Source of the DNA: Solobacterium sp.
Lineage (GTDB): Bacteria; Bacillota_I; Bacilli_A; Erysipelotrichales; Erysipelotrichaceae
DNA: 64,000 bases
Assembly: GCA_017512725.1 (NCBI GenBank)
Contig: JAFWEW010000044.1
Location: 62,001 to 126,000 of the forward strand
Direction of reading: 5' to 3'
In this document: positions 1 through 64,000 of the stretch, piece by piece
Layout of the letters: every line of letters begins with the position of its first letter
Position numbering within the stretch: the first letter of the stretch is position 1
Notes under the pieces: generated by a model
Databases searched by the model: none
Seen by the model: the letters and a program-made list of their open reading frames with translations, nothing else
What the model was told of the DNA's origin: nothing
Translations under genes and position numbers: made by a program

Positions 1-1874
1 TTTACTATCCGGACAGCCTGACGAAACATATCATCGAAGAATCTTACCGGAGTCAGATTACCGGCTCCCAGTTACTGCATTCCAACATCGATGTATTTAC
101 CGGCAAAGAATTTAATGCCCCGAGAGATGAGAATGACGGTCTGAATCTTGAGACGCTGTTTTCGGTCGACCCGAAGGAAATGAGCAAAGTGTTTTCCTTT
201 GATTCCAGCAAGCTCTCGATGGATACTTCTTCCTTTGAGAATCTTGATATGAGTGATATGAACGTCGAGGACATGATTGATTCCAGTGCACTGGAAAAGG
301 CCATGCCGGATATGAGCAGTATCAATTTTCAGGAAATACTGGCATCTGCGGATCTGATGAATAATGTGGATTATTCAAAGCTGCCAACAATACTGAATCA
401 GCTGACAGCCGGTTATGCAGGGAGTGAATACGAAAAAACTGCAGACGAGTTTGTAGAAGCATTTAAGAAATTTCTGGACTATGAAGACCCTCTTGGCGTC
501 ATAAAATCCGGAAAAACTGTCATCAGAGAGCATGTTGAGAAAATGGTTTCCAGACGGGTGGAAGAAGAGCTGGAAGACCGAATTACAACAGAGCGCATGC
601 AGGAATTTGTCAAAACAATCATGGCCGGCTTTCCTGCAAAGGTTGCGAAATACTATAAAGATCATCCTGGTGAGTCTGTTTCTGAAACAGTAATCAAGGA
701 CCTGCAGGAAGAATACATTGCAGAAAAGTATGATGCGATTGCTGAAGCAATCACTAATCTTGTAGCAGAAGAGATAAAAGATACCAGTATTTCAGAAGAA
801 GAGATGAATGCGCTGAGTCTGGAACTGATAACGGAGTATTCCAAATATGCATTCATGACTGAATCACCATCAATTGACAGTGTGACAAACTCCTTTTCCG
901 ATTATCTCCGCAGTGATGCAGCACAGGCTATTATTTCAAACGGCATTGCCAGTGCTGTTAACGCAGAGCAGGTGGAAAAGAACATTTCGAAAGCAGTTGC
1001 TAAAGTGACAGGTGAAATCACAGACGGCATTACCAAAGGTATCACCAGTATGATGACTTCCTTTATGACAAAGTTCACAGAGGAGCTGACGAAAAAGATA
1101 TCTGTAGCGATTCAGGACGGTATGGGCAACATGGCCGAAAACATGAACAGTGCGTTCAGTATTCATCCGGAGGCATTTGCCAAAGCGATTTCCATGAATA
1201 TGGATGAACAGGAACTGTCAGAGCTGCTAACTTCACTGATGTCAAAACAGCCGTCTTCCTATGATTCCAATCTGAAGCTGCTAGGTTATGCGGATGTCAA
1301 AAAACCGTATTCCATTACAATTTATCCGCGGGACTTTGAAGCCAAGAGCGGTATCCTGAATATTCTGGATTCCTATAATGAACGGATGCGGGAAGAAGAT
1401 GAAGACAAAGTCATTACCTATACCGATACCGTCGGGCTTCTGATGACATCGGTTACCGATATCATCAATGCAATCAGCTATGTATTAATTGCCTTTGTGG
1501 CAATCTCCCTGATTGTTTCTTCCATCATGATTGGCGTTATTACCTATATCAGTGTACTGGAACGCAGAAAGGAAATCGGTATTCTGCGAGCCATTGGTGC
1601 CTCCAAACAGAACATCTCTTCCGTCTTTAATGCAGAAACGTTTATTATCGGTCTTCTGGCAGGGGTGTTTGGCATCGGAATCACATTGTTGCTGCTGATA
1701 CCGGGGAATATGCTGATCCATCACTTTACCGATGCGGATGTACATGCCCGTCTGCCGTTAGCGGGAGGCGCGGCTTTGATCCTGCTGAGTGTAGTACTTA
1801 CAATGATCGGAGGGATCCTGCCGTCACAGAAAGCCGCAAGAAGTGACCCTGTTGCGGCACTTCGGACCGAGTGA
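1..1874 (+). CDS. FtsX/MacB-type ABC transporter permease, C-terminal part
   Basis: The frame is open from the left edge (first full codon at position 3), so this is the 3' part of a larger gene; 623 residues are visible. The C-terminal ~150 residues form an FtsX-type domain: a hydrophobic helix, the cytoplasmic coupling motif VLERRKEIGILRAIGAS, then two more membrane helices and a basic tail ending in DPVAALRTE, all typical of MacB/FtsX permeases. Before it lies a long (~400 residue) hydrophilic, helix-rich region with many Met, Ser and Glu residues, probably the extracellular domain found between membrane helices in Firmicute lipoprotein- or peptide-export permeases. The ATPase must be upstream, either fused or separate. 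The stop is followed closely by the lipoprotein phosphatase, suggesting one transcript. Substrate cannot be read from the sequence. Confidence 0.9.
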   Translation, partial: YYPDSLTKHIIEESYRSQITGSQLLHSNIDVFTGKEFNAPRDENDGLNLETLFSVDPKEMSKVFSFDSSKLSMDTSSFENLDMSDMNVEDMIDSSALEKAMPDMSSINFQEILASADLMNNVDYSKLPTILNQLTAGYAGSEYEKTADEFVEAFKKFLDYEDPLGVIKSGKTVIREHVEKMVSRRVEEELEDRITTERMQEFVKTIMAGFPAKVAKYYKDHPGESVSETVIKDLQEEYIAEKYDAIAEAITNLVAEEIKDTSISEEEMNALSLELITEYSKYAFMTESPSIDSVTNSFSDYLRSDAAQAIISNGIASAVNAEQVEKNISKAVAKVTGEITDGITKGITSMMTSFMTKFTEELTKKISVAIQDGMGNMAENMNSAFSIHPEAFAKAISMNMDEQELSELLTSLMSKQPSSYDSNLKLLGYADVKKPYSITIYPRDFEAKSGILNILDSYNERMREEDEDKVITYTDTVGLLMTSVTDIINAISYVLIAFVAISLIVSSIMIGVITYISVLERRKEIGILRAIGASKQNISSVFNAETFIIGLLAGVFGIGITLLLLIPGNMLIHHFTDADVHARLPLAGGAALILLSVVLTMIGGILPSQKAARSDPVAALRTE

Positions 1875-1924
1875 TCCGCATTTTGGCACTTAACGGAGAA
1901 CCGGTTCTTCAATACAATAATCTT

Positions 1925-3034
1925 ATGAGTAGGAAGTTATGGACAGCGGCCGTCTGCTGTCTGGTACTTTTTGGATGTGCACCGAAGGAAACGGCTGACC
2001 GGAAGGCGTTTGAGACGGTTACGGCAACCGTATTAAACACCGATCAGTTCGGTGATGTTTTGTTCGATCTCGAATCCATTAATCTGGAATACGGAGACAG
2101 CGTGGATGTTTCCTTTTCCGGTGGATATCACATCGAAGATATTCCGTTTTACCCGGACTTTTACGGCAAACGGGGTGATACGATTCTGTGTGATTTTTTT
2201 GAGACCGTCTGTATAGCCGGTATTCATCACGGCTTTAACGATACGGCAGGTATTAAAGACGGAGAGACCGTTACGATCTCGCTGAATGAGGCCGGGAAAT
2301 ACCGGGACAAGTATGAAGCCTATCATGTGGATCCGGATAAAACACCGTGGGAAGGGCAGACCAATGCGGAGTTCATGAATGCCCGCATGGTAACAACCGG
2401 AAAGATCGAACCGGGAATCCTGCACCGCAGTGCCAGCCCGTTTGAGGCATCGTTCGGCCGGGTGGAACTGATGGACTCCTATATCCAGGCAAACGACATT
2501 CAGTGCATTCTTGATTTCGGGGATACCGAAGAAGCACTGCATTCCTATGCTGACCTTCCGGTACATACCCGGCAGATGATCAACAATGATCAGGTGATCT
2601 GTTTTGAAGTTGGAAATGAATTTGCCGATCCCGTCGCAATGAAGTCGATTGGAGACGGTATTAAAAAGATGCTGGGGAAAGAAGGCCCGTATCTTGTGCA
2701 GTGCTCGCTGGGAAGAGACCGCACCGGGGTCATCTGTGCACTGTTTGGAATGTTATGTTCTGCCAGCTACGACGAGATCGTGGAAGATTACATGATCAGC
2801 TATAACCTGCTTCATAAAGTGGATATCAACCTGGAAGTGAACCCGGATTCCACCCAGTATGATCTGTTCAAGGCACGTCTTGATGAAATTCTGGAAGAGA
2901 TCCTGGAAACCGATGCGGAAGACCTTCCGACTGCGGATCTGCAGACCAAAACCAGAGACTATTTCAAACGGTGCGGGATGACCGACGAAGAACTGGACCG
3001 TCTTACGGAGATTCTTGAAGGCACCGCTGCCTGA
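1925..3034 (+). CDS. Tyrosine-protein phosphatase lipoprotein
   Basis: Protein of 369 residues from the ATG at 1925, chosen because it yields a clean lipoprotein signal peptide with lipobox LFGC (Cys18). An in-frame GTG at 1871 overlaps the upstream stop (GTGA) and would add 18 residues; neither start has a clear ribosome binding site. The P-loop CSLGRDRTG (Cys260) is the C-x5-R signature of protein tyrosine phosphatases of the Y_phosphatase3 / dual-specificity type, preceded by LHRSASP and an ILDFGD segment typical of that family. Family members hydrolyse phosphotyrosine or phosphoinositides. Residues ~25-130 are an unassigned beta-rich region. Lipid anchoring would put the enzyme outside the membrane, which is unusual for a phosphatase. 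It lies directly after an ABC permease gene. Confidence 0.8.
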   Translation: MSRKLWTAAVCCLVLFGCAPKETADRKAFETVTATVLNTDQFGDVLFDLESINLEYGDSVDVSFSGGYHIEDIPFYPDFYGKRGDTILCDFFETVCIAGIHHGFNDTAGIKDGETVTISLNEAGKYRDKYEAYHVDPDKTPWEGQTNAEFMNARMVTTGKIEPGILHRSASPFEASFGRVELMDSYIQANDIQCILDFGDTEEALHSYADLPVHTRQMINNDQVICFEVGNEFADPVAMKSIGDGIKKMLGKEGPYLVQCSLGRDRTGVICALFGMLCSASYDEIVEDYMISYNLLHKVDINLEVNPDSTQYDLFKARLDEILEEILETDAEDLPTADLQTKTRDYFKRCGMTDEELDRLTEILEGTAA

Positions 3035-3109
3035 TCATAGTTTTTATAAACCAAAGCCAGATCGGACACACGGATTATCATTTTTCGCATTGGAAGAGAG
3101 GAGATATGC

Positions 3110-4747
3110 ATGGAAGGATGTATTGCGGATGTACGCTGCCCAAACTGCGGGGCACCGGCAAACTATGACATCATAAAACATCAGTATCTCTGTTCCCACT
3201 GCGGCAGCCATGCGGAGATCAAAGAAGCGATTGCACAGAAGAAAGGCTTTCGCAGTATTCTGCAGTCCCGCATCCGTCGGGATGCCGAAAAATACCATCT
3301 GATCAGTGCAGAGTGCCCGGGCTGCGGGGCGAAGATCGTCGTGGAAGAAGGAGAAGCGGTTTCCGACTGTGCGTTCTGCGGAGCGGCACTGGTAAGAAAG
3401 ACGTATCTCGTATCCGAGGATCTGCCGGAAATGATCATTCCCTTCCGGATCACCCGGGAAGAAGCAGAGAACTGCCTGCAGGACTGGTGCCAACAGAATG
3501 CGGCCCGCAGGGAAGCGAACCATCTGAAGAATAAGATTGATAAACTGAAGGGTTTTTATCTGCCCTATGAGCTGATCCGGGGCCCGGTAAGCTCGGTGGT
3601 GAGCCGGAGTGACGGCGGCAGCCGGAACTATCACTGTGAAGGCTATGTGGATGATATCTTCGTGAATGGTTCCAGACAGTTGGATAACCTTCTGCTGGAT
3701 GGCATGGAGCCGTTTGAAATCGAAGAACTGAAGGAATTTGATTTTGGCTATGTCGCCGGTCAGCGGGTAAAAGTAACGGATATTGATCCAAAAACACTGG
3801 CAGGAAGAGTGGATGAAGAGGTCAGCAGCAGTTACCGTCCGGTTGTTCAGAAGACCCTGGAAACCGCTGCAGTGGATGTGAATACCAGCACAGAGTCCGT
3901 CCTGCGGATGCCGGTTCTTCTGCCGGTCTACTATGTAAAAGATGGAGATGGAATGGCTGCGGTCAACGGACAGACCGGAAAGGTCAGTGTCCGGGCAGAG
4001 ACCGAATCTCATTATTACTTTCTTCCATGGTGGCTGAAGGCAGTCCTTGCGACCCTGATTATCAGTGCAGTCGTGTTTGCCGGGTTCCTGCTGTTTGGCA
4101 TGCAGATGGAAATGGCGCTTCTGATTACCGGGATGCTGGCATTCTTTACGCTGATCGTAACCTTATGTGCCTACAGCGATACCGTAAAGGTTCCTTTCCT
4201 GGGTTCTGCCGGCCATAAGATATTTACAACCGATGACCGACCGCTGCGCCGTATTGACGGAGTGCTTGTAAAAGACCAGCAGCCAATCAGGCGCAGTGTA
4301 ACAACGCCGGTATTCTTTGAAACAATAGAGGGAAAAGAACAGCCGGTTGTGCTGAAGTTTACGTCCGTTCCCCGTGTTGCGGGAATGGTTCTCCTGGCAG
4401 CGGTTGTACTGTTTCTTCCGGTGATTATTGCGCTGTTTCTGAATGGGTTTGATTTCGAAAGACTGACGCTTTCCGGTTCTGCAGTATGGTTCTGCATTAT
4501 GGTGCCGGTCATTCCGATCTATCTGCTGAAATTCGGATGGATCGAACTCTATGAACGGCCATGGATCTATCAGATCATGGAAGACGGAACGAAGAAGCGG
4601 TACCGTAAAAAGGCGGATCCAGACGAAGCGAAAGAGATTGCGAAGATCATACTTGGTGCCCTGTTTGTGCCGCCGGTCTGTTTTGGGGTATGGTTCGGTA
4701 TTCTCTGTTTCGTTACCATGTGCTGGCTGACAGCGTTTGGATATTAA
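3110..4747 (+). CDS. Double zinc-ribbon membrane protein, function unknown
   Basis: 545 residues, ATG at 3110 after a strong GAGAGGAG site. The N terminus carries two zinc ribbons: Cys10/13 with Cys28/31, and Cys69/72 with Cys87/90, in the CPNCG...CSHCG and CPGCG...CAFCG style of TFIIB-type ribbons. A soluble region follows, then two membrane helices near residues 303-350 and three more hydrophobic segments near 422-446, 455-476 and 512-540. Firmicute genomes contain many such zinc-ribbon plus membrane-helix proteins without known function. It is probably anchored in the inner membrane with the ribbons in the cytoplasm. It stands between the phosphatase and the GGDEF gene, with short gaps on both sides. 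Confidence 0.75.
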   Translation: MEGCIADVRCPNCGAPANYDIIKHQYLCSHCGSHAEIKEAIAQKKGFRSILQSRIRRDAEKYHLISAECPGCGAKIVVEEGEAVSDCAFCGAALVRKTYLVSEDLPEMIIPFRITREEAENCLQDWCQQNAARREANHLKNKIDKLKGFYLPYELIRGPVSSVVSRSDGGSRNYHCEGYVDDIFVNGSRQLDNLLLDGMEPFEIEELKEFDFGYVAGQRVKVTDIDPKTLAGRVDEEVSSSYRPVVQKTLETAAVDVNTSTESVLRMPVLLPVYYVKDGDGMAAVNGQTGKVSVRAETESHYYFLPWWLKAVLATLIISAVVFAGFLLFGMQMEMALLITGMLAFFTLIVTLCAYSDTVKVPFLGSAGHKIFTTDDRPLRRIDGVLVKDQQPIRRSVTTPVFFETIEGKEQPVVLKFTSVPRVAGMVLLAAVVLFLPVIIALFLNGFDFERLTLSGSAVWFCIMVPVIPIYLLKFGWIELYERPWIYQIMEDGTKKRYRKKADPDEAKEIAKIILGALFVPPVCFGVWFGILCFVTMCWLTAFGY

Positions 4748-4824
4748 GGCAGACAGGAAAGAATGGATTTCATATAATTTAAAAGGTTACAGTGTCAGCA
4801 ATTACGGAAAAGAAAGGGGACCGG

Positions 4825-6177
4825 ATGGAATATCAGTCCTTTGTGGATACATTTGCAATACCATGTGCGGTACTGAAAGTTGAAAAGCTTTCGGAAGGAA
4901 TCTGCGGCAGAATCTGGATCCATCGCACCAATCAGCCCTATAAAGAATCCATGGGGCCCTCGGTGTACGACGACATGCCGTATGAAGAGCTGGTACCGAA
5001 AGACGTGAAATTTGAGAACTATTGTTTTCAGTCTGCGCACTTCGGCAGGCGTATGCATGCATATGTAGAAACCGTTGCGTTTGACGGCTGGATCGATCAG
5101 CAGATGCTGCCGCTGCAGAAGGAAAGCGAAACAGTCGGATACTGTCTGTTTTTGTTTGAAAAGACAAAGCAGGCAGAAGATGACCGGATGGCGGAAGCTT
5201 CCATTGAATCTGCCGCATCGATTATTAAATGCTGTGTGGCACTGACCCATTCGGAACAGTTTGAGGAAAACCTGAAGGCGGTAACGAAAGACATCCGGGA
5301 AATTGCAGGGGCGGATTCCTGCCGGATCCTGACGATTGATGACGAGAAGAAAGAAGTAGCGGTCGTTGCGGAAAGCCTGATACGGGAAAATGTACGCAGG
5401 GATAACCTGCATGACGGTACGATTCCGTATGAGATCGTAAAAACCTGGGAGCCGATGATCGGAGTTTCCAATGATGTTATCGTAACGAACCCGTATGAAA
5501 TGGATGCACTGGAAAAACGCAATCCGGCCTGGGTCGCCTCGATGCGGGAGTATTATGTCAAAACCCTGCTTCTGATTCCTCTGAAACAGGGAAGAAAGAT
5601 CATTGGATATCTTTACGCCATCAACTTTGATGTCCGCAAAGTATTTGAGCTTAAAGAACTCGCAGAGTTGATGTCGCACTTTATCGGAACAGAGCTGGCT
5701 AACCATTACCTGATGAACAAACTGGATGACATGAGTCATATCGACGCTCTGACCGGTCTGAGAAGCCGGAGGGCAATGATGGAAACCGTTGAGTCACTGA
5801 AGGGAATGGGTCCTGCTGTGGCCTATGGCATCGTAAACATGGATGTCAACGGATTAAAGACGGTCAATGATGAAGAAGGCCATGAGGCAGGTGACCGGTA
5901 TCTTGTACATGCGGCAGATCTGATGAAACAGGTATTTGATCCGGGAACCGTGTACCGTTCCGGCGGAGATGAGTTCATCGTTATTCTGCAGGGTGTCTCA
6001 AAAGAGATGCTTGAACAGAAGGCGGGCGAAATGCGTAAGATACAGGAAGAATCGGAACATATTTCCGTTGCGGTCGGAGAATTCTGGAATGACGGAACGG
6101 TTCCGCTCCGGGAAGCGTTTCAGAAAGCAGACGACGCAATGTATGAAGAGAAACGGAAATATCATCACGAAGCATAA
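4825..6177 (+). CDS. GGDEF diguanylate cyclase with N-terminal sensor region
   Basis: 450 residues from the ATG at 4825, preferred over an in-frame GTG at 4792 because AAAGGGGA stands 4 bases before it. The C-terminal GGDEF domain begins at DALTGLRSRRAMM and carries an intact active site, SGGDEF (GGDEF at residues 380-384), so it should make cyclic di-GMP from two GTP. No RxxD inhibitory site is visible just upstream, which suggests no product feedback at the I-site. Residues ~130-290 look like a GAF-type ligand-binding domain; the first ~110 residues are an unassigned sensor region, and there is no membrane segment, so the protein is cytoplasmic. It ends at its own terminator (6178-6206). 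Confidence 0.9.
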   Translation: MEYQSFVDTFAIPCAVLKVEKLSEGICGRIWIHRTNQPYKESMGPSVYDDMPYEELVPKDVKFENYCFQSAHFGRRMHAYVETVAFDGWIDQQMLPLQKESETVGYCLFLFEKTKQAEDDRMAEASIESAASIIKCCVALTHSEQFEENLKAVTKDIREIAGADSCRILTIDDEKKEVAVVAESLIRENVRRDNLHDGTIPYEIVKTWEPMIGVSNDVIVTNPYEMDALEKRNPAWVASMREYYVKTLLLIPLKQGRKIIGYLYAINFDVRKVFELKELAELMSHFIGTELANHYLMNKLDDMSHIDALTGLRSRRAMMETVESLKGMGPAVAYGIVNMDVNGLKTVNDEEGHEAGDRYLVHAADLMKQVFDPGTVYRSGGDEFIVILQGVSKEMLEQKAGEMRKIQEESEHISVAVGEFWNDGTVPLREAFQKADDAMYEEKRKYHHEA

Positions 6178-6206
6178 GAGATCTGGTTTGAAGCCGGGTC
6201 TCTTTT
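6178..6206 (+). terminator. Intrinsic terminator after the GGDEF gene
   Basis: GAGATCTGG, 7-base loop, CCGGGTCTC forms a 9-bp stem (three G-T pairs) followed by TTTTC. It starts at the stop codon of the diguanylate cyclase. Confidence 0.75.
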
Positions 6207-6281
6207 CTGCTTTGGCAGCCTTAAGAACCAAATCAGGCAGCTGCTTTCGGTGTAAAATGACGGAAAAGGAATGTGTATGTT

Positions 6282-7496
6282 ATGAAGTATGATTTCACGT
6301 CGATTATTGACCGCAACGGAAAGGACTCGATCGCGGTAAACCCAACCTCCTGGTACAACATCAATGTGCCGACAAAAGAAGGTTTCAGCAGGATCCCGAT
6401 GTGGGTGGCGGATATGAGTTTTGCGACCTGTCCGACCATTACGGAAGAGATGGTCCGCCGCATTGAACATCCGTGCTTCGGATATTTTGAGCCGACACAG
6501 GAATACTATGACTCCATTATCCGCTGGCAGAAGAACCGGAACGGTGTCGAGGTAACACGGGAAGCGATCGGCTATGAAAACAGTGTGCTTGGCGGCGTGG
6601 TTTCCGCACTGAATGTACTGTGCTCCAAGGGAGACAATGTGCTTCTGCATTCTCCGACCTATATCGGTTTTACCAACTCCGTAGGAGCCAACGGCTACAA
6701 CATGGTGCTTTCCCCGATGAAACAGGATAAACAGGGCATCTGGCGCATGGATCTCGCAGATATGGAAGAAAAGATCCGGCAGTACCATATTCATGCGGCT
6801 GTTTTCTGCAGCCCGCATAATCCCTGCGGACGGGTCTGGGAACGGGAAGAGATCAAAGCGATGATGGATCTCTTTGAGAAGTATGAAGTCTGGGTAGTTT
6901 CAGATGAAATCTGGTCCGATATCCTGCTGAACGGGAACCATCATTTGCCGACCCATACCGTCAGTGAATATGCCCGTACCCATACGGTGACTCAGTATGC
7001 CCCGTCGAAGACCTTCTCTCTGGCAGGGCTGATCGGAAGCTATCATATCTGTTTCAACAAATGGCTGAATGACCGGATCGAAAAAGAATCCGGCAATACC
7101 CATTACAACTCCATGAATGTGCTTTGGATGCATGCACTGATCGGTGCTTATAAAGAAGAAGGCGAACAGTGGACCGATGAACTGTGCGAAGTGCTCAGTG
7201 ACAATATCAACTATGCCTGTGATTTCATAGCGAACCATTTTGAAGGTGTAACTGTCGCAAAGCCGCAGGGAACGTACATGCTGTTTCTGGACTGCAGGGG
7301 CTGGTGTGAAGCAAACGGAGTTGATATTGAGACCCTTCAGAAAAAGGGCGTGGAATACGGGGTGCTGTGGCAGGACGGGCGGCCGTTCCATGGTGATCAT
7401 GCGATCCGCATGAATCTTGCCGTACCAAAGAGCCTGGTGGTGGAGGCGTTTGACCGTCTGGACCGCTATGTATTCAATGCGAAAGAGGAAGCCTGA
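6282..7496 (+). CDS. MalY/PatB-type PLP aminotransferase / cystathionine beta-lyase
   Basis: 404 residues from ATG 6282 (AAAAGGA 11 bases upstream); a GTG at 6273 is too close to that site. Fold-type I PLP enzyme of the MalY/PatB class. Seen: PMWVADMSF near the N terminus, CSPHNPCGRVW (cofactor-binding Asn/Pro segment), VSDEIWSDI, and the Schiff-base lysine K243 in SKTFSLAGL. Family members cleave the C-S bond of cystathionine or cysteine conjugates and may also transaminate. It is the first gene of a unit with a TrpF-like barrel protein (1-bp overlap, TGATG) and a PfkB kinase, so the substrate may be something other than cystathionine. Its family assignment is firm; its exact substrate is not. 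Confidence 0.88.
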   Translation: MKYDFTSIIDRNGKDSIAVNPTSWYNINVPTKEGFSRIPMWVADMSFATCPTITEEMVRRIEHPCFGYFEPTQEYYDSIIRWQKNRNGVEVTREAIGYENSVLGGVVSALNVLCSKGDNVLLHSPTYIGFTNSVGANGYNMVLSPMKQDKQGIWRMDLADMEEKIRQYHIHAAVFCSPHNPCGRVWEREEIKAMMDLFEKYEVWVVSDEIWSDILLNGNHHLPTHTVSEYARTHTVTQYAPSKTFSLAGLIGSYHICFNKWLNDRIEKESGNTHYNSMNVLWMHALIGAYKEEGEQWTDELCEVLSDNINYACDFIANHFEGVTVAKPQGTYMLFLDCRGWCEANGVDIETLQKKGVEYGVLWQDGRPFHGDHAIRMNLAVPKSLVVEAFDRLDRYVFNAKEEA

Positions 7497-8170
7497 TGTT
7501 TGCACAGATCTATGCCATACAGAGTGTGGAAGAAGCACTCGCATGTATTGAAGCCGGTGCAGACCGGATCGGTGTACTGACGGAAGAACCGGGCGGGAAC
7601 TATCCCTGCGGAGTAACGACGGAATACGCAAAGAAGATCTTTGAGGCAATCGGAGACAAAGCCATGAAGGTTCTGATCTCTGTTAAGGAAACCGAAGATG
7701 AGATTCTGGAAGAAACGGCATACCTGAAACCGGATATCCTGCATCTTTGTGCGGAGTACCGCGGGAACCCGGAATTCCGGAACCGGATGAACGAACGGGT
7801 CCCGGAGGTTCTGTTAATGGAAGCGATCGGAGTCCGGGATGAGGGTGCGATCGAGGATGCGATAGCACGTGCTTCCTATGCGGATATTCTGATCCTGGAT
7901 TCGGTATCGGATACGGTACCGGGAATCGGTGCTGCAGGTGTGACCCATGACTGGTCAATCGATAAGCGCATAAAGGAATCCGTTTCGGTACCAGTTGTAC
8001 TGGCTGGCGGGCTTGGACCGGAGAATGTGGAAGAAGCGATGAATATCGTTCATCCGGACGGAGTGGATTCTCTGACCCGCACCAGCGTAAGTGAAAACGG
8101 TATTCTGGTACGCAAGGATATCGGGAAAGTAAGAGAATTCTGCAGAAAGGCGCATGCCTATAAAGGATGA
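7496..8170 (+). CDS. TrpF-like (phosphoribosylanthranilate isomerase fold) protein, probably not TrpF
   Basis: 224 residues, a TIM barrel resembling phosphoribosylanthranilate isomerase along its length: LILDS (position of the catalytic Asp), GAAGVTHDWS (for GGTGxxFDW), and VVLAGGLGPENVEEAM (for the LAGGL-NV phosphate-side loop). Two family signatures are altered. The N-terminal KICG with the catalytic Cys reads QIYAI, and the phosphate-binding SSGVE reads SLTRTSV. No other trp gene is nearby. It therefore probably acts on another substrate, likely a sugar phosphate or aldose-type compound given the sugar kinase that follows. Translation is coupled to the aminotransferase before it (start and stop share one base). 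Confidence 0.7.
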   Translation: MFAQIYAIQSVEEALACIEAGADRIGVLTEEPGGNYPCGVTTEYAKKIFEAIGDKAMKVLISVKETEDEILEETAYLKPDILHLCAEYRGNPEFRNRMNERVPEVLLMEAIGVRDEGAIEDAIARASYADILILDSVSDTVPGIGAAGVTHDWSIDKRIKESVSVPVVLAGGLGPENVEEAMNIVHPDGVDSLTRTSVSENGILVRKDIGKVREFCRKAHAYKG

Positions 8171-8171
8171 T

Positions 8172-9158
8172 ATGAGAATCTGCTGTATCGGGGACCTCTG
8201 TGCGGATCTGATTCTGCCGTACGGGAAAGTGAAATCCCACCTGAAAAAACTGAAAGAAGGAAATGTGGATTTCTCGGAAGTCCTCTTTCAGTATGGCGGT
8301 ACCTGCGGTAATACCTGTGCAGTACTTGGAAAGCTCGGGGCCCATCCATACTTTGTGACAGACCTCTGTACCGATCCGATCGGACAGTATCTGAAACATT
8401 GCATGGAAGAAGAAGGCGCAGACCTGTCGCTTTCAAAAGAGACACCGGGCAAGTCCAATATGATCTGTATTGCGGTAATCGATGAAGACAATGAACGGAT
8501 TATGTTTCCATGGCTGCCGCCGGGAAGTGACTACCCGAAATTCAACAGTGAAAACCTGTCAGGAATACCGGAAGAGGAACCGATGCTGGTGTTTACCGGG
8601 GGAATGGTCATGAACAACGATCCGGACAGTATGAACGCAGTCTGTGAAAAGATTGAACGGATCCATGAAAACGGAAGTACGGTGGTATTTGATCTGAACG
8701 TACGGGCAGAGACCTACGGAATGAATCGTGACCGCAGAGCGGCTTATGAACGGATGATTGCCGCAAGCGATATTGTGATCGGCAGCGGACCGGAGGAATT
8801 CAACGCAATTACCGGAGAAGCAGATATGGAACGGTCTGTACGGAAACTGGCAGGACAGGGTCATAAGATCATCGCACGGGACGGCAGAAAGCCGGTAATC
8901 GTAGCTTCAGGAGAAGACTGGGAGACTGTTCCTACAGAAGCAGTATTTGTCCTGCAGACAATCGGTGCGGGTGATACCTTTAACGGTGCGTTCCTGCATG
9001 CGCTTAATGAGGGACTTACACTTTCGGCATCTGTAAGGTTTGCCAATGAAGTCGCAGCGTATATGATCTCTACTCCCGGACATCTTTCCGTACCGAGCGA
9101 TTACGCAGAGCGGATGGAACTGCTGAAACAGAATAATTTAAAGAAGACTGTGCTTTGA
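8172..9158 (+). CDS. PfkB-family carbohydrate/nucleoside kinase
   Basis: 328 residues from the ATG at 8172; an ATG at 8154 overlaps the upstream gene, but AAAGGA lies at the right distance only for 8172. Ribokinase-fold signatures: N-terminal GDLCADLI, the first PfkB signature GGTCGNTCAVLGKLG (residues ~41-55), VVFDLNVR, and the C-terminal anion hole/catalytic loop IGAGDTFNGAF with catalytic Asp268. Members phosphorylate sugars, nucleosides or related polyols with ATP. It ends the aminotransferase / TrpF-like / kinase unit and is followed by a terminator. Substrate not readable; the unit suggests a small catabolic pathway for an amino- or thio-linked sugar compound (inference). Confidence 0.85.
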   Translation: MRICCIGDLCADLILPYGKVKSHLKKLKEGNVDFSEVLFQYGGTCGNTCAVLGKLGAHPYFVTDLCTDPIGQYLKHCMEEEGADLSLSKETPGKSNMICIAVIDEDNERIMFPWLPPGSDYPKFNSENLSGIPEEEPMLVFTGGMVMNNDPDSMNAVCEKIERIHENGSTVVFDLNVRAETYGMNRDRRAAYERMIAASDIVIGSGPEEFNAITGEADMERSVRKLAGQGHKIIARDGRKPVIVASGEDWETVPTEAVFVLQTIGAGDTFNGAFLHALNEGLTLSASVRFANEVAAYMISTPGHLSVPSDYAERMELLKQNNLKKTVL

Positions 9159-9177
9159 GAAGAAGGTAAAACAAAAG

Positions 9178-9234
9178 AGCTGAAACGAAATGAGAAACGC
9201 ACTTCTCATCAGGGGTTACAGCTCTTTTTTTGAT
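9178..9234 (+). terminator. Intrinsic terminator after the PfkB kinase
   Basis: Outer stem GAGCTG...CAGCTC encloses an inner stem ATGAGAA...TTCTCAT, and a run of T follows. Confidence 0.8.
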
Positions 9235-9429
9235 AAGATGTGAAAAACTAAGTGTTTCCAGACACTAAAATCAGAAGAAATTAATGTTTCGAAACATTTT
9301 CTGTAAATCCCTCAAACTGATTTAAGTATCTTTTCGCATGACAAAGAAGATCCATCTCCGACTTATATATACAGAGTCTTCTTCATCAGGAATGATAAAT
9401 TATGCGTTACAGCACTTATATATAAACGG
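9235..9429. other. Convergent intergenic region with palindromes
   Basis: Between two converging genes. Contains a hairpin AGTGTTTCCAGACACT, the perfect 16-bp palindrome AATGTTTCGAAACATT followed by TTCT, and two copies of ACTTATATATA near 9359 and 9413. The second palindrome may terminate transcription. No gene seen. Confidence 0.5.
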
Positions 9430-11154
9430 TTATACAGCAGAGTTCCCGCCTGTTTCCGGTTTTCCGCCAGGATGATAAACAATTGAAAGCATCGTGATGT
9501 CATCGAACTGGTAGGCACCTTCGGACCATTGATCAAGAGAAGCCTTCACACTGGTAATTAATCCCTTCGGAGACGCGTCTTCTGCAGCGGTCGTTTGGAC
9601 GAGTTCCAGCAGACGGCTGATGCCGATCTGTTCTTTCTCCTGATTGATGGCGTCGGTTGCCCCGTCACTGTAAAGGAACAGCCCGTCACCCGGTGCCATG
9701 ACGATTTCATAGTTTTTATATTTGCTTCCAGGCATAACGCCCAGCGGCATGCCGTGCGGTTCCTTGAAGATTTCAAACGGTTCGCTTCCGCTCCGTAACA
9801 TCGGGTATTCATGTCCTGCGTTGGCTGCCGTCAGGATGCCGGTCTTAAGATCGAGTATTCCGACCCATACGGTAACGAACATCTCTTTCGGATTGATATC
9901 GCAAAGCAGGTCATTGACGGAGGCCAGCACCGTGGCAGGATCCAGATCCCGTTGGGCATGCGTACGCAGAAGCGTCTTTGCGGTCATCATGAAGAGTGCG
10001 GCAGGAATTCCCTTGTCGGATACATCACCAATCACAAGAAACAGGTTTGTATCATCGAGCATGAAGAAGTCATACAGGTCTCCGCCGACTTCCTTTGCGG
10101 GAGCCATGATCGCATAGATGTCAAAGTCTTTATGATCGGGGAAATCCTTCGGGAGCACACCTTCCTGAATTCCTTTTGCGATGTTCAGCTGGGCAGCCAT
10201 ACGGCCTTTCTCTTCCGAAATCTCCCCAAGCTGATCCTGTGTCTCTACGACATTCTGTTCCAGCTCATAGAGGGAATTGCTCAGGTCTTCCAGTTCATCT
10301 TTGGAGTGGACCGGAGGAGCGTATGGCTGGGCTCCCTTTGAGGCTGAGTTTTCTGCGGTGAATTTTTCCGCACATTTCTTGATCAGGATAATCGGAGAAG
10401 TGATATGCCGGCGCAGGATGAGCACGCCGATCAGGGCACTGATGGTGGTAAGGATGATAAACAGCAGGAACATCTGTCCCATAAAGACCGTGATTTCTTC
10501 GACCATGTGGTTCACATCATCCACACAGACGATCCAGAAACTCCAGTCGTCATAAAATGTGATCGGAGCTACGGATACGAAATAATAGTCGCTTTTCATC
10601 CGTACGATATCGTCTCCTACGGGATCATCACTCCGTATTCTGGAAGCGGATTTTTCGTCGTAGGACTGGATGTCACGAACATCAAAGGGAAGCTTCTTTC
10701 CCTGATCGGTGATATTGCTCATACCGCTGGTCAGGTAATAACAGCCCTTGTCGTTACAGCCGGCAATGAAGACATCGGATACATCAAACGTTCCTTCAAG
10801 TGTGCGCAGGTGGAACCAGGCTTCCCCCTGGAAACCGTCGGTACTCATGGACTGTAAATAATAGATCAGCGGATACTCATCGTCAGTCTCCAGAAATTCT
10901 TTCTGTTTCTTTACCGTCTCTTCATTGAGGATTGCGATCATCGGTGTCCGAAGATCGTATTTCTTAAACACTTCCTTGTTGGCGGTAGCGACCTGTTCGG
11001 TTTTCCTCTGGAACGCATCAACCAGTTTCCGGATATAGAAGAAGGAACTCACAAGCAAAACGATCAGTATGGTTGTGAAGACAAGCAGACTGATCACGAG
11101 ATAAAGTTTTCCGTTTACACTGAAGCGTAATTTCTTCTTATTTTTTTCTTTCAT
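9430..11154 (-). CDS. SpoIIE-type PP2C serine phosphatase, membrane sensor with HAMP
   Basis: 574 residues from ATG 11154 (a TTG two codons upstream is possible; no good ribosome binding site for either). Order: basic N terminus, TM1 (~16-38), extracytoplasmic sensing region of Cache type (~40-205), TM2 (~225-250), HAMP linker (LRRHITSPI...), coiled coil, then a SpoIIE/RsbU PP2C domain starting at NIAKGIQEGVLPKDFP. Metal-binding motifs are intact: KEVGGDLYDFF, IGDVSDKGIPAALFM, ANAGHEYP and YSDGATDA. Such enzymes dephosphorylate Ser/Thr on anti-anti-sigma proteins or other partners in response to an outside signal. No kinase or STAS partner is adjacent. A second enzyme of the same layout lies at 26947-28833. 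Confidence 0.9.
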   Translation of the reverse strand: MKEKNKKKLRFSVNGKLYLVISLLVFTTILIVLLVSSFFYIRKLVDAFQRKTEQVATANKEVFKKYDLRTPMIAILNEETVKKQKEFLETDDEYPLIYYLQSMSTDGFQGEAWFHLRTLEGTFDVSDVFIAGCNDKGCYYLTSGMSNITDQGKKLPFDVRDIQSYDEKSASRIRSDDPVGDDIVRMKSDYYFVSVAPITFYDDWSFWIVCVDDVNHMVEEITVFMGQMFLLFIILTTISALIGVLILRRHITSPIILIKKCAEKFTAENSASKGAQPYAPPVHSKDELEDLSNSLYELEQNVVETQDQLGEISEEKGRMAAQLNIAKGIQEGVLPKDFPDHKDFDIYAIMAPAKEVGGDLYDFFMLDDTNLFLVIGDVSDKGIPAALFMMTAKTLLRTHAQRDLDPATVLASVNDLLCDINPKEMFVTVWVGILDLKTGILTAANAGHEYPMLRSGSEPFEIFKEPHGMPLGVMPGSKYKNYEIVMAPGDGLFLYSDGATDAINQEKEQIGISRLLELVQTTAAEDASPKGLITSVKASLDQWSEGAYQFDDITMLSIVYHPGGKPETGGNSAV

Positions 11155-11347
11155 GTCCAAAATAACGGAAGCCGGTTGGATTAAGGATAATTATAACTGA
11201 GGACAGGAACCTGTATTCTGAAAAAATACGAATTCGCACTTGATAATAATAGTAACGGATACCCATGGAACCCGTCTTTCCGGCCCCTGGAGAAAGGGGT
11301 GCAGAAATTGGCGAATGCGGCATTATATGTTAAAATCAGTAAACCCA

Positions 11348-12094
11348 ATGTTTAGAAGAACGATGAAAAAAACAGCGCTGATGATCGTGTCTGTTATCGC
11401 GGCGGTTTCTTTAGCGGCCGCAAAAACACCGATCCGGGCAGAGGAAGATGGCGGTGAAGGCTATACGGTAACGTATGCGGCAGTGAACCCGTATTACGGC
11501 GGATGGTCCAACTGTACCTGGTCTGCATGGCAGTTATGTTACAGCCATACCGGGATTGCACTGCCCCGTCTTGGTAATGCCGGCGCATGGTATGGCAACG
11601 CAGCTGCCTATGGCTATGCGGTAGGAACTTCTCCGGCCCCGATGTCAGTCATTGTATGGTCGAACCATGTCGGCTTTGTGACCGAAGTCAGCGAAGACGG
11701 AACCATGGTTTATGTCAAGGAAGGCGGATACTGCGGCGGCTATCATGAAGGCTGGTGGCCTTCCCAGGCCGGACGTCATGGCCAGGCATTCTACGGATAT
11801 ATCTATGTCGGATCCGGCGGAATGGTCATTGACCCGACACCGATCGTCACAACAACAACGACCACTGTGAATCAGCGCACCGGTGAAGTATCTTCCACTC
11901 AGACAACCATTACCGGAAATGTTGTCGTGATTGAGTTCCCGGAGGTTCAGGAAGATGTTGTGCGTGTGGATAACGCTGCCGGGGAAGAACCGGTGAAGCA
12001 GGAAGAGCAGGAAGCGAAGGAAGAACTTCTGAAAGAAGACAAGGAACAGCGCGCTGCGGCAATTGCTTCAAAATCGAAACTGCTTTGTGACTGA
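11348..12094 (+). CDS. Secreted CHAP-domain amidase/endopeptidase
   Basis: 248 residues from ATG 11348; the ATG at 11363 (five residues later) is an alternative. A signal peptide (KKTALMIVSVIAAVSLAAA) precedes a likely cut near AEE. The CHAP domain shows catalytic Cys56 in WSNCTWSAW, His107 in WSNHVGFV, and the YVKEGGYCGG segment. CHAP enzymes cut peptidoglycan peptides (amidase or endopeptidase). The last ~70 residues are a Thr-rich linker and a Glu/Lys/Gln-rich tail, lacking a recognised cell-wall-binding domain. Likely role: cell-wall remodelling or daughter-cell separation. It is followed by a terminator and precedes another exported hydrolase gene. Confidence 0.85.
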   Translation: MFRRTMKKTALMIVSVIAAVSLAAAKTPIRAEEDGGEGYTVTYAAVNPYYGGWSNCTWSAWQLCYSHTGIALPRLGNAGAWYGNAAAYGYAVGTSPAPMSVIVWSNHVGFVTEVSEDGTMVYVKEGGYCGGYHEGWWPSQAGRHGQAFYGYIYVGSGGMVIDPTPIVTTTTTTVNQRTGEVSSTQTTITGNVVVIEFPEVQEDVVRVDNAAGEEPVKQEEQEAKEELLKEDKEQRAAAIASKSKLLCD

Positions 12095-12120
12095 GTGCTT
12101 GCATGAGTGCTCAGTTTTTT
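12088..12120 (+). terminator. Intrinsic terminator after the CHAP gene
   Basis: ACTGAG...CTCAGT stem, extended by weak pairs, followed by TTTTTT; overlaps the stop codon. Confidence 0.65.
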
Positions 12121-12230
12121 ATTTACAACAACATAGTTTTATTCATTTTTATTATTATTTATGCGATTATTTAAATAAGCTGTGAAGTCAAAACTATAAA
12201 TCATTTTTTAATTTCGTGGGAGGTGGCAGT

Positions 12231-14906
12231 ATGAGTGAAAAAAGACCCGCAGGAAGACCGACCGGCAGACCGCAGGGAAAAGTGGACGGTTCGGCAGAAG
12301 TACATAAACGGGGTGAAGGGCTGAATACCGGAAAAGTCGGCAATGTGAACTATAACGAACGCAAAGGCAGTTCAGCACCCGCATCCGGTCATGGTACCAA
12401 TCGTGATATTCCGAATAACCCGCTCGGAGGAATCGGCGGCCTCGGCAATATGGGCAGCACCGGTTCTTCACACGGCTATTCGCAGGGCCCGCTGGGGAAT
12501 ACCGGTTCTTCACACGGCAGTTCCCAGAATCCGCTTGGCGGGATCGGAGGACTTGGATCCGGAACGAATCTCGGAGGCGGATCAAACCTGAATCCGAACT
12601 ACAGGCCGAAACGAAGCGGTGGCAGACTGATTCGTATTATCTTTTTTATAATCATTGTGCTGTTTGTGATGCGGATGCTCGGCATGTGCGGAACCTCGTC
12701 GTATTATCAGGACAATCAGACGCTGTACACTTCGGAAACACCAAAACCGACAGCCAACACGTCATCCAATACCACATCGGCCACGGGATCCTGGCACCCG
12801 GTCAGCACAACGTATGAGAATGCGGATACCGAAGCACTGGATACTGCAGTCGCTTCCGGAGCACGCGATAAATTCACGACGCTGAAGGGCAACGGAAACG
12901 ATACCGTTACCATGCTGGTATACATGTGCGGTACCGATCTTGAGAGCAGTTACGGCATGGCAACCTCCGATCTCAATGAGATGCTGTATGCGACTTCATC
13001 CGACAAGATCAAAATCGTTGTTGAAACCGGCGGAACCAAACGCTGGAGAAACAATACGATCGCTTCCTCGACCAACCAGCGCTGGCTGATCCAGAACGGT
13101 ACGATTGCGGCACTCAACAAGAATGTCGGTAAAAAGGCGATGACCGATCCGGCTACCCTGACGGATTTTATCCGCTGGGGAACTTCCAAATACCCGGCAG
13201 ACCGGTATTTCCTGATTCTCTGGGACCATGGCGGAGGATCGCTTGCCGGTTATGCACACGATGAACTGTATCCAAATGGTACGATGACCGTGGATGAGAT
13301 TTCCAAGGCACTGAAAGACGGCGGCGTAAAATTTGACTGGATCGGATTTGATGCCTGCCTGATGGCAAACATGGAAACGGCAATTGCGGTAGAACCGTAT
13401 GCCGATTACCTGATTGCCAGTGAAGAAACCGAGCCGGGCACCGGCTGGTACTACACCAACTGGCTGTCGAAGCTTGCCAACAATACTTCCATGCCGACCA
13501 CATCGCTTGGAAAGGAAATCATCGACGACTTCATTCAGGCTTCGTATCAGTCTTCTTCCCGTGACAAGACAACCCTGTCCATGATCGACCTGGCAGAGTT
13601 CAGCGGAACCATTCCTTCCATTTTCCGGGAATTTGCGAAAGAGATCAACGCAACGATCAAGAGTGATGATTTCACACAGATCGCCAATGCAAGAAGCGTA
13701 ACCAGAGAGTTTGCAAGCTCGACCTACATTGATCAGATCGACCTGATCCATTTCTGCAAGAATATCGGAACCGCTTCTTCCAATGCGCTGGCTGAAAAGG
13801 TGCAGTCCTGCGTGAAGTACAACCGGTGCAACAACATGACCAATTCGTATGGTCTCTCGATCTACTTCCCGTACAAGCGTCCTTCACAGGTCAGCGGTGC
13901 GGTGCAGGTATATGAGAACATCGGCATGGACAGCGAATATACAACCGCAGTCCGTTCCTTCGCGACACTGTCCGCTTCCGGTCAGGTAACCAACAACAAC
14001 AATACGAACACCCTGTTTGATATTCTCGGCGGGGATACCTCGTATTCCAGCAGCGGCAGCGGCTATGATCCGATCGATATCCTGAGTCTTCTGATGGGAG
14101 GCGGTTCCTCCTCCGGCAGTTATGACTACCATGGAAGCTCCTACGGCAATTCCTATGGCAGCGGCTATTACGGTCAGGGCTATTCCATCTATGATCTGCT
14201 CGGCGGCAGAAACGGTGCGGATACTTCCAACCTGGAACTGTTCTCACAGCTGATCGGACGTTCCCACGTGGATTCCTCGAGCCTGATCCTGACGGAAAAC
14301 AGCTATAAGGAACGTGTACTGTCACTCTCTCAGAGTGAATGGGATCTCATTCATGAAATCAACCTGAACGTCTGGGTTGACGACGGAGAAGGCTATATCG
14401 ATCTTGGTCTGGATCCGGTCTACACCTTTGATGATGACGGGGCACTGATTGTGGAATACAGCGGCACCTGGATGGGAATCAACGGCAGGGTAGTCTCCTG
14501 TTATCCGCTGTATACGGAATATGTCTCCGACAGCGATTACCGCTACGGCTACTATGTGCCGATCCTGCTGAACGACGAGCGGGCAGATATCCTCTTTGAG
14601 ATCAACGCGGAAAACCCGAATGGAGAAATCCTGGGAATCCGTCCGGTCTATGATGACGGCATTACCGCAAAGGGTTTTGTAGAACTTGAAGACGGCGATA
14701 AGATTGATTTCCTGTGTGATTACTATGACTATAACGGGAATTATCAGAATACCTACCGGCTCAGCGACGAGCTTACCTATCTCGAAGAAACCGGTCTGGA
14801 AGTTCAGACACTGGAGCTTGAAAATGTCAAAGCGATCTACGGATACCGTCTCACCGATGTCTACAATGCTAATATGTGGACACCGATGCTGAAGTACGAA
14901 AGCTGA
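12231..14906 (+). CDS. Membrane-anchored clostripain-family (C11) cysteine protease
   Basis: 891 residues from ATG 12231 after GGGAGGTGG. Residues 1-125 are hydrophilic and rich in Gly, Ser and Asn with repeats of the type GGIGGLG and TGSSHG. One membrane helix (~130-152) gives a type II topology with the rest outside. The C11 peptidase domain starts at TVTMLVYMCGTDLESS and has the catalytic dyad His333 (WDHGGGS) and Cys376 (GFDACLMA). Between ~590 and 660 is a Ser/Gly/Tyr-rich low-complexity linker, then a ~220-residue C-terminal beta-rich domain. Clostripains cut after Arg (or Lys) and often self-activate. Likely a surface protease; the glycine-rich cytoplasmic head is unusual. Confidence 0.85.
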   Translation: MSEKRPAGRPTGRPQGKVDGSAEVHKRGEGLNTGKVGNVNYNERKGSSAPASGHGTNRDIPNNPLGGIGGLGNMGSTGSSHGYSQGPLGNTGSSHGSSQNPLGGIGGLGSGTNLGGGSNLNPNYRPKRSGGRLIRIIFFIIIVLFVMRMLGMCGTSSYYQDNQTLYTSETPKPTANTSSNTTSATGSWHPVSTTYENADTEALDTAVASGARDKFTTLKGNGNDTVTMLVYMCGTDLESSYGMATSDLNEMLYATSSDKIKIVVETGGTKRWRNNTIASSTNQRWLIQNGTIAALNKNVGKKAMTDPATLTDFIRWGTSKYPADRYFLILWDHGGGSLAGYAHDELYPNGTMTVDEISKALKDGGVKFDWIGFDACLMANMETAIAVEPYADYLIASEETEPGTGWYYTNWLSKLANNTSMPTTSLGKEIIDDFIQASYQSSSRDKTTLSMIDLAEFSGTIPSIFREFAKEINATIKSDDFTQIANARSVTREFASSTYIDQIDLIHFCKNIGTASSNALAEKVQSCVKYNRCNNMTNSYGLSIYFPYKRPSQVSGAVQVYENIGMDSEYTTAVRSFATLSASGQVTNNNNTNTLFDILGGDTSYSSSGSGYDPIDILSLLMGGGSSSGSYDYHGSSYGNSYGSGYYGQGYSIYDLLGGRNGADTSNLELFSQLIGRSHVDSSSLILTENSYKERVLSLSQSEWDLIHEINLNVWVDDGEGYIDLGLDPVYTFDDDGALIVEYSGTWMGINGRVVSCYPLYTEYVSDSDYRYGYYVPILLNDERADILFEINAENPNGEILGIRPVYDDGITAKGFVELEDGDKIDFLCDYYDYNGNYQNTYRLSDELTYLEETGLEVQTLELENVKAIYGYRLTDVYNANMWTPMLKYES

Positions 14907-14915
14907 AAAATGAGT

Positions 14916-14943
14916 CAAGCCGGGGATTTCCCCGGCTTTTGAC
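14916..14943 (+). terminator. Intrinsic terminator after the clostripain gene
   Basis: AGCCGGGG, 4-base loop, CCCCGGCT followed by TTTGAC; a strong GC stem ten bases after the stop. Confidence 0.85.
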
Positions 14944-15080
14944 TAAACTGGAATATTGCGTAATAACGGTAATTTGTCAAATTTCACCCGTTTTTCACAA
15001 ATAAAATGCGTTCATCCTTTATGATAAATATACCCTAACAATGTCGATCGTCGCTTGCACAAGCAGAAAGGGAAAAGACT

Positions 15081-15299
15081 ATGACTCCTGCCTGGGAAAT
15101 ATCAAAAATACTGCGGGAGGAACGTGAGTTCACGGTTAACGGGAAGAAATGCTTTTATCGTCCATCGGTTCATTCCGTGTATGTTGCCTATGGCGACCGC
15201 AAATATGAATACAGCAATCCTCCGCAGGCAATCCATGCGAAGGTATTTGGCGGAAAGAGCATCTTTGAACTGTGGGAACATATTTCTCCTCAGCTCTAA
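15081..15299 (+). CDS. Small hypothetical protein
   Basis: 72 residues, ATG 15081 preceded by AAAGGGAAAAG at good distance. The product is hydrophilic, with charged N-terminal third and Tyr-rich middle (KYEYSNPP), ending FELWEHISPQL. No known family recognised. It stands alone between the terminator of the clostripain gene and a terminator just downstream, so it is probably a single-gene transcript. Coding nature rests on the ribosome binding site and its isolated placement between terminators. Confidence 0.5.
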   Translation: MTPAWEISKILREEREFTVNGKKCFYRPSVHSVYVAYGDRKYEYSNPPQAIHAKVFGGKSIFELWEHISPQL

Positions 15300-15352
15300 G
15301 GAATTGTTATTATAAGCAGCACCGATTTCTTTTCGGTGCGGCGTATCAGAAA

Positions 15353-15392
15353 ACGGGTGTTTTCAGTCTTAAGGCTGAATGCCCTTTTTTGG
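15353..15392. terminator. Probable bidirectional terminator between converging genes
   Basis: GGG...TTCAGTCTTAAGGCTGAA...CCC hairpin followed by TTTTTT on +; on the other strand preceded by A-rich sequence. A second hairpin GCACCG...CGGTGC lies at about 15320-15340. Confidence 0.6.
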
Positions 15393-15393
15393 T

Positions 15394-16206
15394 TTAAATA
15401 CTCTTTTTGACGAAGTGATAGACCTGCCCATAGAATGCAGGTACTTCCTCATACAGGCCGTGGCCAAGATCCGGATACATATTCAGCTCGGATCCTGTGA
15501 TCTGTTCATGCATGTCATAAGAGGCGTTCGGGCCGACGATCTCATCCTGTTCGCCGCCGATGATCAGGGTCGGACACGAGATGGAAGAAATGGAATCCAG
15601 CAGATCACACTTCAGGATCGCTTCTGCGTTGGCCAGAAAGCGGTCGTAGCTTTTCGGCTTGCCGAGCGCTCCGAGAAACGGATAGATCTTCCGGTATTTT
15701 GCAAGATAGGCAGGCGAGTAACTGTGCTCTGCGGTATCGATCATCAGCTGTTTATGGTTCCCGGCACGGGCATAGCCGATCCAGTCATTCACACGTTCGT
15801 CGATGATCTCATTGTGACAGGGAGCGGTTACCGCAAGGACCAGCGATTCGATCCGCTGCGGATTCGAAATAGTCATAGCCTGTGCGATCATGCCGCCCTG
15901 GGATACTCCAAGAACGGCTGTTTTTTCAATTCCGAGCTTGTCCAGCGCTTCCAGCTGGTCCTGTGCCATCTGTTCAATGGTAAAGCCGATGGGAAGCTCG
16001 TTTCTGCGGCTGAACATGTATACCGTGAAATCGTTGAAAAACATGCTGTAGGGCTTGGCAAGAAGAAGTGCCTTGCCATATACGGTCGCAAGGCCGTCCG
16101 AAAGCCCCGGCAGAACGATCAGGTTCCGTTTCCCGTGACCAAATGCGGCATAGTACATATCGGATTCGGGCAGTGTGACACATCCGTTTCTCGCGTTCCA
16201 GCTCAT
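15394..16206 (-). CDS. Alpha/beta hydrolase
   Basis: 270 residues from ATG 16206 (AGGTGA five bases upstream); a GTG at 16215 overlapping the upstream stop is an alternative. Alpha/beta-hydrolase fold with nucleophile elbow GVSQGG (Ser), acid in GGEQDEIV and His in DLGHGLYEE. The oxyanion region is LIVLPGLSDG. Family members hydrolyse esters, amides or lactones; the substrate is unknown. It is coupled to the nucleoside hydrolase gene just upstream (4-bp overlap or 5-bp gap, depending on start), so the two probably share a transcript. Confidence 0.8.
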   Translation of the reverse strand: MSWNARNGCVTLPESDMYYAAFGHGKRNLIVLPGLSDGLATVYGKALLLAKPYSMFFNDFTVYMFSRRNELPIGFTIEQMAQDQLEALDKLGIEKTAVLGVSQGGMIAQAMTISNPQRIESLVLAVTAPCHNEIIDERVNDWIGYARAGNHKQLMIDTAEHSYSPAYLAKYRKIYPFLGALGKPKSYDRFLANAEAILKCDLLDSISSISCPTLIIGGEQDEIVGPNASYDMHEQITGSELNMYPDLGHGLYEEVPAFYGQVYHFVKKSI

Positions 16207-16211
16207 ATGGT

Positions 16212-17159
16212 TCACCTGTAAGTTTCATCGAGGCGTTTTAAAGAGGCAAAGAAGAGTTCCGCAAGCCGGTCACGGTCTGCCTTCAGAAGCACCCGTTTGG
16301 GGTTCTCTGGATCGCTGATATACGTTGGTCCGCGGTCATCGCATACCGTCATACCTCTGGTATAGACCCCGTCCAGTTCAATATCGACCCGCATGTCCCG
16401 GTATTCAAAGATTTCCGGTGCCAGCAGATAAATGATGGTCGTCATATCAAAGATCGCCGTCCGGTCCCAGCCGTTAGTAATGGCATAGCGGGAATAGAAC
16501 TTCAGGATATTGTAAACGAGCCGGGATACCTTTCCGCCGTCCTTCAGGGACTCCTGTTCCGTTAACAGGATCCCGCCGGAATAGCAGGCTTCGATCGTAG
16601 CCAGCACGATAGGCACGCCGCTGTCAAAGACAATCTTTGCGGCTTCCGGATCGGCATAGATATTGAATTCACTTTTGGCCAATGTGTTTCCGGAGGAATA
16701 GCTTCCGCCCATCATAACGATTTCTTCGATCTGCTCTTTTACTTCCGGATAGGTTTTCAGCAGGATGGCAATATTCGTTAACGGTCCCATCGTTACCAGC
16801 GTGACCGGTTCTTTGGAAGCACCGAGAATATCCCGCTGAAAGGCAACCGCATGCCGGGGATCGGAAGAAGAAACCGCAGACGGATAGTTCAAAGCACCGT
16901 CCAGCCCGGTTTCCCCATGGAATTTGGCAGCGGTATCCAGCGGTTTGACCAGCGGTGATTCATAGCCTCTGGCAACCGGGATGGAAACCCCGAGATAATC
17001 CATGATCTTCAGAATATTATGCGTACAGTTTTCAGCAGAGGAATTGCCGGCAACGGTGGTAAAACCGGCAATCTTCAGCTGATCCGGATTGCCGAGCGCC
17101 AGCAGAAAAGCGATGACATCATCGTGCCCCGGATCGCCGTCCATTAAAATTGTTCTCAT
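16212..17159 (-). CDS. Inosine-uridine-preferring nucleoside hydrolase family
   Basis: 315 residues, ATG 17159 after CCGGAGGT. N-terminal DGDPGHDD (Asp7, Asp9, Asp13, Asp14) is the Ca2+-binding signature of nucleoside hydrolases. Also seen: TNIAILLKTYPEVKEQIEEIVMMGG region and the NIYADPEAAKIVFDSG motif. The enzyme cleaves the N-glycosidic bond of ribonucleosides into base and ribose, used in salvage. It is divergent from the PLD-like gene, sharing the 76-bp region 17160-17235, and is followed by the alpha/beta hydrolase. Purine versus pyrimidine preference cannot be stated. Confidence 0.9.
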   Translation of the reverse strand: MRTILMDGDPGHDDVIAFLLALGNPDQLKIAGFTTVAGNSSAENCTHNILKIMDYLGVSIPVARGYESPLVKPLDTAAKFHGETGLDGALNYPSAVSSSDPRHAVAFQRDILGASKEPVTLVTMGPLTNIAILLKTYPEVKEQIEEIVMMGGSYSSGNTLAKSEFNIYADPEAAKIVFDSGVPIVLATIEACYSGGILLTEQESLKDGGKVSRLVYNILKFYSRYAITNGWDRTAIFDMTTIIYLLAPEIFEYRDMRVDIELDGVYTRGMTVCDDRGPTYISDPENPKRVLLKADRDRLAELFFASLKRLDETYR

Positions 17160-17214
17160 AGTAAACCTCCGGTTTTGTATTCCTGACAGTTTGATTATAT
17201 TTCATCAACCGGTA

Positions 17215-17235
17215 CCTGCATATAAAATAGAACTG
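17215..17235 (+). promoter_or_regulatory. Extended -10 promoter very close to the PLD start
   Basis: TGCATATAAAAT at 17217-17228 ends 7 bases before the ATG at 17236, and no ribosome binding site is visible. This suggests a leaderless or near-leaderless transcript. No well-placed -35 box. Confidence 0.45.
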
Positions 17236-18366
17236 ATGACGAACCGGAGTGAAGAGATCATACTGCTGTGTGACGGGCAGGAGGCGTTTCCGGAGATCCT
17301 TTCCTGCATCCGAAACGCAAAGCGTTCGATCGACATCAACATGTTTATCTGGCGCAATGACAACATCGGGAAAACAATTGCCCGGGAACTGCTTGCGGCG
17401 GCGGACCGGGGCGTATCCGTACAGATTACCAAAGACCGTTATGGGATTGCGTGTGAATACTGCGAAGAAGATCAGACGTCCTTCTTTTACGCACATCCGA
17501 CCCTGCAGGAACGGCTTACCATAAGAACCCTGGAATGCCTGTATAACAGCGATCTGTTCGGCAAAGAACAGTACGGCCAGGCAGAACCGCTGGCTGAACA
17601 GATGAAACAACACCCGAAGATTACGGTCTCCTGTGAGGAAGTACGGAAAGACCATTCCAAGCACTATATCTTTGACGATGAGATCCTGATCTTCGGCGGA
17701 ATCAATATAGAAGACAAGGAAAACGGAAAAGACCGCAGCGGAAGATCTTACCGGGACTACATGGTAAAGCTCTGCGGGAAGACATATGTCGATGCGTTCC
17801 GCGAGAAGAAGGCAGGAACTAATACTTCCGCAATGTTTGCGGTAAATGTGAAGCGGCCGGTCCGTCTCTTTGAACTGAAGGAGCGGTACCTGGAACTGAT
17901 TCGGAGTGCAGAGAAAACCCTCACAATTGTCATGCCGTATTTTTCAGATGTGGAACCCTTCCATCAGGAAATTAAAAACGCCCTGCAGAGAGGCGTATCG
18001 GTGCGCATTCTGGTCCCAAAGAAATCCAACTTCAACGATGACGGCAATAAACGGGCGATGACGGGGTTCTGGCGTTATGCAAAAAAGGAACAGAGAGACC
18101 TTTCGATCTTTCTCTCACCGGATCTGACCCATGCCAAGCTGATGATCAGCGAATCGATGATCAGTGTCGGTTCCTGCAATATTACCGGCAATGCGTTTAA
18201 TGAACTCGATGAGGCAAATCTCTTCCGGCCCAACGATGATTCCCCGTTTGCCTGCCGCATAAGGGAAAGCGCAGAGAAGCTGATCTGCGATGCAAAACCG
18301 GTCACGGAGGAAACACAGCTGAACTACAGCCGGATCCGTGCGGTCATGGAACACCTAGTAATGTGA
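17236..18366 (+). CDS. Phospholipase D-like (cardiolipin synthase-type) protein
   Basis: 376 residues from ATG 17236; the frame is open further upstream, but that part overlaps the divergent nucleosidase gene. Two HKD half-sites: first DHSKHYIFDD (His140, Lys142), with GGINIED after it; second THAKLMISE (His299, Lys301), in which Glu306 replaces the usual Asp, followed by GSCNITGNAFNELDE. Two HKD motifs in one chain make a complete active site of the PLD superfamily, which moves phosphatidyl or phosphodiester groups. There is no membrane helix, unlike typical cardiolipin synthases, so it may act on another phosphodiester. It heads a run of co-directional genes to 21477. Confidence 0.8.
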   Translation: MTNRSEEIILLCDGQEAFPEILSCIRNAKRSIDINMFIWRNDNIGKTIARELLAAADRGVSVQITKDRYGIACEYCEEDQTSFFYAHPTLQERLTIRTLECLYNSDLFGKEQYGQAEPLAEQMKQHPKITVSCEEVRKDHSKHYIFDDEILIFGGINIEDKENGKDRSGRSYRDYMVKLCGKTYVDAFREKKAGTNTSAMFAVNVKRPVRLFELKERYLELIRSAEKTLTIVMPYFSDVEPFHQEIKNALQRGVSVRILVPKKSNFNDDGNKRAMTGFWRYAKKEQRDLSIFLSPDLTHAKLMISESMISVGSCNITGNAFNELDEANLFRPNDDSPFACRIRESAEKLICDAKPVTEETQLNYSRIRAVMEHLVM

Positions 18367-18386
18367 AGTTTGACAGGAAACTGAAG

Positions 18387-18911
18387 ATGATTGAACTGAA
18401 GCCATTTCCGATCCGTTATGAAGCTCTGAATGATCTGTATGAACATACCGATCAGAGCTGCTGTCTGAACCGGGTTGCGGTTCCCCTGGAGGAAGCGACA
18501 ACACGGGGGTTTTTCCTTGCGGTACGGACAAAGAATAACGGCGGACTGCCGTTTGACTGCAGGGGCATATATCTGGACGGGAAACTGATCGGAAAGATCG
18601 AACTGACCCGCTATGAAGATTACAGTGCCGAGCTGGACCTGATCCTCGAAACGGAATATACGGGAAACGGCTATGGAAAAGAAGCGCTGGAACAGTTCCA
18701 GAATGAACTGCGGAAGACCGGCTGGGCACAATGCATTACAGCCTATGTGGCAGCCGATCACAAACGGATGATCCGGGTGCTGGAGAAGACTGGATTTGAG
18801 CCGGCACGGGCCTTTGCGGCAGATGTAATGACACCGCAGAACGGAACCTATGTCCTGCGGACCGTAAACGGAATCGAATACAGCTGGAAGAACGGAGGGA
18901 ATGAACTATGA
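18387..18911 (+). CDS. GNAT-family N-acetyltransferase
   Basis: 174 residues from ATG 18387 (AGGAAA upstream); a GTG at 18363 overlapping the PLD stop would add eight residues. RimJ/RimL-like GNAT: ELTRYEDYSAELDLILETEYTGNGYGKEAL holds the acetyl-CoA pyrophosphate-binding loop (usual Q/RxxGxG/A, here NGYGKE), then AYVAADHKRMIRVLEKTGFEPA, the typical late segment. It transfers an acetyl group from acetyl-CoA to an amine, perhaps a protein N terminus or small molecule. Its stop overlaps the next start (ATGA), so translation with the lipoprotein gene is coupled. Confidence 0.75.
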   Translation: MIELKPFPIRYEALNDLYEHTDQSCCLNRVAVPLEEATTRGFFLAVRTKNNGGLPFDCRGIYLDGKLIGKIELTRYEDYSAELDLILETEYTGNGYGKEALEQFQNELRKTGWAQCITAYVAADHKRMIRVLEKTGFEPARAFAADVMTPQNGTYVLRTVNGIEYSWKNGGNEL

Positions 18912-20263
18912 AGCGGACAGCCAGAGTACTTGCATGCATGATGAGCATCCTGCTGATGAGCGGATGCACAGGATATGACAAAGATGCGGTGGTGGACCAT
19001 CAGGCTTATCACATCACAGCGAACGGAAAAAAGGCATTCGCATCGGAATATCAATGGGATGTCAGTGAGAATCCGGTGGAGATCGTGATACCGGAAACCG
19101 CAGACGGTGCAGTGGTGAAAAAACTCGGCGGGTTTTTCGGTACCGGTGTTCCGTCTCCGTTCTGCATCTCCGGAGAAACCGGGTATTCCTATTCTGCCTA
19201 TAACCCGTTCACGGAAAAATACGGAGCCCCGATGCGCACACAGGAGGTGCCGTTTACGGTCCATCTGCCTAAGACCCTGGAAGAGATCGATCATGTGTCA
19301 TACAGCGGCTGGTACGGAAGCCGGAACGAAAACGGCGAACTGGTGTTCCTGCGGCCGGTCGTCCGGTTTGAATGCGATCCGGAGAATCCGTATTTCGAAA
19401 CGAAAGATGGTCTGGTCTATCAGAAGAAAGACGGCAGCCTTGTCGATCTCAGCGGGCTGACTGCACCGGAAACACCAAAGATGACACTGGCACAGAAGCT
19501 CCGGGGTCGGTATGTAAAAACGAATCCGGATGATCAGGTAGTCTGGGAATTCTTCGATTCCATGGATCAGATCTTCGTCCATATCAATTCCTATATGGAA
19601 GGGGAAGAATACATGTATACCGCACTGGAGTATACGCCGGTTGATCCTTCCGTTCTTATCAGTACGGAAGAAGATTCCATCGATGTTTCCGCAAAACAGT
19701 TTTCTTCCTTTGCGATGGCCGGGCAGTATACCGAAACGGAGAGCCCGTATTACCGGCTGACGGCAGGAGAGGATAAGATCACGATCCTGGCACTGGATGA
19801 AAACCGGGAACCGATTATGGATTCCGGATTTGAAATGGAAAAGGATCTCGCAGCGCCTTCGCAGTTCCCGTTTGACCAGAAACCGTTTGATTCCCTGAAA
19901 ACCGGGACGGAAGAGGCGTATCCGAATCTCCGCGCTTCCTCCAATGGCTTAACGGACAAGGTACTGGAATGTGAAGACTACCGGATCGAATTCTTCCTCG
20001 ACGGTACGGTAACCATGATCATGAAGCAGTCCGATGCGCCGCTGATTTACCATGGCATTGCCGAGGTAATCCCGGCAAAGGAGATGTACGGGGATACCGA
20101 TCTGCTTTTCTGCATGTATGCCGTTGGCGGAACCACAGAACCAATCCTCTCCCGGGTGACCCTGCATAAGGAAGACGACGGCAGTTTCCGGTTCAGCCTG
20201 TCGGGAGATTACCCGGGTGAGCTGCTGGTTCCATCCGGACAGGAGACCATCGTCGTCCAGTGA
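18908..20263 (+). CDS. Lipoprotein of unknown function
   Basis: 451 residues. Signal peptide with lipobox LMSGC (Cys20), so lipid-anchored outside the membrane. The mature part is beta-rich, with a segment (ETPENP-type 'VEIVIPETADGAVVKKLGGF') resembling the leucine-rich-repeat-like 'IPE' phrases of BspA-type surface proteins, but no full repeat array is visible. C-terminal half has alternating short strands with many Asp, Glu and Tyr. Family not recognised. Start overlaps the acetyltransferase stop by 4 bp; its own stop overlaps the next start by 4 bp (GTGA), so the three genes are coupled. Confidence 0.65.
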   Translation: MKRTARVLACMMSILLMSGCTGYDKDAVVDHQAYHITANGKKAFASEYQWDVSENPVEIVIPETADGAVVKKLGGFFGTGVPSPFCISGETGYSYSAYNPFTEKYGAPMRTQEVPFTVHLPKTLEEIDHVSYSGWYGSRNENGELVFLRPVVRFECDPENPYFETKDGLVYQKKDGSLVDLSGLTAPETPKMTLAQKLRGRYVKTNPDDQVVWEFFDSMDQIFVHINSYMEGEEYMYTALEYTPVDPSVLISTEEDSIDVSAKQFSSFAMAGQYTETESPYYRLTAGEDKITILALDENREPIMDSGFEMEKDLAAPSQFPFDQKPFDSLKTGTEEAYPNLRASSNGLTDKVLECEDYRIEFFLDGTVTMIMKQSDAPLIYHGIAEVIPAKEMYGDTDLLFCMYAVGGTTEPILSRVTLHKEDDGSFRFSLSGDYPGELLVPSGQETIVVQ

Positions 20264-20868
20264 AAGCGATCCGCCGTTACGTAAAACTGCTGAAACGGGT
20301 CCGAAAAGAAGTCTATATCGGACTTCTGATCTTTCTTTTGCTCATCATTGCGCTCATTACGGTCATATCCAGTCCGAATGTAAAACTGTCGAAGTTCCGG
20401 CACTATGAAAAGAAGTTTCCGTATGAAGCCATGCCCCTTTGCGGTACAGGTTCCGGAAAGACGTATGAGGATTACCGGATGATTACCGATGAAACTTCCG
20501 ATCAGTACCGACTGATTCAGGAAAAGCTGAAGGTCGATCATAAGACGGGGTTCCTCTATGACAATGACGGGTTTCTTGCGGCGGCACTTGGGTATCAGTT
20601 TGGACCGATTGGCACACGGTATTACATAACCCTGGATACCGGCACCGTACTGCCCTTGGTCAAAGCGGATGAAAAGGCACCGAATGATGCCTCGGATGGA
20701 TGTCAGGTGGATATCAACGGAACCGTGATCGAGTTTGTCGTCGACTCCGATATCGCGTTGAAGTATTTTGGTACGATCACCAACGGACTGGTGCTGGACG
20801 GGAATTTGAACAACAGTGAATATCTGCAGGGAGAAATCGTGAAGATCGAGCGGGTATTGGAAGAATGA
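20260..20868 (+). CDS. Single-pass membrane protein, function unknown
   Basis: 202 residues with a GTG start overlapping the lipoprotein stop; ribosome binding site weak (AGGAGA 15 bases away). A basic N terminus (KAIRRYVKLLKRVRKE) is followed by a membrane helix at ~20-42, then an outside domain of ~160 residues with no Cys motif or known signature. Probably a partner of the lipoprotein encoded just before it, since both are membrane-attached on the same face and translationally coupled. Function unknown. Confidence 0.6.
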   Translation: MKAIRRYVKLLKRVRKEVYIGLLIFLLLIIALITVISSPNVKLSKFRHYEKKFPYEAMPLCGTGSGKTYEDYRMITDETSDQYRLIQEKLKVDHKTGFLYDNDGFLAAALGYQFGPIGTRYYITLDTGTVLPLVKADEKAPNDASDGCQVDINGTVIEFVVDSDIALKYFGTITNGLVLDGNLNNSEYLQGEIVKIERVLEE

Positions 20869-20949
20869 CAGCCGGTTCCCGGGCAGATGAATGGAAGCGG
20901 GAAACCGATGGCTGATATAGTTCAAAAAGAAAGAGAGGCAGTGGAATTT

Positions 20950-21477
20950 ATGAATGACGTATTAACAGCGATCAAAGAACGCAGAAGTATCCGGAAATTC
21001 AAGCCTGAGATGCCGAAGAAAGAAGATCTTGAACAGATTGTTGAAGCCGGTCTGTATGCGGCAAGCGGGATGGGCAGACAGTCCGCAATCATTGTCGCGG
21101 TGACCGACAAAGAATGGCGGGATAAGCTTTCGAAGGCAAACTGCAGCTTCGGGCCGTGGGAAGAATCCTTTGATCCGTTCTACGGAGCACCGGTCGTCTT
21201 TATTGTGCTGGCAGATCCGGAAGCGCCGACATACCTGTATGACGGCAGTCTTGTCCTTGGCAATATGATGCTTGCGGCACATTCTCTGGGTCTGGGCAGT
21301 ATCTGGATCCATCGTGCAAAAGAAGAGTTTGATACGGCAGAATGGAAGGATTTCTTAAATACGCTCGGTGTGGAAGGCAATTATGTCGGGATCGGCCACT
21401 GTGCCGTCGGCTATATTGACGGTGAGGTGCCGGAAGCTGCTCCCCGGAAAGCGAACCGTGTTTTCTGGGCGGAATGA
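20950..21477 (+). CDS. Nitroreductase-family FMN oxidoreductase
   Basis: 175 residues from ATG 20950, after GAGAGG; the longer frame from 20887 lacks a site. Nitroreductase signatures: IKERRSIRKFKPE (FMN phosphate-binding Arg cluster), AASGMGRQSAIIVAV, DGSLVLGNMMLAAHSLGLGSIWIHR, and GIGHCAVGYIDGE. These FMN enzymes reduce nitro groups, quinones or enones with NAD(P)H. It is the last gene of the + run starting at 17236 and is followed by a terminator. Physiological substrate unknown. Confidence 0.88.
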   Translation: MNDVLTAIKERRSIRKFKPEMPKKEDLEQIVEAGLYAASGMGRQSAIIVAVTDKEWRDKLSKANCSFGPWEESFDPFYGAPVVFIVLADPEAPTYLYDGSLVLGNMMLAAHSLGLGSIWIHRAKEEFDTAEWKDFLNTLGVEGNYVGIGHCAVGYIDGEVPEAAPRKANRVFWAE

Positions 21478-21488
21478 ATCGTTACAGA

Positions 21489-21520
21489 ACAAAGAGGCAG
21501 AGCGCCTCTTTTGTTTTGAA
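21489..21520 (+). terminator. Intrinsic terminator after the nitroreductase
   Basis: AAAGAGGC, 5-base loop, GCCTCTTTTGTTTT. Good stem with T-rich tail. Confidence 0.8.
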
Positions 21521-21559
21521 ACGGTGTGAACAAATATGAACAAAAATGAATCGTTGTGG

Positions 21560-21587
21560 TTGTTAATTGAAAAGGCTCAATTATACT
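21560..21587 (+). promoter_or_regulatory. Sigma-A-type promoter of the glycyl radical enzyme operon
   Basis: TTGTTA (-35, 21560-21565), 16-bp spacer, TATACT (-10, 21582-21587), 23 bases before the ATG. The terminator of the previous gene ends 40 bp upstream, so the operon starts here. The DeoR regulator encoded in the operon is the natural candidate to bind here (inference). Confidence 0.7.
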
Positions 21588-21610
21588 GGAATTAAGCAGA
21601 GGTAACGAAA

Positions 21611-23884
21611 ATGGCACGTATCAATATTGAAGGGGCACAGAACGTAAACGTATCCAAGCGGCTGCCGTCGGAGAAGACACCCGACGAACAGCTTGCGATC
21701 ATGGAGGCTTATACCAGGGCACATCAGGAAAGTCTGAACCGGAACAAGGCAGAGCGCGAACTGAACTGTCTGAAGGTTCTGTTTCCGACGCTGTTCCGAC
21801 GGATCGAACCGCAGGATCTGATTGCCGGAAGACTGGATTTCCTGCCGATCGGATTTGGATCAGTGACATCGATCGGCGGTGTCGGACATTACTGTGTATT
21901 TCATGAGTTGCGTGCTTTTTCGGAACGGCTTGAAGACCCGGAGAAGAAAGCGCGGGCCATGGCGCTGTATGACTACTGGCAGGACCATGACGTCAAAGCA
22001 CTGTACTGCAACGACGTTCTGAATGATACGACGACCGGCCGCTTTATTGACTGCAAATATCCGTTCATGGCGACCGCCCGGCTTTCCGGCATGATGCTGA
22101 ACTATGAAAAGCTCGTACGGCTTGGAATCAACGGGATCTGTGATGAACTGAACCGTGTGGAAGACAATGATTTCATTCGTGCATGTATCGGAGCGATGGA
22201 CCTGTTCAAAGACGTCATTCAGAAACAGATCCAGCTGGTACAGAACGCCATGGCAGACGCCGATCCAAAACGGATGAAGGAACTGGTACAGATGAAGGAA
22301 GATCTGGAGTTCCTGCTTGATCATAAGCCGGAAACGTTCCGGCAGGCACTGCAGTTGCTGTGGCTGTTTGCGCTCTGTGCCGGCTGTATCAATTACGGAA
22401 GGCTGGATATCGTATTGGGACCGTACTTAAAAAGAGATCTGGAGAACGGAACCCTGACCTGGGAAGAAGCCCGGGAAATCGTACGTTCGCTGTGGACCCT
22501 GATTGAAAACCGCAGAACAACCGTAAACGGACGCATCATTGTCGGCGGACAGGGGAGAAAAGACCCGGAAGCCTGTGACCTGTTTGCGCGTCTTTGCCTT
22601 GAGGTCTGCCGCAGCACGAAATACGTCGAGCCGCAGTTTACCCTGCGGTTTGATTCCACAACGCCGAAGGAACTGCTCGACATGGCCTATGACTGCCTTG
22701 CGTCCGGTCATACCTATCCGACCCTGTATAACGATGATGTCAATGTCCCTGCAGTCGCCTGGGGCATGCGGGTAGACCGGAAAACCGCGGAACAGTATGT
22801 ACCGTTTGGCTGTACCGAATATGTCATACAGGGCAAAAGCACCGGTACGCCGAATACACTGCTCAATCTGCTGAAGATATTGCAGATGGCATTGAATGAA
22901 GGCGTCGATCCGATGGACGGAATTAATAAAGCTGGCCCGGTCCATGTGAAAAAGCTTGAAGAATTCCATACCTTTGAGGAATTCTTTGATCAGTATAAAC
23001 AACTGCTGGATTACTATTTTGACCTCAGTGTGCAGGCACAGAAATACAGTTATGAAGTGATGAACCGGGAGGTAAGTTTCCTGTTCACTTCGATCCTGAT
23101 GGATGACTGCATTGCCAGAGGCAGGGCACTGCTTGACGGCGGCGTAGAGATCCTCGGGGGAACCAATGAGACATATGGGAATATCAATACCTCCGATGCG
23201 CTCTATGCGATCAGAAAGCTCGTATTCGAAGACCGGAAATACACGCTGCGGCAGCTGAATGACGCTGCCCTGGCAGACTTTGAAGGCCAGGAAAACGCAC
23301 GGATCCGGAAAGACCTGCTGGCTCAGGGAAAATACGGCAACGATATCGAAGAAGTCGATACACTGGCAAACGAGCTCTATGAATATGTCGCAAAGGGGAT
23401 CCGCGACCGCGGCATCGCAGCGGGTCTTGGCTACTACCTCATCGTCATATCCAACAACCAGACCAACAGCGACTGGGGCCTGCAGACCGATGCGAGTCTC
23501 GACGGAAGAAAGAAGGGCATGTACATGAACCCGGCGAATAATCCGGTCGGGGGTGCCGCAAAGAACGGACCGACCGCCTGTATGAACTCCCTGGCAAAGT
23601 TTGATGCGAAGTATCATGCGGGAAGTGTTCAGAATATGAAATTCACGCCAAGGATGATGAAGGAAGACGAAGCGAAGGTCCGGGCGATGTGGAAGACGTA
23701 TTTCAAAAAGGGCGGCTGTCAGCTGATGGTCACCTGTGTGGATCCGGGCGAACTGGAAGATGCGATGGTCCATCCGGAAAACCATACAGATCTCATTGTC
23801 CGGGTAGCCGGCTACAGTGCAGTATTCATTAACCTGGACCGCCATGTGCAGGAAGAGCTGCTGAGCAGGGAACTCTATGATTAG
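21611..23884 (+). CDS. Glycyl radical enzyme, dehydratase/lyase type, substrate unknown
   Basis: 757 residues, ATG 21611 after AGAGG. PFL-superfamily: the C-terminal glycyl radical loop RVAGYSAVF (Gly734) and active-site Cys401 in FGCTEY with Glu403, the C-x-E pattern typical of 1,2-eliminating members (glycerol dehydratase, choline lyase, hydroxyproline dehydratase) rather than the Cys-Cys pair of pyruvate formate-lyase. It needs oxygen-free conditions and activation by the radical-SAM enzyme encoded next (8-bp overlap). The operon also encodes a DeoR regulator, a NanE-like epimerase and a small kinase, pointing to a carbohydrate-type substrate. Related E. coli enzymes YbiW/PflD open 1,5-anhydrohexitol phosphates, but no aldolase is present here. 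Class certain, substrate open. Confidence 0.93.
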   Translation: MARINIEGAQNVNVSKRLPSEKTPDEQLAIMEAYTRAHQESLNRNKAERELNCLKVLFPTLFRRIEPQDLIAGRLDFLPIGFGSVTSIGGVGHYCVFHELRAFSERLEDPEKKARAMALYDYWQDHDVKALYCNDVLNDTTTGRFIDCKYPFMATARLSGMMLNYEKLVRLGINGICDELNRVEDNDFIRACIGAMDLFKDVIQKQIQLVQNAMADADPKRMKELVQMKEDLEFLLDHKPETFRQALQLLWLFALCAGCINYGRLDIVLGPYLKRDLENGTLTWEEAREIVRSLWTLIENRRTTVNGRIIVGGQGRKDPEACDLFARLCLEVCRSTKYVEPQFTLRFDSTTPKELLDMAYDCLASGHTYPTLYNDDVNVPAVAWGMRVDRKTAEQYVPFGCTEYVIQGKSTGTPNTLLNLLKILQMALNEGVDPMDGINKAGPVHVKKLEEFHTFEEFFDQYKQLLDYYFDLSVQAQKYSYEVMNREVSFLFTSILMDDCIARGRALLDGGVEILGGTNETYGNINTSDALYAIRKLVFEDRKYTLRQLNDAALADFEGQENARIRKDLLAQGKYGNDIEEVDTLANELYEYVAKGIRDRGIAAGLGYYLIVISNNQTNSDWGLQTDASLDGRKKGMYMNPANNPVGGAAKNGPTACMNSLAKFDAKYHAGSVQNMKFTPRMMKEDEAKVRAMWKTYFKKGGCQLMVTCVDPGELEDAMVHPENHTDLIVRVAGYSAVFINLDRHVQEELLSRELYD

Positions 23885-24752
23885 TGTTTCAAATATTGAA
23901 CGCTTCGCAACGAGAGACGGACCAGGGATCCGCACGACGGTATTCCTGAAAGGGTGCCCGCTGCACTGCCCCTGGTGCGCCAATCCGGAAACCTGGCAGA
24001 AAGAACCGGTGCTGATGCATATGGAAAACAAATGTGTTCACTGCCGGATTTGTGAATCGGTATGTACACGACATGCGATTTCCTTTGAAGAAAAGATGTT
24101 CCGGATCCGGCGTGAGAGCTGTGACCATTGCGGGCAGTGTGCGGAAGCCTGTCTGAACAGCGCACTTTCGATCAATGGAACGTACATGGAAAACGAAGCA
24201 GTCCTGAGGGAAGTGCTGAAAGATCTTGATTACTACCGCGAAAGCGGCGGGGGAGTAACGTTCTCCGGCGGGGAACCGCTGTTTCAGAAAGAAGCGGCTG
24301 TTTCTCTGATCAAACAGGCAAAGGAATCGGGCCTCCATGTGGCCATTGAAACAACCGGTGTCTGTGAACCATCGCTGCTGCAGCAGGCGGAACCGTATAT
24401 CGATCTCTTTCTGTTTGATATCAAGCATGTCAATGAGGAAAAACTGAGCGCCGTGACCGGTGCGCCGTTTGAAATCGTTCAGAAGAATTTTGAATACCTG
24501 TGTGAGAAACGGGGCGGTGACGTGATCGCAAGAGTCCCGGTCATCCCCGGCTTCAACCGGGAGGATCTCGATGAGATCCTGACATTTATCAAGGCGCATC
24601 CTGTGCGGGCTGTAAATCTACTGCCGTTCCATAACCTTGGGAAGACCAAGTGGCACCAGCTTCAGAAGGACTATGCGTATGAAGAAGCATCATCCTTGTC
24701 CGCAAAAGAGCTCGAACCGTACCGGGATGAACTTGTAACGATTGGAGGATAG
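23877..24752 (+). CDS. Glycyl radical enzyme activating enzyme (radical SAM)
   Basis: 291 residues, start overlapping the end of the lyase gene by 8 bp. Radical-SAM CxxxCxxC at Cys27/31/34 (KGCPLHCPWC), followed by an inserted ferredoxin-like domain with two Cys4 clusters, Cys53/56/59/63 and Cys82/85/88/92, as usual for activases of dehydratase-type glycyl radical enzymes but absent from the plain pyruvate formate-lyase activase. Also seen: GGVTFSGGEPL (SAM-binding) and FDIKHVN. It abstracts the alpha-hydrogen from Gly734 of its partner using SAM. Length is that of the family. Confidence 0.95.
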   Translation: MISVSNIERFATRDGPGIRTTVFLKGCPLHCPWCANPETWQKEPVLMHMENKCVHCRICESVCTRHAISFEEKMFRIRRESCDHCGQCAEACLNSALSINGTYMENEAVLREVLKDLDYYRESGGGVTFSGGEPLFQKEAAVSLIKQAKESGLHVAIETTGVCEPSLLQQAEPYIDLFLFDIKHVNEEKLSAVTGAPFEIVQKNFEYLCEKRGGDVIARVPVIPGFNREDLDEILTFIKAHPVRAVNLLPFHNLGKTKWHQLQKDYAYEEASSLSAKELEPYRDELVTIGG

Positions 24753-24755
24753 AGA

Positions 24756-25526
24756 ATGCTGGAAAAAGAACGTCATGTCCTGATCATGGAGAAGATCCGG
24801 GAAAACGGATTCGTCCATGTGAAGGATCTGATGAATGAACTGAATACTTCCCGCTCCAGTGTCATGCGCGATCTCTGTGCACTGGAGGAAGAAGGGCTGC
24901 TCGTACGGGAACACGGCGGAGCTGCGCTGCCGGAGATCCGGGAGCGTCTGGTCAAGAAATCCGAACCGGCGGTCTTTGAAAAAGAAGAAGTCCACGTACA
25001 GGAAAAGAAACAGATCGCACGCTGCGCTGCCCGAAAGATCCGGAACGGTTCCTGCATCTTTCTGGATTCCGGAACGACGACTGCGTTCCTGATGGAAGAA
25101 CTTGCGGAACGGGAAGTGACGATCGTCACCCCTTCGGTCTATCTGCTGAAGCGTTTCCCGAAGAATGCCCGATGCACGGTATACCTGCTGGGGGGCCAGT
25201 ATGATGCGAAATATGACATGAATGGCGGAGAATATGCTGTGGAAATGCTGGAGTACTATCATTTTGACGCCGCCTTCATGAGCGCCAACGGAATCGATCT
25301 GAAGACCGGAGAAGTCATGGTGGCAGACTTCGCACTGGCCTGTCAGAAAAAAGCGGCCATGAAGCGGAGTGAAGTGTGTTACCTGCTTGCGGACGCATCC
25401 AAATTCAGTCAGAAAGCAGCCTGTACGTATGCGGGCATTACGGATTTTAAGACCATCTTTACCAGTAAAACCGAACATCGGAAACTGCCGAAGAATATCA
25501 TGATTGTGGAGGAAAAAGAACAATGA
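24756..25526 (+). CDS. DeoR-family transcriptional regulator
   Basis: 256 residues, ATG 24756 after GGAGG, three bases beyond the activase stop. N-terminal winged HTH (residues ~1-55; NTSRSSVMRDLCALEEEGLLVREHGGA) followed by a DeoR C-terminal sensor domain with GSCIFLDSGTTTAFLMEEL and a late DxSKF segment (LADASKFSQKA). DeoR proteins usually repress sugar operons and release DNA on binding a phosphorylated sugar intermediate. Placement between the activase and the NanE-like epimerase supports control of this operon by a sugar phosphate (inference). The stop overlaps the next start by 4 bp. Confidence 0.9.
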   Translation: MLEKERHVLIMEKIRENGFVHVKDLMNELNTSRSSVMRDLCALEEEGLLVREHGGAALPEIRERLVKKSEPAVFEKEEVHVQEKKQIARCAARKIRNGSCIFLDSGTTTAFLMEELAEREVTIVTPSVYLLKRFPKNARCTVYLLGGQYDAKYDMNGGEYAVEMLEYYHFDAAFMSANGIDLKTGEVMVADFALACQKKAAMKRSEVCYLLADASKFSQKAACTYAGITDFKTIFTSKTEHRKLPKNIMIVEEKEQ

Positions 25527-26290
25527 TTACAACTGATCCGAAAAAGAAAGCACTGCTGGACAGCCTGAAGGGCGGACTGATCGTATCCTGTCAGACCCAG
25601 AAAGATGAACCGATCTATACCGAAGACATGGTCGTCAAAATGGCGGAGTGTGCGAAATGGGCAGGGGCAGTCGGACTTCGTCTGAATTCCCCGGAACAGA
25701 TCCGAAAGGTCAAGAAGGCGATTCCGGATCTTCCGGTGATCGGCCTGTACAAGGTATGGCACGATGATACGGATGTGTTCATTACGCCGACGATGAAAGA
25801 AGTGGACGCCATCGTTGAAGCCGGATGCGATATTATCGCCCTGGACTGCACGGCACAGATCACCCATGAGGGAACACAGGCGTGGGACCTCATCAAAGAG
25901 GTCAGGGTCAAGTATCCGGATCATCTGATCTTTGCGGATGTTTCGAATATTGAAGAAGCCAAGCGTGCCTCCGACAATGGTGCAGAGATCGTAGCGCCGA
26001 CCCTGTATGGCTATACGAAGGAAACCGCCAATATTGAAGGGGCAGACTACCGCATGGTCGCAGAAATGTGCCGGCAGATGGAAGGCAAGGCCGTTGTGAT
26101 CATGGAAGGGCACCTGTATACACCGGAAGATGCGATGAAGTGCATCTTTGTCGGCTGCCATGCCGTTGTGGTAGGCAGTGCGATCACCCGTCCGCATTAT
26201 GTCGCAAAACGGTTCGTCGATGCGCTGAGCGGCTACCGGGATGACTGGCGCAAGGCAGAAAAAGCCAAGCATACCAATGAGCTTAAGTAA
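25523..26290 (+). CDS. NanE-like TIM-barrel epimerase
   Basis: 255 residues, ATG overlapping the DeoR stop (ATGA). It follows N-acylmannosamine-6-phosphate 2-epimerase (NanE): GGLIVSCQTQKDEPIY, VIGLYK (Lys77, position of the catalytic lysine), FITPTMKEVDAIVEAGCDIIALDCT, IMEGHLYTPEDA (Glu195) and VVVGSAITRP. NanE converts ManNAc-6-P to GlcNAc-6-P. Departures: the usual RPxx loop after the Asp-Cys-Thr stretch is THEGTQ, and the family EGRxxTP reads EGHLYTP. No other sialic acid gene (NanA, NanK, transporter) is in the window, so it may epimerise another 2-substituted sugar phosphate connected to the radical lyase. Confidence 0.75.
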   Translation: MITTDPKKKALLDSLKGGLIVSCQTQKDEPIYTEDMVVKMAECAKWAGAVGLRLNSPEQIRKVKKAIPDLPVIGLYKVWHDDTDVFITPTMKEVDAIVEAGCDIIALDCTAQITHEGTQAWDLIKEVRVKYPDHLIFADVSNIEEAKRASDNGAEIVAPTLYGYTKETANIEGADYRMVAEMCRQMEGKAVVIMEGHLYTPEDAMKCIFVGCHAVVVGSAITRPHYVAKRFVDALSGYRDDWRKAEKAKHTNELK

Positions 26291-26296
26291 ACAGAA

Positions 26297-26833
26297 ATGA
26301 ATGAAACAGTAACGGTATGCGGCAGTCCCTGTTATATCCTTCGCCTGCTTGGACATGGCAAGGGCGGATATTCCTACCTTGCGGAATATGAAGGAAAGCA
26401 GGTCGTTCTGAAACAGATCCATCATGAACCGTGCGATTACTATACCTTCGGAAATAAGATCGAGGCGGAATGCCGCGATTATAAACGGCTGAAGGATGCC
26501 GGCATCCGGATCCCGGAGATGATCGCAGTGGATCCGGAGGCGGAACGGATCGTGAAGGAATATATGGAAGGGCCGACGGTCTTTGAACTGGTTCGGGACG
26601 GGATCCCGGTGGAAGCTTATCTCACACAGGTACGTGAGATGGCTGCACAGGCGAAAGCAGCCGGTCTGAACATCGATTATTTCCCGACCAATTTTGTTGT
26701 GCACCAGGATCAGATCTGGTATGTGGACTATGAATGCAACGAGTACTCGGAAGAATGGAATTTTGAAAACTGGGGGATCCAGTACTGGCACCGTTCTGAG
26801 GCATTTGAGGCATATCTGAACCAGCATGCATGA
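26297..26833 (+). CDS. Mini protein-kinase-fold protein (RIO/APH-like)
   Basis: 178 residues, only 6 bp after the epimerase; ribosome binding site poor. Compact kinase fold: glycine-rich loop LGHGKGGYSYLAEY, ATP-anchoring Lys39 in VVLKQI, a catalytic-loop-like NIDYFPTNFVV (Asp127, Asn132) and a metal-binding DYE (Asp144) in place of DFG. All residues needed for phosphotransfer are present although the protein is about half the usual kinase length. Similar small kinases phosphorylate either small molecules (APH type) or proteins (RIO/Bud32 type). In this operon it may phosphorylate the sugar-like substrate (inference). A terminator follows. Confidence 0.65.
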   Translation: MNETVTVCGSPCYILRLLGHGKGGYSYLAEYEGKQVVLKQIHHEPCDYYTFGNKIEAECRDYKRLKDAGIRIPEMIAVDPEAERIVKEYMEGPTVFELVRDGIPVEAYLTQVREMAAQAKAAGLNIDYFPTNFVVHQDQIWYVDYECNEYSEEWNFENWGIQYWHRSEAFEAYLNQHA

Positions 26834-26853
26834 ACGGTTATCCGATACGAACT

Positions 26854-26887
26854 GCGGTACTCTGAAAACGGGTACCGTGTTTCTTTT
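26854..26887 (+). terminator. Terminator of the glycyl radical enzyme operon
   Basis: CGGTAC, ~11-base loop, GTACCG, then TGTTTCTTTTT. Confidence 0.65.
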
Positions 26888-26933
26888 TAAAAATTGGAAT
26901 ACAGAAACGCACTGCTTCCGAAATTGTTTTTTG

Positions 26934-26946
26934 GTATGATGCAGTC
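26934..26946 (+). promoter_or_regulatory. -10 element next to the phosphatase start
   Basis: TATGAT at 26934-26939 ends 7 bases before ATG 26947 and no ribosome binding site is present, again suggesting a leaderless transcript. Confidence 0.35.
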
Positions 26947-28833
26947 ATGGAGAATCAAAGCGGAAATACAAAGACAAGAACCAGTATTATCGTACAGATT
27001 TACGTGATGATAATGATTGGAATGGCGGTGATCGGTGTTATCACCTATTTTTCGCAGTCCCGTCTTGCGGAGAAATCCAAAAAGAATGAAGCGGCCCGTT
27101 TTGCGACCGAAGTGGCAGAAGAAGCGGCGCTTTCCGTGAAAGAATATCCGGCTTACAGCTGGCTGCTGAAATACTGGTATGAACATCATGATGACATGGA
27201 TGTCGAGTATGATATCAGTTTCACAGACAGTGTAACAACAAAGGAAAAGGAAAAACTGCTGGCGGAACACCAGCCGGATCTGCAGTTGCGCTATGCGACG
27301 GAAGAAGAGATCCGGGCATTGCCGGAAGAAGATCAGAAGCTGTATGCAGAGATTGCTTATTCCTGGCTGATCACACGGTTCGATGAGATCAAACAGAACT
27401 ATAACGTAAATTATCTGTACTGTACTGCGACCGATACCGATGAAGGAACGGATCCCTATCGGGAACAGACATTCCTGGTATCTGCGGCGGACAAAGGGTC
27501 AATCCGCGGGACCAACGATCACGAAGTGTACCCATTGGGCCATACCGTATCCGTGGAAGAAAAGCCTGACCTGCAGGAAGCGATGCGGGATGCGGTGGAA
27601 CTGTCCAGGCTGGAGGTTTCCGGGGATTATGAAGCCGGGAATTATGACTACAGCGGCGATTACGCAGACTATTACCGCATGCTGTATGAATTTGACGGCC
27701 ACGCTGTTCTGGTCGGTGTTTCCTATAAGATCACATCGATGAATGCGGATATCAAGGATACCGCAAGAACCGGTACTGCATATGCGGTGTTTTATCAGTT
27801 CATTCTGGTACAGCTCATCATGGGCTTTCTGTTCTTTTACGGAATCAGCCCGCTGGAAAAGATCCTGAAAAACATCAATCTGTATACCGAAACCAAAAAC
27901 AGCGCTGAGGTCAACCGGAACCTGAACGAGATCCTTTCCGGAAAAGGTGCGGCTGCAGTCCGGCAGAATGAAATCGGGCAGCTTTCCGAGGACTTTATCA
28001 AGCTGACCAATGAGATCGATCATTATGTCGACAATATTGAGCGGATTACAAAAGAAAATGAACGCATTTCTGCAGAACTGGAACTGGCCTCCAGGATCCA
28101 GACCAGTATGTTGCCGAGTATCTTCCCGGCATTTCCGGACCGGGAAGAAGTAGATATCTATGCCGTCATGGATCCGGCCCGCGAAGTCGGAGGGGATTTC
28201 TATGATTTCTTCTTTATTGATCCGGATCATCTGGGTGTTGTAATCGCGGATGTGTCCGGCAAGGGAATACCCGGTGCACTGTTCATGATGATCTCCAAAG
28301 TGATTCTTCAAAACTGCGCCATGATCGGCGGGAGCCCTGCGGAAATCATGAAGCGGACAAATCGGCTGATCTGTGCCAACAACAAGGAAGAGATGTTTGT
28401 CACGATATGGTTCAGCATACTGGAGATTTCCAGCGGACTGCTGAAAATCGTCAATTCCGGTCATGAATATCCTGCATACCGGAAGAACGGCGGGCAGTTT
28501 GAACTGCTGAAAGGAAAACACAGCATTGCGACCGGTATTATGGAGGATATCCAGTATCCGGAAATTGAGATTCAGATGGAACCCGGTGATAAGATCTTCG
28601 TATACACGGACGGCGTTCCGGAGGCGACAAATAAAGAGCAGCAGCTTTACGGCACGGACCGGATGATAGATGCGCTGAATGAGAAGGGTGATGGTACGCC
28701 GCATGAGATCCTCATGGAAGTACACCGCAGTGTAAATGAATTTGTAAACGATGCGGAACAGTTTGATGATCTTACGATGCTGTGTGTGGAATACCGCGGA
28801 CCAGGGAAAGAAAACAGGGTGACAGAAGGATGA
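26947..28833 (+). CDS. SpoIIE-type PP2C phosphatase, membrane sensor (second copy)
   Basis: 628 residues. TM1 at ~16-36, an extracytoplasmic sensing region (~37-275), TM2 at ~278-303, a HAMP-like/coiled-coil stretch (~305-375), and a SpoIIE/RsbU phosphatase domain from ELASRIQTSMLPSIFP. Metal ligands intact: AREVGGDFYDFF, IADVSGKGIPGALFM, NSGHEYPAY, YTDGVPEATN. The domain order matches the protein at 9430-11154, but the sensory domains are not clearly alike, so they probably read different signals. It would dephosphorylate a Ser/Thr-phosphorylated partner inside the cell. The next gene overlaps by 4 bp and encodes a membrane protein, possibly its partner. Confidence 0.9.
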   Translation: MENQSGNTKTRTSIIVQIYVMIMIGMAVIGVITYFSQSRLAEKSKKNEAARFATEVAEEAALSVKEYPAYSWLLKYWYEHHDDMDVEYDISFTDSVTTKEKEKLLAEHQPDLQLRYATEEEIRALPEEDQKLYAEIAYSWLITRFDEIKQNYNVNYLYCTATDTDEGTDPYREQTFLVSAADKGSIRGTNDHEVYPLGHTVSVEEKPDLQEAMRDAVELSRLEVSGDYEAGNYDYSGDYADYYRMLYEFDGHAVLVGVSYKITSMNADIKDTARTGTAYAVFYQFILVQLIMGFLFFYGISPLEKILKNINLYTETKNSAEVNRNLNEILSGKGAAAVRQNEIGQLSEDFIKLTNEIDHYVDNIERITKENERISAELELASRIQTSMLPSIFPAFPDREEVDIYAVMDPAREVGGDFYDFFFIDPDHLGVVIADVSGKGIPGALFMMISKVILQNCAMIGGSPAEIMKRTNRLICANNKEEMFVTIWFSILEISSGLLKIVNSGHEYPAYRKNGGQFELLKGKHSIATGIMEDIQYPEIEIQMEPGDKIFVYTDGVPEATNKEQQLYGTDRMIDALNEKGDGTPHEILMEVHRSVNEFVNDAEQFDDLTMLCVEYRGPGKENRVTEG

Positions 28834-29399
28834 AACAGATAGCGAATATTGAACGTGAATTCCTGGACCTCGATCCGGACAATAAAATTGCGCATATCCG
28901 CATGGTGTTTGAAAAGCCCGGTGATATCTTTTACGAGAATGCTGCCGCAAAGATCCCGATCATCGACGAATCGTTCTATGAAGGAATCTTTCATGCGTTT
29001 GACCTGGCACCGAAACATTACAAAGTTGATCTGGAGGTCCTGTTTTCGGATCTGGAAGAATATGATGAAGCAGAACTGGAACAGATTTTCCGTAAGAATG
29101 TAAAACTGGCATCCGTGGTGAAACTGCGTGAACGGAAGGATCAGAACCGTCTTGCATTAATGCTGTGCGGAATCGGACTGGTATTCATTCTGATTTCCAT
29201 CGGGCTGGAACAGGTTCCGTTTGCGAATGAGACGCTGAAGAGTATTCTTGCCTACATACTGGATATCATGGCAACCGTTCCGTTCTGGGGCGCCATGGAA
29301 ATCTATCTTATCAGCAACAACGAACAGAGAAAATTCGTAGCGGAAAAGCTGCTGCAGTTCCATCAGATATCCTTTCATAAAGTGCCGGAGACTTCCTGA
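28830..29399 (+). CDS. Membrane protein coupled to the SpoIIE phosphatase
   Basis: 189 residues from ATG 28830, which overlaps the phosphatase stop (ATGA) and follows GACAGAAGG. The first ~105 residues are acidic and soluble (a conserved-looking start IANIEREFLDLDPDNKIAHIRMVF); two hydrophobic segments follow at ~112-130 and ~138-160, the second with GAMEIYLI. No family recognised. Tight coupling suggests it works with or is regulated by the phosphatase. Longer frame from 28782 lies inside the phosphatase gene and is rejected. Confidence 0.65.
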   Translation: MKQIANIEREFLDLDPDNKIAHIRMVFEKPGDIFYENAAAKIPIIDESFYEGIFHAFDLAPKHYKVDLEVLFSDLEEYDEAELEQIFRKNVKLASVVKLRERKDQNRLALMLCGIGLVFILISIGLEQVPFANETLKSILAYILDIMATVPFWGAMEIYLISNNEQRKFVAEKLLQFHQISFHKVPETS

Positions 29400-29437
29400 A
29401 GAACCGTCCGCTGACCGTGCATCATCCTGCGACATCC

Positions 29438-29467
29438 GACATTTCTCATTTTGGGAAATGTCTTTTT
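29438..29467 (+). terminator. Intrinsic terminator after the membrane protein gene
   Basis: GACATTTC, 9-base loop, GAAATGTC, TTTTT. Confidence 0.8.
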
Positions 29468-29530
29468 CTACGAAGCGTAGAGAACAGAACCGGAAGTGCA
29501 GTATTACAATTTCTCTGCGGAGGAAAACAG

Positions 29531-30202
29531 ATGAACCAGTATGTAACAGGTGCAGTGATTAAGCGTCTGCGCGAAACAAATAAAATGACACAGCTTCAGC
29601 TTGCGGAAACAATCGGGGTAAGTGACAAAACGGTTTCCAAATGGGAAACCGGGAAAGGATACCCGGATATCACACTGCTGGAACCGATCGCAGCTGCGTT
29701 TCATGTTTCCGTCACGGAGCTGATTTCCGGAAATCCGGTACGCAATGCGAATGTTTCCGCAAATATGATGCGTTCGAAGTTTTATGTATGTCCGGTCTGC
29801 GGGAATGTGATTCACGGAATCGGAGAAGCGGTAATCAGCTGTCATGGAATTCAGCTGGAGCCGCTGGAAGAAGAACCTACCGACGAAGACCATAAGATAT
29901 TCATCGAACGTTCGGAAGATGAATACGTTGTCCGGATGGAACATGAGATGACCAAGAAGCACTATATTTCCTTTGCGGCTGCCGTCTCTATGGATGAGCT
30001 GCAGATAGTAAAGCTTTATCCGGAAGGGGAGGCACAGGTACGGTTTAAAATCCGGGGTGTCCGGAAGATCCTGTTCTTCTGCAATCATGACGGACTGTTT
30101 TCAATCGATGTACTCAAAGGAATCGATGACAAAGAAAGCGGCTATGACGACTATGAAGAGCGGATGGAACTGGAGAAAGCTGCCAAAGCACTGTTTGGAT
30201 GA
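29531..30202 (+). CDS. XRE regulator fused to a desulfoferrodoxin-like domain
   Basis: 223 residues from ATG 29531 after GCGGAGG. Residues ~8-65 are an XRE-type HTH (MTQLQLAETIGVSDKTVSKWETGKGYPD). The rest resembles desulfoferrodoxin/superoxide reductase: YVCPVCGNVIHGIG (a rubredoxin-like knuckle, with only the CPVC pair clear), then HEMTKKHYISFAAAV, where His residues of the non-haem iron site would fall. Desulfoferrodoxins reduce superoxide; here the fold may serve as a redox or metal sensor for the HTH (inference). Fusions of this kind occur in anaerobic Firmicutes. It stands alone between two terminators. Confidence 0.75.
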   Translation: MNQYVTGAVIKRLRETNKMTQLQLAETIGVSDKTVSKWETGKGYPDITLLEPIAAAFHVSVTELISGNPVRNANVSANMMRSKFYVCPVCGNVIHGIGEAVISCHGIQLEPLEEEPTDEDHKIFIERSEDEYVVRMEHEMTKKHYISFAAAVSMDELQIVKLYPEGEAQVRFKIRGVRKILFFCNHDGLFSIDVLKGIDDKESGYDDYEERMELEKAAKALFG

Positions 30203-30208
30203 CGGGTC

Positions 30209-30237
30209 TGTGAATCCTGGGTTCACAGGCTTTTTCA
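30209..30237 (+). terminator. Intrinsic terminator after the XRE/desulfoferrodoxin gene
   Basis: CTGTGAA, loop, TTCACAG, then GCTTTTT. Confidence 0.8.
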
Positions 30238-30293
30238 TATCGGAACAGATATAATGAGTTCAAAAGGAAGCGTTCGGGCTTCCGGAGAAGAGA

Positions 30294-30929
30294 ATGATAT
30301 TCAAGAATACGTACTACATCATTGGGAATGCCTATGCCGGAAAATCGACGATGATAAAGCGGCTTGCGGAAAAGTATCAGGGAATCCTGTGCAGGGAAAA
30401 CTATCATAAGGATTATTTTCCGGAAGTCGACCGGGATGCATTTCCGTATATGACTTATGCCCGCGAACTGCAGGACTGGCACGAGTTCATCCGAAGATCT
30501 CCGGAAGAATATCTGGAATGGATCGATGGGGTTACGGCGGAGTGTGAAATACTGGAACTCAGGATCCTGGAAGAACTTGTAAAGCAGGGGAAGCCGATCT
30601 TTGTCGATACGAATATCTCGATTGATACACTGAAGGAGATCGCAGAACCGCATCATGTACTGGTAATGCTGGCGGATCCGAAGGTTTCCGTGAACCGTTT
30701 CTTTGAACGTCCAGACAGAGAGAAACAGTTTCTGTATCGGCTGATCATGGAAGAACCAGACCCTGAAAAGGCAATGGAGAACTATCGGAAGGGACTGGAG
30801 CTGATAAATTCTCAGGAGCGGTATGACCGCTATCTTCACTCCGGTTTTCCAGTGATCCTGCGGGATGACAGCAGAAGTATCGAAGAGACGCTGGAACTGG
30901 TTGAAAACGCCTTTGAACTGAAATCGTAA
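30294..30929 (+). CDS. P-loop kinase-like protein
   Basis: 211 residues, ATG 30294 after GGAGAAGAG; a -10-like TATAAT lies ~40 bases upstream (30250-30255). N-terminal Walker A variant GNAYAGKST (residues ~11-19), as in AAA_33/shikimate-kinase-like small-molecule kinases. A possible Walker B is PIFVDTN (Asp near 103), and the C-terminal half holds an Arg-rich lid (NRFFERPDREKQF). The fold predicts phosphorylation of a small metabolite with ATP. No family name could be given. Followed by the MscS gene after 109 bp. Confidence 0.7.
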   Translation: MIFKNTYYIIGNAYAGKSTMIKRLAEKYQGILCRENYHKDYFPEVDRDAFPYMTYARELQDWHEFIRRSPEEYLEWIDGVTAECEILELRILEELVKQGKPIFVDTNISIDTLKEIAEPHHVLVMLADPKVSVNRFFERPDREKQFLYRLIMEEPDPEKAMENYRKGLELINSQERYDRYLHSGFPVILRDDSRSIEETLELVENAFELKS

Positions 30930-31038
30930 TGCCGGACAACAAATGAGACCATGTGGATTTCGCGGTAATCCTTCGAGCAAAGTCCGGCTTGCATGTATAC
31001 TGATTGTATACGTTCGAAATAAACAGATTGGAGATGCC

Positions 31039-31818
31039 ATGGAAATACTGGATCAGTTTTTTGAAAAAGGATTTCTTAGTTTTCTGACTGTGACAATTAT
31101 TACGATTGTCGGGTGTCAGCTGCTGTGCGTGTTTTGTGATAAAGAACTGAAACATTATTATGAACGGCATTCGGGCAGACTCGTTCCGAATGACCTGCTG
31201 AGTAAAACACTGAAGTTTTTAATCTGGGCGCTCGGACTGATGGCAGTCGCCCGTCAGGTCAAGGCTCTGAGGGACCTTAACGCAATGGTTGTCGGCGCCA
31301 GCGGTATCGCAGCTACGGTTGCCGGTATTGCCGCGAGGCTTACCTTCAGCAACTATATTTCTGGTTTCTTTCTCAATATTCATCAGCCGTTCCGGGTTGG
31401 AGATGACATCTTTCTGAAGGAAAAAGGCATTGCAGGAACGGTAAAGGATATCACCTTCCGCCATACGATTATTGAGACCAGAGTCGGAACAACCGTGACG
31501 ATTCCAAACAGCGTTATGGACGGAGTAGTCATTGAAGATCTTTCAAAACACGGGTATTCCAGACCACTGGAATTCCGGGTCGGACTGAATACGGATATTG
31601 AGAAACTGCAGGAAATTGTAAATGAGGTTCTGGAGAAAAACAGCGACCTGGTGAATGCCGAGAAGATGGTTACCATTGAAAGCTTTGACGGCAGTGGCTA
31701 TACCGTTTCCTTTCCGATCACTGCGAGAACCATGCATGAGTATATTGTGGGCAAGAACCGGATCATTCCGGAACTGAATATGGAACTGAAAAAGAACGGT
31801 ATCGTGGTACTGCGGTAA
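31039..31818 (+). CDS. Small-conductance mechanosensitive channel (MscS family)
   Basis: 259 residues from ATG 31039 after TTGGAG; the longer frame from 30943 has no site. Two N-terminal membrane helices (~8-32, ~58-78), then the MscS pore helix with a Gly/Ala pattern (VVGASGIAATVAGIAARLTFSNYISGFFL), the beta domain (FRVGDDIFLKEKGIAGTVKDITFRHTII, TIPNSVM) and an alpha/beta C-terminal domain. MscS channels open on membrane tension and release solutes after osmotic downshock. Length is typical of the minimal family. Confidence 0.92.
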   Translation: MEILDQFFEKGFLSFLTVTIITIVGCQLLCVFCDKELKHYYERHSGRLVPNDLLSKTLKFLIWALGLMAVARQVKALRDLNAMVVGASGIAATVAGIAARLTFSNYISGFFLNIHQPFRVGDDIFLKEKGIAGTVKDITFRHTIIETRVGTTVTIPNSVMDGVVIEDLSKHGYSRPLEFRVGLNTDIEKLQEIVNEVLEKNSDLVNAEKMVTIESFDGSGYTVSFPITARTMHEYIVGKNRIIPELNMELKKNGIVVLR

Positions 31819-31878
31819 CAGGACGGTATCTTCTGAACATAAATTTGAACTATAAGAAACAGGAAAGGGGAAGTGTAT

Positions 31879-32718
31879 ATGATTAAGAAACTGTCAGGTC
31901 TGCTGTTCTCGATTCTGATTGCGCTGTCGTTTACGGTGTCCGTTTGTGCGGAAGAACCAAAGGATGCCGATCCGGACAAAGAGGGATTTCAGTATATCCA
32001 CGATCCGATGGAATATCCTTCTGCGGCACAGGATATCGTTGTAAATCCGAATGCGGTATATGGATATTCACCAAATCCGGAATCCAAACGGCTTGGAAAG
32101 TTCGCTGATGAAATCGACTGGTCGGATCCGGATGCGGTTGCCAAGGCAAGAGAAGAGCGGCAGGAATATCACGATTCTCTGAAAGAACTGTATACCATGA
32201 TCGATCAGATGGAACAGGAAAACTGCACAACGGAAGAAATTGCGAGAGCTGTTTCAAAGCGGCGGAATGAAATCCGTTTTGAAGCCTACAAGGATGATCC
32301 GGAAGGCCTTGAGTTAATGAAGCAGAGCAATCTTGAAACCTATGGCAATGAAAACGGGCCGACAATTGAATCCCTGTATGAAAAATACGGTTCGTGGGAA
32401 ATGATCATCCAGAAAGCACTTTCGCCGAATGCAGGCATGGACGCATGTCTTGGCTTTTACGATCAGAATTACGACCAGTATGTAATGCTGGACCAGCTTG
32501 CAGAAAAAGAAGAAAAAGCAGTTCTGGATACCGGTGTGGAACCGGCTCCGGAATACTATACGGTCGTGAGCGGAGACAGTCTCTGGAAACTTGGAAGAAT
32601 GTACTACGATGACGGTAACAAATGGCAGGCAATCTATGAACTCAACCGTGATCAGATCAGGGAACCGTCTGTGATTTATCCCGGAATGGTACTGCACATG
32701 CCTGCTTACGGGAATTAA
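31879..32718 (+). CDS. Secreted LysM-domain protein
   Basis: 279 residues from ATG 31879 (AAAGGGGA upstream). Signal peptide ending near VCAEE. The middle ~190 residues are a charged, helical region without a recognised family. The C terminus is one LysM domain (YYTVVSGDSLWKLGRMYYDDGNKWQAIYELN ... IYPGMVLHMP), which binds the glycan of peptidoglycan. Likely a cell-wall-attached protein; no catalytic domain seen. It stands between the MscS and the DAACS transporter genes. Confidence 0.85.
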   Translation: MIKKLSGLLFSILIALSFTVSVCAEEPKDADPDKEGFQYIHDPMEYPSAAQDIVVNPNAVYGYSPNPESKRLGKFADEIDWSDPDAVAKAREERQEYHDSLKELYTMIDQMEQENCTTEEIARAVSKRRNEIRFEAYKDDPEGLELMKQSNLETYGNENGPTIESLYEKYGSWEMIIQKALSPNAGMDACLGFYDQNYDQYVMLDQLAEKEEKAVLDTGVEPAPEYYTVVSGDSLWKLGRMYYDDGNKWQAIYELNRDQIREPSVIYPGMVLHMPAYGN

Positions 32719-32831
32719 TCCTTTGAGAAGACTTAAGCAGTGCAGAAACAACCATTTATAAACAATCGTCAGACAGATCTTTCCGGTAATACGTCTGCTG
32801 ATACCTGAAAGAAACAGACGGAGGTACTTTG

Positions 32832-34397
32832 ATGAAACGAAAGCTGAATGAAGAAAACATCAACATATCCTGTGAAGAAGCAGATTTGTTTCTTCGAAAG
32901 CGAAAGACAGATTCCAAAGACCGCATCCGTACGATGCTGTCCATGGAAGAGACACTGCTGAAATACAAAGACAGCTTTGGAGCAGACAGTGAATACATTG
33001 TTGATTTTGGGAGCGGCTTCCACAGGAACCGTATACGTCTTACTGTGCCTGGCAGGGAGCTTGATCCGTTTTCGCCAAGTGGTTTTACTTCTGATGAAGA
33101 ACGCTTTATGCAGGGAATGCTTACCCGTTTGGGACAGGTTCCGAAGTGGAAGTACAAGCGCGGCGCAAATATTATAGATTTCACACTTGAAAAGCATCAT
33201 CTTCCGGAATGGGAAAAGCTGGTGTTTGCGATTGTTTTTGCGGCTGTGCTCGGTTTTCTGATTCGGTTGCTGCCGCAGCAGACCGCAACGCTTATGCTTG
33301 AAGAAATCATCAGTCCACTGCTGAATACCTTTCTGGGTTTTCTGAATGCGGTGGCAGGTCCGATGATCTTTCTTTCCGTTGTCTGGGGAATTTATAACAT
33401 CGGTGATGCGTCTACCTTCAGCGAGATCGGCAAACATATCTGCATGAAGTACGGTATTTATCTTTCCGTCATGACGATCCTGGTCGTATTCATGAGTCTT
33501 CCGTTTTATAATCTGCTGATTGGTTCATCGGAAACAGCGAATGAATTCTCAGTACTGTATAGGATGGTTCTGGATATTGTTCCGTCCAATCTGTTTACGC
33601 CGTTTTCACGCGGCAATACACTGCAGATCCTGTTCGTGGCAGTAATTGTCGGAGTGACATTGTTGCTGATTGGCAAAGATACCCAGTCTGTTGCGGATCT
33701 TTCCGAGCAACTCGGCTTTGTCGTAAATGGCATTATGAGCGGAATCAGTATGCTGGTGCCGTTCTTTGTCTTTGGTAGTCTTCTGAATATTATCGCCTCC
33801 AGCGATTTGAACATGCTGGCAGCGGGTGGGAAGTTTTTTGCAGGAGCACTGCTTGGATGTGTGGTACTAATGCTGATGCATACTGCAATCACATGCATCA
33901 GAATGAAGATTTCACCCATGGATCTATGGAAGAGGACACTTTCCTCTTTTGTAATTGCGATTACAACCGCGTCATCTTCTGCAGTGTTTGCAGACAATAT
34001 CAAAACCTGTACAGAAAAGCTCGGCGTCAGTAAACGGCTTGCGGATTTTGGAGTGCCGTTTGGCCAGATTCTGTATAAACCGGGAGTATCTGTATTGTTC
34101 TGGTTTGCTGCGATCAGCGTTGCGGAAAGTGAAGGAACAGAAGTGTCGCTGGCCTGGTTTATTACGGCAACAGCTATCTGTATTATTCTTTCTGCCGCGG
34201 CACCTCCGGTTCCCGGCGGAATGACAGCGAGCTTTACGATTCTGTTTACACAGCTGTCTCTGCCGGTGTCAAATATCGCAATCATTCTCTCACTGACATC
34301 GGTACTGGATTTTATCGTAACAGCGACGAATATCTTTACCGGACAATGTGTACTGGCACTTTCGTCCAGGGGATTGGAACATAAGCAGTCGGAATAA
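32832..34397 (+). CDS. DAACS-family dicarboxylate/amino acid:cation symporter with N-terminal domain
   Basis: 521 residues from ATG 32832 after CGGAGG. Residues ~125-515 are a GltPh-type transporter with eight hydrophobic segments, the serine-rich loop ITTASSSAVF (HP1) and VPGGMTASFTIL plus LDFIVTATNIFTGQ (HP2/TM8, substrate-site region). These carriers import glutamate, aspartate, serine or C4-dicarboxylates with Na+ or H+. The first ~120 residues are soluble and begin LNEENINISCEEADLFLRKRK; they resemble the part of a histidine-kinase-type ATPase domain found fused to DAACS carriers in related bacteria, here without visible ATP-binding boxes. Stop lies within a terminator. Confidence 0.85.
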   Translation: MKRKLNEENINISCEEADLFLRKRKTDSKDRIRTMLSMEETLLKYKDSFGADSEYIVDFGSGFHRNRIRLTVPGRELDPFSPSGFTSDEERFMQGMLTRLGQVPKWKYKRGANIIDFTLEKHHLPEWEKLVFAIVFAAVLGFLIRLLPQQTATLMLEEIISPLLNTFLGFLNAVAGPMIFLSVVWGIYNIGDASTFSEIGKHICMKYGIYLSVMTILVVFMSLPFYNLLIGSSETANEFSVLYRMVLDIVPSNLFTPFSRGNTLQILFVAVIVGVTLLLIGKDTQSVADLSEQLGFVVNGIMSGISMLVPFFVFGSLLNIIASSDLNMLAAGGKFFAGALLGCVVLMLMHTAITCIRMKISPMDLWKRTLSSFVIAITTASSSAVFADNIKTCTEKLGVSKRLADFGVPFGQILYKPGVSVLFWFAAISVAESEGTEVSLAWFITATAICIILSAAAPPVPGGMTASFTILFTQLSLPVSNIAIILSLTSVLDFIVTATNIFTGQCVLALSSRGLEHKQSE

Positions 34398-34413
34398 ATC
34401 CGACTGTTTTTCA
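34383..34413 (+). terminator. Intrinsic terminator overlapping the DAACS stop codon
   Basis: CAGTCGGA, 5-base loop, TCCGACTG, TTTTTC; the stop codon is in the loop. A second hairpin (GGAG...CTCC) follows at about 34422-34442. Confidence 0.8.
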
Positions 34414-35070
34414 ATAGTAAAAAGGAGCGTTTCCACTCCTTCTGTGTTCTCTTAAGTACTGTTCCGGATCAGCCTTTGCTGTTCATATAGTCGAGTCTGA
34501 CCAGATTTGCGGCATATAAAATGCCATTGAAGCCATTAAAGCCTTTAATATCTCTGTCCCTCAATATGTTAAAGATGAAGTAGCTCGTATGATTGCCTGT
34601 GCTAAAGTCTAAAGACGGGCTTAGCCGGAGCTGGCGATGATTGAACCTGTTAAAAGGTTATGGGATAATAGATCTAGATAAGATGAGTGGTGGCATGGGC
34701 CCCGCCGTGATGTATGAGCTGCTTGCAGTTCACTGCGGACGATCCGGATCGTTACCGGCTTCTTATCGACAAAAAAGCTGTCCTGTTAGGGATGGCTTTT
34801 ATTCATTTATTGCCGATAAAGAATATTATTTATATAAGATATGTTTTTCTCTTAAATATACTTAAGTATACTAAGTATTACTAAGAATGACCAAGTTACT
34901 GTCCTTAAGAAGAAAGCAAAGGGATATATCGACCAATGTCGGAGTAATCGCGTACATAAACAAAGAGGGCGATGTTCGTCCTCTTTACGTTGTCTAGGAA
35001 TTGTTTCCTGACTCAAGGAACGCTTTGATTGAAAAGAGAAGCGAAAAGATTAAGTGCGAATTAGTGGCCG
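34414..35070. other. Gene-poor region with fragments of reading frames
   Basis: No intact gene is convincing. On + at 34641-34865 a TTG-started frame contains IIDLDKMSGG, a double-glycine leader-like phrase, but it runs through a terminator hairpin. On - at 34469-34657 there is an open stretch of 62 codons without a usable start. On + near 34520-34610 a stretch reads ...VPQYVKDEVARMIACAKV then stops, again without a start. The region looks like decayed genes at the border between the chromosome-like left half and the accessory right half. Confidence 0.45.
34770..34804. terminator. Terminator hairpin inside the fragment region
   Basis: AAAAGCTGTCC, 5-base loop, GGGATGGCTTTT forms an 11-bp stem with A-run before and T-run after, so it can act in both directions. 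Confidence 0.7.
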
Positions 35071-35108
35071 ATAATACTTCGTAAAATCTTTATTTTACGA
35101 AGTATTAT
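35071..35108. repeat. Perfect 17-bp inverted repeat before the recombinase (dif-like candidate)
   Basis: ATAATACTTCGTAAAAT (35071-35087), spacer CTTT, and its exact reverse complement (35092-35108), 20 bp before the recombinase ATG. In streptococci and lactococci the Xer target (difSL) lies beside xerS. A run of five T follows, so a terminator role is also possible. Confidence 0.55.
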
Positions 35109-35128
35109 TTTTAGTTTACACTGTAGAT

Positions 35129-36196
35129 ATGTCCACATACAGTAAACAACTCGACGCTGAAAATGAGCGTCGGATCAAATCTTTATTGAAAGACCTCCCC
35201 TCTTTCGCAAAACTGTATTTTGATGATGCACGCAGATCCAAACTCAGCAGAACCAGGCTGGGATATGCCCGGGACATCAGATCTTTTTTCCTATGGCTGC
35301 AGGGAACTTCCGGGTTTAAAAACATTGATCTGAAAACTTCCACCCCGGAAATTCTGGAAAAACTGACATTTGAAGATTTTGAGGAGTATAAATCCTCAAT
35401 TGAATTTTCATCGCGGGTTGATTCAAGCGGAAAGCAATTACTGACTGAAAATACCACTATGGCCAGACGTCTTTCTGCCCTGCGTTCATTTATGAAGTTT
35501 TACTATACGATCGGAGCAATCAAAACGAATCCGGCCATGTTTATTTCCATGCCGAAAATATCGGACCACAACATCATCGCACTGGATCCGATTGATATTG
35601 ATCGCCTGCTGGATACCATTACCAACGATCAGGGACTAACCAAAAATCAAATCATCCGACGCCAGAAAACCGAGAAACGGGACATCGCAATCATGACCAC
35701 CCTTCTGGGAACCGGTATCCGGGTCTCGGAACTCGTTGGTCTGGATCTGAAGGATGTGGATTTTGTTAATGGACGTTTGATCGTTACGCTCAAAGGCGGC
35801 AACGACGGATACTCCTATTTCGGGCAGGAAGTTGAAGATACACTTCGCGACTACATTGAAAATGGCAGACCCATGCTGGAACCTGCCATCAATGAAGAAG
35901 CCCTGTTTTTATCTGTCCGTCATACTCGCATGACAGTACGTGCCATGGAACTTTTGGTTAAGGATTACTGCAGCCGTGCAGGAATTGCTGACGCGGATCG
36001 AATCACGCCGCATAAGCTGCGTGCAACATACGGAACACATCTTTATGAGCAATCCGGTGACATAAAGCTTGTCGCTTCCACCCTGCATCATAAATCTGTC
36101 GAAACAACTTCAAAGCATTATGTGAAGGACTCTGAGGAGCACCACAGAAAAGTCATTCTTTTCTCCGACACCATTTTTGACAAACAGGAACACTGA
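35129..36196 (+). CDS. Tyrosine recombinase, XerS-like size and layout
   Basis: 355 residues, ATG 35129 with no ribosome binding site. All catalytic residues are present: Arg198 (GTGIRVSEL), Lys222 (KGGN), His295/Arg298 (PHKLRATYGTHLY), His321 (LHHKS) and Tyr331 (SKHYVKD). The N-terminal ~170 residues form a SAM-like core-binding domain. The length matches XerS of streptococci (356) rather than XerC/XerD (~300), and a perfect inverted repeat lies directly upstream, as difSL does for xerS. It could therefore be the single-recombinase chromosome dimer resolution enzyme, or a mobile-element integrase acting at the nearby tRNA genes. No attachment-site duplication was seen. Family certain, role open. 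Confidence 0.85.
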   Translation: MSTYSKQLDAENERRIKSLLKDLPSFAKLYFDDARRSKLSRTRLGYARDIRSFFLWLQGTSGFKNIDLKTSTPEILEKLTFEDFEEYKSSIEFSSRVDSSGKQLLTENTTMARRLSALRSFMKFYYTIGAIKTNPAMFISMPKISDHNIIALDPIDIDRLLDTITNDQGLTKNQIIRRQKTEKRDIAIMTTLLGTGIRVSELVGLDLKDVDFVNGRLIVTLKGGNDGYSYFGQEVEDTLRDYIENGRPMLEPAINEEALFLSVRHTRMTVRAMELLVKDYCSRAGIADADRITPHKLRATYGTHLYEQSGDIKLVASTLHHKSVETTSKHYVKDSEEHHRKVILFSDTIFDKQEH

Positions 36197-36222
36197 TAAA
36201 ACATGACTATAGGAGTCTGCAA

Positions 36223-36588
36223 ATGAGAGAGGCAACAATTGGAGTTCTTAATCCCAACATCATCGAAAAATGCTCCGAATTAGGAATTGACATCTATTCA
36301 TTACATAACAGCCAGCGGAATGTTTTAGCATTTTCAACCTGTAATCATCGAAATAGAGAGTTCGAAATATTCTTTTTACGGAGTCATACTTACCGTATTT
36401 GCACTAGATATATGGGATACGTCGAAGTTATGAAGCATACCGATTTCCCCTTTACAATCGGAAATGATCCTGATGGCCGGCGAAAACGGTTTGGCATTAC
36501 AGTAGATAATACGATTGATCTTAATCATGTTATTAATGAGATGCTGATTTCAGGATTTTCTGAAACTCCCCATGTTGAATTAATTTGA
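36223..36588 (+). CDS. Hypothetical protein after the recombinase
   Basis: 121 residues, ATG 36223 after TAGGAG, 26 bp after the recombinase stop, so probably co-transcribed. Cytoplasmic, mixed alpha/beta; contains a Cys-His phrase (FSTCNHRNREFEIFFLRSH) and a KRFGITVDNTIDLNHVINEML ending. No recognised family. Codon use is AT-richer than in the left part of the window. Confidence 0.6.
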   Translation: MREATIGVLNPNIIEKCSELGIDIYSLHNSQRNVLAFSTCNHRNREFEIFFLRSHTYRICTRYMGYVEVMKHTDFPFTIGNDPDGRRKRFGITVDNTIDLNHVINEMLISGFSETPHVELI

Positions 36589-36650
36589 TTCCATTGTAAG
36601 ATATTGATCCTTATACTTCGCCAACTCTTCACTACTTTACTTATTCAATA

Positions 36651-36724
36651 TGATCCCAGATGGATTTGAACCATCAGCCTCACTCTTATAAGGGGTGCGC
36701 TCTGACCAGTTGAGCTATAGGATC
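36651..36724 (-). tRNA. tRNA-Ile (anticodon UAU)
   Basis: Cloverleaf read on the - strand: acceptor GATCCTA/TGGGATC (one G-T), D-stem GCTC/GAGC, anticodon stem CACCC/GAGTG with one C-A mismatch, loop CTTATAA (anticodon TAT), 5-base variable loop, T-stem GATGG/CCATC with loop TTCAAAT. The CCA end is not encoded. UAU for isoleucine is uncommon in bacteria, which mostly use a modified CAU for AUA codons; with the stem mismatch this could be an accessory or decaying tRNA. Confidence 0.75.
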
Positions 36725-36729
36725 ATATC

Positions 36730-36800
36730 CACGGGAGGCAGGATTCGAACCTGCATTCATGGCTTCAAAGACCACTGTCCTGCCATTGGACGACTCCCGG
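36730..36800 (-). tRNA. tRNA-Gln (anticodon UUG)
   Basis: Cloverleaf on the - strand: D-stem GTCC/GGAC, anticodon stem GTGGT/GCCAT with loop CTTTGAA (anticodon TTG), 4-base variable loop, T-stem GCAGG/CCTGC with loop TTCGAAT, acceptor pairs 2-71 to 7-66 intact while 1-72 is unpaired. No encoded CCA. It lies 5 bases before the tRNA-Ile in the direction of transcription, as a tandem pair. Confidence 0.85.
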
Positions 36801-36807
36801 TTATGCA

Positions 36808-37041
36808 TTATGTCCGCGTTACAACCACGATATCTGAAATGCTGACATGGAAGGCATCCGCAAGAATCACCAAGTTGTCTACGGTTGGCATTGTCTCCCC
36901 TCGCATCCATTTATAGATCGCCTGCGGCGTATTGAATCCAAACAACTTCTGCAGGTCTGTTACTGTCATATTATTCTTCCTACGCAGCTCTGTAATCATC
37001 TCTCCTGTCTGCACCATATCTACTTTCGGCAATCCTCTCAT
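36808..37041 (-). CDS. Small XRE-type HTH regulator
   Basis: 77 residues, ATG 37041 after AAAGGAG. Consists almost only of an HTH domain: ITELRRKNNMTVTDLQKLFGFNTPQAIYKWMRGETMPTVDNLVILADAFHVSISDIV. It ends 7 bases before the tRNA-Gln gene, so its transcript may read into the tRNAs. Its target is unknown; such single-domain regulators often accompany mobile or toxin-antitoxin genes. Confidence 0.8.
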   Translation of the reverse strand: MRGLPKVDMVQTGEMITELRRKNNMTVTDLQKLFGFNTPQAIYKWMRGETMPTVDNLVILADAFHVSISDIVVVTRT

Positions 37042-37055
37042 ATTTGCTCCTTTAA

Positions 37056-37106
37056 AATGAAAACCGCTTGTTTATGTATCATTAGCTGATGCAGAACAAG
37101 CGGTCA
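37056..37106 (-). terminator. Terminator after the serpin gene
   Basis: ACCGCTTGTT...AACAAGCGGT, 10-bp stem, followed on the - strand by TTTTCATTTT. Separates the serpin and HTH transcripts. The remaining 37107-37310 holds no gene. Confidence 0.65.
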
Positions 37107-37310
37107 TTATTTGAGGTATAGATATAATGTTCTGAATTACCTTTGTATTCTGTAGCAGCCATTATGAAAATCAGTTATTCCTATCTGTTGTTCAAATCTG
37201 ATCTTTTGAATCATTTTGACTGCTGTCATAGTAAACAATCCTTTCCTTTCAATATTGAAATTAAATCAGAACTTCTGTTTTGTATAGTAAACGAGAAGTA
37301 TAATTTTCTA

Positions 37311-38540
37311 CTACTCAATCGTCTGTACAACTCCGGAAAAAAGAATGGACCTGTCTGATGATACAACCGAGAAGCAGAATGGCCGATCCAACATAAAAAC
37401 TGTTTCTTCTTCTGGAAAACCTGCACCGGTCACGAAGTATGCTGTATAAGCCGCGCCAGTCACACCTTCTTCATCAACCTCTACCATCGCAGAATGCGTT
37501 GCACTGTCAATCCATACTTCACTACTATCATCTGTAATCTGCGCAAAATCTGCAGTATTCCGATTAAATGCATCAGTAATACCAAGTCGTTCCATGTCGT
37601 CTTGGATACTGATGCTATTTTTTACTTTGAACCGTGGAACCGAAATGTTTACATTAAGATATTCGGATCTCTGATCCCCTGTATGTCTGATAATTGACAA
37701 CGCTTCTGGATCTCGCATTATATCTGCTGCATTGACTCCATTTTTCGGCAGAAAGAAATAAACGGAACCGCTATGATTCAGATACAACTGTGCTGCCCTG
37801 AAGTTTTCTCGAGTACATATGTCTGTGTTCAGATTCATATGCATCATCTGTACCTGAGTATCTCCATTCGCACCATGGAATACTTCCTGCATTGTTTTCT
37901 TTTTATCAAATGCATCCGTCCATGCCGCTTTAAAGAATATTGTAGAAACAAGTCCTAGAACCGTTTCTGGATCAAGCTCCATGTCTTTGACATACTCTGA
38001 CAGATGACCTCCGGTATTTCGATTCGTCCAGTCCTGCAGTTCATGATTCATCTCATCGGCCCCCATTTCTCCAATATAGGATGAAGCGCAATAGTCTTCC
38101 GAAGCTTTCTTTAGTACTTTGTCGTTATATTTGATGTCATCGCGCATCCACAAAGAGTTTGCAAGGAGGCTCTTCACAAATGGAGTGTTCACATAATTTG
38201 CATCCCAAAGCGCTTTTACACGGTTACGGAGTGTATCCATACCTTCCACCTTCAGCGCATTCAGGATCTGCTCTTTTGTATTTCCTGCCGATATTTCTGC
38301 TAATAGTGCCATCGCAATATAGATATTCAGCGGGGAATATACAAAATTCTCATTACTGCATACGGTTGAAAATGCATCTGCAGCCGCCTGATAATACTCA
38401 TTCATTCCTTCTTGCTGTTGAATGGATGTCTGGATCGCTGCACGCCGGGAATCCTCCCAGCCATAATACTTTTCGCTTCGCTCTATGTCCCCCTCCAGCA
38501 CAAAGGCTTCCGGATAATTCGCTTCTATTTTATTTATCAT
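37311..38540 (-). CDS. Serpin (serine protease inhibitor)
   Basis: 409 residues, ATG 38540 after AAGGAAGGG. Serpin fold landmarks: NFVYSPLNIYIAMALL, ANSLWM, VSTIFFKAAWTDAF, SVPRFKVKNS, and the hinge/reactive loop EVDEEGVTGAAYTAYFV followed by LDRPFCFSVV, then FSGVV. The small-residue hinge (EEG...GAA) indicates an inhibitory serpin able to insert its loop; P1 probably falls near TGAG, which would favour elastase-like proteases. No signal peptide is visible, so the protein may stay inside or leave by another route. Bacterial serpins are rare and in gut species are thought to blunt host or own proteases. Neighbouring unknown genes give no clue. Confidence 0.92.
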   Translation of the reverse strand: MINKIEANYPEAFVLEGDIERSEKYYGWEDSRRAAIQTSIQQQEGMNEYYQAAADAFSTVCSNENFVYSPLNIYIAMALLAEISAGNTKEQILNALKVEGMDTLRNRVKALWDANYVNTPFVKSLLANSLWMRDDIKYNDKVLKKASEDYCASSYIGEMGADEMNHELQDWTNRNTGGHLSEYVKDMELDPETVLGLVSTIFFKAAWTDAFDKKKTMQEVFHGANGDTQVQMMHMNLNTDICTRENFRAAQLYLNHSGSVYFFLPKNGVNAADIMRDPEALSIIRHTGDQRSEYLNVNISVPRFKVKNSISIQDDMERLGITDAFNRNTADFAQITDDSSEVWIDSATHSAMVEVDEEGVTGAAYTAYFVTGAGFPEEETVFMLDRPFCFSVVSSDRSILFSGVVQTIE

Positions 38541-38607
38541 TGGTTTTCCCTTCCTTAATACCTTCTTCCGTCGTTTAGCAATAATGGTTTTGCTGGTTTC
38601 TGTGGCT

Positions 38608-39582
38608 TCAATTCATTCCAGCGTTATCTTTGCTGTCGGAATCCATATTTCCGATAATTTCAAATATCTCTGTGGGAATTTCGAATGGTTCCGAAAATGC
38701 GTTAATTACAATGCCTTTAACCTGTTTCTCATTATTTCTCGCAAGATTAATCGCCCTGAGGAAAGGCATTTCAACCTTCGAAAAATGATCTCCATATTCT
38801 CCCATCTCTTCTGTAGATGAGAATACTGGAAAGAAGAAATCATCCCCACTTTGGAGAATATCGGGAATCATTCTTGTTTCTTCCTGACTGACATATTCTT
38901 CCCCGACAAGGGAATCGAAATCATCGTTTTCCATAGCCTTCTTAATCAGGGCTTCAAAATGCTTTGCATCCTGCTCTCCCATAACAGCATTACAGGGAAC
39001 CCATATATAGCTGTGACGCAGAATCTTGATGAGCTTTATGTGATTCAGACTTGTATGATTCCGGTTGCAGATACTGATTGCTCGCTTCAAGAATTCTCCC
39101 CCCTCCAGAAGTTCCTCGGTAATCGGATCATCTGGAACAGTGTACTCAACACCACCATCCATCTCAAACATTTTCTGGATCAAAGGCTTTGACATGAAGA
39201 ATGGTGTTCCCCATGGATTAAGCAAGACTCCTTCCGTTTCTGAATCCAGTATCATCTTTAATCCTGCATCAATGAAATACGAAAGAATCTGGCTGGATGC
39301 ACCTTTTTCGTATTCCTCTTTGGATGTAAATACTGCACACCATGTTTTTCCATCGTTGGCAGCAATTGTGTGGAACCCAAATTGAGTTGGATCCTCTTCA
39401 TTCTGGAATACCGGAAACAGAAAATGGCCATCTGCATGCATACGCGTCCGTATCGCATTAAGAACAATAATCATGTTTTCTGGCGAACTATCTTTACGGA
39501 ACTTTTCAATTGATTCTTCAATCAATTCGTTTCCATCTAAAAACTCATCTCGTATTTCATTCTCTGTTTTCATTTCTGCCAT
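38608..39582 (-). CDS. SseB-like domain protein
   Basis: 324 residues from ATG 39582 after ATAGGAGAT; the longer frame starts inside the upstream gene. Two SseB-type halves: HFLFPVFQNEEDPTQFGFHTI with a following FTSKEEYEKG, and YIWVPCNAVMGEQ ... DFFFPVFSSTEEMGEYGDHF. SseB (enhanced serine sensitivity) domains are widespread in Firmicutes and often duplicated, with no defined biochemical role. The start shares a base or two with the stop of the upstream small gene, so both are translated from one message. Confidence 0.7.
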   Translation of the reverse strand: MAEMKTENEIRDEFLDGNELIEESIEKFRKDSSPENMIIVLNAIRTRMHADGHFLFPVFQNEEDPTQFGFHTIAANDGKTWCAVFTSKEEYEKGASSQILSYFIDAGLKMILDSETEGVLLNPWGTPFFMSKPLIQKMFEMDGGVEYTVPDDPITEELLEGGEFLKRAISICNRNHTSLNHIKLIKILRHSYIWVPCNAVMGEQDAKHFEALIKKAMENDDFDSLVGEEYVSQEETRMIPDILQSGDDFFFPVFSSTEEMGEYGDHFSKVEMPFLRAINLARNNEKQVKGIVINAFSEPFEIPTEIFEIIGNMDSDSKDNAGMN

Positions 39583-40019
39583 TATTGATCTCCTATCTGC
39601 TGTACACCATCCAGCAAGAACAAATCCTGTTTCCCAATTGCGGAACGTATTGTTTTGCAAAAACTGTTAGTTATTTCATTATCCTGAAAAATCAATGAAC
39701 CCGTTTTTTCAATCTTCTTTCCATTTTCGTCTGTTGCGATAAGAATCCAGGTCCCTACATCCATCGCAAGCAAACCATCAGGATTATTTATTATTGCTTC
39801 TGACAGTCTTAAGATTTCTTCAGCGTCGCTTTCAGGAATTCGAAAATACTCTTTATTAATTAGTGGCCATTTTCCATTTCCCTCTCCAAATCTGAATCTG
39901 CTAAGCCAGACCTGCCCTTTCGCATTAATCGTAAGATGCTGTTCTACTTCAGTATCCGGTTCAGGCATAGGGCCATAACAAATGTCATTGGAAACAAGTT
40001 TCATTTTTTTGAACGTCAT
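39582..40019 (-). CDS. Hypothetical protein
   Basis: 145 residues from ATG 40019, preceded by GAAAGG. The frame is open further upstream and would add a membrane helix, but that part runs through a terminator hairpin (40127-40155) and has no ribosome binding site. The product is soluble, beta-rich (QHLTINAKGQVWLSRF, LAMDVGTWILIATDENGKK) with a helical IPESDAEEILRLSEAI segment. Not recognised. Coupled to the SseB-like gene. Confidence 0.55.
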   Translation of the reverse strand: MTFKKMKLVSNDICYGPMPEPDTEVEQHLTINAKGQVWLSRFRFGEGNGKWPLINKEYFRIPESDAEEILRLSEAIINNPDGLLAMDVGTWILIATDENGKKIEKTGSLIFQDNEITNSFCKTIRSAIGKQDLFLLDGVQQIGDQ

Positions 40020-40126
40020 AAGTGGCAACCTTTCTCTCTGTCTACTTATTATTATCAGCAAAGCCACAGCAAAAAATATGCCTATCACATAAATCCGCCT
40101 AAATTGACATTTCCTTTTGAAAAGCC

Positions 40127-40156
40127 CACCACATATGAGTGATGGGCTCTTCTTCT
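40127..40156 (-). terminator. Terminator after the DUF4190-like gene
   Basis: On the - strand AGCCCATCAC...GTGGTGGGCT (one mismatch) followed by TTTTC. About 110 bp after the stop of the gene at 40269. Confidence 0.65.
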
Positions 40157-40268
40157 TAAAGCTCAAAGGTAGATAGAAGGTAATTTCAGTCTAACATATT
40201 GCTTTCACTATCAACCACTTCCCCTTCTTAAATCTCAGGGCAACGAATTCCCAAAAAGAATTCCAATT

Positions 40269-41117
40269 TTAATACATCGATGCTTCGACAATATTGAATG
40301 ATGCTCCCTGCATTGCATCGTATTTGTCATCCGGCACGTATTGAAAGATTTCAAAACTCTGTGTCTGACCAGCGGCAAGATCATTTGCGTAAATATAATC
40401 ATCCAAGATCCTTGCGCCAGATCCATCCACCGCTTCAAAGTGGAACGAAAAGGATTTTGTTTCTGCTTCTTTGTTTGTCACAGTGACAGGAAGTGAGCTT
40501 TGAACTAAACCATATTCATTTTTAGACATGGTGAGTACTCCCATTTCTACATCAACAGAATTCTCAAGGATTTGATCTGTATTTTCGCCAGTGATATTGT
40601 TCATCTGAGAGTCCGCAGATTCCATTGCCTCATTGAAAGACTGGGAGGCATCATCAAGGGCTTTAGACCACATCGACTGCAGCGCGAGCGTAATAATTAC
40701 TGCAAGAACTCCGAGTACTGCTCCAGCAATCGAAAGACCTTTGCTCTTATGAGTAATAGCCCCGATAATCCCAAAAACTGCAGCAATAATACCAATAAAG
40801 AAAGCAATATTGTTCACAAACGGAATGAATGAAAAGATAATCGCAATGATTCCAATTACAAATCCAGCAATCCCAAGACCAGACTTTCCTTCCTTCTTGT
40901 CTTTCTTTCCTTTACCAGGTGCCTTGGCTGTCTTTTGAATTGCCTCTTCTTCTGGCAGATCAATAAAGACAGATCCATCTTCATCTTTGTAAAGGTTTAC
41001 GATATCACCGACTTTCGGGTTCTCATAAGCTACATCTTCGACCGGAAATGACCTCTGCTTTCCAGAATTCATTTCAACAGTTATGGTCTGCGCATCAACA
41101 TTAACAACTTTTGCCAT
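40269..41117 (-). CDS. Membrane protein with DUF4190-like and C-terminal beta domain
   Basis: 282 residues, ATG 41117 after AAGGAGGAAC. Residues ~1-55 are a small soluble beta domain (VVNVDAQTITVEMNSGKQ), then a Lys-rich linker, a Gly-rich pair of membrane helices (~78-145; GLGIAGFVIGIIAIIFSF, AAVFGIIGAITHKSKG), a third helix, and a C-terminal outside beta domain (~190-282) similar to telokin-like DUF4352 domains. Function unknown. Its upstream region (41118-41200) contains the TAGGCA motif shared with other genes of the accessory region and is cut by the IS66 insertion. Confidence 0.7.
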   Translation of the reverse strand: MAKVVNVDAQTITVEMNSGKQRSFPVEDVAYENPKVGDIVNLYKDEDGSVFIDLPEEEAIQKTAKAPGKGKKDKKEGKSGLGIAGFVIGIIAIIFSFIPFVNNIAFFIGIIAAVFGIIGAITHKSKGLSIAGAVLGVLAVIITLALQSMWSKALDDASQSFNEAMESADSQMNNITGENTDQILENSVDVEMGVLTMSKNEYGLVQSSLPVTVTNKEAETKSFSFHFEAVDGSGARILDDYIYANDLAAGQTQSFEIFQYVPDDKYDAMQGASFNIVEASMY

Positions 41118-41192
41118 CCGTTGTTCCTCCTTGTTGATTTAGTTTTATCAAGGAAGAGTTACAAAAATTATGCCTAGTTCTAAAAAATCTCC

Positions 41193-41200
41193 GTCTGATT
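41193..41200. repeat. Left target-site duplication of the IS66 element
   Basis: GTCTGATT, identical to 43435-43442 on the other side of the element. Confidence 0.85.
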
Positions 41201-41230
41201 GTTACAGTTCACACGGGGTAAAAACGAGAA

Positions 41231-41581
41231 TCACTGATTTATGGAGATCTGTAGTTCGCAGATCTCTTTTATGATCTTCTGAGCGGACGCAGGAAGCTGG
41301 CGATACTTGAATATCAGATCCTGCTCTTCCTGAGAGAACATTTTGGAAGATATCTTCTTTTTCTTTAGGGAACTTATTTCTGATTCTGCACCTGTTAGTT
41401 CTATGACAGAACAATCTAGCGCATCACATATTTTCTGAAGCTGTTCATCTGAGACACGACGAACACCGCCATTCTCATATCTGACGATCGTACTCTGGTC
41501 CACACCTATCATCTTCGCTAATTGAGTGGTTGTGATGTTCTTTTCTTTTCGCTTGATTTTAATGTTCTGCCCTACAGACAT
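41231..41581 (-). CDS. XRE-family regulator carried by the IS66 element
   Basis: 116 residues. N-terminal HTH (~1-62; VGQNIKIKRKEKNITTTQLAKMIGVDQSTIVRYENGG), then a basic helical tail (SSLKKKKISSKMFSQEEQDLIFKYRQLPASAQKIIKEICELQ), a pattern common in Cro/CI-like repressors of Firmicutes. It lies inside the inverted ends of the element, divergent from the transposase, with a pair of 10-bp palindromes between them. It probably represses the transposase and itself (inference). IS66 elements normally carry tnpA/tnpB on the transposase strand, so this arrangement is unusual. Confidence 0.85.
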   Translation of the reverse strand: MSVGQNIKIKRKEKNITTTQLAKMIGVDQSTIVRYENGGVRRVSDEQLQKICDALDCSVIELTGAESEISSLKKKKISSKMFSQEEQDLIFKYRQLPASAQKIIKEICELQISINQ

Positions 41582-41670
41582 ATACGCATCCTTCTGAGTA
41601 CATTTTATCTGATTTTCACCATTTCGCTGTTGAATACCATTCTAAAACGCATCATACTGAAGTCAAGGAA

Positions 41671-41692
41671 TATGTACATATGTATGTACATA
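41671..41692. promoter_or_regulatory. Twin palindrome operator between XRE and transposase genes
   Basis: TATGTACATA occurs at 41671-41680 and again at 41683-41692, each a perfect 10-bp palindrome, 12 bp centre to centre, just before the transposase start. Likely binding site for the divergent XRE protein. Confidence 0.55.
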
Positions 41693-41704
41693 TATTATTA
41701 ATGT

Positions 41705-43342
41705 ATGTCAGATTGTATGACCTGCCACAGATTCCATGAACTCAGATCATTACGCGCTGCCGTAAGGCGTTTTGAAGATGGCAGCGAGACAGCTGCTCTC
41801 ATAGCTGCACATGAAGCGGATCAGAGAAGGTTAGAGAACTTGAAGGCTGATAATACTTGTATTTCCGCTGAACTTCTGGAAGTAAAACACGAGAACCGTA
41901 TTTTGAAAGAAGAGGTGTTACGGATACAGAGTGATTATGATCTGTTGGTGAGTAAATACTATGCTCTGCGGAATGAATCAGATTATGAAACAGTGATCAA
42001 CTCACCAGAGTTTCAGGAGCGTATCGATCATCTAGTGCTTTCGCTCTTCAATGAACTTGAAGACAAACAGGCTTACATCGTTAAGCTGGAATCACAGATC
42101 CATAAGGACTATACAAACTCCTCGAAACCTTCATCTCAATGCCCGAACCATAAGAAGATTGTCAATAACCGCGAAAAGACCGGCGCATCTGTCGGTGGGC
42201 AGCCTGGACATAAAGGGCATCCGCGTAAACAAAGAGATGCGACGAAAACAATGGCTCTTCCGTTTCCGGAAGAAGTGATATCTCATCCGGATGATTATGA
42301 ATTCGTTGAATTCAAATCCAGAAAACAGACGGATGTAAGAATGGAAGTTACTGTTACAGAACTGAAATCTCCGGTATTCCGCAATAAGCAAACCGGCAGA
42401 CTAATATGGACTCCGTTTCCGGAAGGTTATGAGAATGAGATGAACTACGGTGCCGGCTTAAGGGCATTCTGTTGTATGGCAAACAATTATCTGAATGTAC
42501 CACTCCGGAAAGTATCCGCATTTCTCAAAGACCTTACCCATGGCGATATTGAGATCGCACCGTCAACAATCCAGAATCTGAGTAAGCGATTCGCAGACAA
42601 GACAGAAAAGAACGAAGAAGAGATCTTCCGTAATCTTATGAATTCACCGTATATGCATAATGACTTCACAACGATACGGGTAAATGGCAGCCAGTACTTC
42701 GCTAATGTTTCTTCCAATGGAAGAGATGTTCTGTATTTGTTCCGGAAAAACAAAGGAGGTAAAGGATTGGAAGGAACACCAGTAGAAAACTATTTGTTCG
42801 TACTGATCCATGATCATGACATCACCTACTTCAAATATGGCAGTGCCCATCAGAAGTGCATCGTACATGAGCAGAGATATGTCAAAGGCAGCGAAGAAAA
42901 TGAAACTGATCTGAAATGGAACAAACTCATGTCCGGACATTTGAGATGGATCATCCATAACTTCAAGGAAGGCAATCTGAATACAGAAGAATCGATTCAA
43001 AAGGCAAAAGCCAGATATTACGAGATACTGGACCTGGCAATGGAAGAATACGAACATGTCCCGAAGAAACAGCTTGAGTATTACAAAGACGGATATAATA
43101 CCGCAAAGCGGCTGAAAGAATACGGTGAGAATCTCTTGTATTTCCTGGATCATCCGGAGATTCCCTATGACAATAATGAGTGTGAGCGGCGTGCCCGCCG
43201 CATCAAAGGAAAACAACGGGTGATAGGTACATTCAGGAGTATCCAGAGTGCGGAAGACTATCTGAAGTTCATGACCTATATGGAAACAGCACGTGATTCT
43301 ACAGATAACAAGTTTGAGAAACTAGTTGAAGTGTTTTCATGA
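41705..43342 (+). CDS. IS66-family transposase (TnpC)
   Basis: 545 residues from ATG 41705; no ribosome binding site, and ATG 41717 is equally possible. Order: coiled-coil N terminus (ENLKADN...EVKHENRILKEEVLRIQ), a Ser/Lys-rich SSKPSSQCP with GASVGGQPGHKGH (the conserved IS66 zinc-finger lead-in), a zinc-binding middle, and a DDE catalytic core with HNDFTTIRVNG (first Asp), LIHDHDITYFKYG, and the Glu in DNNECERRARRIKGKQRV. The C-terminal IGTFRS..A segment is typical. It moves the element flanked by the 41201/43434 ends. Appears intact. Confidence 0.9.
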   Translation: MSDCMTCHRFHELRSLRAAVRRFEDGSETAALIAAHEADQRRLENLKADNTCISAELLEVKHENRILKEEVLRIQSDYDLLVSKYYALRNESDYETVINSPEFQERIDHLVLSLFNELEDKQAYIVKLESQIHKDYTNSSKPSSQCPNHKKIVNNREKTGASVGGQPGHKGHPRKQRDATKTMALPFPEEVISHPDDYEFVEFKSRKQTDVRMEVTVTELKSPVFRNKQTGRLIWTPFPEGYENEMNYGAGLRAFCCMANNYLNVPLRKVSAFLKDLTHGDIEIAPSTIQNLSKRFADKTEKNEEEIFRNLMNSPYMHNDFTTIRVNGSQYFANVSSNGRDVLYLFRKNKGGKGLEGTPVENYLFVLIHDHDITYFKYGSAHQKCIVHEQRYVKGSEENETDLKWNKLMSGHLRWIIHNFKEGNLNTEESIQKAKARYYEILDLAMEEYEHVPKKQLEYYKDGYNTAKRLKEYGENLLYFLDHPEIPYDNNECERRARRIKGKQRVIGTFRSIQSAEDYLKFMTYMETARDSTDNKFEKLVEVFS

Positions 43343-43434
43343 CCCATAAAGAAAGTGATGCGATTACTCCGGCACATCTATGCCATACTGTGAGTGATCC
43401 CATCGCTTTATTATTTACCCGTGTAAACTGTAAC

Positions 43435-43442
43435 GTCTGATT
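43435..43442. repeat. Right target-site duplication of the IS66 element
   Basis: GTCTGATT, identical to 41193-41200. Confidence 0.85.
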
Positions 43443-43462
43443 TCATTCGGTTATGACGGAGT

Positions 43463-43540
43463 CGGTTATAACCGAGTCATTAATTCAGCATTGAACATGG
43501 ACAGGCATGATAAAGTAGAGATACTGGTCCGATCCGGACC
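43463..43540 (+). promoter_or_regulatory. Palindromes upstream of the TerB/BrxD/helicase operon
   Basis: CGGTTATAACCG at 43463-43474 is a perfect 12-bp palindrome; TCGGTTAT also occurs just before it at 43447. GGTCCG-ATC-CGGACC at 43526-43540 is a perfect inverted repeat 11 bp before the ATG, where a ribosome binding site would be expected and is not seen. Likely regulatory sites of the operon. Confidence 0.5.
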
Positions 43541-43551
43541 ACCTCATACAC

Positions 43552-45396
43552 ATGCCAATGGAACTCGGTGACCTGCTGGAATACGCTAGGAATACGTATC
43601 ACATCGAAGAAGAACATAAATGGGCTGACTGGCCCGGTTTTTCCGTGCTTTCGCATCCGGATACCGGCAAATGGATTGCCTTATGCATGCGCCAATGGGA
43701 CAGTGAGACCGGAGAACTGATCGAACGGATCGATCTCAAATGCGAACAGAGCTGCCTGCGGGAATTCCGTATGCCCTGGCTTACCCTTCCGGTACGCATG
43801 AAGGGATACCACTGGGCTGGGATTGCCTTTACCCAGGATACCGACGCCCTCATTGTACGCAGACTCCTTGACCGGGCTGTCCTGTATGGAAAACCGCGCG
43901 GTTATACCGTTGTCCTGGATCCAGATAACAGGGCATCGGAATCAATGCACCGTGATACCGCCCTTCCCTTTTCCGGCAGTTCCTACCGCCCCGAGAAAGT
44001 CCATGTGCCGGATCAGATCCTGCAGATGCGAAAGATGAACACCACCATCGGAGATCTGAGATCCATCCGGAATAAAACCTTCTATAAACAGGCTCTCTTC
44101 ATGAAGGACTATGAAGATGATTATCCCTGGCAGGGAGACTTCGTTCATTATTTCCCCACCTACCGGGATCTGAATCTATCCCAGCTGCGGGGGTATTTTT
44201 CCTGGCGGACAAAACTGCGCAAAGGAATCTATGAACCGATTCCTTTATCCGCAGCTTATATTTACATCTACGAACTGCTGAATGGCATCGGTACCGATTC
44301 TGACGAAGACCGGCTGGCAAAGATCCGGACCTTTGTGACACAGTCAACTGAAGCCGGCCTCTTCAGCAGTCACGACTTAAAGAACACAGAAGACTGGATC
44401 ACAGAACTTGGCATCCTGCTGGGCTTGAGCCCGGACGTCATTGGAACGTATACCAGACATTCCTTCCTGAAACGGGACGCCATGCTGGAGAAGCTGATGA
44501 ACCCACAGGACTATTCGGATGAAGACGTACTTGCGGCATTGAAATATGTTTCCGGAAAAACGCTGCAGAAAACACCGGTTTTGAATCAGGAACGCGGCGC
44601 GTCTCTGTTTGCCAATGCGTGGCGCAACGGCACAGCGACAGTCTTTGATAACGGAATGAACCTGTTTACACGCTGTTTTGGAAGTCAGAGCACCGGGCGC
44701 TGGTATCCGCTGATCAATGCGGTATATTATGAAGAACACGCCCCGCAAGACCGGGACTATACAGTAAATTCTGTACATTCCCTGCACTGCCGCAATGGAA
44801 TCTGGACGCAGGAATACTACAACCAGCGGTTTACTCAGGAAAAGCTTCTTCATGCCTTCCTGCGCGAGGCGGACTGCCGGTTCCGCCGGTATTTGAAAAC
44901 CGGCCGGTATTTACAGGAAAAAGAAACAGAGGCCTGGGCACTGCCAATGATCAATGCGGCCATTCAGGCTGATCAGAAAGCAGTGCTGGAAGCCTCACGC
45001 CCGAAGATTACGATCGATCTGTCCGGTCTTGATCAGATTCGAAGCGATGCCTTGACCACACAGAACAGCCTGCTTACGGAAACCGAAACCCTCTCAGAGC
45101 TTCCGGTGGAAGAGCTGCCTGCAGCAGAACCCGAAGCAGTAAAGGATCCAGAACGGAATACTGCTTGTTCCCTCGATCCGGTGTATGTGGAAATCCTGCG
45201 GAAGCTGCTGAAGGATGAACCGGTTCAGGATCTGATCAGAGAACAGCACCTGATGCCGGCACTGATCGCAGATACCGTGAATGAACAGTTCTATGAGGAA
45301 ATCGGTGATACGATTCTTCTGTGTGAAGATGACCGGCTTGCGGTAGTGGATGATTACCGTGAAGAGATTGAACAGCTGATTGGAGGTACCAAGTGA
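43552..45396 (+). CDS. TerB-N/TerB-C domain protein, first gene of a three-gene putative defence operon
   Basis: 614 residues; ATG 43552 (or 43558), no clear ribosome binding site. The middle holds the TerB_N hallmark (YFPTYRDLNLSQLRGYFSW, then IPLSAAYIYIYELLNGIG) near residues 204-255. The C-terminal part (~370-614) has TerB_C-like helical segments and ends with ILRKLLKDEPV and EEIGDTILL. The first ~130 residues are an extra domain. TerB-type modules come from tellurite-resistance/stress systems and are often linked to phage defence and membrane-associated stress complexes. It overlaps the next gene by one or a few bases. With the BrxD-like ATPase and Lhr-like helicase it forms a unit that I do not know as a tested system. 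Confidence 0.8.
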   Translation: MPMELGDLLEYARNTYHIEEEHKWADWPGFSVLSHPDTGKWIALCMRQWDSETGELIERIDLKCEQSCLREFRMPWLTLPVRMKGYHWAGIAFTQDTDALIVRRLLDRAVLYGKPRGYTVVLDPDNRASESMHRDTALPFSGSSYRPEKVHVPDQILQMRKMNTTIGDLRSIRNKTFYKQALFMKDYEDDYPWQGDFVHYFPTYRDLNLSQLRGYFSWRTKLRKGIYEPIPLSAAYIYIYELLNGIGTDSDEDRLAKIRTFVTQSTEAGLFSSHDLKNTEDWITELGILLGLSPDVIGTYTRHSFLKRDAMLEKLMNPQDYSDEDVLAALKYVSGKTLQKTPVLNQERGASLFANAWRNGTATVFDNGMNLFTRCFGSQSTGRWYPLINAVYYEEHAPQDRDYTVNSVHSLHCRNGIWTQEYYNQRFTQEKLLHAFLREADCRFRRYLKTGRYLQEKETEAWALPMINAAIQADQKAVLEASRPKITIDLSGLDQIRSDALTTQNSLLTETETLSELPVEELPAAEPEAVKDPERNTACSLDPVYVEILRKLLKDEPVQDLIREQHLMPALIADTVNEQFYEEIGDTILLCEDDRLAVVDDYREEIEQLIGGTK

Positions 45397-46724
45397 TGAG
45401 TGAACCAAGAAAAGTACCGAAGCGTATTGCCCAGACGGTGCTCAACTCCCTCAAGGGAGGGGTTGTGCCGCGCATTGGGCTTCCCTATATCATGGTTGGC
45501 CGCAAGCGTGAGGTTGAAGCGTTGCTGAAGGACGTCGATATCATTTCCGAAGGCGGTGCTTCCTTCCGGTTTGTGGTTGGAAAATACGGTTCCGGCAAAA
45601 GCTTTTTACTGCAGGCGATCCGTAATTATGTCATGGACCGTGGTTTTATCGTGGCCGATGCGGACCTTTCCCCGGAGCGCCGGCTTCAGGGAACCCGTGG
45701 CCAGGGGCTGGCCACCTACCGGGAACTGATTTCAAATCTTTCCACCAAAACCAAACCAGAAGGCGGGGCCCTGACCCTTATCCTGGACCGCTGGATTAGC
45801 GCAGCCCAGAGTGAAGCAGCCCTCGAAACCGGTCTCCATCCAGGCGACCCTGCCCTTGCCCAGGCAACAGAGCGGAAGATCATGGAAGTGATTTCCTCCA
45901 TCCGTGAGCTGGTCCATGGCTTTGAGTTCGCAAAGCTGCTGACTGCTTACTACCAGGCTTATATCAGCGGGGATGATGAAACCAAGGCAAAGGTTGTCAA
46001 ATGGTTTCGTGGGGAATACCCGCTGAAAAGCGAAGCCAGGGAAGCCCTTGGCGTCAATATCATCATTTCGGATGATGACTGGTATGACTACCTGAAGCTG
46101 TTTGCGGTATTCTTCCGTCTTGCAGGTTATGCGGGCATGATGATCATGGTCGATGAACTCGTCAATCTGTATAAGATTCCGAATTCCATTACCCGTCAGT
46201 ACAACTATGAAAAGATCCTGACCATGTATAACGATACCCTGCAGGGCAAGGCAGGCTATCTTGGCATTATTATGGGTGCTACACCGCAGGCGCTTGAAGA
46301 CAAACGCCGCGGTATCTACAGCTATGAAGCACTGCGTTCAAGGCTTGCGGAAGGGCGCTTCTCAAAACCAGGTGCCCGGGATCTGCTGGCGCCGGTCATC
46401 CGGCTTGAGCCTCTGACCGCAGAAGAAATGCTTGTCTTATGTGAAAAGCTGGCGCGTATGCACGCGGAGCTGTATGGCTACCCGCTGACGATCAGCGCCG
46501 AGGACCTTGCCGGTTTTATCAAAACGGAATACAGCCGCATTGGCGCCGATACGAATATCACGCCGCGTGAAGTGATCCGTGACTTTATTGAACTGCTCGA
46601 TCTCTTATACCAGAATCCCGGTATGAAGATTGACCAGCTTCTGGAATCCGAAGCGTTTTCCTATGCCCAGTCGGAAGCGGTCAGTGATGAAACCACACCG
46701 GAATTTGCGGAGTTTACAATATGA
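45396..46724 (+). CDS. BrxD-like (DUF2791) P-loop ATP-binding protein
   Basis: 442 residues from ATG 45396, which shares its first base with the TerB stop; GGAGG lies nine bases before (a GTG at 45393 is possible). Walker A GKYGSGKS at 62-69 and Walker B MMIMVDELVNLY (Asp253, Glu254). The text LPYIMVGRKREVEALLKD, DADLSPERRLQG, RYLFKP-type motif absent, and the segment LLAPVIRLEPLTAEEMLVLCEKLARMH match the BREX ATP-binding proteins BrxD/PglY-associated DUF2791. In type 2 BREX, brxD sits beside the helicase brxHI; here the same pair appears without pglX or pglZ. Probably an AAA+-type switch for the helicase (inference). Confidence 0.82.
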   Translation: MSEPRKVPKRIAQTVLNSLKGGVVPRIGLPYIMVGRKREVEALLKDVDIISEGGASFRFVVGKYGSGKSFLLQAIRNYVMDRGFIVADADLSPERRLQGTRGQGLATYRELISNLSTKTKPEGGALTLILDRWISAAQSEAALETGLHPGDPALAQATERKIMEVISSIRELVHGFEFAKLLTAYYQAYISGDDETKAKVVKWFRGEYPLKSEAREALGVNIIISDDDWYDYLKLFAVFFRLAGYAGMMIMVDELVNLYKIPNSITRQYNYEKILTMYNDTLQGKAGYLGIIMGATPQALEDKRRGIYSYEALRSRLAEGRFSKPGARDLLAPVIRLEPLTAEEMLVLCEKLARMHAELYGYPLTISAEDLAGFIKTEYSRIGADTNITPREVIRDFIELLDLLYQNPGMKIDQLLESEAFSYAQSEAVSDETTPEFAEFTI

Positions 46725-48988
46725 ATGTCTTTGAACGCTATGCGCCGTTTATTCAGGATTACATTTACCGCTCTGGCTGGAAATGTCTGCGCGGTGTTCA
46801 GAATGCGGCTGGAGAAGCGATCTTCGGTACCGATCAGAATGTGCTTCTGACCGCCTCCACCGCTTCCGGTAAAACCGAAGCTGCGTTCTTTCCGATTCTG
46901 ACCCTGCTGGAAGAAGAACCTGCTGAAAGTATTGCCGTATTGTATATCGCACCCCTTAAGGCACTGATCAATGATCAGTTCGGGCGCCTGACGGAGCTCT
47001 GTGAAGAGGAAGGCATTGCGGTAAACCGCTGGCATGGGGATGCCAGTCAGTCTGCCAAGCGGAAGCTGCTGCGGAAACCAAGGGGCATCCTGCAGATTAC
47101 ACCGGAGTCCCTGGAATCCCTGCTGATCAACAAGCACATGGAGATTCCCTCCATGTTTCATGATCTGCGCTTTATCGTCATTGATGAGATTCACTCGCTT
47201 CTTCGTGCCGACCGCGGCCTTCAGACCTTCTGCCTGATTGAGCGGTTATGCCGGACTGCCGGCTGTAACCCCAGACGCGTCGGTCTTTCCGCAACGATTG
47301 GAAACCCGGAAGAAGCCGGGAAGTTTCTCGCGGCTGGAAGCGGACGCGGCACCATCATCCCAAAGTTTGAAGGTGGAAGTGAAGTCTGGCGCCTCAGTAT
47401 GGAACACTTCTATACAACCGATCCGCAGGCGGATGAAGATAAAGATGTTTCCACCATCGAAGAAACCCCAGTGATGGAAGCGGCAACCGATACCGCACCT
47501 GCCTCTGCAGATCCGGGTATCGGCTATATCTTTGAACATACCCGTGGAAAGAAATGCCTTGTCTTTACCAATTCGAGAGAAGAATGCGAAAGCGTCTGTC
47601 AGAGTTTACGACAGTATTGTGAAGTGATGCATGAACCGGACCGCTTTCTGATTCACCATGGCAATCTTTCCGCCTCCTATCGGGAGAGCGCGGAGATGGA
47701 CATGAAGGATGATGACTCCACCATGTCGGTCTGCGCCACCGCAACCCTGGAACTGGGTATTGATATCGGACGCCTGGAACGGGCGTTCCAGATCGATGCG
47801 CCTTTTACGGTATCCGGCTTCCTGCAGCGGATGGGACGCACCGGCCGCAGAGGCGACCCTTCCGAAATGTGGTTTGTCATGCGCGAAGACCATCCCGAAG
47901 CCAGAGATATGATCGGCCGCTTTGTGCCATGGTATCTCGTACAGGGTATCGCGCTGGTACAGCTGTATATCGAAGAGCGCTTTGTCGAACCACCCCGTAC
48001 CGGGCGGTATCCATACAGCCTGCTGTATCATCAGACGATGAGCACGCTCGCCTCTCAGGGAGAGATGACCCCTGCCGAACTTGCCTCAAGAGTTCTCACA
48101 CTCAACTGCTTCAAAACCATTTCCCAGGAGGACTACCGCATTCTTCTGCGGCACCTGATTGAGAACGATCATATCAACCGCACGGAAAACGGCGGCCTGA
48201 TCACCGGAGTCACCGGTGAGCGTATTGTGAATAACTACAAGTTCTATGCGGTCTTCCAGGAGAATGTGGAATATACCGTGCGGACTGCTTTCGAACAGCT
48301 CGGAACAATCGTCAAACCACCGCCAGTCGGAGACAAGATTGCGATTGCCGGACGGGTATGGCTGGTGGATGAAGTGGATCACAAGCACCGGACCGTATAC
48401 TGCACGCTGGTCAAAGGAAAAATCCCCGCCTACTTCGGGGATGTGGCGGGTGATATTCACACCCGCATTCTGGAACGGATGTATGGCGTACTGAACGAAG
48501 AAAAACAGTATCCGTATCTGATGCCGCATGCGGTATTCCGCCTGCAAGATGGCCGGGATGTATTCCGCAAGTCCAATATGGCAGAGAAGCCGTTGATCCA
48601 TCTTGGCGGAAAGATGTGGGCCTTGTTTCCATGGCTTGGCAGCTATGCCTTCCTGGCGCTGGAGCGCTTCCTGAAGCTGCGCTGCGGCAAGCGCCTTGGC
48701 CTCAAGGGGCTAAACCCCTTCCGTCCCTACTACATGGAATTTACGATGAACGCCGAAGAAGCGGAATTCTATGAAATTGTACGGGAAGAAGCACAGAAGG
48801 AATTTGACCCACTGGAACTCGTTTACCCCAATGAAGTGCCGGTCTTTGAAAAATATGACGAGTATGTGCCGGATGAGCTGATCCGCAAGGGATTTGCGTA
48901 TGGCGTACTGGATATTGAAGGCATGGAGAAACGGATTCTTTCCTGGAACGGGTGCATCAGGAAACAGTCACTGAGGAATAACGCATGA
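46721..48988 (+). CDS. Lhr-like (BrxHI-type) DEAD/DEAH helicase
   Basis: 755 residues, ATG overlapping the previous stop by 4 bp. Superfamily 2 motifs: I TASTASGKTEA (Lys51), Ia YIAPLKALINDQ, II VIDEIHSLL (Asp155), III GLSATIGN, IV/V FTNSREECE and ATLELGIDIG, VI RMGRTGRRG (370-378). After the two RecA lobes there is a winged-helix and a C-terminal DUF1998-free region, shorter than full Lhr (~1500). Similar short Lhr helicases are BrxHI in BREX type 2. Substrate may be DNA or RNA with 3'-5' movement (family knowledge). The stop overlaps the start of a truncated frame at 48985. Confidence 0.9.
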   Translation: MNVFERYAPFIQDYIYRSGWKCLRGVQNAAGEAIFGTDQNVLLTASTASGKTEAAFFPILTLLEEEPAESIAVLYIAPLKALINDQFGRLTELCEEEGIAVNRWHGDASQSAKRKLLRKPRGILQITPESLESLLINKHMEIPSMFHDLRFIVIDEIHSLLRADRGLQTFCLIERLCRTAGCNPRRVGLSATIGNPEEAGKFLAAGSGRGTIIPKFEGGSEVWRLSMEHFYTTDPQADEDKDVSTIEETPVMEAATDTAPASADPGIGYIFEHTRGKKCLVFTNSREECESVCQSLRQYCEVMHEPDRFLIHHGNLSASYRESAEMDMKDDDSTMSVCATATLELGIDIGRLERAFQIDAPFTVSGFLQRMGRTGRRGDPSEMWFVMREDHPEARDMIGRFVPWYLVQGIALVQLYIEERFVEPPRTGRYPYSLLYHQTMSTLASQGEMTPAELASRVLTLNCFKTISQEDYRILLRHLIENDHINRTENGGLITGVTGERIVNNYKFYAVFQENVEYTVRTAFEQLGTIVKPPPVGDKIAIAGRVWLVDEVDHKHRTVYCTLVKGKIPAYFGDVAGDIHTRILERMYGVLNEEKQYPYLMPHAVFRLQDGRDVFRKSNMAEKPLIHLGGKMWALFPWLGSYAFLALERFLKLRCGKRLGLKGLNPFRPYYMEFTMNAEEAEFYEIVREEAQKEFDPLELVYPNEVPVFEKYDEYVPDELIRKGFAYGVLDIEGMEKRILSWNGCIRKQSLRNNA

Positions 48989-49062
48989 AAAACTTAGTAT
49001 TGGATGATCAGCTTGCGCAGGTTGGCGGAGGTTCTGAAAACTTCTCCAGCGAGCGTTTCCAT
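48985..49062 (+). pseudogene. Truncated start of a possible fourth operon gene
   Basis: ATG 48985 overlaps the helicase stop (ATGA). The frame opens MKNLVLDDQLAQVGGG, then after ~26 codons enters the antisense of another gene fragment (49063-49458). The joint overlap suggests a real fourth gene once began here and was cut by a deletion or insertion. The double-glycine phrase QVGGG is noted but may be chance. Confidence 0.35.
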
Positions 49063-49458
49063 TTAACGGCTGATATAATCTGCCAGTTTCTTCAGTGTTT
49101 CATCGTTATAATGCAGACCGTCCGATATAAAGCCGATCACATTGTTCAGGATCACCGGAACGGTTGTCCATTCCGCATTCTGAAGCACTTCACTGTTTGT
49201 TACGGTTTCCTTTAACAGCGCATTATAGTCTTCTTCATAGCGATTAAACTCTTCTGCAGGATAACGCAGAACAATGCCTTTCCTTGCGCCGGCCACAATA
49301 CCGATTACAGTGACTGACGGAGTAACATCCTTCCCTTCATATTCACAATGCATCGACGCAAACTGTTCTGCCCACTTTATCGTTGCCGCCGCGGCAGCTT
49401 CATTCCTGTTTTCCCGGAAGTCATAGTCATTGACGGTCGTAAAGAAATAAAAAATCCT
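49063..49458 (-). pseudogene. 3' fragment of an unknown gene
   Basis: Open frame of 131 codons from a stop at 49459 with no start at its head (first ATG at 49353). Text such as VTVIGIVAGARKGIVLRYPAEEFNRYEEDYNALL and EWTTVPVILNNVIGFISDG reads like a genuine protein C terminus, facing the helicase. The 5' part is missing; the upstream sequence is unrelated AT-rich DNA. Probably a deletion remnant. Family unknown. Confidence 0.45.
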
Positions 49459-49555
49459 CTACACAAATGAGTGTCGAGGGCATCTGAAAAGCTCAGAATT
49501 TTAGAGGCAATTTCAGTTTAGCAAATCTTCAAAACATTATCATTACAAGTCTCCG

Positions 49556-49594
49556 CCGAGAAAGCCCCATGACTAAAGTCAGGGGCTTTCTCGG
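49556..49594. repeat. GC-rich hairpin resembling an IS200/IS605 end
   Basis: CCGAGAAAGCCCC and GGGGCTTTCTCGG flank a small inner stem GACT/AGTC (GACTTTAGTC on the - strand). CCCCTGACTTTAGTCATGGGG-like hairpins are typical of IS200/IS605 TnpB-element ends; no transposase is adjacent. It may instead terminate the gene at 49607. Confidence 0.4.
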
Positions 49595-49606
49595 TAATCG
49601 TTGTAA

Positions 49607-50695
49607 TTACTTCAGTTTCCAGAGTGCACAGTATCCGGAAGCACCGCCAGAGTACTGCCCGTTGGCACACTTGTCGCCATCATAGTAGTACATACAGTTG
49701 CCGCAGGAACGGTTTGCGCCGCCGTTGTACTGTGTCGTCTGATGGATCTGACTCTGTCTCTGCATCTGCTGTGCAAAGTTCTGAGAACTCCTCTGCATCT
49801 GCGCGTTCATCGCTTCCAGACGCTGACGGCTGGCTTCCCGCTCCCGCATCTGAGCCTGTTCATCCGCGAGCTGTCCGGGAGTCTTCATTAGGCCTTTACC
49901 GATATTATGCAGATATTCTGAAATCGGAACCTGATACAGATCGGCGCCTGCTTTGATCTGCTCACCCGTCAAATCCAGATACATCAGGTTTTTCTGACGA
50001 TTTTCCGGCATACGGATCAGCAGATGGAACCAGTCGTTACCCTCTTCTCTGTCGAAGTTTTTATATACTTCCGCCATGGTCTCCGCTCTATACTTCAAAG
50101 CCTCCTCCGCCATCCGGTAATATTTCTCCTTCCGTTCAATCTTTGACAGAGGAATCTCAAAATCTTCTGTTGTTTCCGGATAGGGTGTTCCGCAGAAAGG
50201 ACATACGGAAGAGCCCTGATGATAGGGAGCTTCACAAGCTGCACATTTTTCAATTCTTCGTACTGGCGCTTTCGCCTTAACTTCATCCGGTGAGAGATCC
50301 AGATATTCTTCCATCTTTTCAAGATTCCGGATCGCTTCCGCATATTTCTGCTGGCACTGCAGGCAGTGTGCACAGTTTTCATCATTGACCAGACAGGATG
50401 CTTCACAGTACTGTCCCGGTTTTTTGACAGTGGCACGGCGGTTTACTTCTGCATTGAACTGCATTTTAACCATGCCCGGATTTACTGCCTGACTGATACA
50501 GTCACGGCTAAAATCTGCCTCTGTGTATACTCCCGCAATACGTCCACCGGTGTTTGCCATGCCAAACATATTTGAAACATCTGCCCCTCCAAACAACAGA
50601 TTGGCTGCTTTGGACTGAAGTTCTTCCATGGATTTCCCTTCAGTTTCCTTGCGAATGGCATCAACTGCTTTTGAAAGCTCATCCATAAATCCCAT
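49607..50695 (-). CDS. Zinc-ribbon protein with Cys-rich C terminus, function unknown
   Basis: 362 residues from ATG 50695 after CAGGAGG. Features: N-terminal helical stretch, a Cys cluster CEASCLVNDENCAHCLQC (~103-120), a zinc ribbon CAACEAPYHQGSSVCPFCG (~150-170), a helical middle, a Gln/Met-rich coiled region (~285-330) and a C-terminal Cys motif RSCGNCMYYYDGDKCANG ending CALWKLK, which looks like a small metal-binding knot. Four separate Cys pairs suggest several zinc or iron sites. No family known to me. Single gene with the 49556 hairpin after it. Confidence 0.65.
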   Translation of the reverse strand: MGFMDELSKAVDAIRKETEGKSMEELQSKAANLLFGGADVSNMFGMANTGGRIAGVYTEADFSRDCISQAVNPGMVKMQFNAEVNRRATVKKPGQYCEASCLVNDENCAHCLQCQQKYAEAIRNLEKMEEYLDLSPDEVKAKAPVRRIEKCAACEAPYHQGSSVCPFCGTPYPETTEDFEIPLSKIERKEKYYRMAEEALKYRAETMAEVYKNFDREEGNDWFHLLIRMPENRQKNLMYLDLTGEQIKAGADLYQVPISEYLHNIGKGLMKTPGQLADEQAQMREREASRQRLEAMNAQMQRSSQNFAQQMQRQSQIHQTTQYNGGANRSCGNCMYYYDGDKCANGQYSGGASGYCALWKLK

Positions 50696-50736
50696 ATTCT
50701 GTTCCTCCTGTACTGAAAAACACATAACTGCTGTTA

Positions 50737-51000
50737 CTATCTATCGTACATGTGCATCACAATATTCCGATTGCAAACAAAGATATTTCCATAATTGGCA
50801 AAAACAAAAAAAGTGATGCTGTAATGGAAGCTTTTTTCGGTGTCTTCCCCAATTTGGTTCATCAGTTCTTCATCGCCATCTTCATACTCCGCTACACCCG
50901 TGTCCGTATTTGGAAGCATAATTACTTCCATTTCTTTCGTATCGAGATACTGATCAAATACTTCATTTGCGCTTTCAATTGCATCGAATATAAGACGCAA
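50737..51000 (-). pseudogene. Possible UPF0158-like remnant
   Basis: 87 codons from a TTG at 51000 with no ribosome binding site. The opening RLIFDAIESANEVFDQYLDTKEMEVIML resembles the start of UPF0158-type proteins (DAIE..., YLDxxxGEV), but the usual full domain (~130-150 residues) is cut short and the end (FFVFANYGNIFVCNRN) is unlike it. Probably a frameshifted or truncated copy. Confidence 0.35.
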
Positions 51001-51033
51001 ATGGTCTATTACCCTGTTTTGACAGCATATGTT

Positions 51034-51255
51034 TCAGATAATGCGTAAGCTCCCGTCCTCACAAGAATTAATCTTCTGAGTGAAACCACAGTTAAGACAG
51101 ACGAAACCGTCCTTAATGTCTTCGTACTCGCCGATCGGTGTACCGCAGTTTTGACAGAAAAAAGGAATACGATACTGATTCGAAGGCCTAAACCTAACAC
51201 CTCCGGATACCTTATCCAGATCGTTTTCTTCTATTATGCGTTCTATTTTTTTCAT
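51034..51255 (-). CDS. Zinc-ribbon peptide with double-glycine leader-like N terminus
   Basis: 73 residues, ATG 51255 after AGAGG. The first 19 residues, ending ENDLDKVSGG, look like the leader of class II bacteriocins or other peptides cleaved by C39 peptidase/ABC exporters (ELxxVxGG type). The rest is a CQNCG...CLNCG zinc ribbon and a short tail, not a usual bacteriocin. It may be an exported small metal-binding peptide, or a cytoplasmic protein whose leader likeness is chance. No exporter or maturation gene lies in the window. Confidence 0.6.
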   Translation of the reverse strand: MKKIERIIEENDLDKVSGGVRFRPSNQYRIPFFCQNCGTPIGEYEDIKDGFVCLNCGFTQKINSCEDGSLRII

Positions 51256-51503
51256 GGATTGATACCTCTTATTCTTTGTAATACCAAAGCCTGTGCAGTT
51301 GTAGCTTCAGAAACAAGCAATTCCTGCCTGCAACTGATTGGGTTGTGTTCATTCTGGAGGGAAAGCCGGTTGTTCAGAATATTGAATGTTGTCTCCTGTT
51401 CCATGACTGCACACTTGCAGTTCAGCGATCATTATTCCAGACACCGGCACTGATTCGAGAATAAGAAAAGCCGGTATTCGTTCCTCCGTAACAACATCTT
51501 CTG

Positions 51504-51734
51504 TCATTTCTTCTTATTAGTTTTTATTGTCTTTACCGTTGCAGGTTTATCCATTATTGCCCCACACTTCGGGCATATTTCTCTCTCGCTTGCCTGCTGT
51601 GTTTTGCAGTTGCTGCATATGCAGGTAGGCAAAATGAAATATCCTTTTATGGATGCTTCATCCCTTGCTGTATCGTGAATCCAATATGCATGGATTTCTT
51701 TCTTGATTTTCGGCTCATTATAATCTTCAAACAT
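51504..51734 (-). CDS. Small zinc-ribbon protein
   Basis: 76 residues, ATG 51734. One zinc ribbon in the C-terminal half, CSNCKTQQASEREICPKCG, with a basic Lys tail; first half includes AYWIHD. Such proteins are common in accessory and prophage regions of gut Firmicutes; role unknown. A ribosome binding site is not clear. 51256-51503 between it and the previous gene holds nothing convincing. Confidence 0.5.
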   Translation of the reverse strand: MFEDYNEPKIKKEIHAYWIHDTARDEASIKGYFILPTCICSNCKTQQASEREICPKCGAIMDKPATVKTIKTNKKK

Positions 51735-51944
51735 GTTAATTTCGTTACTCCGTTATCTGTTGTTTTTATCCCTTTTTTAGTGCTTGCTATTATTAGTGTA
51801 GTTTAATTCAAAGCTTTGAGTTCGCCTTCTATCCATCTCCTCTCCTCTTTTGATACAGTGTTTCCCCTAGGCATCGCAAATAAATGTCGATAATCATACG
51901 GAATCATCGACATTAAACAGATCAGTTGGATGACTGAGGTTTGC

Positions 51945-52373
51945 TTATTTTAGCAATCCGCTCGTTTTGAGAATCTCCTTCATATGAGCGGTACATGCCT
52001 GAAGCACTTCCTCGGCAGGACCTTTACGTTCTTTTTCCGCATTCAGTACGCTGGCAGTCTGAAGTACGCTGATCAGCGGGCCTTTGGTAGGAAAGAATTC
52101 AGCGATCGCAATTCCCGCTCCCTGAGGGGTGTCCGCAGTTGACAGAACGACTTTGTTTTCCTTGTTGAACAGCCCACCCGCCTTTCGCGTATAGACGATG
52201 ATCAGAAAACGAGGGGTCGCTGGAAGCAGGATATATTCTTCCATCGAAGCAGGGGTTGGCTTACCGATTTTGAAATTACCGTATTGTTCCTTATCCCAGT
52301 GTTCCTGCATGATTTGCTCCAGCTCTTGAAGAGTAATGGATTTGTTAATGGGAATTACCTGGCTGCCAATCAT
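51945..52373 (-). CDS. Hypothetical protein
   Basis: 142 residues, ATG 52373 after AAGGAGG. Mixed alpha/beta, with LQELEQIMQEHWDKEQYGNFKIGKP and PRFLIIVYTRKAGGLFNKENKVVLS; no membrane helix, no Cys motif. Not recognised. Stands alone; the gap to the next left gene (51735-51944) holds no gene. Confidence 0.6.
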   Translation of the reverse strand: MIGSQVIPINKSITLQELEQIMQEHWDKEQYGNFKIGKPTPASMEEYILLPATPRFLIIVYTRKAGGLFNKENKVVLSTADTPQGAGIAIAEFFPTKGPLISVLQTASVLNAEKERKGPAEEVLQACTAHMKEILKTSGLLK

Positions 52374-52435
52374 AAAAAACCTCCTTGAATGATTATTTCT
52401 GGTCTAGGCACAATTTATAGCTCGAGTATAACACA

Positions 52436-52570
52436 ATGGTCAGCGGAATCACGGTTTGCTCCTCTGGCACCATTTTTACAATGGAGGTATTCAATGAGGA
52501 TGCAGTAGGTGCTTTCAACATTCTGAGGAAGCGCCTTGCAGAAAACGAAAAAGAGATCGAATTCCAGTAA
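52436..52570 (+). pseudogene. Possible TnpB C-terminal remnant
   Basis: 44 codons, ending EDAVGAFNILRKRLAENEKE. The phrase DAVGAFNILRK matches the last conserved block of IS200/IS605 TnpB proteins (R/D-x-V-x-G-A-x-N-I-L-R-K). The upstream zinc finger and RuvC parts are missing. Too short to prove; a TAGGCA element lies just before it. Confidence 0.35.
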
Positions 52571-52644
52571 GAGGAATCTCCGATCCCATTACAATAAACG
52601 GGTCCATCTTATTAAAACGAATTTCGCCAATCATATTCCAACGG

Positions 52645-52890
52645 TCATTTATCGCTTTCTACAAACCACTTGTCTTTTTCTAGAAACAAATATCGTTTGC
52701 TCTTTCCAATCTGGATCTCATAACGTTTGCCAACTCCCCCTGCTCTGCTTGCCATGTGTCGAGGTCCAGAAAGAACCTTCATTATCTCAAAACGTTCCTT
52801 CCTATCAGTAGACTCCCATATGATTGCAGTCGGAATGATATTCCCTTCCTTAGTCCAGCGAACATCGACATCTACATAATGCTTAATCAT
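52645..52890 (-). CDS. Small conserved hypothetical protein
   Basis: 81 residues from ATG 52890 after GAGAGG. Beta-rich: VDVRWTKEGNIIPTAIIWES, EIMKVLSGPRHMASRAGGVGKRYEIQIGKSKRYLFLEKDKWFVE. This pattern (P..I.W.dG, R..a.r.GG.G.RY, WFVE) is a widespread uncharacterised small family of Firmicutes, often near Y-family polymerase or other DNA-handling genes. Function unknown. Confidence 0.6.
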   Translation of the reverse strand: MIKHYVDVDVRWTKEGNIIPTAIIWESTDRKERFEIMKVLSGPRHMASRAGGVGKRYEIQIGKSKRYLFLEKDKWFVESDK

Positions 52891-52917
52891 GTTTTCCTCT
52901 CGACTCACAAAATTCAC

Positions 52918-53181
52918 TCAGAACTCGCTCCAAATATCTGCCATATCTTCTAGTTCATTAAAAGACATGGCCATTATTTCTTTTCGGCTTATTCCTTTTG
53001 GGAGATGAACTAAATAGTACTTGCGAAGACTCTCAATGTGCTCCTTATATGTCAGCTCTTTTCCAGATTTATCCGTAATTTTTATTTGTGCAAAGCCGCC
53101 TTCCCCACCACAAAACGGGCACAGAGCTGGTTTGCTCTCTGCATCTAATCTTTTCCAGTATTCGTTACACTGCAAAATCAT
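52918..53181 (-). CDS. Small hypothetical protein with one zinc knuckle
   Basis: 87 residues from ATG 53181 (GGGGGAAG 11 bases upstream); an ATG at 53226 would add 15 residues without a good site. Contains ALCPFCGGEGGFAQIKI and a Lys/Glu-rich helix ending LEDMADIWSEF. Family not recognised. Confidence 0.5.
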   Translation of the reverse strand: MILQCNEYWKRLDAESKPALCPFCGGEGGFAQIKITDKSGKELTYKEHIESLRKYYLVHLPKGISRKEIMAMSFNELEDMADIWSEF

Positions 53182-53263
53182 TAATGGATTTCTTCCCCCT
53201 ATATTCTTGCACAACGGCATTGGCACCGATCTCGTTCAAACACGAAATATAATGTTATAAGCT

Positions 53264-53728
53264 TTAATAAATATACTTTTTCACTTCGTCTCCGCCGTTG
53301 TAACTATAATAAACACTTCTTCGTGACAAAATGTTATGTTCATCAGCAACAATTTCAAAATCCGAAGCAGGATAAAAGTAGCAGCAATTAGAATCATCCA
53401 ACACCAAATACATACCATCTTTATCTCTGCCAATTGCTTTATATTCTTCTCCGTAAGTAACGCCACTCAGTAGATCATCAAATTCATGAGTAATACACCG
53501 AACGGTTGCTTCATAAAAATTCAGAAGATTATCTTCGTCGGAAATAATCTCAAAATCTTCAAGAGGATTAAAGTCTGTAACCCTCCCGTTATTCCCTCTT
53601 ACGTGAAGGCTATTTCTTTCTCCCTCCCAATACTCCACAAAGAATGCTTCGTATGTTTGCCCATTTGTAAATTGTTCATCACTGGGTCCTATATAACGTA
53701 CGATCGCTGGTTTAAAGCCGTTTTCCAT
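53264..53728 (-). CDS. Duplicated small beta-domain protein
   Basis: 154 residues, ATG 53728. Two copies of one ~70-residue module: PAIVRYIGPSDEQFTNGQTYEAFFVEYW ... PLEDFEII (1-65) and ATVRCITHEFDDLLSGVTYGEEYKAIGRD ... PASDFEIVAD (70-135). Each looks like an SH3-like beta-barrel. The SDFEV ending recurs in the 61-residue protein at 59696. Function unknown. Confidence 0.6.
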   Translation of the reverse strand: MENGFKPAIVRYIGPSDEQFTNGQTYEAFFVEYWEGERNSLHVRGNNGRVTDFNPLEDFEIISDEDNLLNFYEATVRCITHEFDDLLSGVTYGEEYKAIGRDKDGMYLVLDDSNCCYFYPASDFEIVADEHNILSRRSVYYSYNGGDEVKKYIY

Positions 53729-53741
53729 TACTAATTACCCT

Positions 53742-54659
53742 CTATTTTGTAAGCTCCGAAAGTTTAAAAAATGCTGCAATCATCCAGTTTCTATTGTCTA
53801 ATTGCAAGAGATCCCCCGTTACCCAATGTGTGACATATCTCCATTTGGAGAAGATACCAGATGCCAATACTTGTACATCATCAATATTGTCAATTATTTG
53901 TAGCAAACCTTCTATAGAGGAAAATGCACTATTTGAATATTTGTCAGAAAACTCCTTAGCGCAATCCATATCAAATCCAAGATCAAAGCATTCGTCTGCA
54001 AAATGCACCTCTAGATCGTGCTCTTTTGTTTTCGGATCAAGATACATATTCCGATACTTAACCGCAAATCCATGTATTGCTGAAAGATTTGCTATTTTCT
54101 TCTTTTCGACAGCTGGTGTGTCCCTTGTGTTTACAGCAATTTTCAGACTATCTGCCATTTCCTTCCCAATCTGGATGATTTCTTCATCCAGAATTGCAAA
54201 CTGTACATAAATGTCATAACTCGGATTGTCATTAAACCAGTCATTGATTGCCTGAAGTGCTTTTCGCCATGCTTTGTCTTTCGGATAACCAAATATTCCA
54301 GCTGAGATCAAAGGAAACCCTATGGAATGACAATCATTATCTCTAGCAAGATTAAGACTTGCACGGTAACAGTCGTACAACTGATTCGGCTCATGGTTGT
54401 TTCCCCCGCGCCATATTGGCCCCACCGCATGGACTATATATTTACAGAGCTTAAAACCCGGTGTAATAACAGCACTGCCAGTTTCACAGCCCCCAATCTG
54501 ATCACATGCGTCCTGAAGTTGCTGAGATCCTGCAGCCTGAAAGATCGCACCGCATACGCCCCCGCCTTCCTGTAATACAGAGTTTGCTGCATTGACGATA
54601 ATATCTGTATTTAGTCTTGTAATTCCTATTTTCGAAATAATAATTGTCTGCATTCCCAT
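53742..54659 (-). CDS. Macro-domain protein with DUF6508-like C terminus
   Basis: 305 residues, ATG 54659 after AAGGGG. Macro domain (~1-165): DIIVNAANSVLQEGGGVCGAIFQAAG, TPGFKLCKYIVHAVGP, GFPLISAGIFGYP, all key ADP-ribose-binding loops. It may remove acetyl from O-acetyl-ADP-ribose or ADP-ribose from proteins or nucleic acid. The C-terminal ~130 residues (ASGIFSKWRYVTHW...LSELT) resemble DUF6508, often fused to macro domains in gut bacteria. Macro hydrolases can counter ADP-ribosyl toxins, so this gene would suit a defence or toxin-related region. Confidence 0.85.
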   Translation of the reverse strand: MGMQTIIISKIGITRLNTDIIVNAANSVLQEGGGVCGAIFQAAGSQQLQDACDQIGGCETGSAVITPGFKLCKYIVHAVGPIWRGGNNHEPNQLYDCYRASLNLARDNDCHSIGFPLISAGIFGYPKDKAWRKALQAINDWFNDNPSYDIYVQFAILDEEIIQIGKEMADSLKIAVNTRDTPAVEKKKIANLSAIHGFAVKYRNMYLDPKTKEHDLEVHFADECFDLGFDMDCAKEFSDKYSNSAFSSIEGLLQIIDNIDDVQVLASGIFSKWRYVTHWVTGDLLQLDNRNWMIAAFFKLSELTK

Positions 54660-54674
54660 ACCCCTTAATCCTCA

Positions 54675-55250
54675 TTAATTGTTCTCTAAAATATATCGAA
54701 CCATTTCTCTTGCCATTGAAAGTGGGTGTTCTGGAAACATTTCATCGAATTGTTTATCTTCAGAAAGGTTCATCAGTATTCCTTTTGTATATGACGCATC
54801 ATACGGGTCTTTCATCCACCCTGTAAACTGATCGTCAACAACACCCTTTCTCTGCAACATTTCATACACCACCACATCTCTTAAACCGGTAGTTGAACCT
54901 TCCTCAAAAAAACCTTGGAGATAAATTGTTCTAGTCTTAAGCATTTGCAAGGTAAGAGTGTATGTTGCACCTTTTTGCTCGTTAACAGTTTTAACAATGC
55001 TATAAATATACTTCTTTTTATAACGTGATCTTCCCGTCTTTACTTCAATCAATCCCTGATCATTACCCAACGCGCTATGAATACCTTCTATTACCGCCGA
55101 ATCATCATAGGGCATTCCATGCCCATCTGGAATAAAGTATTGGATAGTAAATGCCGTTGCTTGACTCGATTGTGCCATCCTAGCAATAGACCCGGGCGGG
55201 TCTGTGGGTAGTGTTTTTACTTTTTGGTAGTATTTAGGAACTTTAATCAT
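54675..55250 (-). CDS. Hypothetical protein
   Basis: 191 residues, ATG 55250. Opens MIKVPKYYQKVKTLPTDPPG; the middle is GMPYDDSAVIEGIHSALGNDQGLIEVKTG and the end ARE. No membrane helix or Cys motif. The pattern 'DGHGMPYDDSAVIEGIH' occurs in a small unassigned Firmicute family. 16 bp from the macro gene downstream. The gap 55251-55426 on the right has no gene; on the - strand it holds a short CPNC fragment without a start. Confidence 0.55.
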   Translation of the reverse strand: MIKVPKYYQKVKTLPTDPPGSIARMAQSSQATAFTIQYFIPDGHGMPYDDSAVIEGIHSALGNDQGLIEVKTGRSRYKKKYIYSIVKTVNEQKGATYTLTLQMLKTRTIYLQGFFEEGSTTGLRDVVVYEMLQRKGVVDDQFTGWMKDPYDASYTKGILMNLSEDKQFDEMFPEHPLSMAREMVRYILENN

Positions 55251-55426
55251 GATCTTTCTCCATAACTATGTCTTTTTCTAACTATCAAACCTTGTTCTCC
55301 CAATATGGTCTTTAAAGGTTCGATACGTTTCGATTGCCTTTTCCTGATTTATAAATCAGCCACCGTCTCGCAATTCGGACAGTTCAATTCGACATCTATT
55401 TTCGATGGTATTATGAAGTCTTTCTT

Positions 55427-56032
55427 TTACCTGACCCACCAGTATTTTTCATAATCAATGGAAAGTTTCTTTAGCTGTTCTCTCCATTCAGGATCTTTAA
55501 GATCAACTTGTTCCCTAATAATCCTTGCGTCCTCGCTGAAGTCAACGGTCTCAATCAGCTTTCCATTTTCAAATGTCAGTTCCAGTAGTGTCTCATACGT
55601 AAACGGCCGTTGTATTGGAGCATGAACGTAATACTCCCTCAAGAAGTTCTTCCCAATAATTAACTTGCCTGTATAAGAAAGCGGTAGCTTTACATCCTTG
55701 TACTTTTTCATATTGAAGTCACGAATACTGGTGTCGTAGATTGGCTTCCTTCTTTTGAAAATTATTCCTACTTCTTCATATCCTTTAATACTCACCGAAA
55801 CACCATTCAGATCCGGATAGCTGTCGCTGTCGGTAGTGATTAACAGGTTTTTCAGAAAAAGCTGGCTATCTGTGATTTCATACTCACAGATAAATCCTCT
55901 GTAACACGCAGTACCTCTGCTGCTAGGATCAAATCCATACGCTCTTGGATCGAACAGACCTGATCCCTGATGAGCATCTTCGAAATACCATTCATCGTTG
56001 TAGAAATACTTGTCGGGTGATTGTGCAGTCAT
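55427..56032 (-). CDS. Hypothetical protein of an unassigned Firmicute family
   Basis: 201 residues, ATG 56032. Recognisable opening: DEWYFEDAHQGSGLFDPRAYGFDPSSRGTACYRGFICEYEI, then LFLKNLLITTDS, SVSIKGYEEVGI, PLSYTGKLIIGKNFLREYYVH. This is a single-domain beta-rich family seen as isolated genes in many gut Firmicutes, with no known role. Upstream ribosome binding site GGAGAG. Confidence 0.6.
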   Translation of the reverse strand: MTAQSPDKYFYNDEWYFEDAHQGSGLFDPRAYGFDPSSRGTACYRGFICEYEITDSQLFLKNLLITTDSDSYPDLNGVSVSIKGYEEVGIIFKRRKPIYDTSIRDFNMKKYKDVKLPLSYTGKLIIGKNFLREYYVHAPIQRPFTYETLLELTFENGKLIETVDFSEDARIIREQVDLKDPEWREQLKKLSIDYEKYWWVR

Positions 56033-56092
56033 TGCAGCTCTCCTTCATTTTTTCAATCCCATTTCAGCGCGGGTTTTGCTGGTATAGCATTA

Positions 56093-56512
56093 CTAATCCA
56101 GATAGATCGGAAGTATCCTAGTCCAATGATATTGCTCCAGCAATTCTTTTGTGACCTCGCTAAATATAAGGTTCTTCCAAAACTCACTATCCTTTTTCCA
56201 CTGTCCCACTGAAACGAGATAATACTCAGGCGCAGTATCTGTATATCTAACAATACAGATATACGACCCAGCTGAGTCATAAGAATCATCCGCTTCACAT
56301 TTATCTTTTAATTGCGGCGGCTCATTATTCCTGCTTAAAGCAGTATATATTCTTAGAGCGCTGTGATCCGGTGCCTTGGCGACAAAGTATGCCATGGTTT
56401 TCTCAGTCTGGAACACCTCAAATCCCTGTGAACAGAACAATATCTTTACAAAATGAACCGCGCATTCATGAAGTGCTTTCTTATCTACTTCATCCCACGC
56501 TATATTCTCCAT
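56093..56512 (-). CDS. Hypothetical protein
   Basis: 139 residues, ATG 56512. Soluble, with VKILFCSQGFEVFQTEKTMAYFVAKAP and CIVRYTDTAPEYYLVSVGQWKK; no recognised family. Next to the HIRAN gene (17 bp), same strand, so possibly in the same transcript. Confidence 0.5.
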   Translation of the reverse strand: MENIAWDEVDKKALHECAVHFVKILFCSQGFEVFQTEKTMAYFVAKAPDHSALRIYTALSRNNEPPQLKDKCEADDSYDSAGSYICIVRYTDTAPEYYLVSVGQWKKDSEFWKNLIFSEVTKELLEQYHWTRILPIYLD

Positions 56513-56529
56513 TAATACTTTCCCCGCTA

Positions 56530-56919
56530 TTAATAATCCACCAGATAAATACCTATGTGTACTCGATAAAATCCATCTTTATTTCTTACTGAAATAACCT
56601 TTGCAATCAAAAGCTTCCTTGCATCCATCAGTCTTGAAAACACCATGTTGTCCCGTTCCGGCACATACCCAAGCTTCTTCTTATCCTGATTCAGGATAAG
56701 AATCGCCTTGGAATCAAACTTGTTGTCTTCTCTCTGCAGGATCAACTTTTCATCCTTTTCCAGACGATCATATAGTGTTTCATCCTCGATATAGGATGTT
56801 CCAGCAATTACCGTATCAAACAGATGGATTTCATTTACCAGCGGCTTAATCAGTTCTCCCAGACTTTTATCTTCAACAACCGTAAGCAGATCATCCTTCT
56901 TTATCTCAAGTTGATTCAT
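56530..56919 (-). CDS. HIRAN-domain protein (first copy)
   Basis: 129 residues; the start overlaps the stop of the J-domain-like gene by one base. HIRAN domain: FDTVIAGTSYIEDETLYDRLEKDEKLILQREDNKFDSKAILILNQDKKKLGYVPERDNMVFSRLMDARKLLIAKV. HIRAN domains bind 3' DNA ends or damaged DNA in eukaryotic HLTF, and in bacteria occur alone or with helicases. Stand-alone bacterial HIRAN proteins have no proven function. Coupled with the next two genes upstream. Confidence 0.8.
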   Translation of the reverse strand: MNQLEIKKDDLLTVVEDKSLGELIKPLVNEIHLFDTVIAGTSYIEDETLYDRLEKDEKLILQREDNKFDSKAILILNQDKKKLGYVPERDNMVFSRLMDARKLLIAKVISVRNKDGFYRVHIGIYLVDY

Positions 56920-57686
56920 TATGCAAACATCTCCTTAATCGGAAAGCTTTTCAGAACGTCGTCCAGTTCAAGTGAATACTGTGTATACTCTTCGATTTCT
57001 TTCTGCAAAGCTCTCTGCTGTTCTTCCTGTTTCTTCTTATCTTCAAGAATGAAGCGGTAAGTATATGGCTTCTTGGAAAGAATTTGTTCTACTTCCTGCT
57101 CAATCCGTTTGATCTTGTTTTCTACATCTATGATCACAAGTTCTTCCGTATTGGCATGGCACTTCTCCAAATATGCATTTACCATTACTTCCAGTTCTTC
57201 CAGTTCATCAAGCTGATTATGCTGATACGCAATCACGATCTGATTCCAGTAATCCTGCAAAGTGCTGTCGTCTTCCAGTTCCGGATGCATATCCGGATGA
57301 ATCTTCCGCGCAAGCCCATAGTAGATTTCTTTAATGCGCCAAATCGCATCGGAAGAAAGTGTTTTTGCCTTTGCGGCAGCTTTCACACTTTCCGCCATCT
57401 GCTTCAGGTCTTCCTCATAAGATTTCATTTCTGCCTGTATAAACCGATTAAGCTCTATCGAATTAATATCTTTGCCCTGATTCAGACACCTCTGGCAGAA
57501 TGCGATCATCTTCTTCTTTCGAATACATTCGATTTTCTTCTGAAATGATTCCGTCATCAGTTCTCCAAACATCTGAAGATAACTGACATAAAACTGTTTC
57601 CCTTCTTTTCTAAGATTCTCGCGTTTCAGAAGCAGTTCTTCATACAGAATGTAAGAAGCGTTTTTAACTTTTATGATTTCTGCCAT
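56919..57686 (-). CDS. Coiled-coil protein with J-domain-like HPD motif
   Basis: 255 residues, ATG 57686, overlapping the Sel1 gene by 23 bp. Residues ~70-130 and ~185-240 are helical/coiled coil. The middle contains IYYGLARKIHPDMHPE then YWNQIVIAYQHNQLDEL: an HPD tripeptide flanked by helices, as in DnaJ J-domains that stimulate DnaK. The J-like part lacks the usual preceding LGV.P.A pattern, so the match is partial. Placed between a HIRAN gene and a Sel1-repeat gene. Confidence 0.6.
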   Translation of the reverse strand: MAEIIKVKNASYILYEELLLKRENLRKEGKQFYVSYLQMFGELMTESFQKKIECIRKKKMIAFCQRCLNQGKDINSIELNRFIQAEMKSYEEDLKQMAESVKAAAKAKTLSSDAIWRIKEIYYGLARKIHPDMHPELEDDSTLQDYWNQIVIAYQHNQLDELEELEVMVNAYLEKCHANTEELVIIDVENKIKRIEQEVEQILSKKPYTYRFILEDKKKQEEQQRALQKEIEEYTQYSLELDDVLKSFPIKEMFA

Positions 57687-58569
57687 GATTAATCCTCACG
57701 TTGTAGATTTCGTCGCATCGTACATACAGTGGTTTCCCGTTCAGATGTGCGTTTTGAAACAGGTCGTTCATTGCCCGGTACCAGTGATCATTGAACGTTA
57801 CTTCGTATTCTCCGTTTTCAACCACTGAACGCATGACATACCGGTTCTGATTCCAGTAGAAGCTTGCGGCTGCAGGCTTCTTTAGTACATAGAACAGATC
57901 AAAGATATCCAGATCGGAATAGTCCGGTTCAATCAGTTCATACAAATCATTCACCAGCCACTCCATGACATTAATATCGCCAAAAAACTCCGTATAATGC
58001 ATACGTATTGGAAGAAGCTCCTTTGCTGTCTGATACAGATGGACTGCTTCCTTCACATTCCCTTCTTCCTTCCGTATTTTCGCAAGTCTTGTACAGATAT
58101 CCGGAAGCTCAATGAATCCGTGCTCGTCGTTCTTATGTTCTTCATACAGTTCTTCGATCATCTGGCGGTATTTCAAATAATCCTGCTCAACGTAGTATCC
58201 ATTTTTATACATATCTGCCAGTTTCCGTTTTGCCTCACTGTTTCCAAGATCAGCAGCCTCAGAAAAATAACGGAACGCTTTTTCGTAATCAACCGTACCT
58301 GTACGCCCGTAATACCAGATGTATCCGAGACAGACAGCGATATCATGTTCGCCCAGGTCATAAGTCATTTCATAGTATTTCTGCGCTAGATCAAACTGTT
58401 TTCTGCTGTAATAGAATGAACCAAGATCCGAACTGTACCACGGATCATTTGTTTCTTTCAGAAGGAACTCTGTAACTTCAATCAGTGCACCTTCGTTTTC
58501 ATGATTGTTATCCCAGCTGATTTCTTTCTTGTATTTCTCATACAGTTTTCTTGCCTCGGTGATTGTCAT
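57664..58569 (-). CDS. Sel1/TPR-repeat protein
   Basis: 301 residues, ATG 58569 after GGAGGCGG. Sel1-like repeats between ~35 and 190: AVCLGYIWYYGRTGTVDYEKAFRYFSEAADLGNSEAKRKLADMYKNGYYVEQDYLKY, NVKEAVHLYQTAKELLP. These form alpha-solenoids for protein contacts. C-terminal ~110 residues are a separate domain ending in RCDEIYNVRINHGRNHKS. Overlaps the next gene, so expression with the J-domain-like protein is coupled. Confidence 0.8.
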   Translation of the reverse strand: MTITEARKLYEKYKKEISWDNNHENEGALIEVTEFLLKETNDPWYSSDLGSFYYSRKQFDLAQKYYEMTYDLGEHDIAVCLGYIWYYGRTGTVDYEKAFRYFSEAADLGNSEAKRKLADMYKNGYYVEQDYLKYRQMIEELYEEHKNDEHGFIELPDICTRLAKIRKEEGNVKEAVHLYQTAKELLPIRMHYTEFFGDINVMEWLVNDLYELIEPDYSDLDIFDLFYVLKKPAAASFYWNQNRYVMRSVVENGEYEVTFNDHWYRAMNDLFQNAHLNGKPLYVRCDEIYNVRINHGRNHKS

Positions 58570-58602
58570 GAAGCCGCCTCCTTTCTAGGTCGAATTTAAA
58601 CT

Positions 58603-58621
58603 CACGCTGAATTTCAGCGTG
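58603..58621. promoter_or_regulatory. 19-bp palindrome between the second HIRAN gene and the Sel1 gene
   Basis: CACGCTGAA-A-TTCAGCGTG (read on -), overlapping the stop of the upstream gene and followed on - by GAGTTTAAATT. Terminator or operator. Confidence 0.5.
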
Positions 58622-59213
58622 GGTTGGTTTCTATAAGCTCCTGGAACATCTCCATGAACTTTTCAGCAGTGAAAATCATATCTTTGGAAGCTGCAGCTCC
58701 TGCCATTGCGGCTCCGCTAATAAGGAATACTTTCTTTGTGCTCATTTCTACTCCGATCGGAAATGGTGAATTGAGAATTTCCTCTTCCGTAAATCTCTCT
58801 TCATCCACTGTGAAGCCGTTCTCCTTCAGATAATCCAGAACCTCTTCCCGTTCCTCTCCGGATGCTTTTACAAAGTGCTGATCCCGATGCTGTTTCAGAT
58901 ACTCGCTGTAAGGGGAATCTTCCGGATCTGAAAGCTCTGCAATTGCGACATCCTCCAGCAGAAAACGAACAATGCAGGTAATCTCCTGCTCAAAATCCCG
59001 ATAAATATATCCTGCGGAGTGTGTGCCTCTGGCAACCGTGCTGGAGCTGTTCGCAACATATCCATATTTCGAGCCTTTTTCGGAATAAACCGCAATCGCT
59101 TCATCATCATATTCATTCGGCATTTTTTTGAGTGTCAGTTTTGAACCCGGGTATAAAAACCGAGATGCATCATAATCATCGAGATGTGTAATCGTAATAT
59201 ATGTCTTTTCCAT
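58614..59213 (-). CDS. HIRAN-domain protein (second copy)
   Basis: 199 residues, ATG 59213. HIRAN domain in the first ~100 residues: YITITHLDDYDASRFLYPGSKLTLKKMPNEYDDEAIAVYSEKGSKYGYVANSSSTVARGTHSAG. This version (GYVANS..TVARGT.SAG) is a known bacterial HIRAN type. The C-terminal half is acidic, helical. The TAGGCA-T-tract motif lies in its upstream region (59264-59269), followed by an AGTATAT -10-like box. First gene of the - strand HIRAN/J/Sel1 group. Confidence 0.75.
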   Translation of the reverse strand: MEKTYITITHLDDYDASRFLYPGSKLTLKKMPNEYDDEAIAVYSEKGSKYGYVANSSSTVARGTHSAGYIYRDFEQEITCIVRFLLEDVAIAELSDPEDSPYSEYLKQHRDQHFVKASGEEREEVLDYLKENGFTVDEERFTEEEILNSPFPIGVEMSTKKVFLISGAAMAGAAASKDMIFTAEKFMEMFQELIETNPR

Positions 59214-59407
59214 AGTTTCTTACCTCACACCCATATACTAGAAACACGAATCTGCAAAAAAACTGCCTATGTTTAGAATTTCTCCGAAATGCTCTGTCAG
59301 GAACAATAAAAAGCTTTCCGCAAAATGGAAGGCTTTTCACACAAGCTATAGATGATAAGTTGTTCTTTAAAATATGGAAGAACTGTAATAGTCGTATACA
59401 TACTACT
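59214..59407. other. Intergenic region with shared motif
   Basis: Contains the TAGGCA motif of the upstream region of the HIRAN gene (59269-59264, - strand) and otherwise AT-rich sequence without a gene. Confidence 0.4.
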
Positions 59408-59689
59408 TCATGGTTCCTTTGGATACCGCTGATCCCCATATAGCCGAAGTGGCATAAAATCATCATGTGTATCCAAATAGTCTTTTAAGCATGTGCCATC
59501 TTCAAATCGATACTCAATCATTTCCTGAATATTATTAAATGTGTATTCTTTGCCGTTGTGGTAGACCATGAGATCTTCGAATTCATAATCATACAACCCG
59601 CGTTCGCCTAAGTATTCATTCCGCGGATCAATATACTGCGTAAATTCTTTTTCTTTTGCCATTTCGACATATTCTTCAATTATTTTCAT
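59408..59689 (-). CDS. Small hypothetical protein
   Basis: 93 residues, ATG 59689. Acidic and Tyr-rich: YIDPRNEYLGERGLYDYEFEDLMVYHNGKEYTFNN. No family recognised; six bases from the gene upstream, so co-transcribed with the 61-residue protein. Confidence 0.5.
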   Translation of the reverse strand: MKIIEEYVEMAKEKEFTQYIDPRNEYLGERGLYDYEFEDLMVYHNGKEYTFNNIQEMIEYRFEDGTCLKDYLDTHDDFMPLRLYGDQRYPKEP

Positions 59690-59695
59690 GCCTGC

Positions 59696-59881
59696 CTAAT
59701 CTCCTATCACTTCAAAATCACTGCGTGTATAAAACTTTGGCATCTCGTTTTTTCCTAAGGTTTCTAACAAAAATGAATCATGGAGTGGATATTCATCGTC
59801 ATACCACACAATGAACGCAATCTCTCCAGTCGCTTTAATGAGGACACGATCGTGCATTTTGAAATCTTTTTTATTTTCCAT
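59696..59881 (-). CDS. Small hypothetical protein, SH3-like
   Basis: 61 residues from ATG 59881 (GGAAGGA upstream); a GTG at 59899 would add six residues. VLIKATGEIAFIVWYDDE ... FYTRSDFEVIGD suggests a small beta-barrel; the SDFEVIGD ending is like the repeated modules of the protein at 53264. Confidence 0.5.
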   Translation of the reverse strand: MENKKDFKMHDRVLIKATGEIAFIVWYDDEYPLHDSFLLETLGKNEMPKFYTRSDFEVIGD

Positions 59882-59986
59882 TTCTCTGATTCCTTCCACT
59901 ATTACGGTGAACGATTTAAACCCCCATAAAACATGCCAACTAAAAACTGTTCAAAGCTTATGATTTCCTTGCTTATTTAATATTTC

Positions 59987-60475
59987 CTATCTATCTTCTT
60001 GAAAATAGAACAGCGGAGCTTTAGGATTCAACGGCACATAATACCATTCGGAAAGATCCAATTCATCTGATATCTTTCTATAAATGGATAATGTTGCGGT
60101 TGAAGCCTCCATATCCTTTTTGAAATTTCCAACATATTGATATGGCTTATCTTTTCCCGGTTTGACGAAAACATATCTTACGCAGTATTCACTTCTTCCA
60201 TTAGCCACGGAATGTCTTTCCCGGATCGCCATTCCATCCGCAGATAGTGTGTTAATGCACCCATAAACTGAGTCCTGCGCAACTTCTTCACCATCTTTGA
60301 TGATTGCCAGTTTCGGAAACCAGGCAAAGCCTTCAGATCTGCTGGAATACGGGCATATCGTTGCACGCTGATAACCCCTGTAGTTCTTTCCAAAGCATGC
60401 ATTAATGGCATGCACACTGTATGGGAATCTGTAATTGTCTGATACTTTGATATGTTTTAGACGAGGTTTCTGCAT
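59987..60475 (-). CDS. Hypothetical protein
   Basis: 162 residues, ATG 60475 after GGAGG. Opens MQKPRLKHIKVSDNYRFPYSVHAINACFGKNYRGYQ; contains ICPYSSRSEGFAWFPKLAIIKDG and ends with FYFQEDR. No recognised family or membrane helix. 60476-60631 to the right holds no gene. Confidence 0.5.
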   Translation of the reverse strand: MQKPRLKHIKVSDNYRFPYSVHAINACFGKNYRGYQRATICPYSSRSEGFAWFPKLAIIKDGEEVAQDSVYGCINTLSADGMAIRERHSVANGRSEYCVRYVFVKPGKDKPYQYVGNFKKDMEASTATLSIYRKISDELDLSEWYYVPLNPKAPLFYFQEDR

Positions 60476-60631
60476 TATTTAATACCTCCTATTTGTATCC
60501 CTGCTTGTCATGAAGTGTGAATAGAGTTTTGAACGCGTAAAACTAAGCTTTGTTGCTATCTTAATAATAAGTTCTTTGATGTAAGAGATTACAGTGGCAA
60601 ACCCTTACGGCAGGCGCAATCTACACTCTCC

Positions 60632-61477
60632 TTAAGCTGCTTCAATTTCCCATTTTTCTCTCCAGATACCAAGAATTCGGTCTATTGAGGAATCGTGGCG
60701 AACTTCAAAGAAAGCATAAACTGCAAGCAATACGATCAGGATCAGAGCAATCCAGGAACTGCGCGTAATCTCATACTTGATCACATCGTTGCCTGCAGTC
60801 GGACCGGTATTGGAGAACACGATCACATCATGAATGAAATGAATCATAATGGTAGGCCAAAGATTACCAGTGCTGAGAAAGACAGTTCCCAGGAAACATC
60901 CTGACGCGATGGCAGCGACTACCTGCATTAGAACAGCCGAAACATTTCTTCCAGCAATAATATTTGTTCCGTGCATAAGACCGAATACCACGGAAGATAC
61001 AACGAGAACCATCAATATCCGATTCCGATTAGGCTGATTACGCATCATCGGAGCAATTATTGCACCGCGAAACGCGAGTTCCTCCGTGGCCGCGGCACTC
61101 AATGCCAGAGAAAGCTTGGCAAAATCCGGGAAGGCGAGTTTCGTACCGTTCAGTATTACTTCAGCCGCTACGGATGCGACCCAGTAAATAAATACAGGAA
61201 TTAGAAAGCGTTGCAGCGATTTCCAGTCTCCTCCCTTTAAAAGACCTTCTGTTTCCGGCTTATACCAGAGGATGAAGATCAGGTTGCAAATCACTAAAGC
61301 TGCGATGGCCCCCATCGGCCCAGGAACTGGATAATTTGGGAAAAGCATCCGAATTGGGGCATCTATGATTTCTTCGATGATCCAGCTCGCCATCAGGAGT
61401 AAGCATCCGCTCTGCAGACCACCGATATAAGGATGCTCGTCGATCATCTTATGAGCGCGAGGCTTGTTCTGTGACAT
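60632..61477 (-). CDS. CPBP-family intramembrane protease
   Basis: 281 residues from ATG 61477 (GAGGAGAG upstream), two bases from the previous stop. About eight hydrophobic segments. Abi/CPBP motifs: TEELAFRG (EExxxR), VVFGLMHGT (FxxxH) and MIHFIHD (HxxxD). CPBP members are related to Rce1/type II CAAX proteases and in bacteria protect against bacteriocins or act on membrane peptides. The closest neighbour is an unknown gene with a shared-motif promoter. This suits a bacteriocin-immunity or membrane-stress role (inference). Confidence 0.85.
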   Translation of the reverse strand: MSQNKPRAHKMIDEHPYIGGLQSGCLLLMASWIIEEIIDAPIRMLFPNYPVPGPMGAIAALVICNLIFILWYKPETEGLLKGGDWKSLQRFLIPVFIYWVASVAAEVILNGTKLAFPDFAKLSLALSAAATEELAFRGAIIAPMMRNQPNRNRILMVLVVSSVVFGLMHGTNIIAGRNVSAVLMQVVAAIASGCFLGTVFLSTGNLWPTIMIHFIHDVIVFSNTGPTAGNDVIKYEITRSSWIALILIVLLAVYAFFEVRHDSSIDRILGIWREKWEIEAA

Positions 61478-61478
61478 T

Positions 61479-62003
61479 TCAAGAAACACTCTCCTCATAA
61501 AATGTAATGCCATCTGCACCAGCACTTCTAAGTTTGTTTTCTATAGTTTTCCTGAAGGCTTTCAAAAGCCCCCGATTACATTTGGTGTTCTGATAACCAA
61601 AATCGGTTGTGCCTAATACATACTGTGTTCCAAAGAGGAAGAAGCTGACTTTAACACCCTTTGCTGATTCTCCAGGGCTTTGATCCCAATTCTTCTTTGT
61701 TTCCTGAAAGGTTTCTTTCAACTCTTGTATAAGACGTTCTACTGTTCTGTCCCCAATCATCTGCATGGCCTTCTCGTATGTGATTCTTTGAAGGCCTTCC
61801 ATCTCCGACGTACTGCCAATACCGTACGGAGATCCGCTGGGTTCTCCCGGGTCATATCCCATCAGCTTGTCGCTGATAATGTAGTTTTCGTCTTTTTTCC
61901 AGGTCTGAGAATCAAAATCATAGATCAGATTACTCAGATAATATCCCTTTGCGATAATCCCTTTTTCTTCAATGCAATAATAGTTCAGTCTGTTCTTTTC
62001 CAT
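61479..62003 (-). CDS. Hypothetical protein upstream of the CPBP protease
   Basis: 174 residues from ATG 62003 after AAGAGGA. Soluble; NYYCIEEKGIIAKGYYLSNLIYDFDSQTWKKDENYIIS, SFFLFGTQYVLGTTDFGYQNTKCNRG. No known family. It shares an intergenic region with the divergent WYL regulator and has the TAGGCA motif plus an AGTATAC -10-like box in front (62084-62046), so it may be controlled by that regulator. Confidence 0.55.
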   Translation of the reverse strand: MEKNRLNYYCIEEKGIIAKGYYLSNLIYDFDSQTWKKDENYIISDKLMGYDPGEPSGSPYGIGSTSEMEGLQRITYEKAMQMIGDRTVERLIQELKETFQETKKNWDQSPGESAKGVKVSFFLFGTQYVLGTTDFGYQNTKCNRGLLKAFRKTIENKLRSAGADGITFYEESVS

Positions 62004-62045
62004 CCGCAATCCTCTTTCTTTTCTATCCGTTTTCCTCTTTCCGCT

Positions 62046-62084
62046 TGTATACTAACAGTAGGACTATTACAAAAAACCTGCCTA
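62046..62084 (-). promoter_or_regulatory. TAGGCA-T-tract promoter motif between the divergent pair
   Basis: On the - strand TAGGCAGGTTTTTTGTAAT, 25 bp before AGTATACA. The same elements recur at 59269-59232 (TAGGCAGTTTTTTTGCA, AGTATATG) and, more weakly, at 41176-41142 (TAGGCATAATTTTTGTAA, GATAAAAC). Confidence 0.5.
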
Positions 62085-62121
62085 GATTTAGATAATTTCA
62101 TGGCTGGAAAAGGAGGTTACT

Positions 62122-63093
62122 ATGGCCGATAAGAAGGAAATCCCTTTCGCGTTACTGGAAACACTGCAGGAATATACCGATGAAGATCATATTCTTTCTA
62201 CAAAAGAAATCATAATGCTGCTGGAAGAAAACTACGGTTTGGAACTTGAACGCAGAACACTGTACGCAAATGTAGATATGCTAAAAAATTTCGGGTACAA
62301 AATCAGTACCTGGCAGGAAAATGGATACGGATATTACATGGAGAAACACCAGTTCGATAAATCCGAAGTCCTTTTGTTGTGCAATGCGATCCATTCCAGT
62401 CACTTTATTTCCGCAAAAGAGAGCAGGCAGATGGTTGATAAACTGCTTGATACTTTAAGCCTGCAACAACGAGAAGAATATAAAGATCAGGTCTACCTTC
62501 CTAACCCCCGGAAAACAAACAATAATGTACTGCTGGATACGCTCTCCATGGTTTCCTCAGCAATCAGAAACAGACATCCAATCAGTTTTACTTATCTGAA
62601 ATATGACGAGAATAAAAAACTGGTTCCTCGCCGTGAAGAGCCTTATGTAGTAGAACCTCGATACATTGTGTATCAGGATTCCCGTCCCTATCTGATTACT
62701 ACCAGCGATCATCATGACGGTTTTGCAAATTATCGAATTGACAGAATAAGCGACCTGAAAATCGACGACAGGAAGTTCCCCGTTCTTCGGAAAACCCAGG
62801 ATGCTTATGAATATGCAAAGAATATGTATTACATGTTTAATGATGCTCAGACTACCGCTGTAATTCGCTGTGAGCAACGTATCCTTGATCATGTAATCGA
62901 TACGTTTGGTACGGAATGTATGATCATTCCAGTCGATAAAAACCATTTTGATGTACATATTAGGGGATGCGAAACCGGAATCATACTATTTGCTCAGCAG
63001 TACCTGGATGCCGCATCCATATTAGAACCTAAGTCACTTCAGAAAGAAATGATTAAACGCTTTAAGACTGCTCTAAGGTCTTACCAGAGATAA
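62122..63093 (+). CDS. WYL-domain transcriptional regulator
   Basis: 323 residues, ATG 62122 after AGGAGG. N-terminal winged HTH (~1-70; LSTKEIIMLLEENYGLELERRTLYANVDMLKNFG), WYL domain (~145-235; ISFTYLKYDENKKLVPRREEPYVVEPRYIVYQDSRPYLITTSDHHDGFANYRIDRI) and a WCX C terminus. WYL regulators bind nucleotides or nucleic acid and control many defence loci (BREX, CBASS, CRISPR). Divergent from an unknown gene, with the shared motif between them. Followed by the exonuclease after 64 bp. Confidence 0.92.
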   Translation: MADKKEIPFALLETLQEYTDEDHILSTKEIIMLLEENYGLELERRTLYANVDMLKNFGYKISTWQENGYGYYMEKHQFDKSEVLLLCNAIHSSHFISAKESRQMVDKLLDTLSLQQREEYKDQVYLPNPRKTNNNVLLDTLSMVSSAIRNRHPISFTYLKYDENKKLVPRREEPYVVEPRYIVYQDSRPYLITTSDHHDGFANYRIDRISDLKIDDRKFPVLRKTQDAYEYAKNMYYMFNDAQTTAVIRCEQRILDHVIDTFGTECMIIPVDKNHFDVHIRGCETGIILFAQQYLDAASILEPKSLQKEMIKRFKTALRSYQR

Positions 63094-63157
63094 ATATTCA
63101 GGCATATTTTTTGCAATCTGAATTGTTTATTCTTTCTTTGTAAAGAGAGGAAATCGA

Positions 63158-64000
63158 ATGAAGAAAATAGTGTTTTTCGATGTTGAGACAAATAATCTCA
63201 GGAATGACAGAATCTGTCAGCTTGCAATGATTTATGAAGAAGATGGACAGGAAATCTTCGAAAAGTGTTGGTACATTGATCCGGAAAGTCCTTTTGCAGA
63301 ACAAACCATAAGAATTCACGGAATCACTCAGGATATGGTTAAAGATTCTCCCTCATTCCCCGCTATCTGGAAAGAAATTCAACCGTACTTTGAAACCTCT
63401 CTCATAGTCGGTCATAATGTTAACTTTGATCTTACCGTATTGGACAAGGTGTTTCAGTATTATGACATCCAGATGGATGCTGTCACTTATGGAGACACGA
63501 TTTCTAAAGCAGGGCAAATGGCTTATGGTTCTTATTCTTACAGTCTTGACTCCCTCTGTGAAGCATTCAATGTAGTGCTCGACCATCATCATGACGCAAT
63601 GTCTGATACACGCGCCTGTCGAGAACTTTATCATATCTTCGATAAGTGCAATCCATGGTCCACTGCTGACGAACACACTTATTGGTTCGGTAAAGCTACC
63701 CTGAAGGCAGATCCGAATGAGCTGGACAGTGCCCTTCTCGATCTTGATGGAATACTGTTCGGTATCATCTCGGACGGTACCGTTACATCGGAAGAATTGA
63801 GCGCTATAGAAAACTGGAGTGACAGCCATTCCTATCAGAGGAAGTATCCTGGCTTCTCTGAGGCATATGAAGTAGTTAATCAAATCCTTGAATCCGGACT
63901 GATTCCGGATGGTGCACCGGAAAAGATCCATCGTCTTTCCTGTGGATATGGCGGAAAGCTGTACTCCAGAACTACCATTGCCTTGCAGACATTGAAAGGA
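63158..64000 (+). CDS. DEDDh exonuclease (DnaQ-like), cut by the window edge
   Basis: 281 codons visible, ATG 63158 after AAGAGAGG; the frame is open at the right edge. Exonuclease motifs: I FFDVETNN (Asp8, Glu10), II HNVNFDL, III HHDAMSDTRAC (His145, Asp150 region). DEDDh enzymes remove 3' nucleotides from DNA or RNA. After ~170 residues, a Trp-rich linker leads to DLDGILFGIISDGTVTSEELSAIENW, which looks like a TerB-type or EF-hand-like helical module. It follows the WYL regulator, the same order seen in several defence loci. Confidence 0.85.
   Translation, partial: MKKIVFFDVETNNLRNDRICQLAMIYEEDGQEIFEKCWYIDPESPFAEQTIRIHGITQDMVKDSPSFPAIWKEIQPYFETSLIVGHNVNFDLTVLDKVFQYYDIQMDAVTYGDTISKAGQMAYGSYSYSLDSLCEAFNVVLDHHHDAMSDTRACRELYHIFDKCNPWSTADEHTYWFGKATLKADPNELDSALLDLDGILFGIISDGTVTSEELSAIENWSDSHSYQRKYPGFSEAYEVVNQILESGLIPDGAPEKIHRLSCGYGGKLYSRTTIALQTLKG

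Follow-up and report, generated by a model that had tools for sequence, protein, structure and literature searches.

A compact IS66-type insertion sequence from Solobacterium with a divergent XRE gene that probably encodes a built-in repressor

Introduction

Insertion sequences are usually thought to be self-limited by weak expression, frameshifting, antisense RNA or truncated transposase. Proteins encoded by an element that repress its own transposition are known from other systems, such as the phage Mu c repressor and TnpR of Tn3. IS66 elements duplicate 8 bp of their target. In the ISBst12 group, an IS66-type transposase gene occurs without tnpA or tnpB (PMC12898284); a member of this group, ISDge4, encodes a 449-aa transposase and has the ends GTGACTACTCAGCA and GTAACTGCTCAGCA (PMC12898284). 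Here, we describe an IS66-type element from Solobacterium sp. that carries a divergent XRE gene (xre) beside its transposase gene (tnpC). The window referred to below is the whole 64-kb stretch of DNA that was analysed. No published report of an XRE gene within an IS66 element was found in a literature search made without the main IS66 reviews. The element is probably an ISBst12-like IS66 insertion sequence of the tnpC-only kind, whose built-in repressor regulates its own expression and damps transposition.

Element structure and genomic surroundings

The IS66-type element spans window positions 41201–43434 (2234 bp), as read directly from the sequence. Its left terminal inverted repeat is GTTACAGTTCACACGGG (41201–41217, + strand), and the right one (43418–43434, − strand), with reverse complement GTTACAGTTTACACGGG, matches it at 16 of 17 positions. 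Exact 8-bp target-site duplications, GTCTGATT, lie on both sides (41193–41200 and 43435–43442), so that the borders, which an earlier note on this DNA had called certain, are well fixed. The same left end occurs in a second genome of the genus (G028), where another copy has GTTACAGTTCACACGGG as its right end, in perfect match to the left end; because of this, the lone right-end mismatch looks like a private mutation of the window element. The G028 genome has an uninterrupted Shango locus (L180) with a single GTCTGATT at the junction, which supports the right border; the locus is not a full empty site because its left flank is non-homologous to that of the window. The element occurs once in its own genome. 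As the earlier note had also stated, it contains only two plausible genes, which were typed with Pfam: tnpC and the divergent xre. The in-line tnpA and tnpB genes that precede tnpC in IS66 sensu stricto are absent, and only xre lies upstream. A stable hairpin 3' of tnpC (43352–43409, + strand; RNA fold z −3.6) is a possible terminator. The insertion sequence is complete, of the IS66 type, and has moved recently. Directly to its right is a complete Shango defence operon (sngA, sngB and sngC; 43552–48988) with E-values of 2.1e-64 for SngA, 8.2e-191 for SngB and 1.9e-276 for SngC. The right end of the element lies ~110 bp upstream of this operon, with tnpC pointing at it, and insertion in the Shango upstream region may affect operon expression.

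The transposase

The tnpC gene (41705–43342, + strand) encodes a 545-aa IS66-type DDE transposase with an N-terminal CxxC motif and a long coiled coil. It matches DDE_Tnp_IS66 (PF03050; E 3.5e-23, above the Pfam cut-off) and DUF6444 (E 1.5e-8). Its score of 155.5 bits against the NCBIfam IS66 equivalog NF033517 does not reach the 180-bit cut-off, and TnpC is therefore a divergent IS66 member. The candidate catalytic residues D320, D370 and E494 do not vary among 12 relatives; in a structure model, they occupy the strands and helix expected for an RNase H-like fold. Judged from its sequence, the transposase is intact, with conserved DDE residues. Its identity to IS66 transposases from named plasmids is ~24–28%, and all of these fall below 30% among the matches listed. 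In a transposase tree, it branches separately from the classical elements with tnpA and tnpB. Between the window and G028 copies of tnpC, 15 of 51 differences cluster at 41912–41961, in the region that codes for the coiled coil, which suggests local conversion.

XRE protein and candidate operators

The xre gene (41231–41581, − strand; stop codon 30 bp from the left end) encodes a 116-aa Cro/C1-type helix-turn-helix (HTH) protein (Pfam HTH_3, E 4.8e-16) that is predicted to be SinR-like from AlphaFold and Foldseek results. The AlphaFold model (pLDDT 80.7) consists of a five-helix HTH domain and a C-terminal helical hairpin. Its top Foldseek match is SinR (1b0n), and SinR, P22 C2 and ImmR-type repressors are its closest structural neighbours. 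Comparison of the window and G028 genes gives Ka 0.004 and Ks 0.086, from 7 changes only.

A candidate xre promoter, TTGACT-16-TAGAAT (41639–41666, − strand), scores 10/12, the best in the element. Two candidate operators lie between it and tnpC. The first, ATATGTACATAT (41670–41681), is 3 bp from the xre −35 box and holds the only ATATGNNCATAT in the 64-kb window. The second, TATGTACATA (41683–41692), which was found in a palindrome scan, lies 1 bp beyond the first and just upstream of tnpC. The candidate sites thus adjoin the xre −35 box and lie 12–35 bp ahead of the tnpC start codon. ATATGNNCATAT also occurs once each at the homologous position in two further elements (L004 and L076), so the palindrome is present in three diverged elements, 3–4 bp from the xre −35 box; in L076, the palindrome that contains it is 28 bp long. 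A fourth element (L064) has no compact palindrome, keeps the near half-site and has ATATGAG-N8-CTCATAT. The intergenic layout was read in these four elements, and the G037 and G025 contigs stop at the operator region. On the xre strand, it consists of CATAT, 3–4 bp, a −35 box (TTGACT or TAGACA), 16–17 bp and a −10 box (TAGAAT, TATAAT or TACAAT). Among 184 sequences, this composite, CATAT-N3/4-(−35)-N16/17-(−10), is restricted to these elements. Dinucleotide shuffles of the regions produce ATATGNNCATAT in 0.02–0.5% of cases, a figure that overstates the surprise because the operator and composite patterns were chosen after the sequences had been seen.

The earlier note had called XRE a repressor: its HTH domain, its closest SinR-type fold and the candidate operator agree with that name, and repression itself is what we infer from them. 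XRE dimers would bind the ATATGNNCATAT palindrome, or palindromes, between the two divergent promoters. Because of where the sites lie relative to the xre −35 box and the tnpC start, binding there would repress tnpC and tune the level of xre itself. On entering a naive cell, a new copy would be free to transpose until the repressor builds up, and copy number would then be kept low, by analogy with the immunity repressors of Mu and temperate phages.

XRE could also activate tnpC, for example as a SinR-like or C-protein-like switch that answers a host signal. Restriction-modification controllers C.BclI and C.AhdI share its HTH fold and are among its fold matches. The tnpC promoter also looks weak, and a promoter scan of the element gave no clear one. 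However, the second palindrome lies over the likely tnpC −10 region, which is a repressing position, and we regard activation as improbable. The location of the candidate site bears on another reading, in which XRE takes the place of TnpA, itself an HTH protein, as an accessory in transposition and helps TnpC to bind the ends. Classical IS66 elements of the order have an in-line TnpA-like ORF and the window element has none, as this reading would have it; yet the ATATGNNCATAT-type candidate site is missing from the element ends and occurs only in the intergenic region, xre is divergent rather than part of an operon, and relatives with similar ends lack xre. An accessory role therefore has a low probability.

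Recurrence of xre within IS66-type elements

A profile search found the XRE family in 7 of 70 genomes of the genus and in none of 245 others in the order (7/315 overall). The class sample gave only much weaker XRE matches, mostly to the HTH part, and the next best match covers that part alone. No relative was found in the viral contigs scanned. In six of the seven genomes, xre lies 21–79 bp inside an IS66-type end: in the window, G028, G050, G032 (3 places), G037 (3) and G025 (2). The insertions in these genomes occupy different sites. XRE matches at G032:C155, G032:C284 and G015:C328 have no IS66-type end, and G015 is therefore the sole genome of the seven without a link to an insertion sequence.

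The elements in G037 and G025 are multi-copy and split by the assembly, and their contig pieces were paired through matching 8-bp duplications: cgtattcc/cgtattcc and agggtatt/agggtatt in G037, and catccaaa/catccaaa in G025. This gives three further copies in two other species (two in G037 and one in G025) in which xre is at the left end and the right end matches. They are three independent insertions, and xre therefore travels with the element. The earlier note had said that its reading would fall if all other copies lacked xre or carried it outside the ends; instead, xre is enclosed by the ends in other species too, and three of these copies have paired 8-bp duplications. A one-off capture of xre is ruled out by these duplication pairs, as is a position outside the ends, because xre lies inside wherever an end is readable. 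L004 has no target duplication, and tnpC in L064 is truncated after ~115 residues. The pairing of xre with IS66 recurs in several related gut and rumen bacteria and is no accident.

One candidate was rejected as an independent full insertion. The element at G028:C195 (L183; 9002–11506) is 97.7% identical to that in the window; its last part and a 271-bp right flank are 100% identical to those of the window, and the Shango locus of G028 itself (C44) differs. Contig C195 is probably chimeric. In G037, a 42-bp solo piece, GTTACTATTCACAGCCTGTTGAAAACAGCTGTGAATAGTAAC (L094 1501–1542; G037:C28:22069–22110), is made up of two element ends in inverted orientation and lacks a duplication.

An intact orphan xre, with neither an IS end nor tnpC, occurs in G032 (L063 2999–3376) and is 92% identical to an IS-borne copy in the same genome (L064); it could be a relic or a silencer kept by the host. 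This orphan, together with the antitoxin PezA being the best solved relative of XRE by sequence, would suit a passenger that controls genes outside the element, or an antitoxin that lacks a toxin partner. We consider such a role very improbable: the element contains no toxin gene, and the sole ATATGNNCATAT in 64 kb adjoins the promoter of xre itself.

The upstream slot and different transposase branches

A search of the order with Pfam DDE_Tnp_IS66 gave 30 IS66 loci, and an XRE match lies near none of them; the readable loci, in which a transposase ORF could be placed, mostly have tnpA and tnpB in line. The divergent XRE arrangement is thus unusual, as the earlier note had proposed. Its statement that XRE stands in place of tnpA and tnpB is not fully accurate: XRE replaces nothing because TnpC belongs to a deep branch without these genes, in which the upstream slot is variable. 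The TnpC relatives compared are ~35–44% identical, and the contents of their slots differ. A small in-line ORF precedes tnpC in L039, L042, L043, L047, L052 and L011; such ORFs (e.g., SIVYxKDKRSGITYAYE...RxLIGRxDxETG) match no convincing Pfam family among those scanned. The slot holds an in-line DUF6788 protein in L037 and coiled-coil ORFs in L038 and L041, and is noncoding in L005–L007, L040 and L049. L005–L007 are TnpC relatives of the same genus without xre. DnaA-box-like TTWTCCAC sites occur in noncoding left regions of L005 (944–1206, n=3), L006 (90–331, n=3), L007 (n=1) and L010 (1101–1419, n=2). Their frequency is 1–3 per 240–320 bp in xre-less relatives versus three in the whole 64-kb window, and DnaA-linked control in place of XRE is possible in these relatives.

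The transposase tree does not join the XRE-bearing TnpCs of the window, G028 and G050, and their forced grouping is not rejected (p-AU 0.064). A stronger sign of mixing comes from G037, in which XRE is 69% identical to that of G032, and the TnpC fragment is 59% like L011 and only 31% like that of the window. The xre unit and the transposase have therefore not always been kept together, and sequence comparison places xre beside TnpCs from clearly separate branches. A further and rather doubtful extension is that the xre-operator unit serves different IS66 lineages in one genus as an interchangeable silencing module and gives cross-immunity. If so, the repressor of one element would also keep silent other IS66-type elements that share its site, and orphan copies, such as that in L063, may be retained by hosts as silencers.

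Implications and comparison with known systems

Recurrence of the pairing suggests that these minimal elements restrain their own transposition with a brake that they encode themselves. If the proposed repression is correct, a dedicated phage-type repressor and its operator within a 2.2-kb insertion sequence, recurring across species and transposase branches, would be a very small lysogeny-like circuit. The element offers a direct test of IS copy-number control, and the variable upstream slot (XRE, small ORF or noncoding DnaA-box-like DNA) provides natural comparisons on related transposases.

Mu and Tn3 differ from the window element in having unrelated transposases and larger size. SinR, P22 C2, 434 CI and ICEBs1 ImmR have palindromic operators between divergent promoters. 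They share the HTH fold with XRE, and SinR also shares a C-terminal helical region; unlike these repressors, XRE is encoded by a 2.2-kb insertion sequence that has a single transposase gene. Classical IS66/IS679 elements resemble the window element in their DDE_Tnp_IS66 domain and 8-bp duplication, but they have in-line tnpA and tnpB, and none of the order loci fetched has an XRE match. The ISBst12 group is like the window element in its lack of tnpA and tnpB, its 8-bp direct repeats and its imperfect ends that start with GTNAC. The window element is not single-ORF as that group is, but has a second, divergent gene, xre, and a candidate operator. By its described features (gene content, 8-bp repeats and ends), the window element is ISBst12-like.
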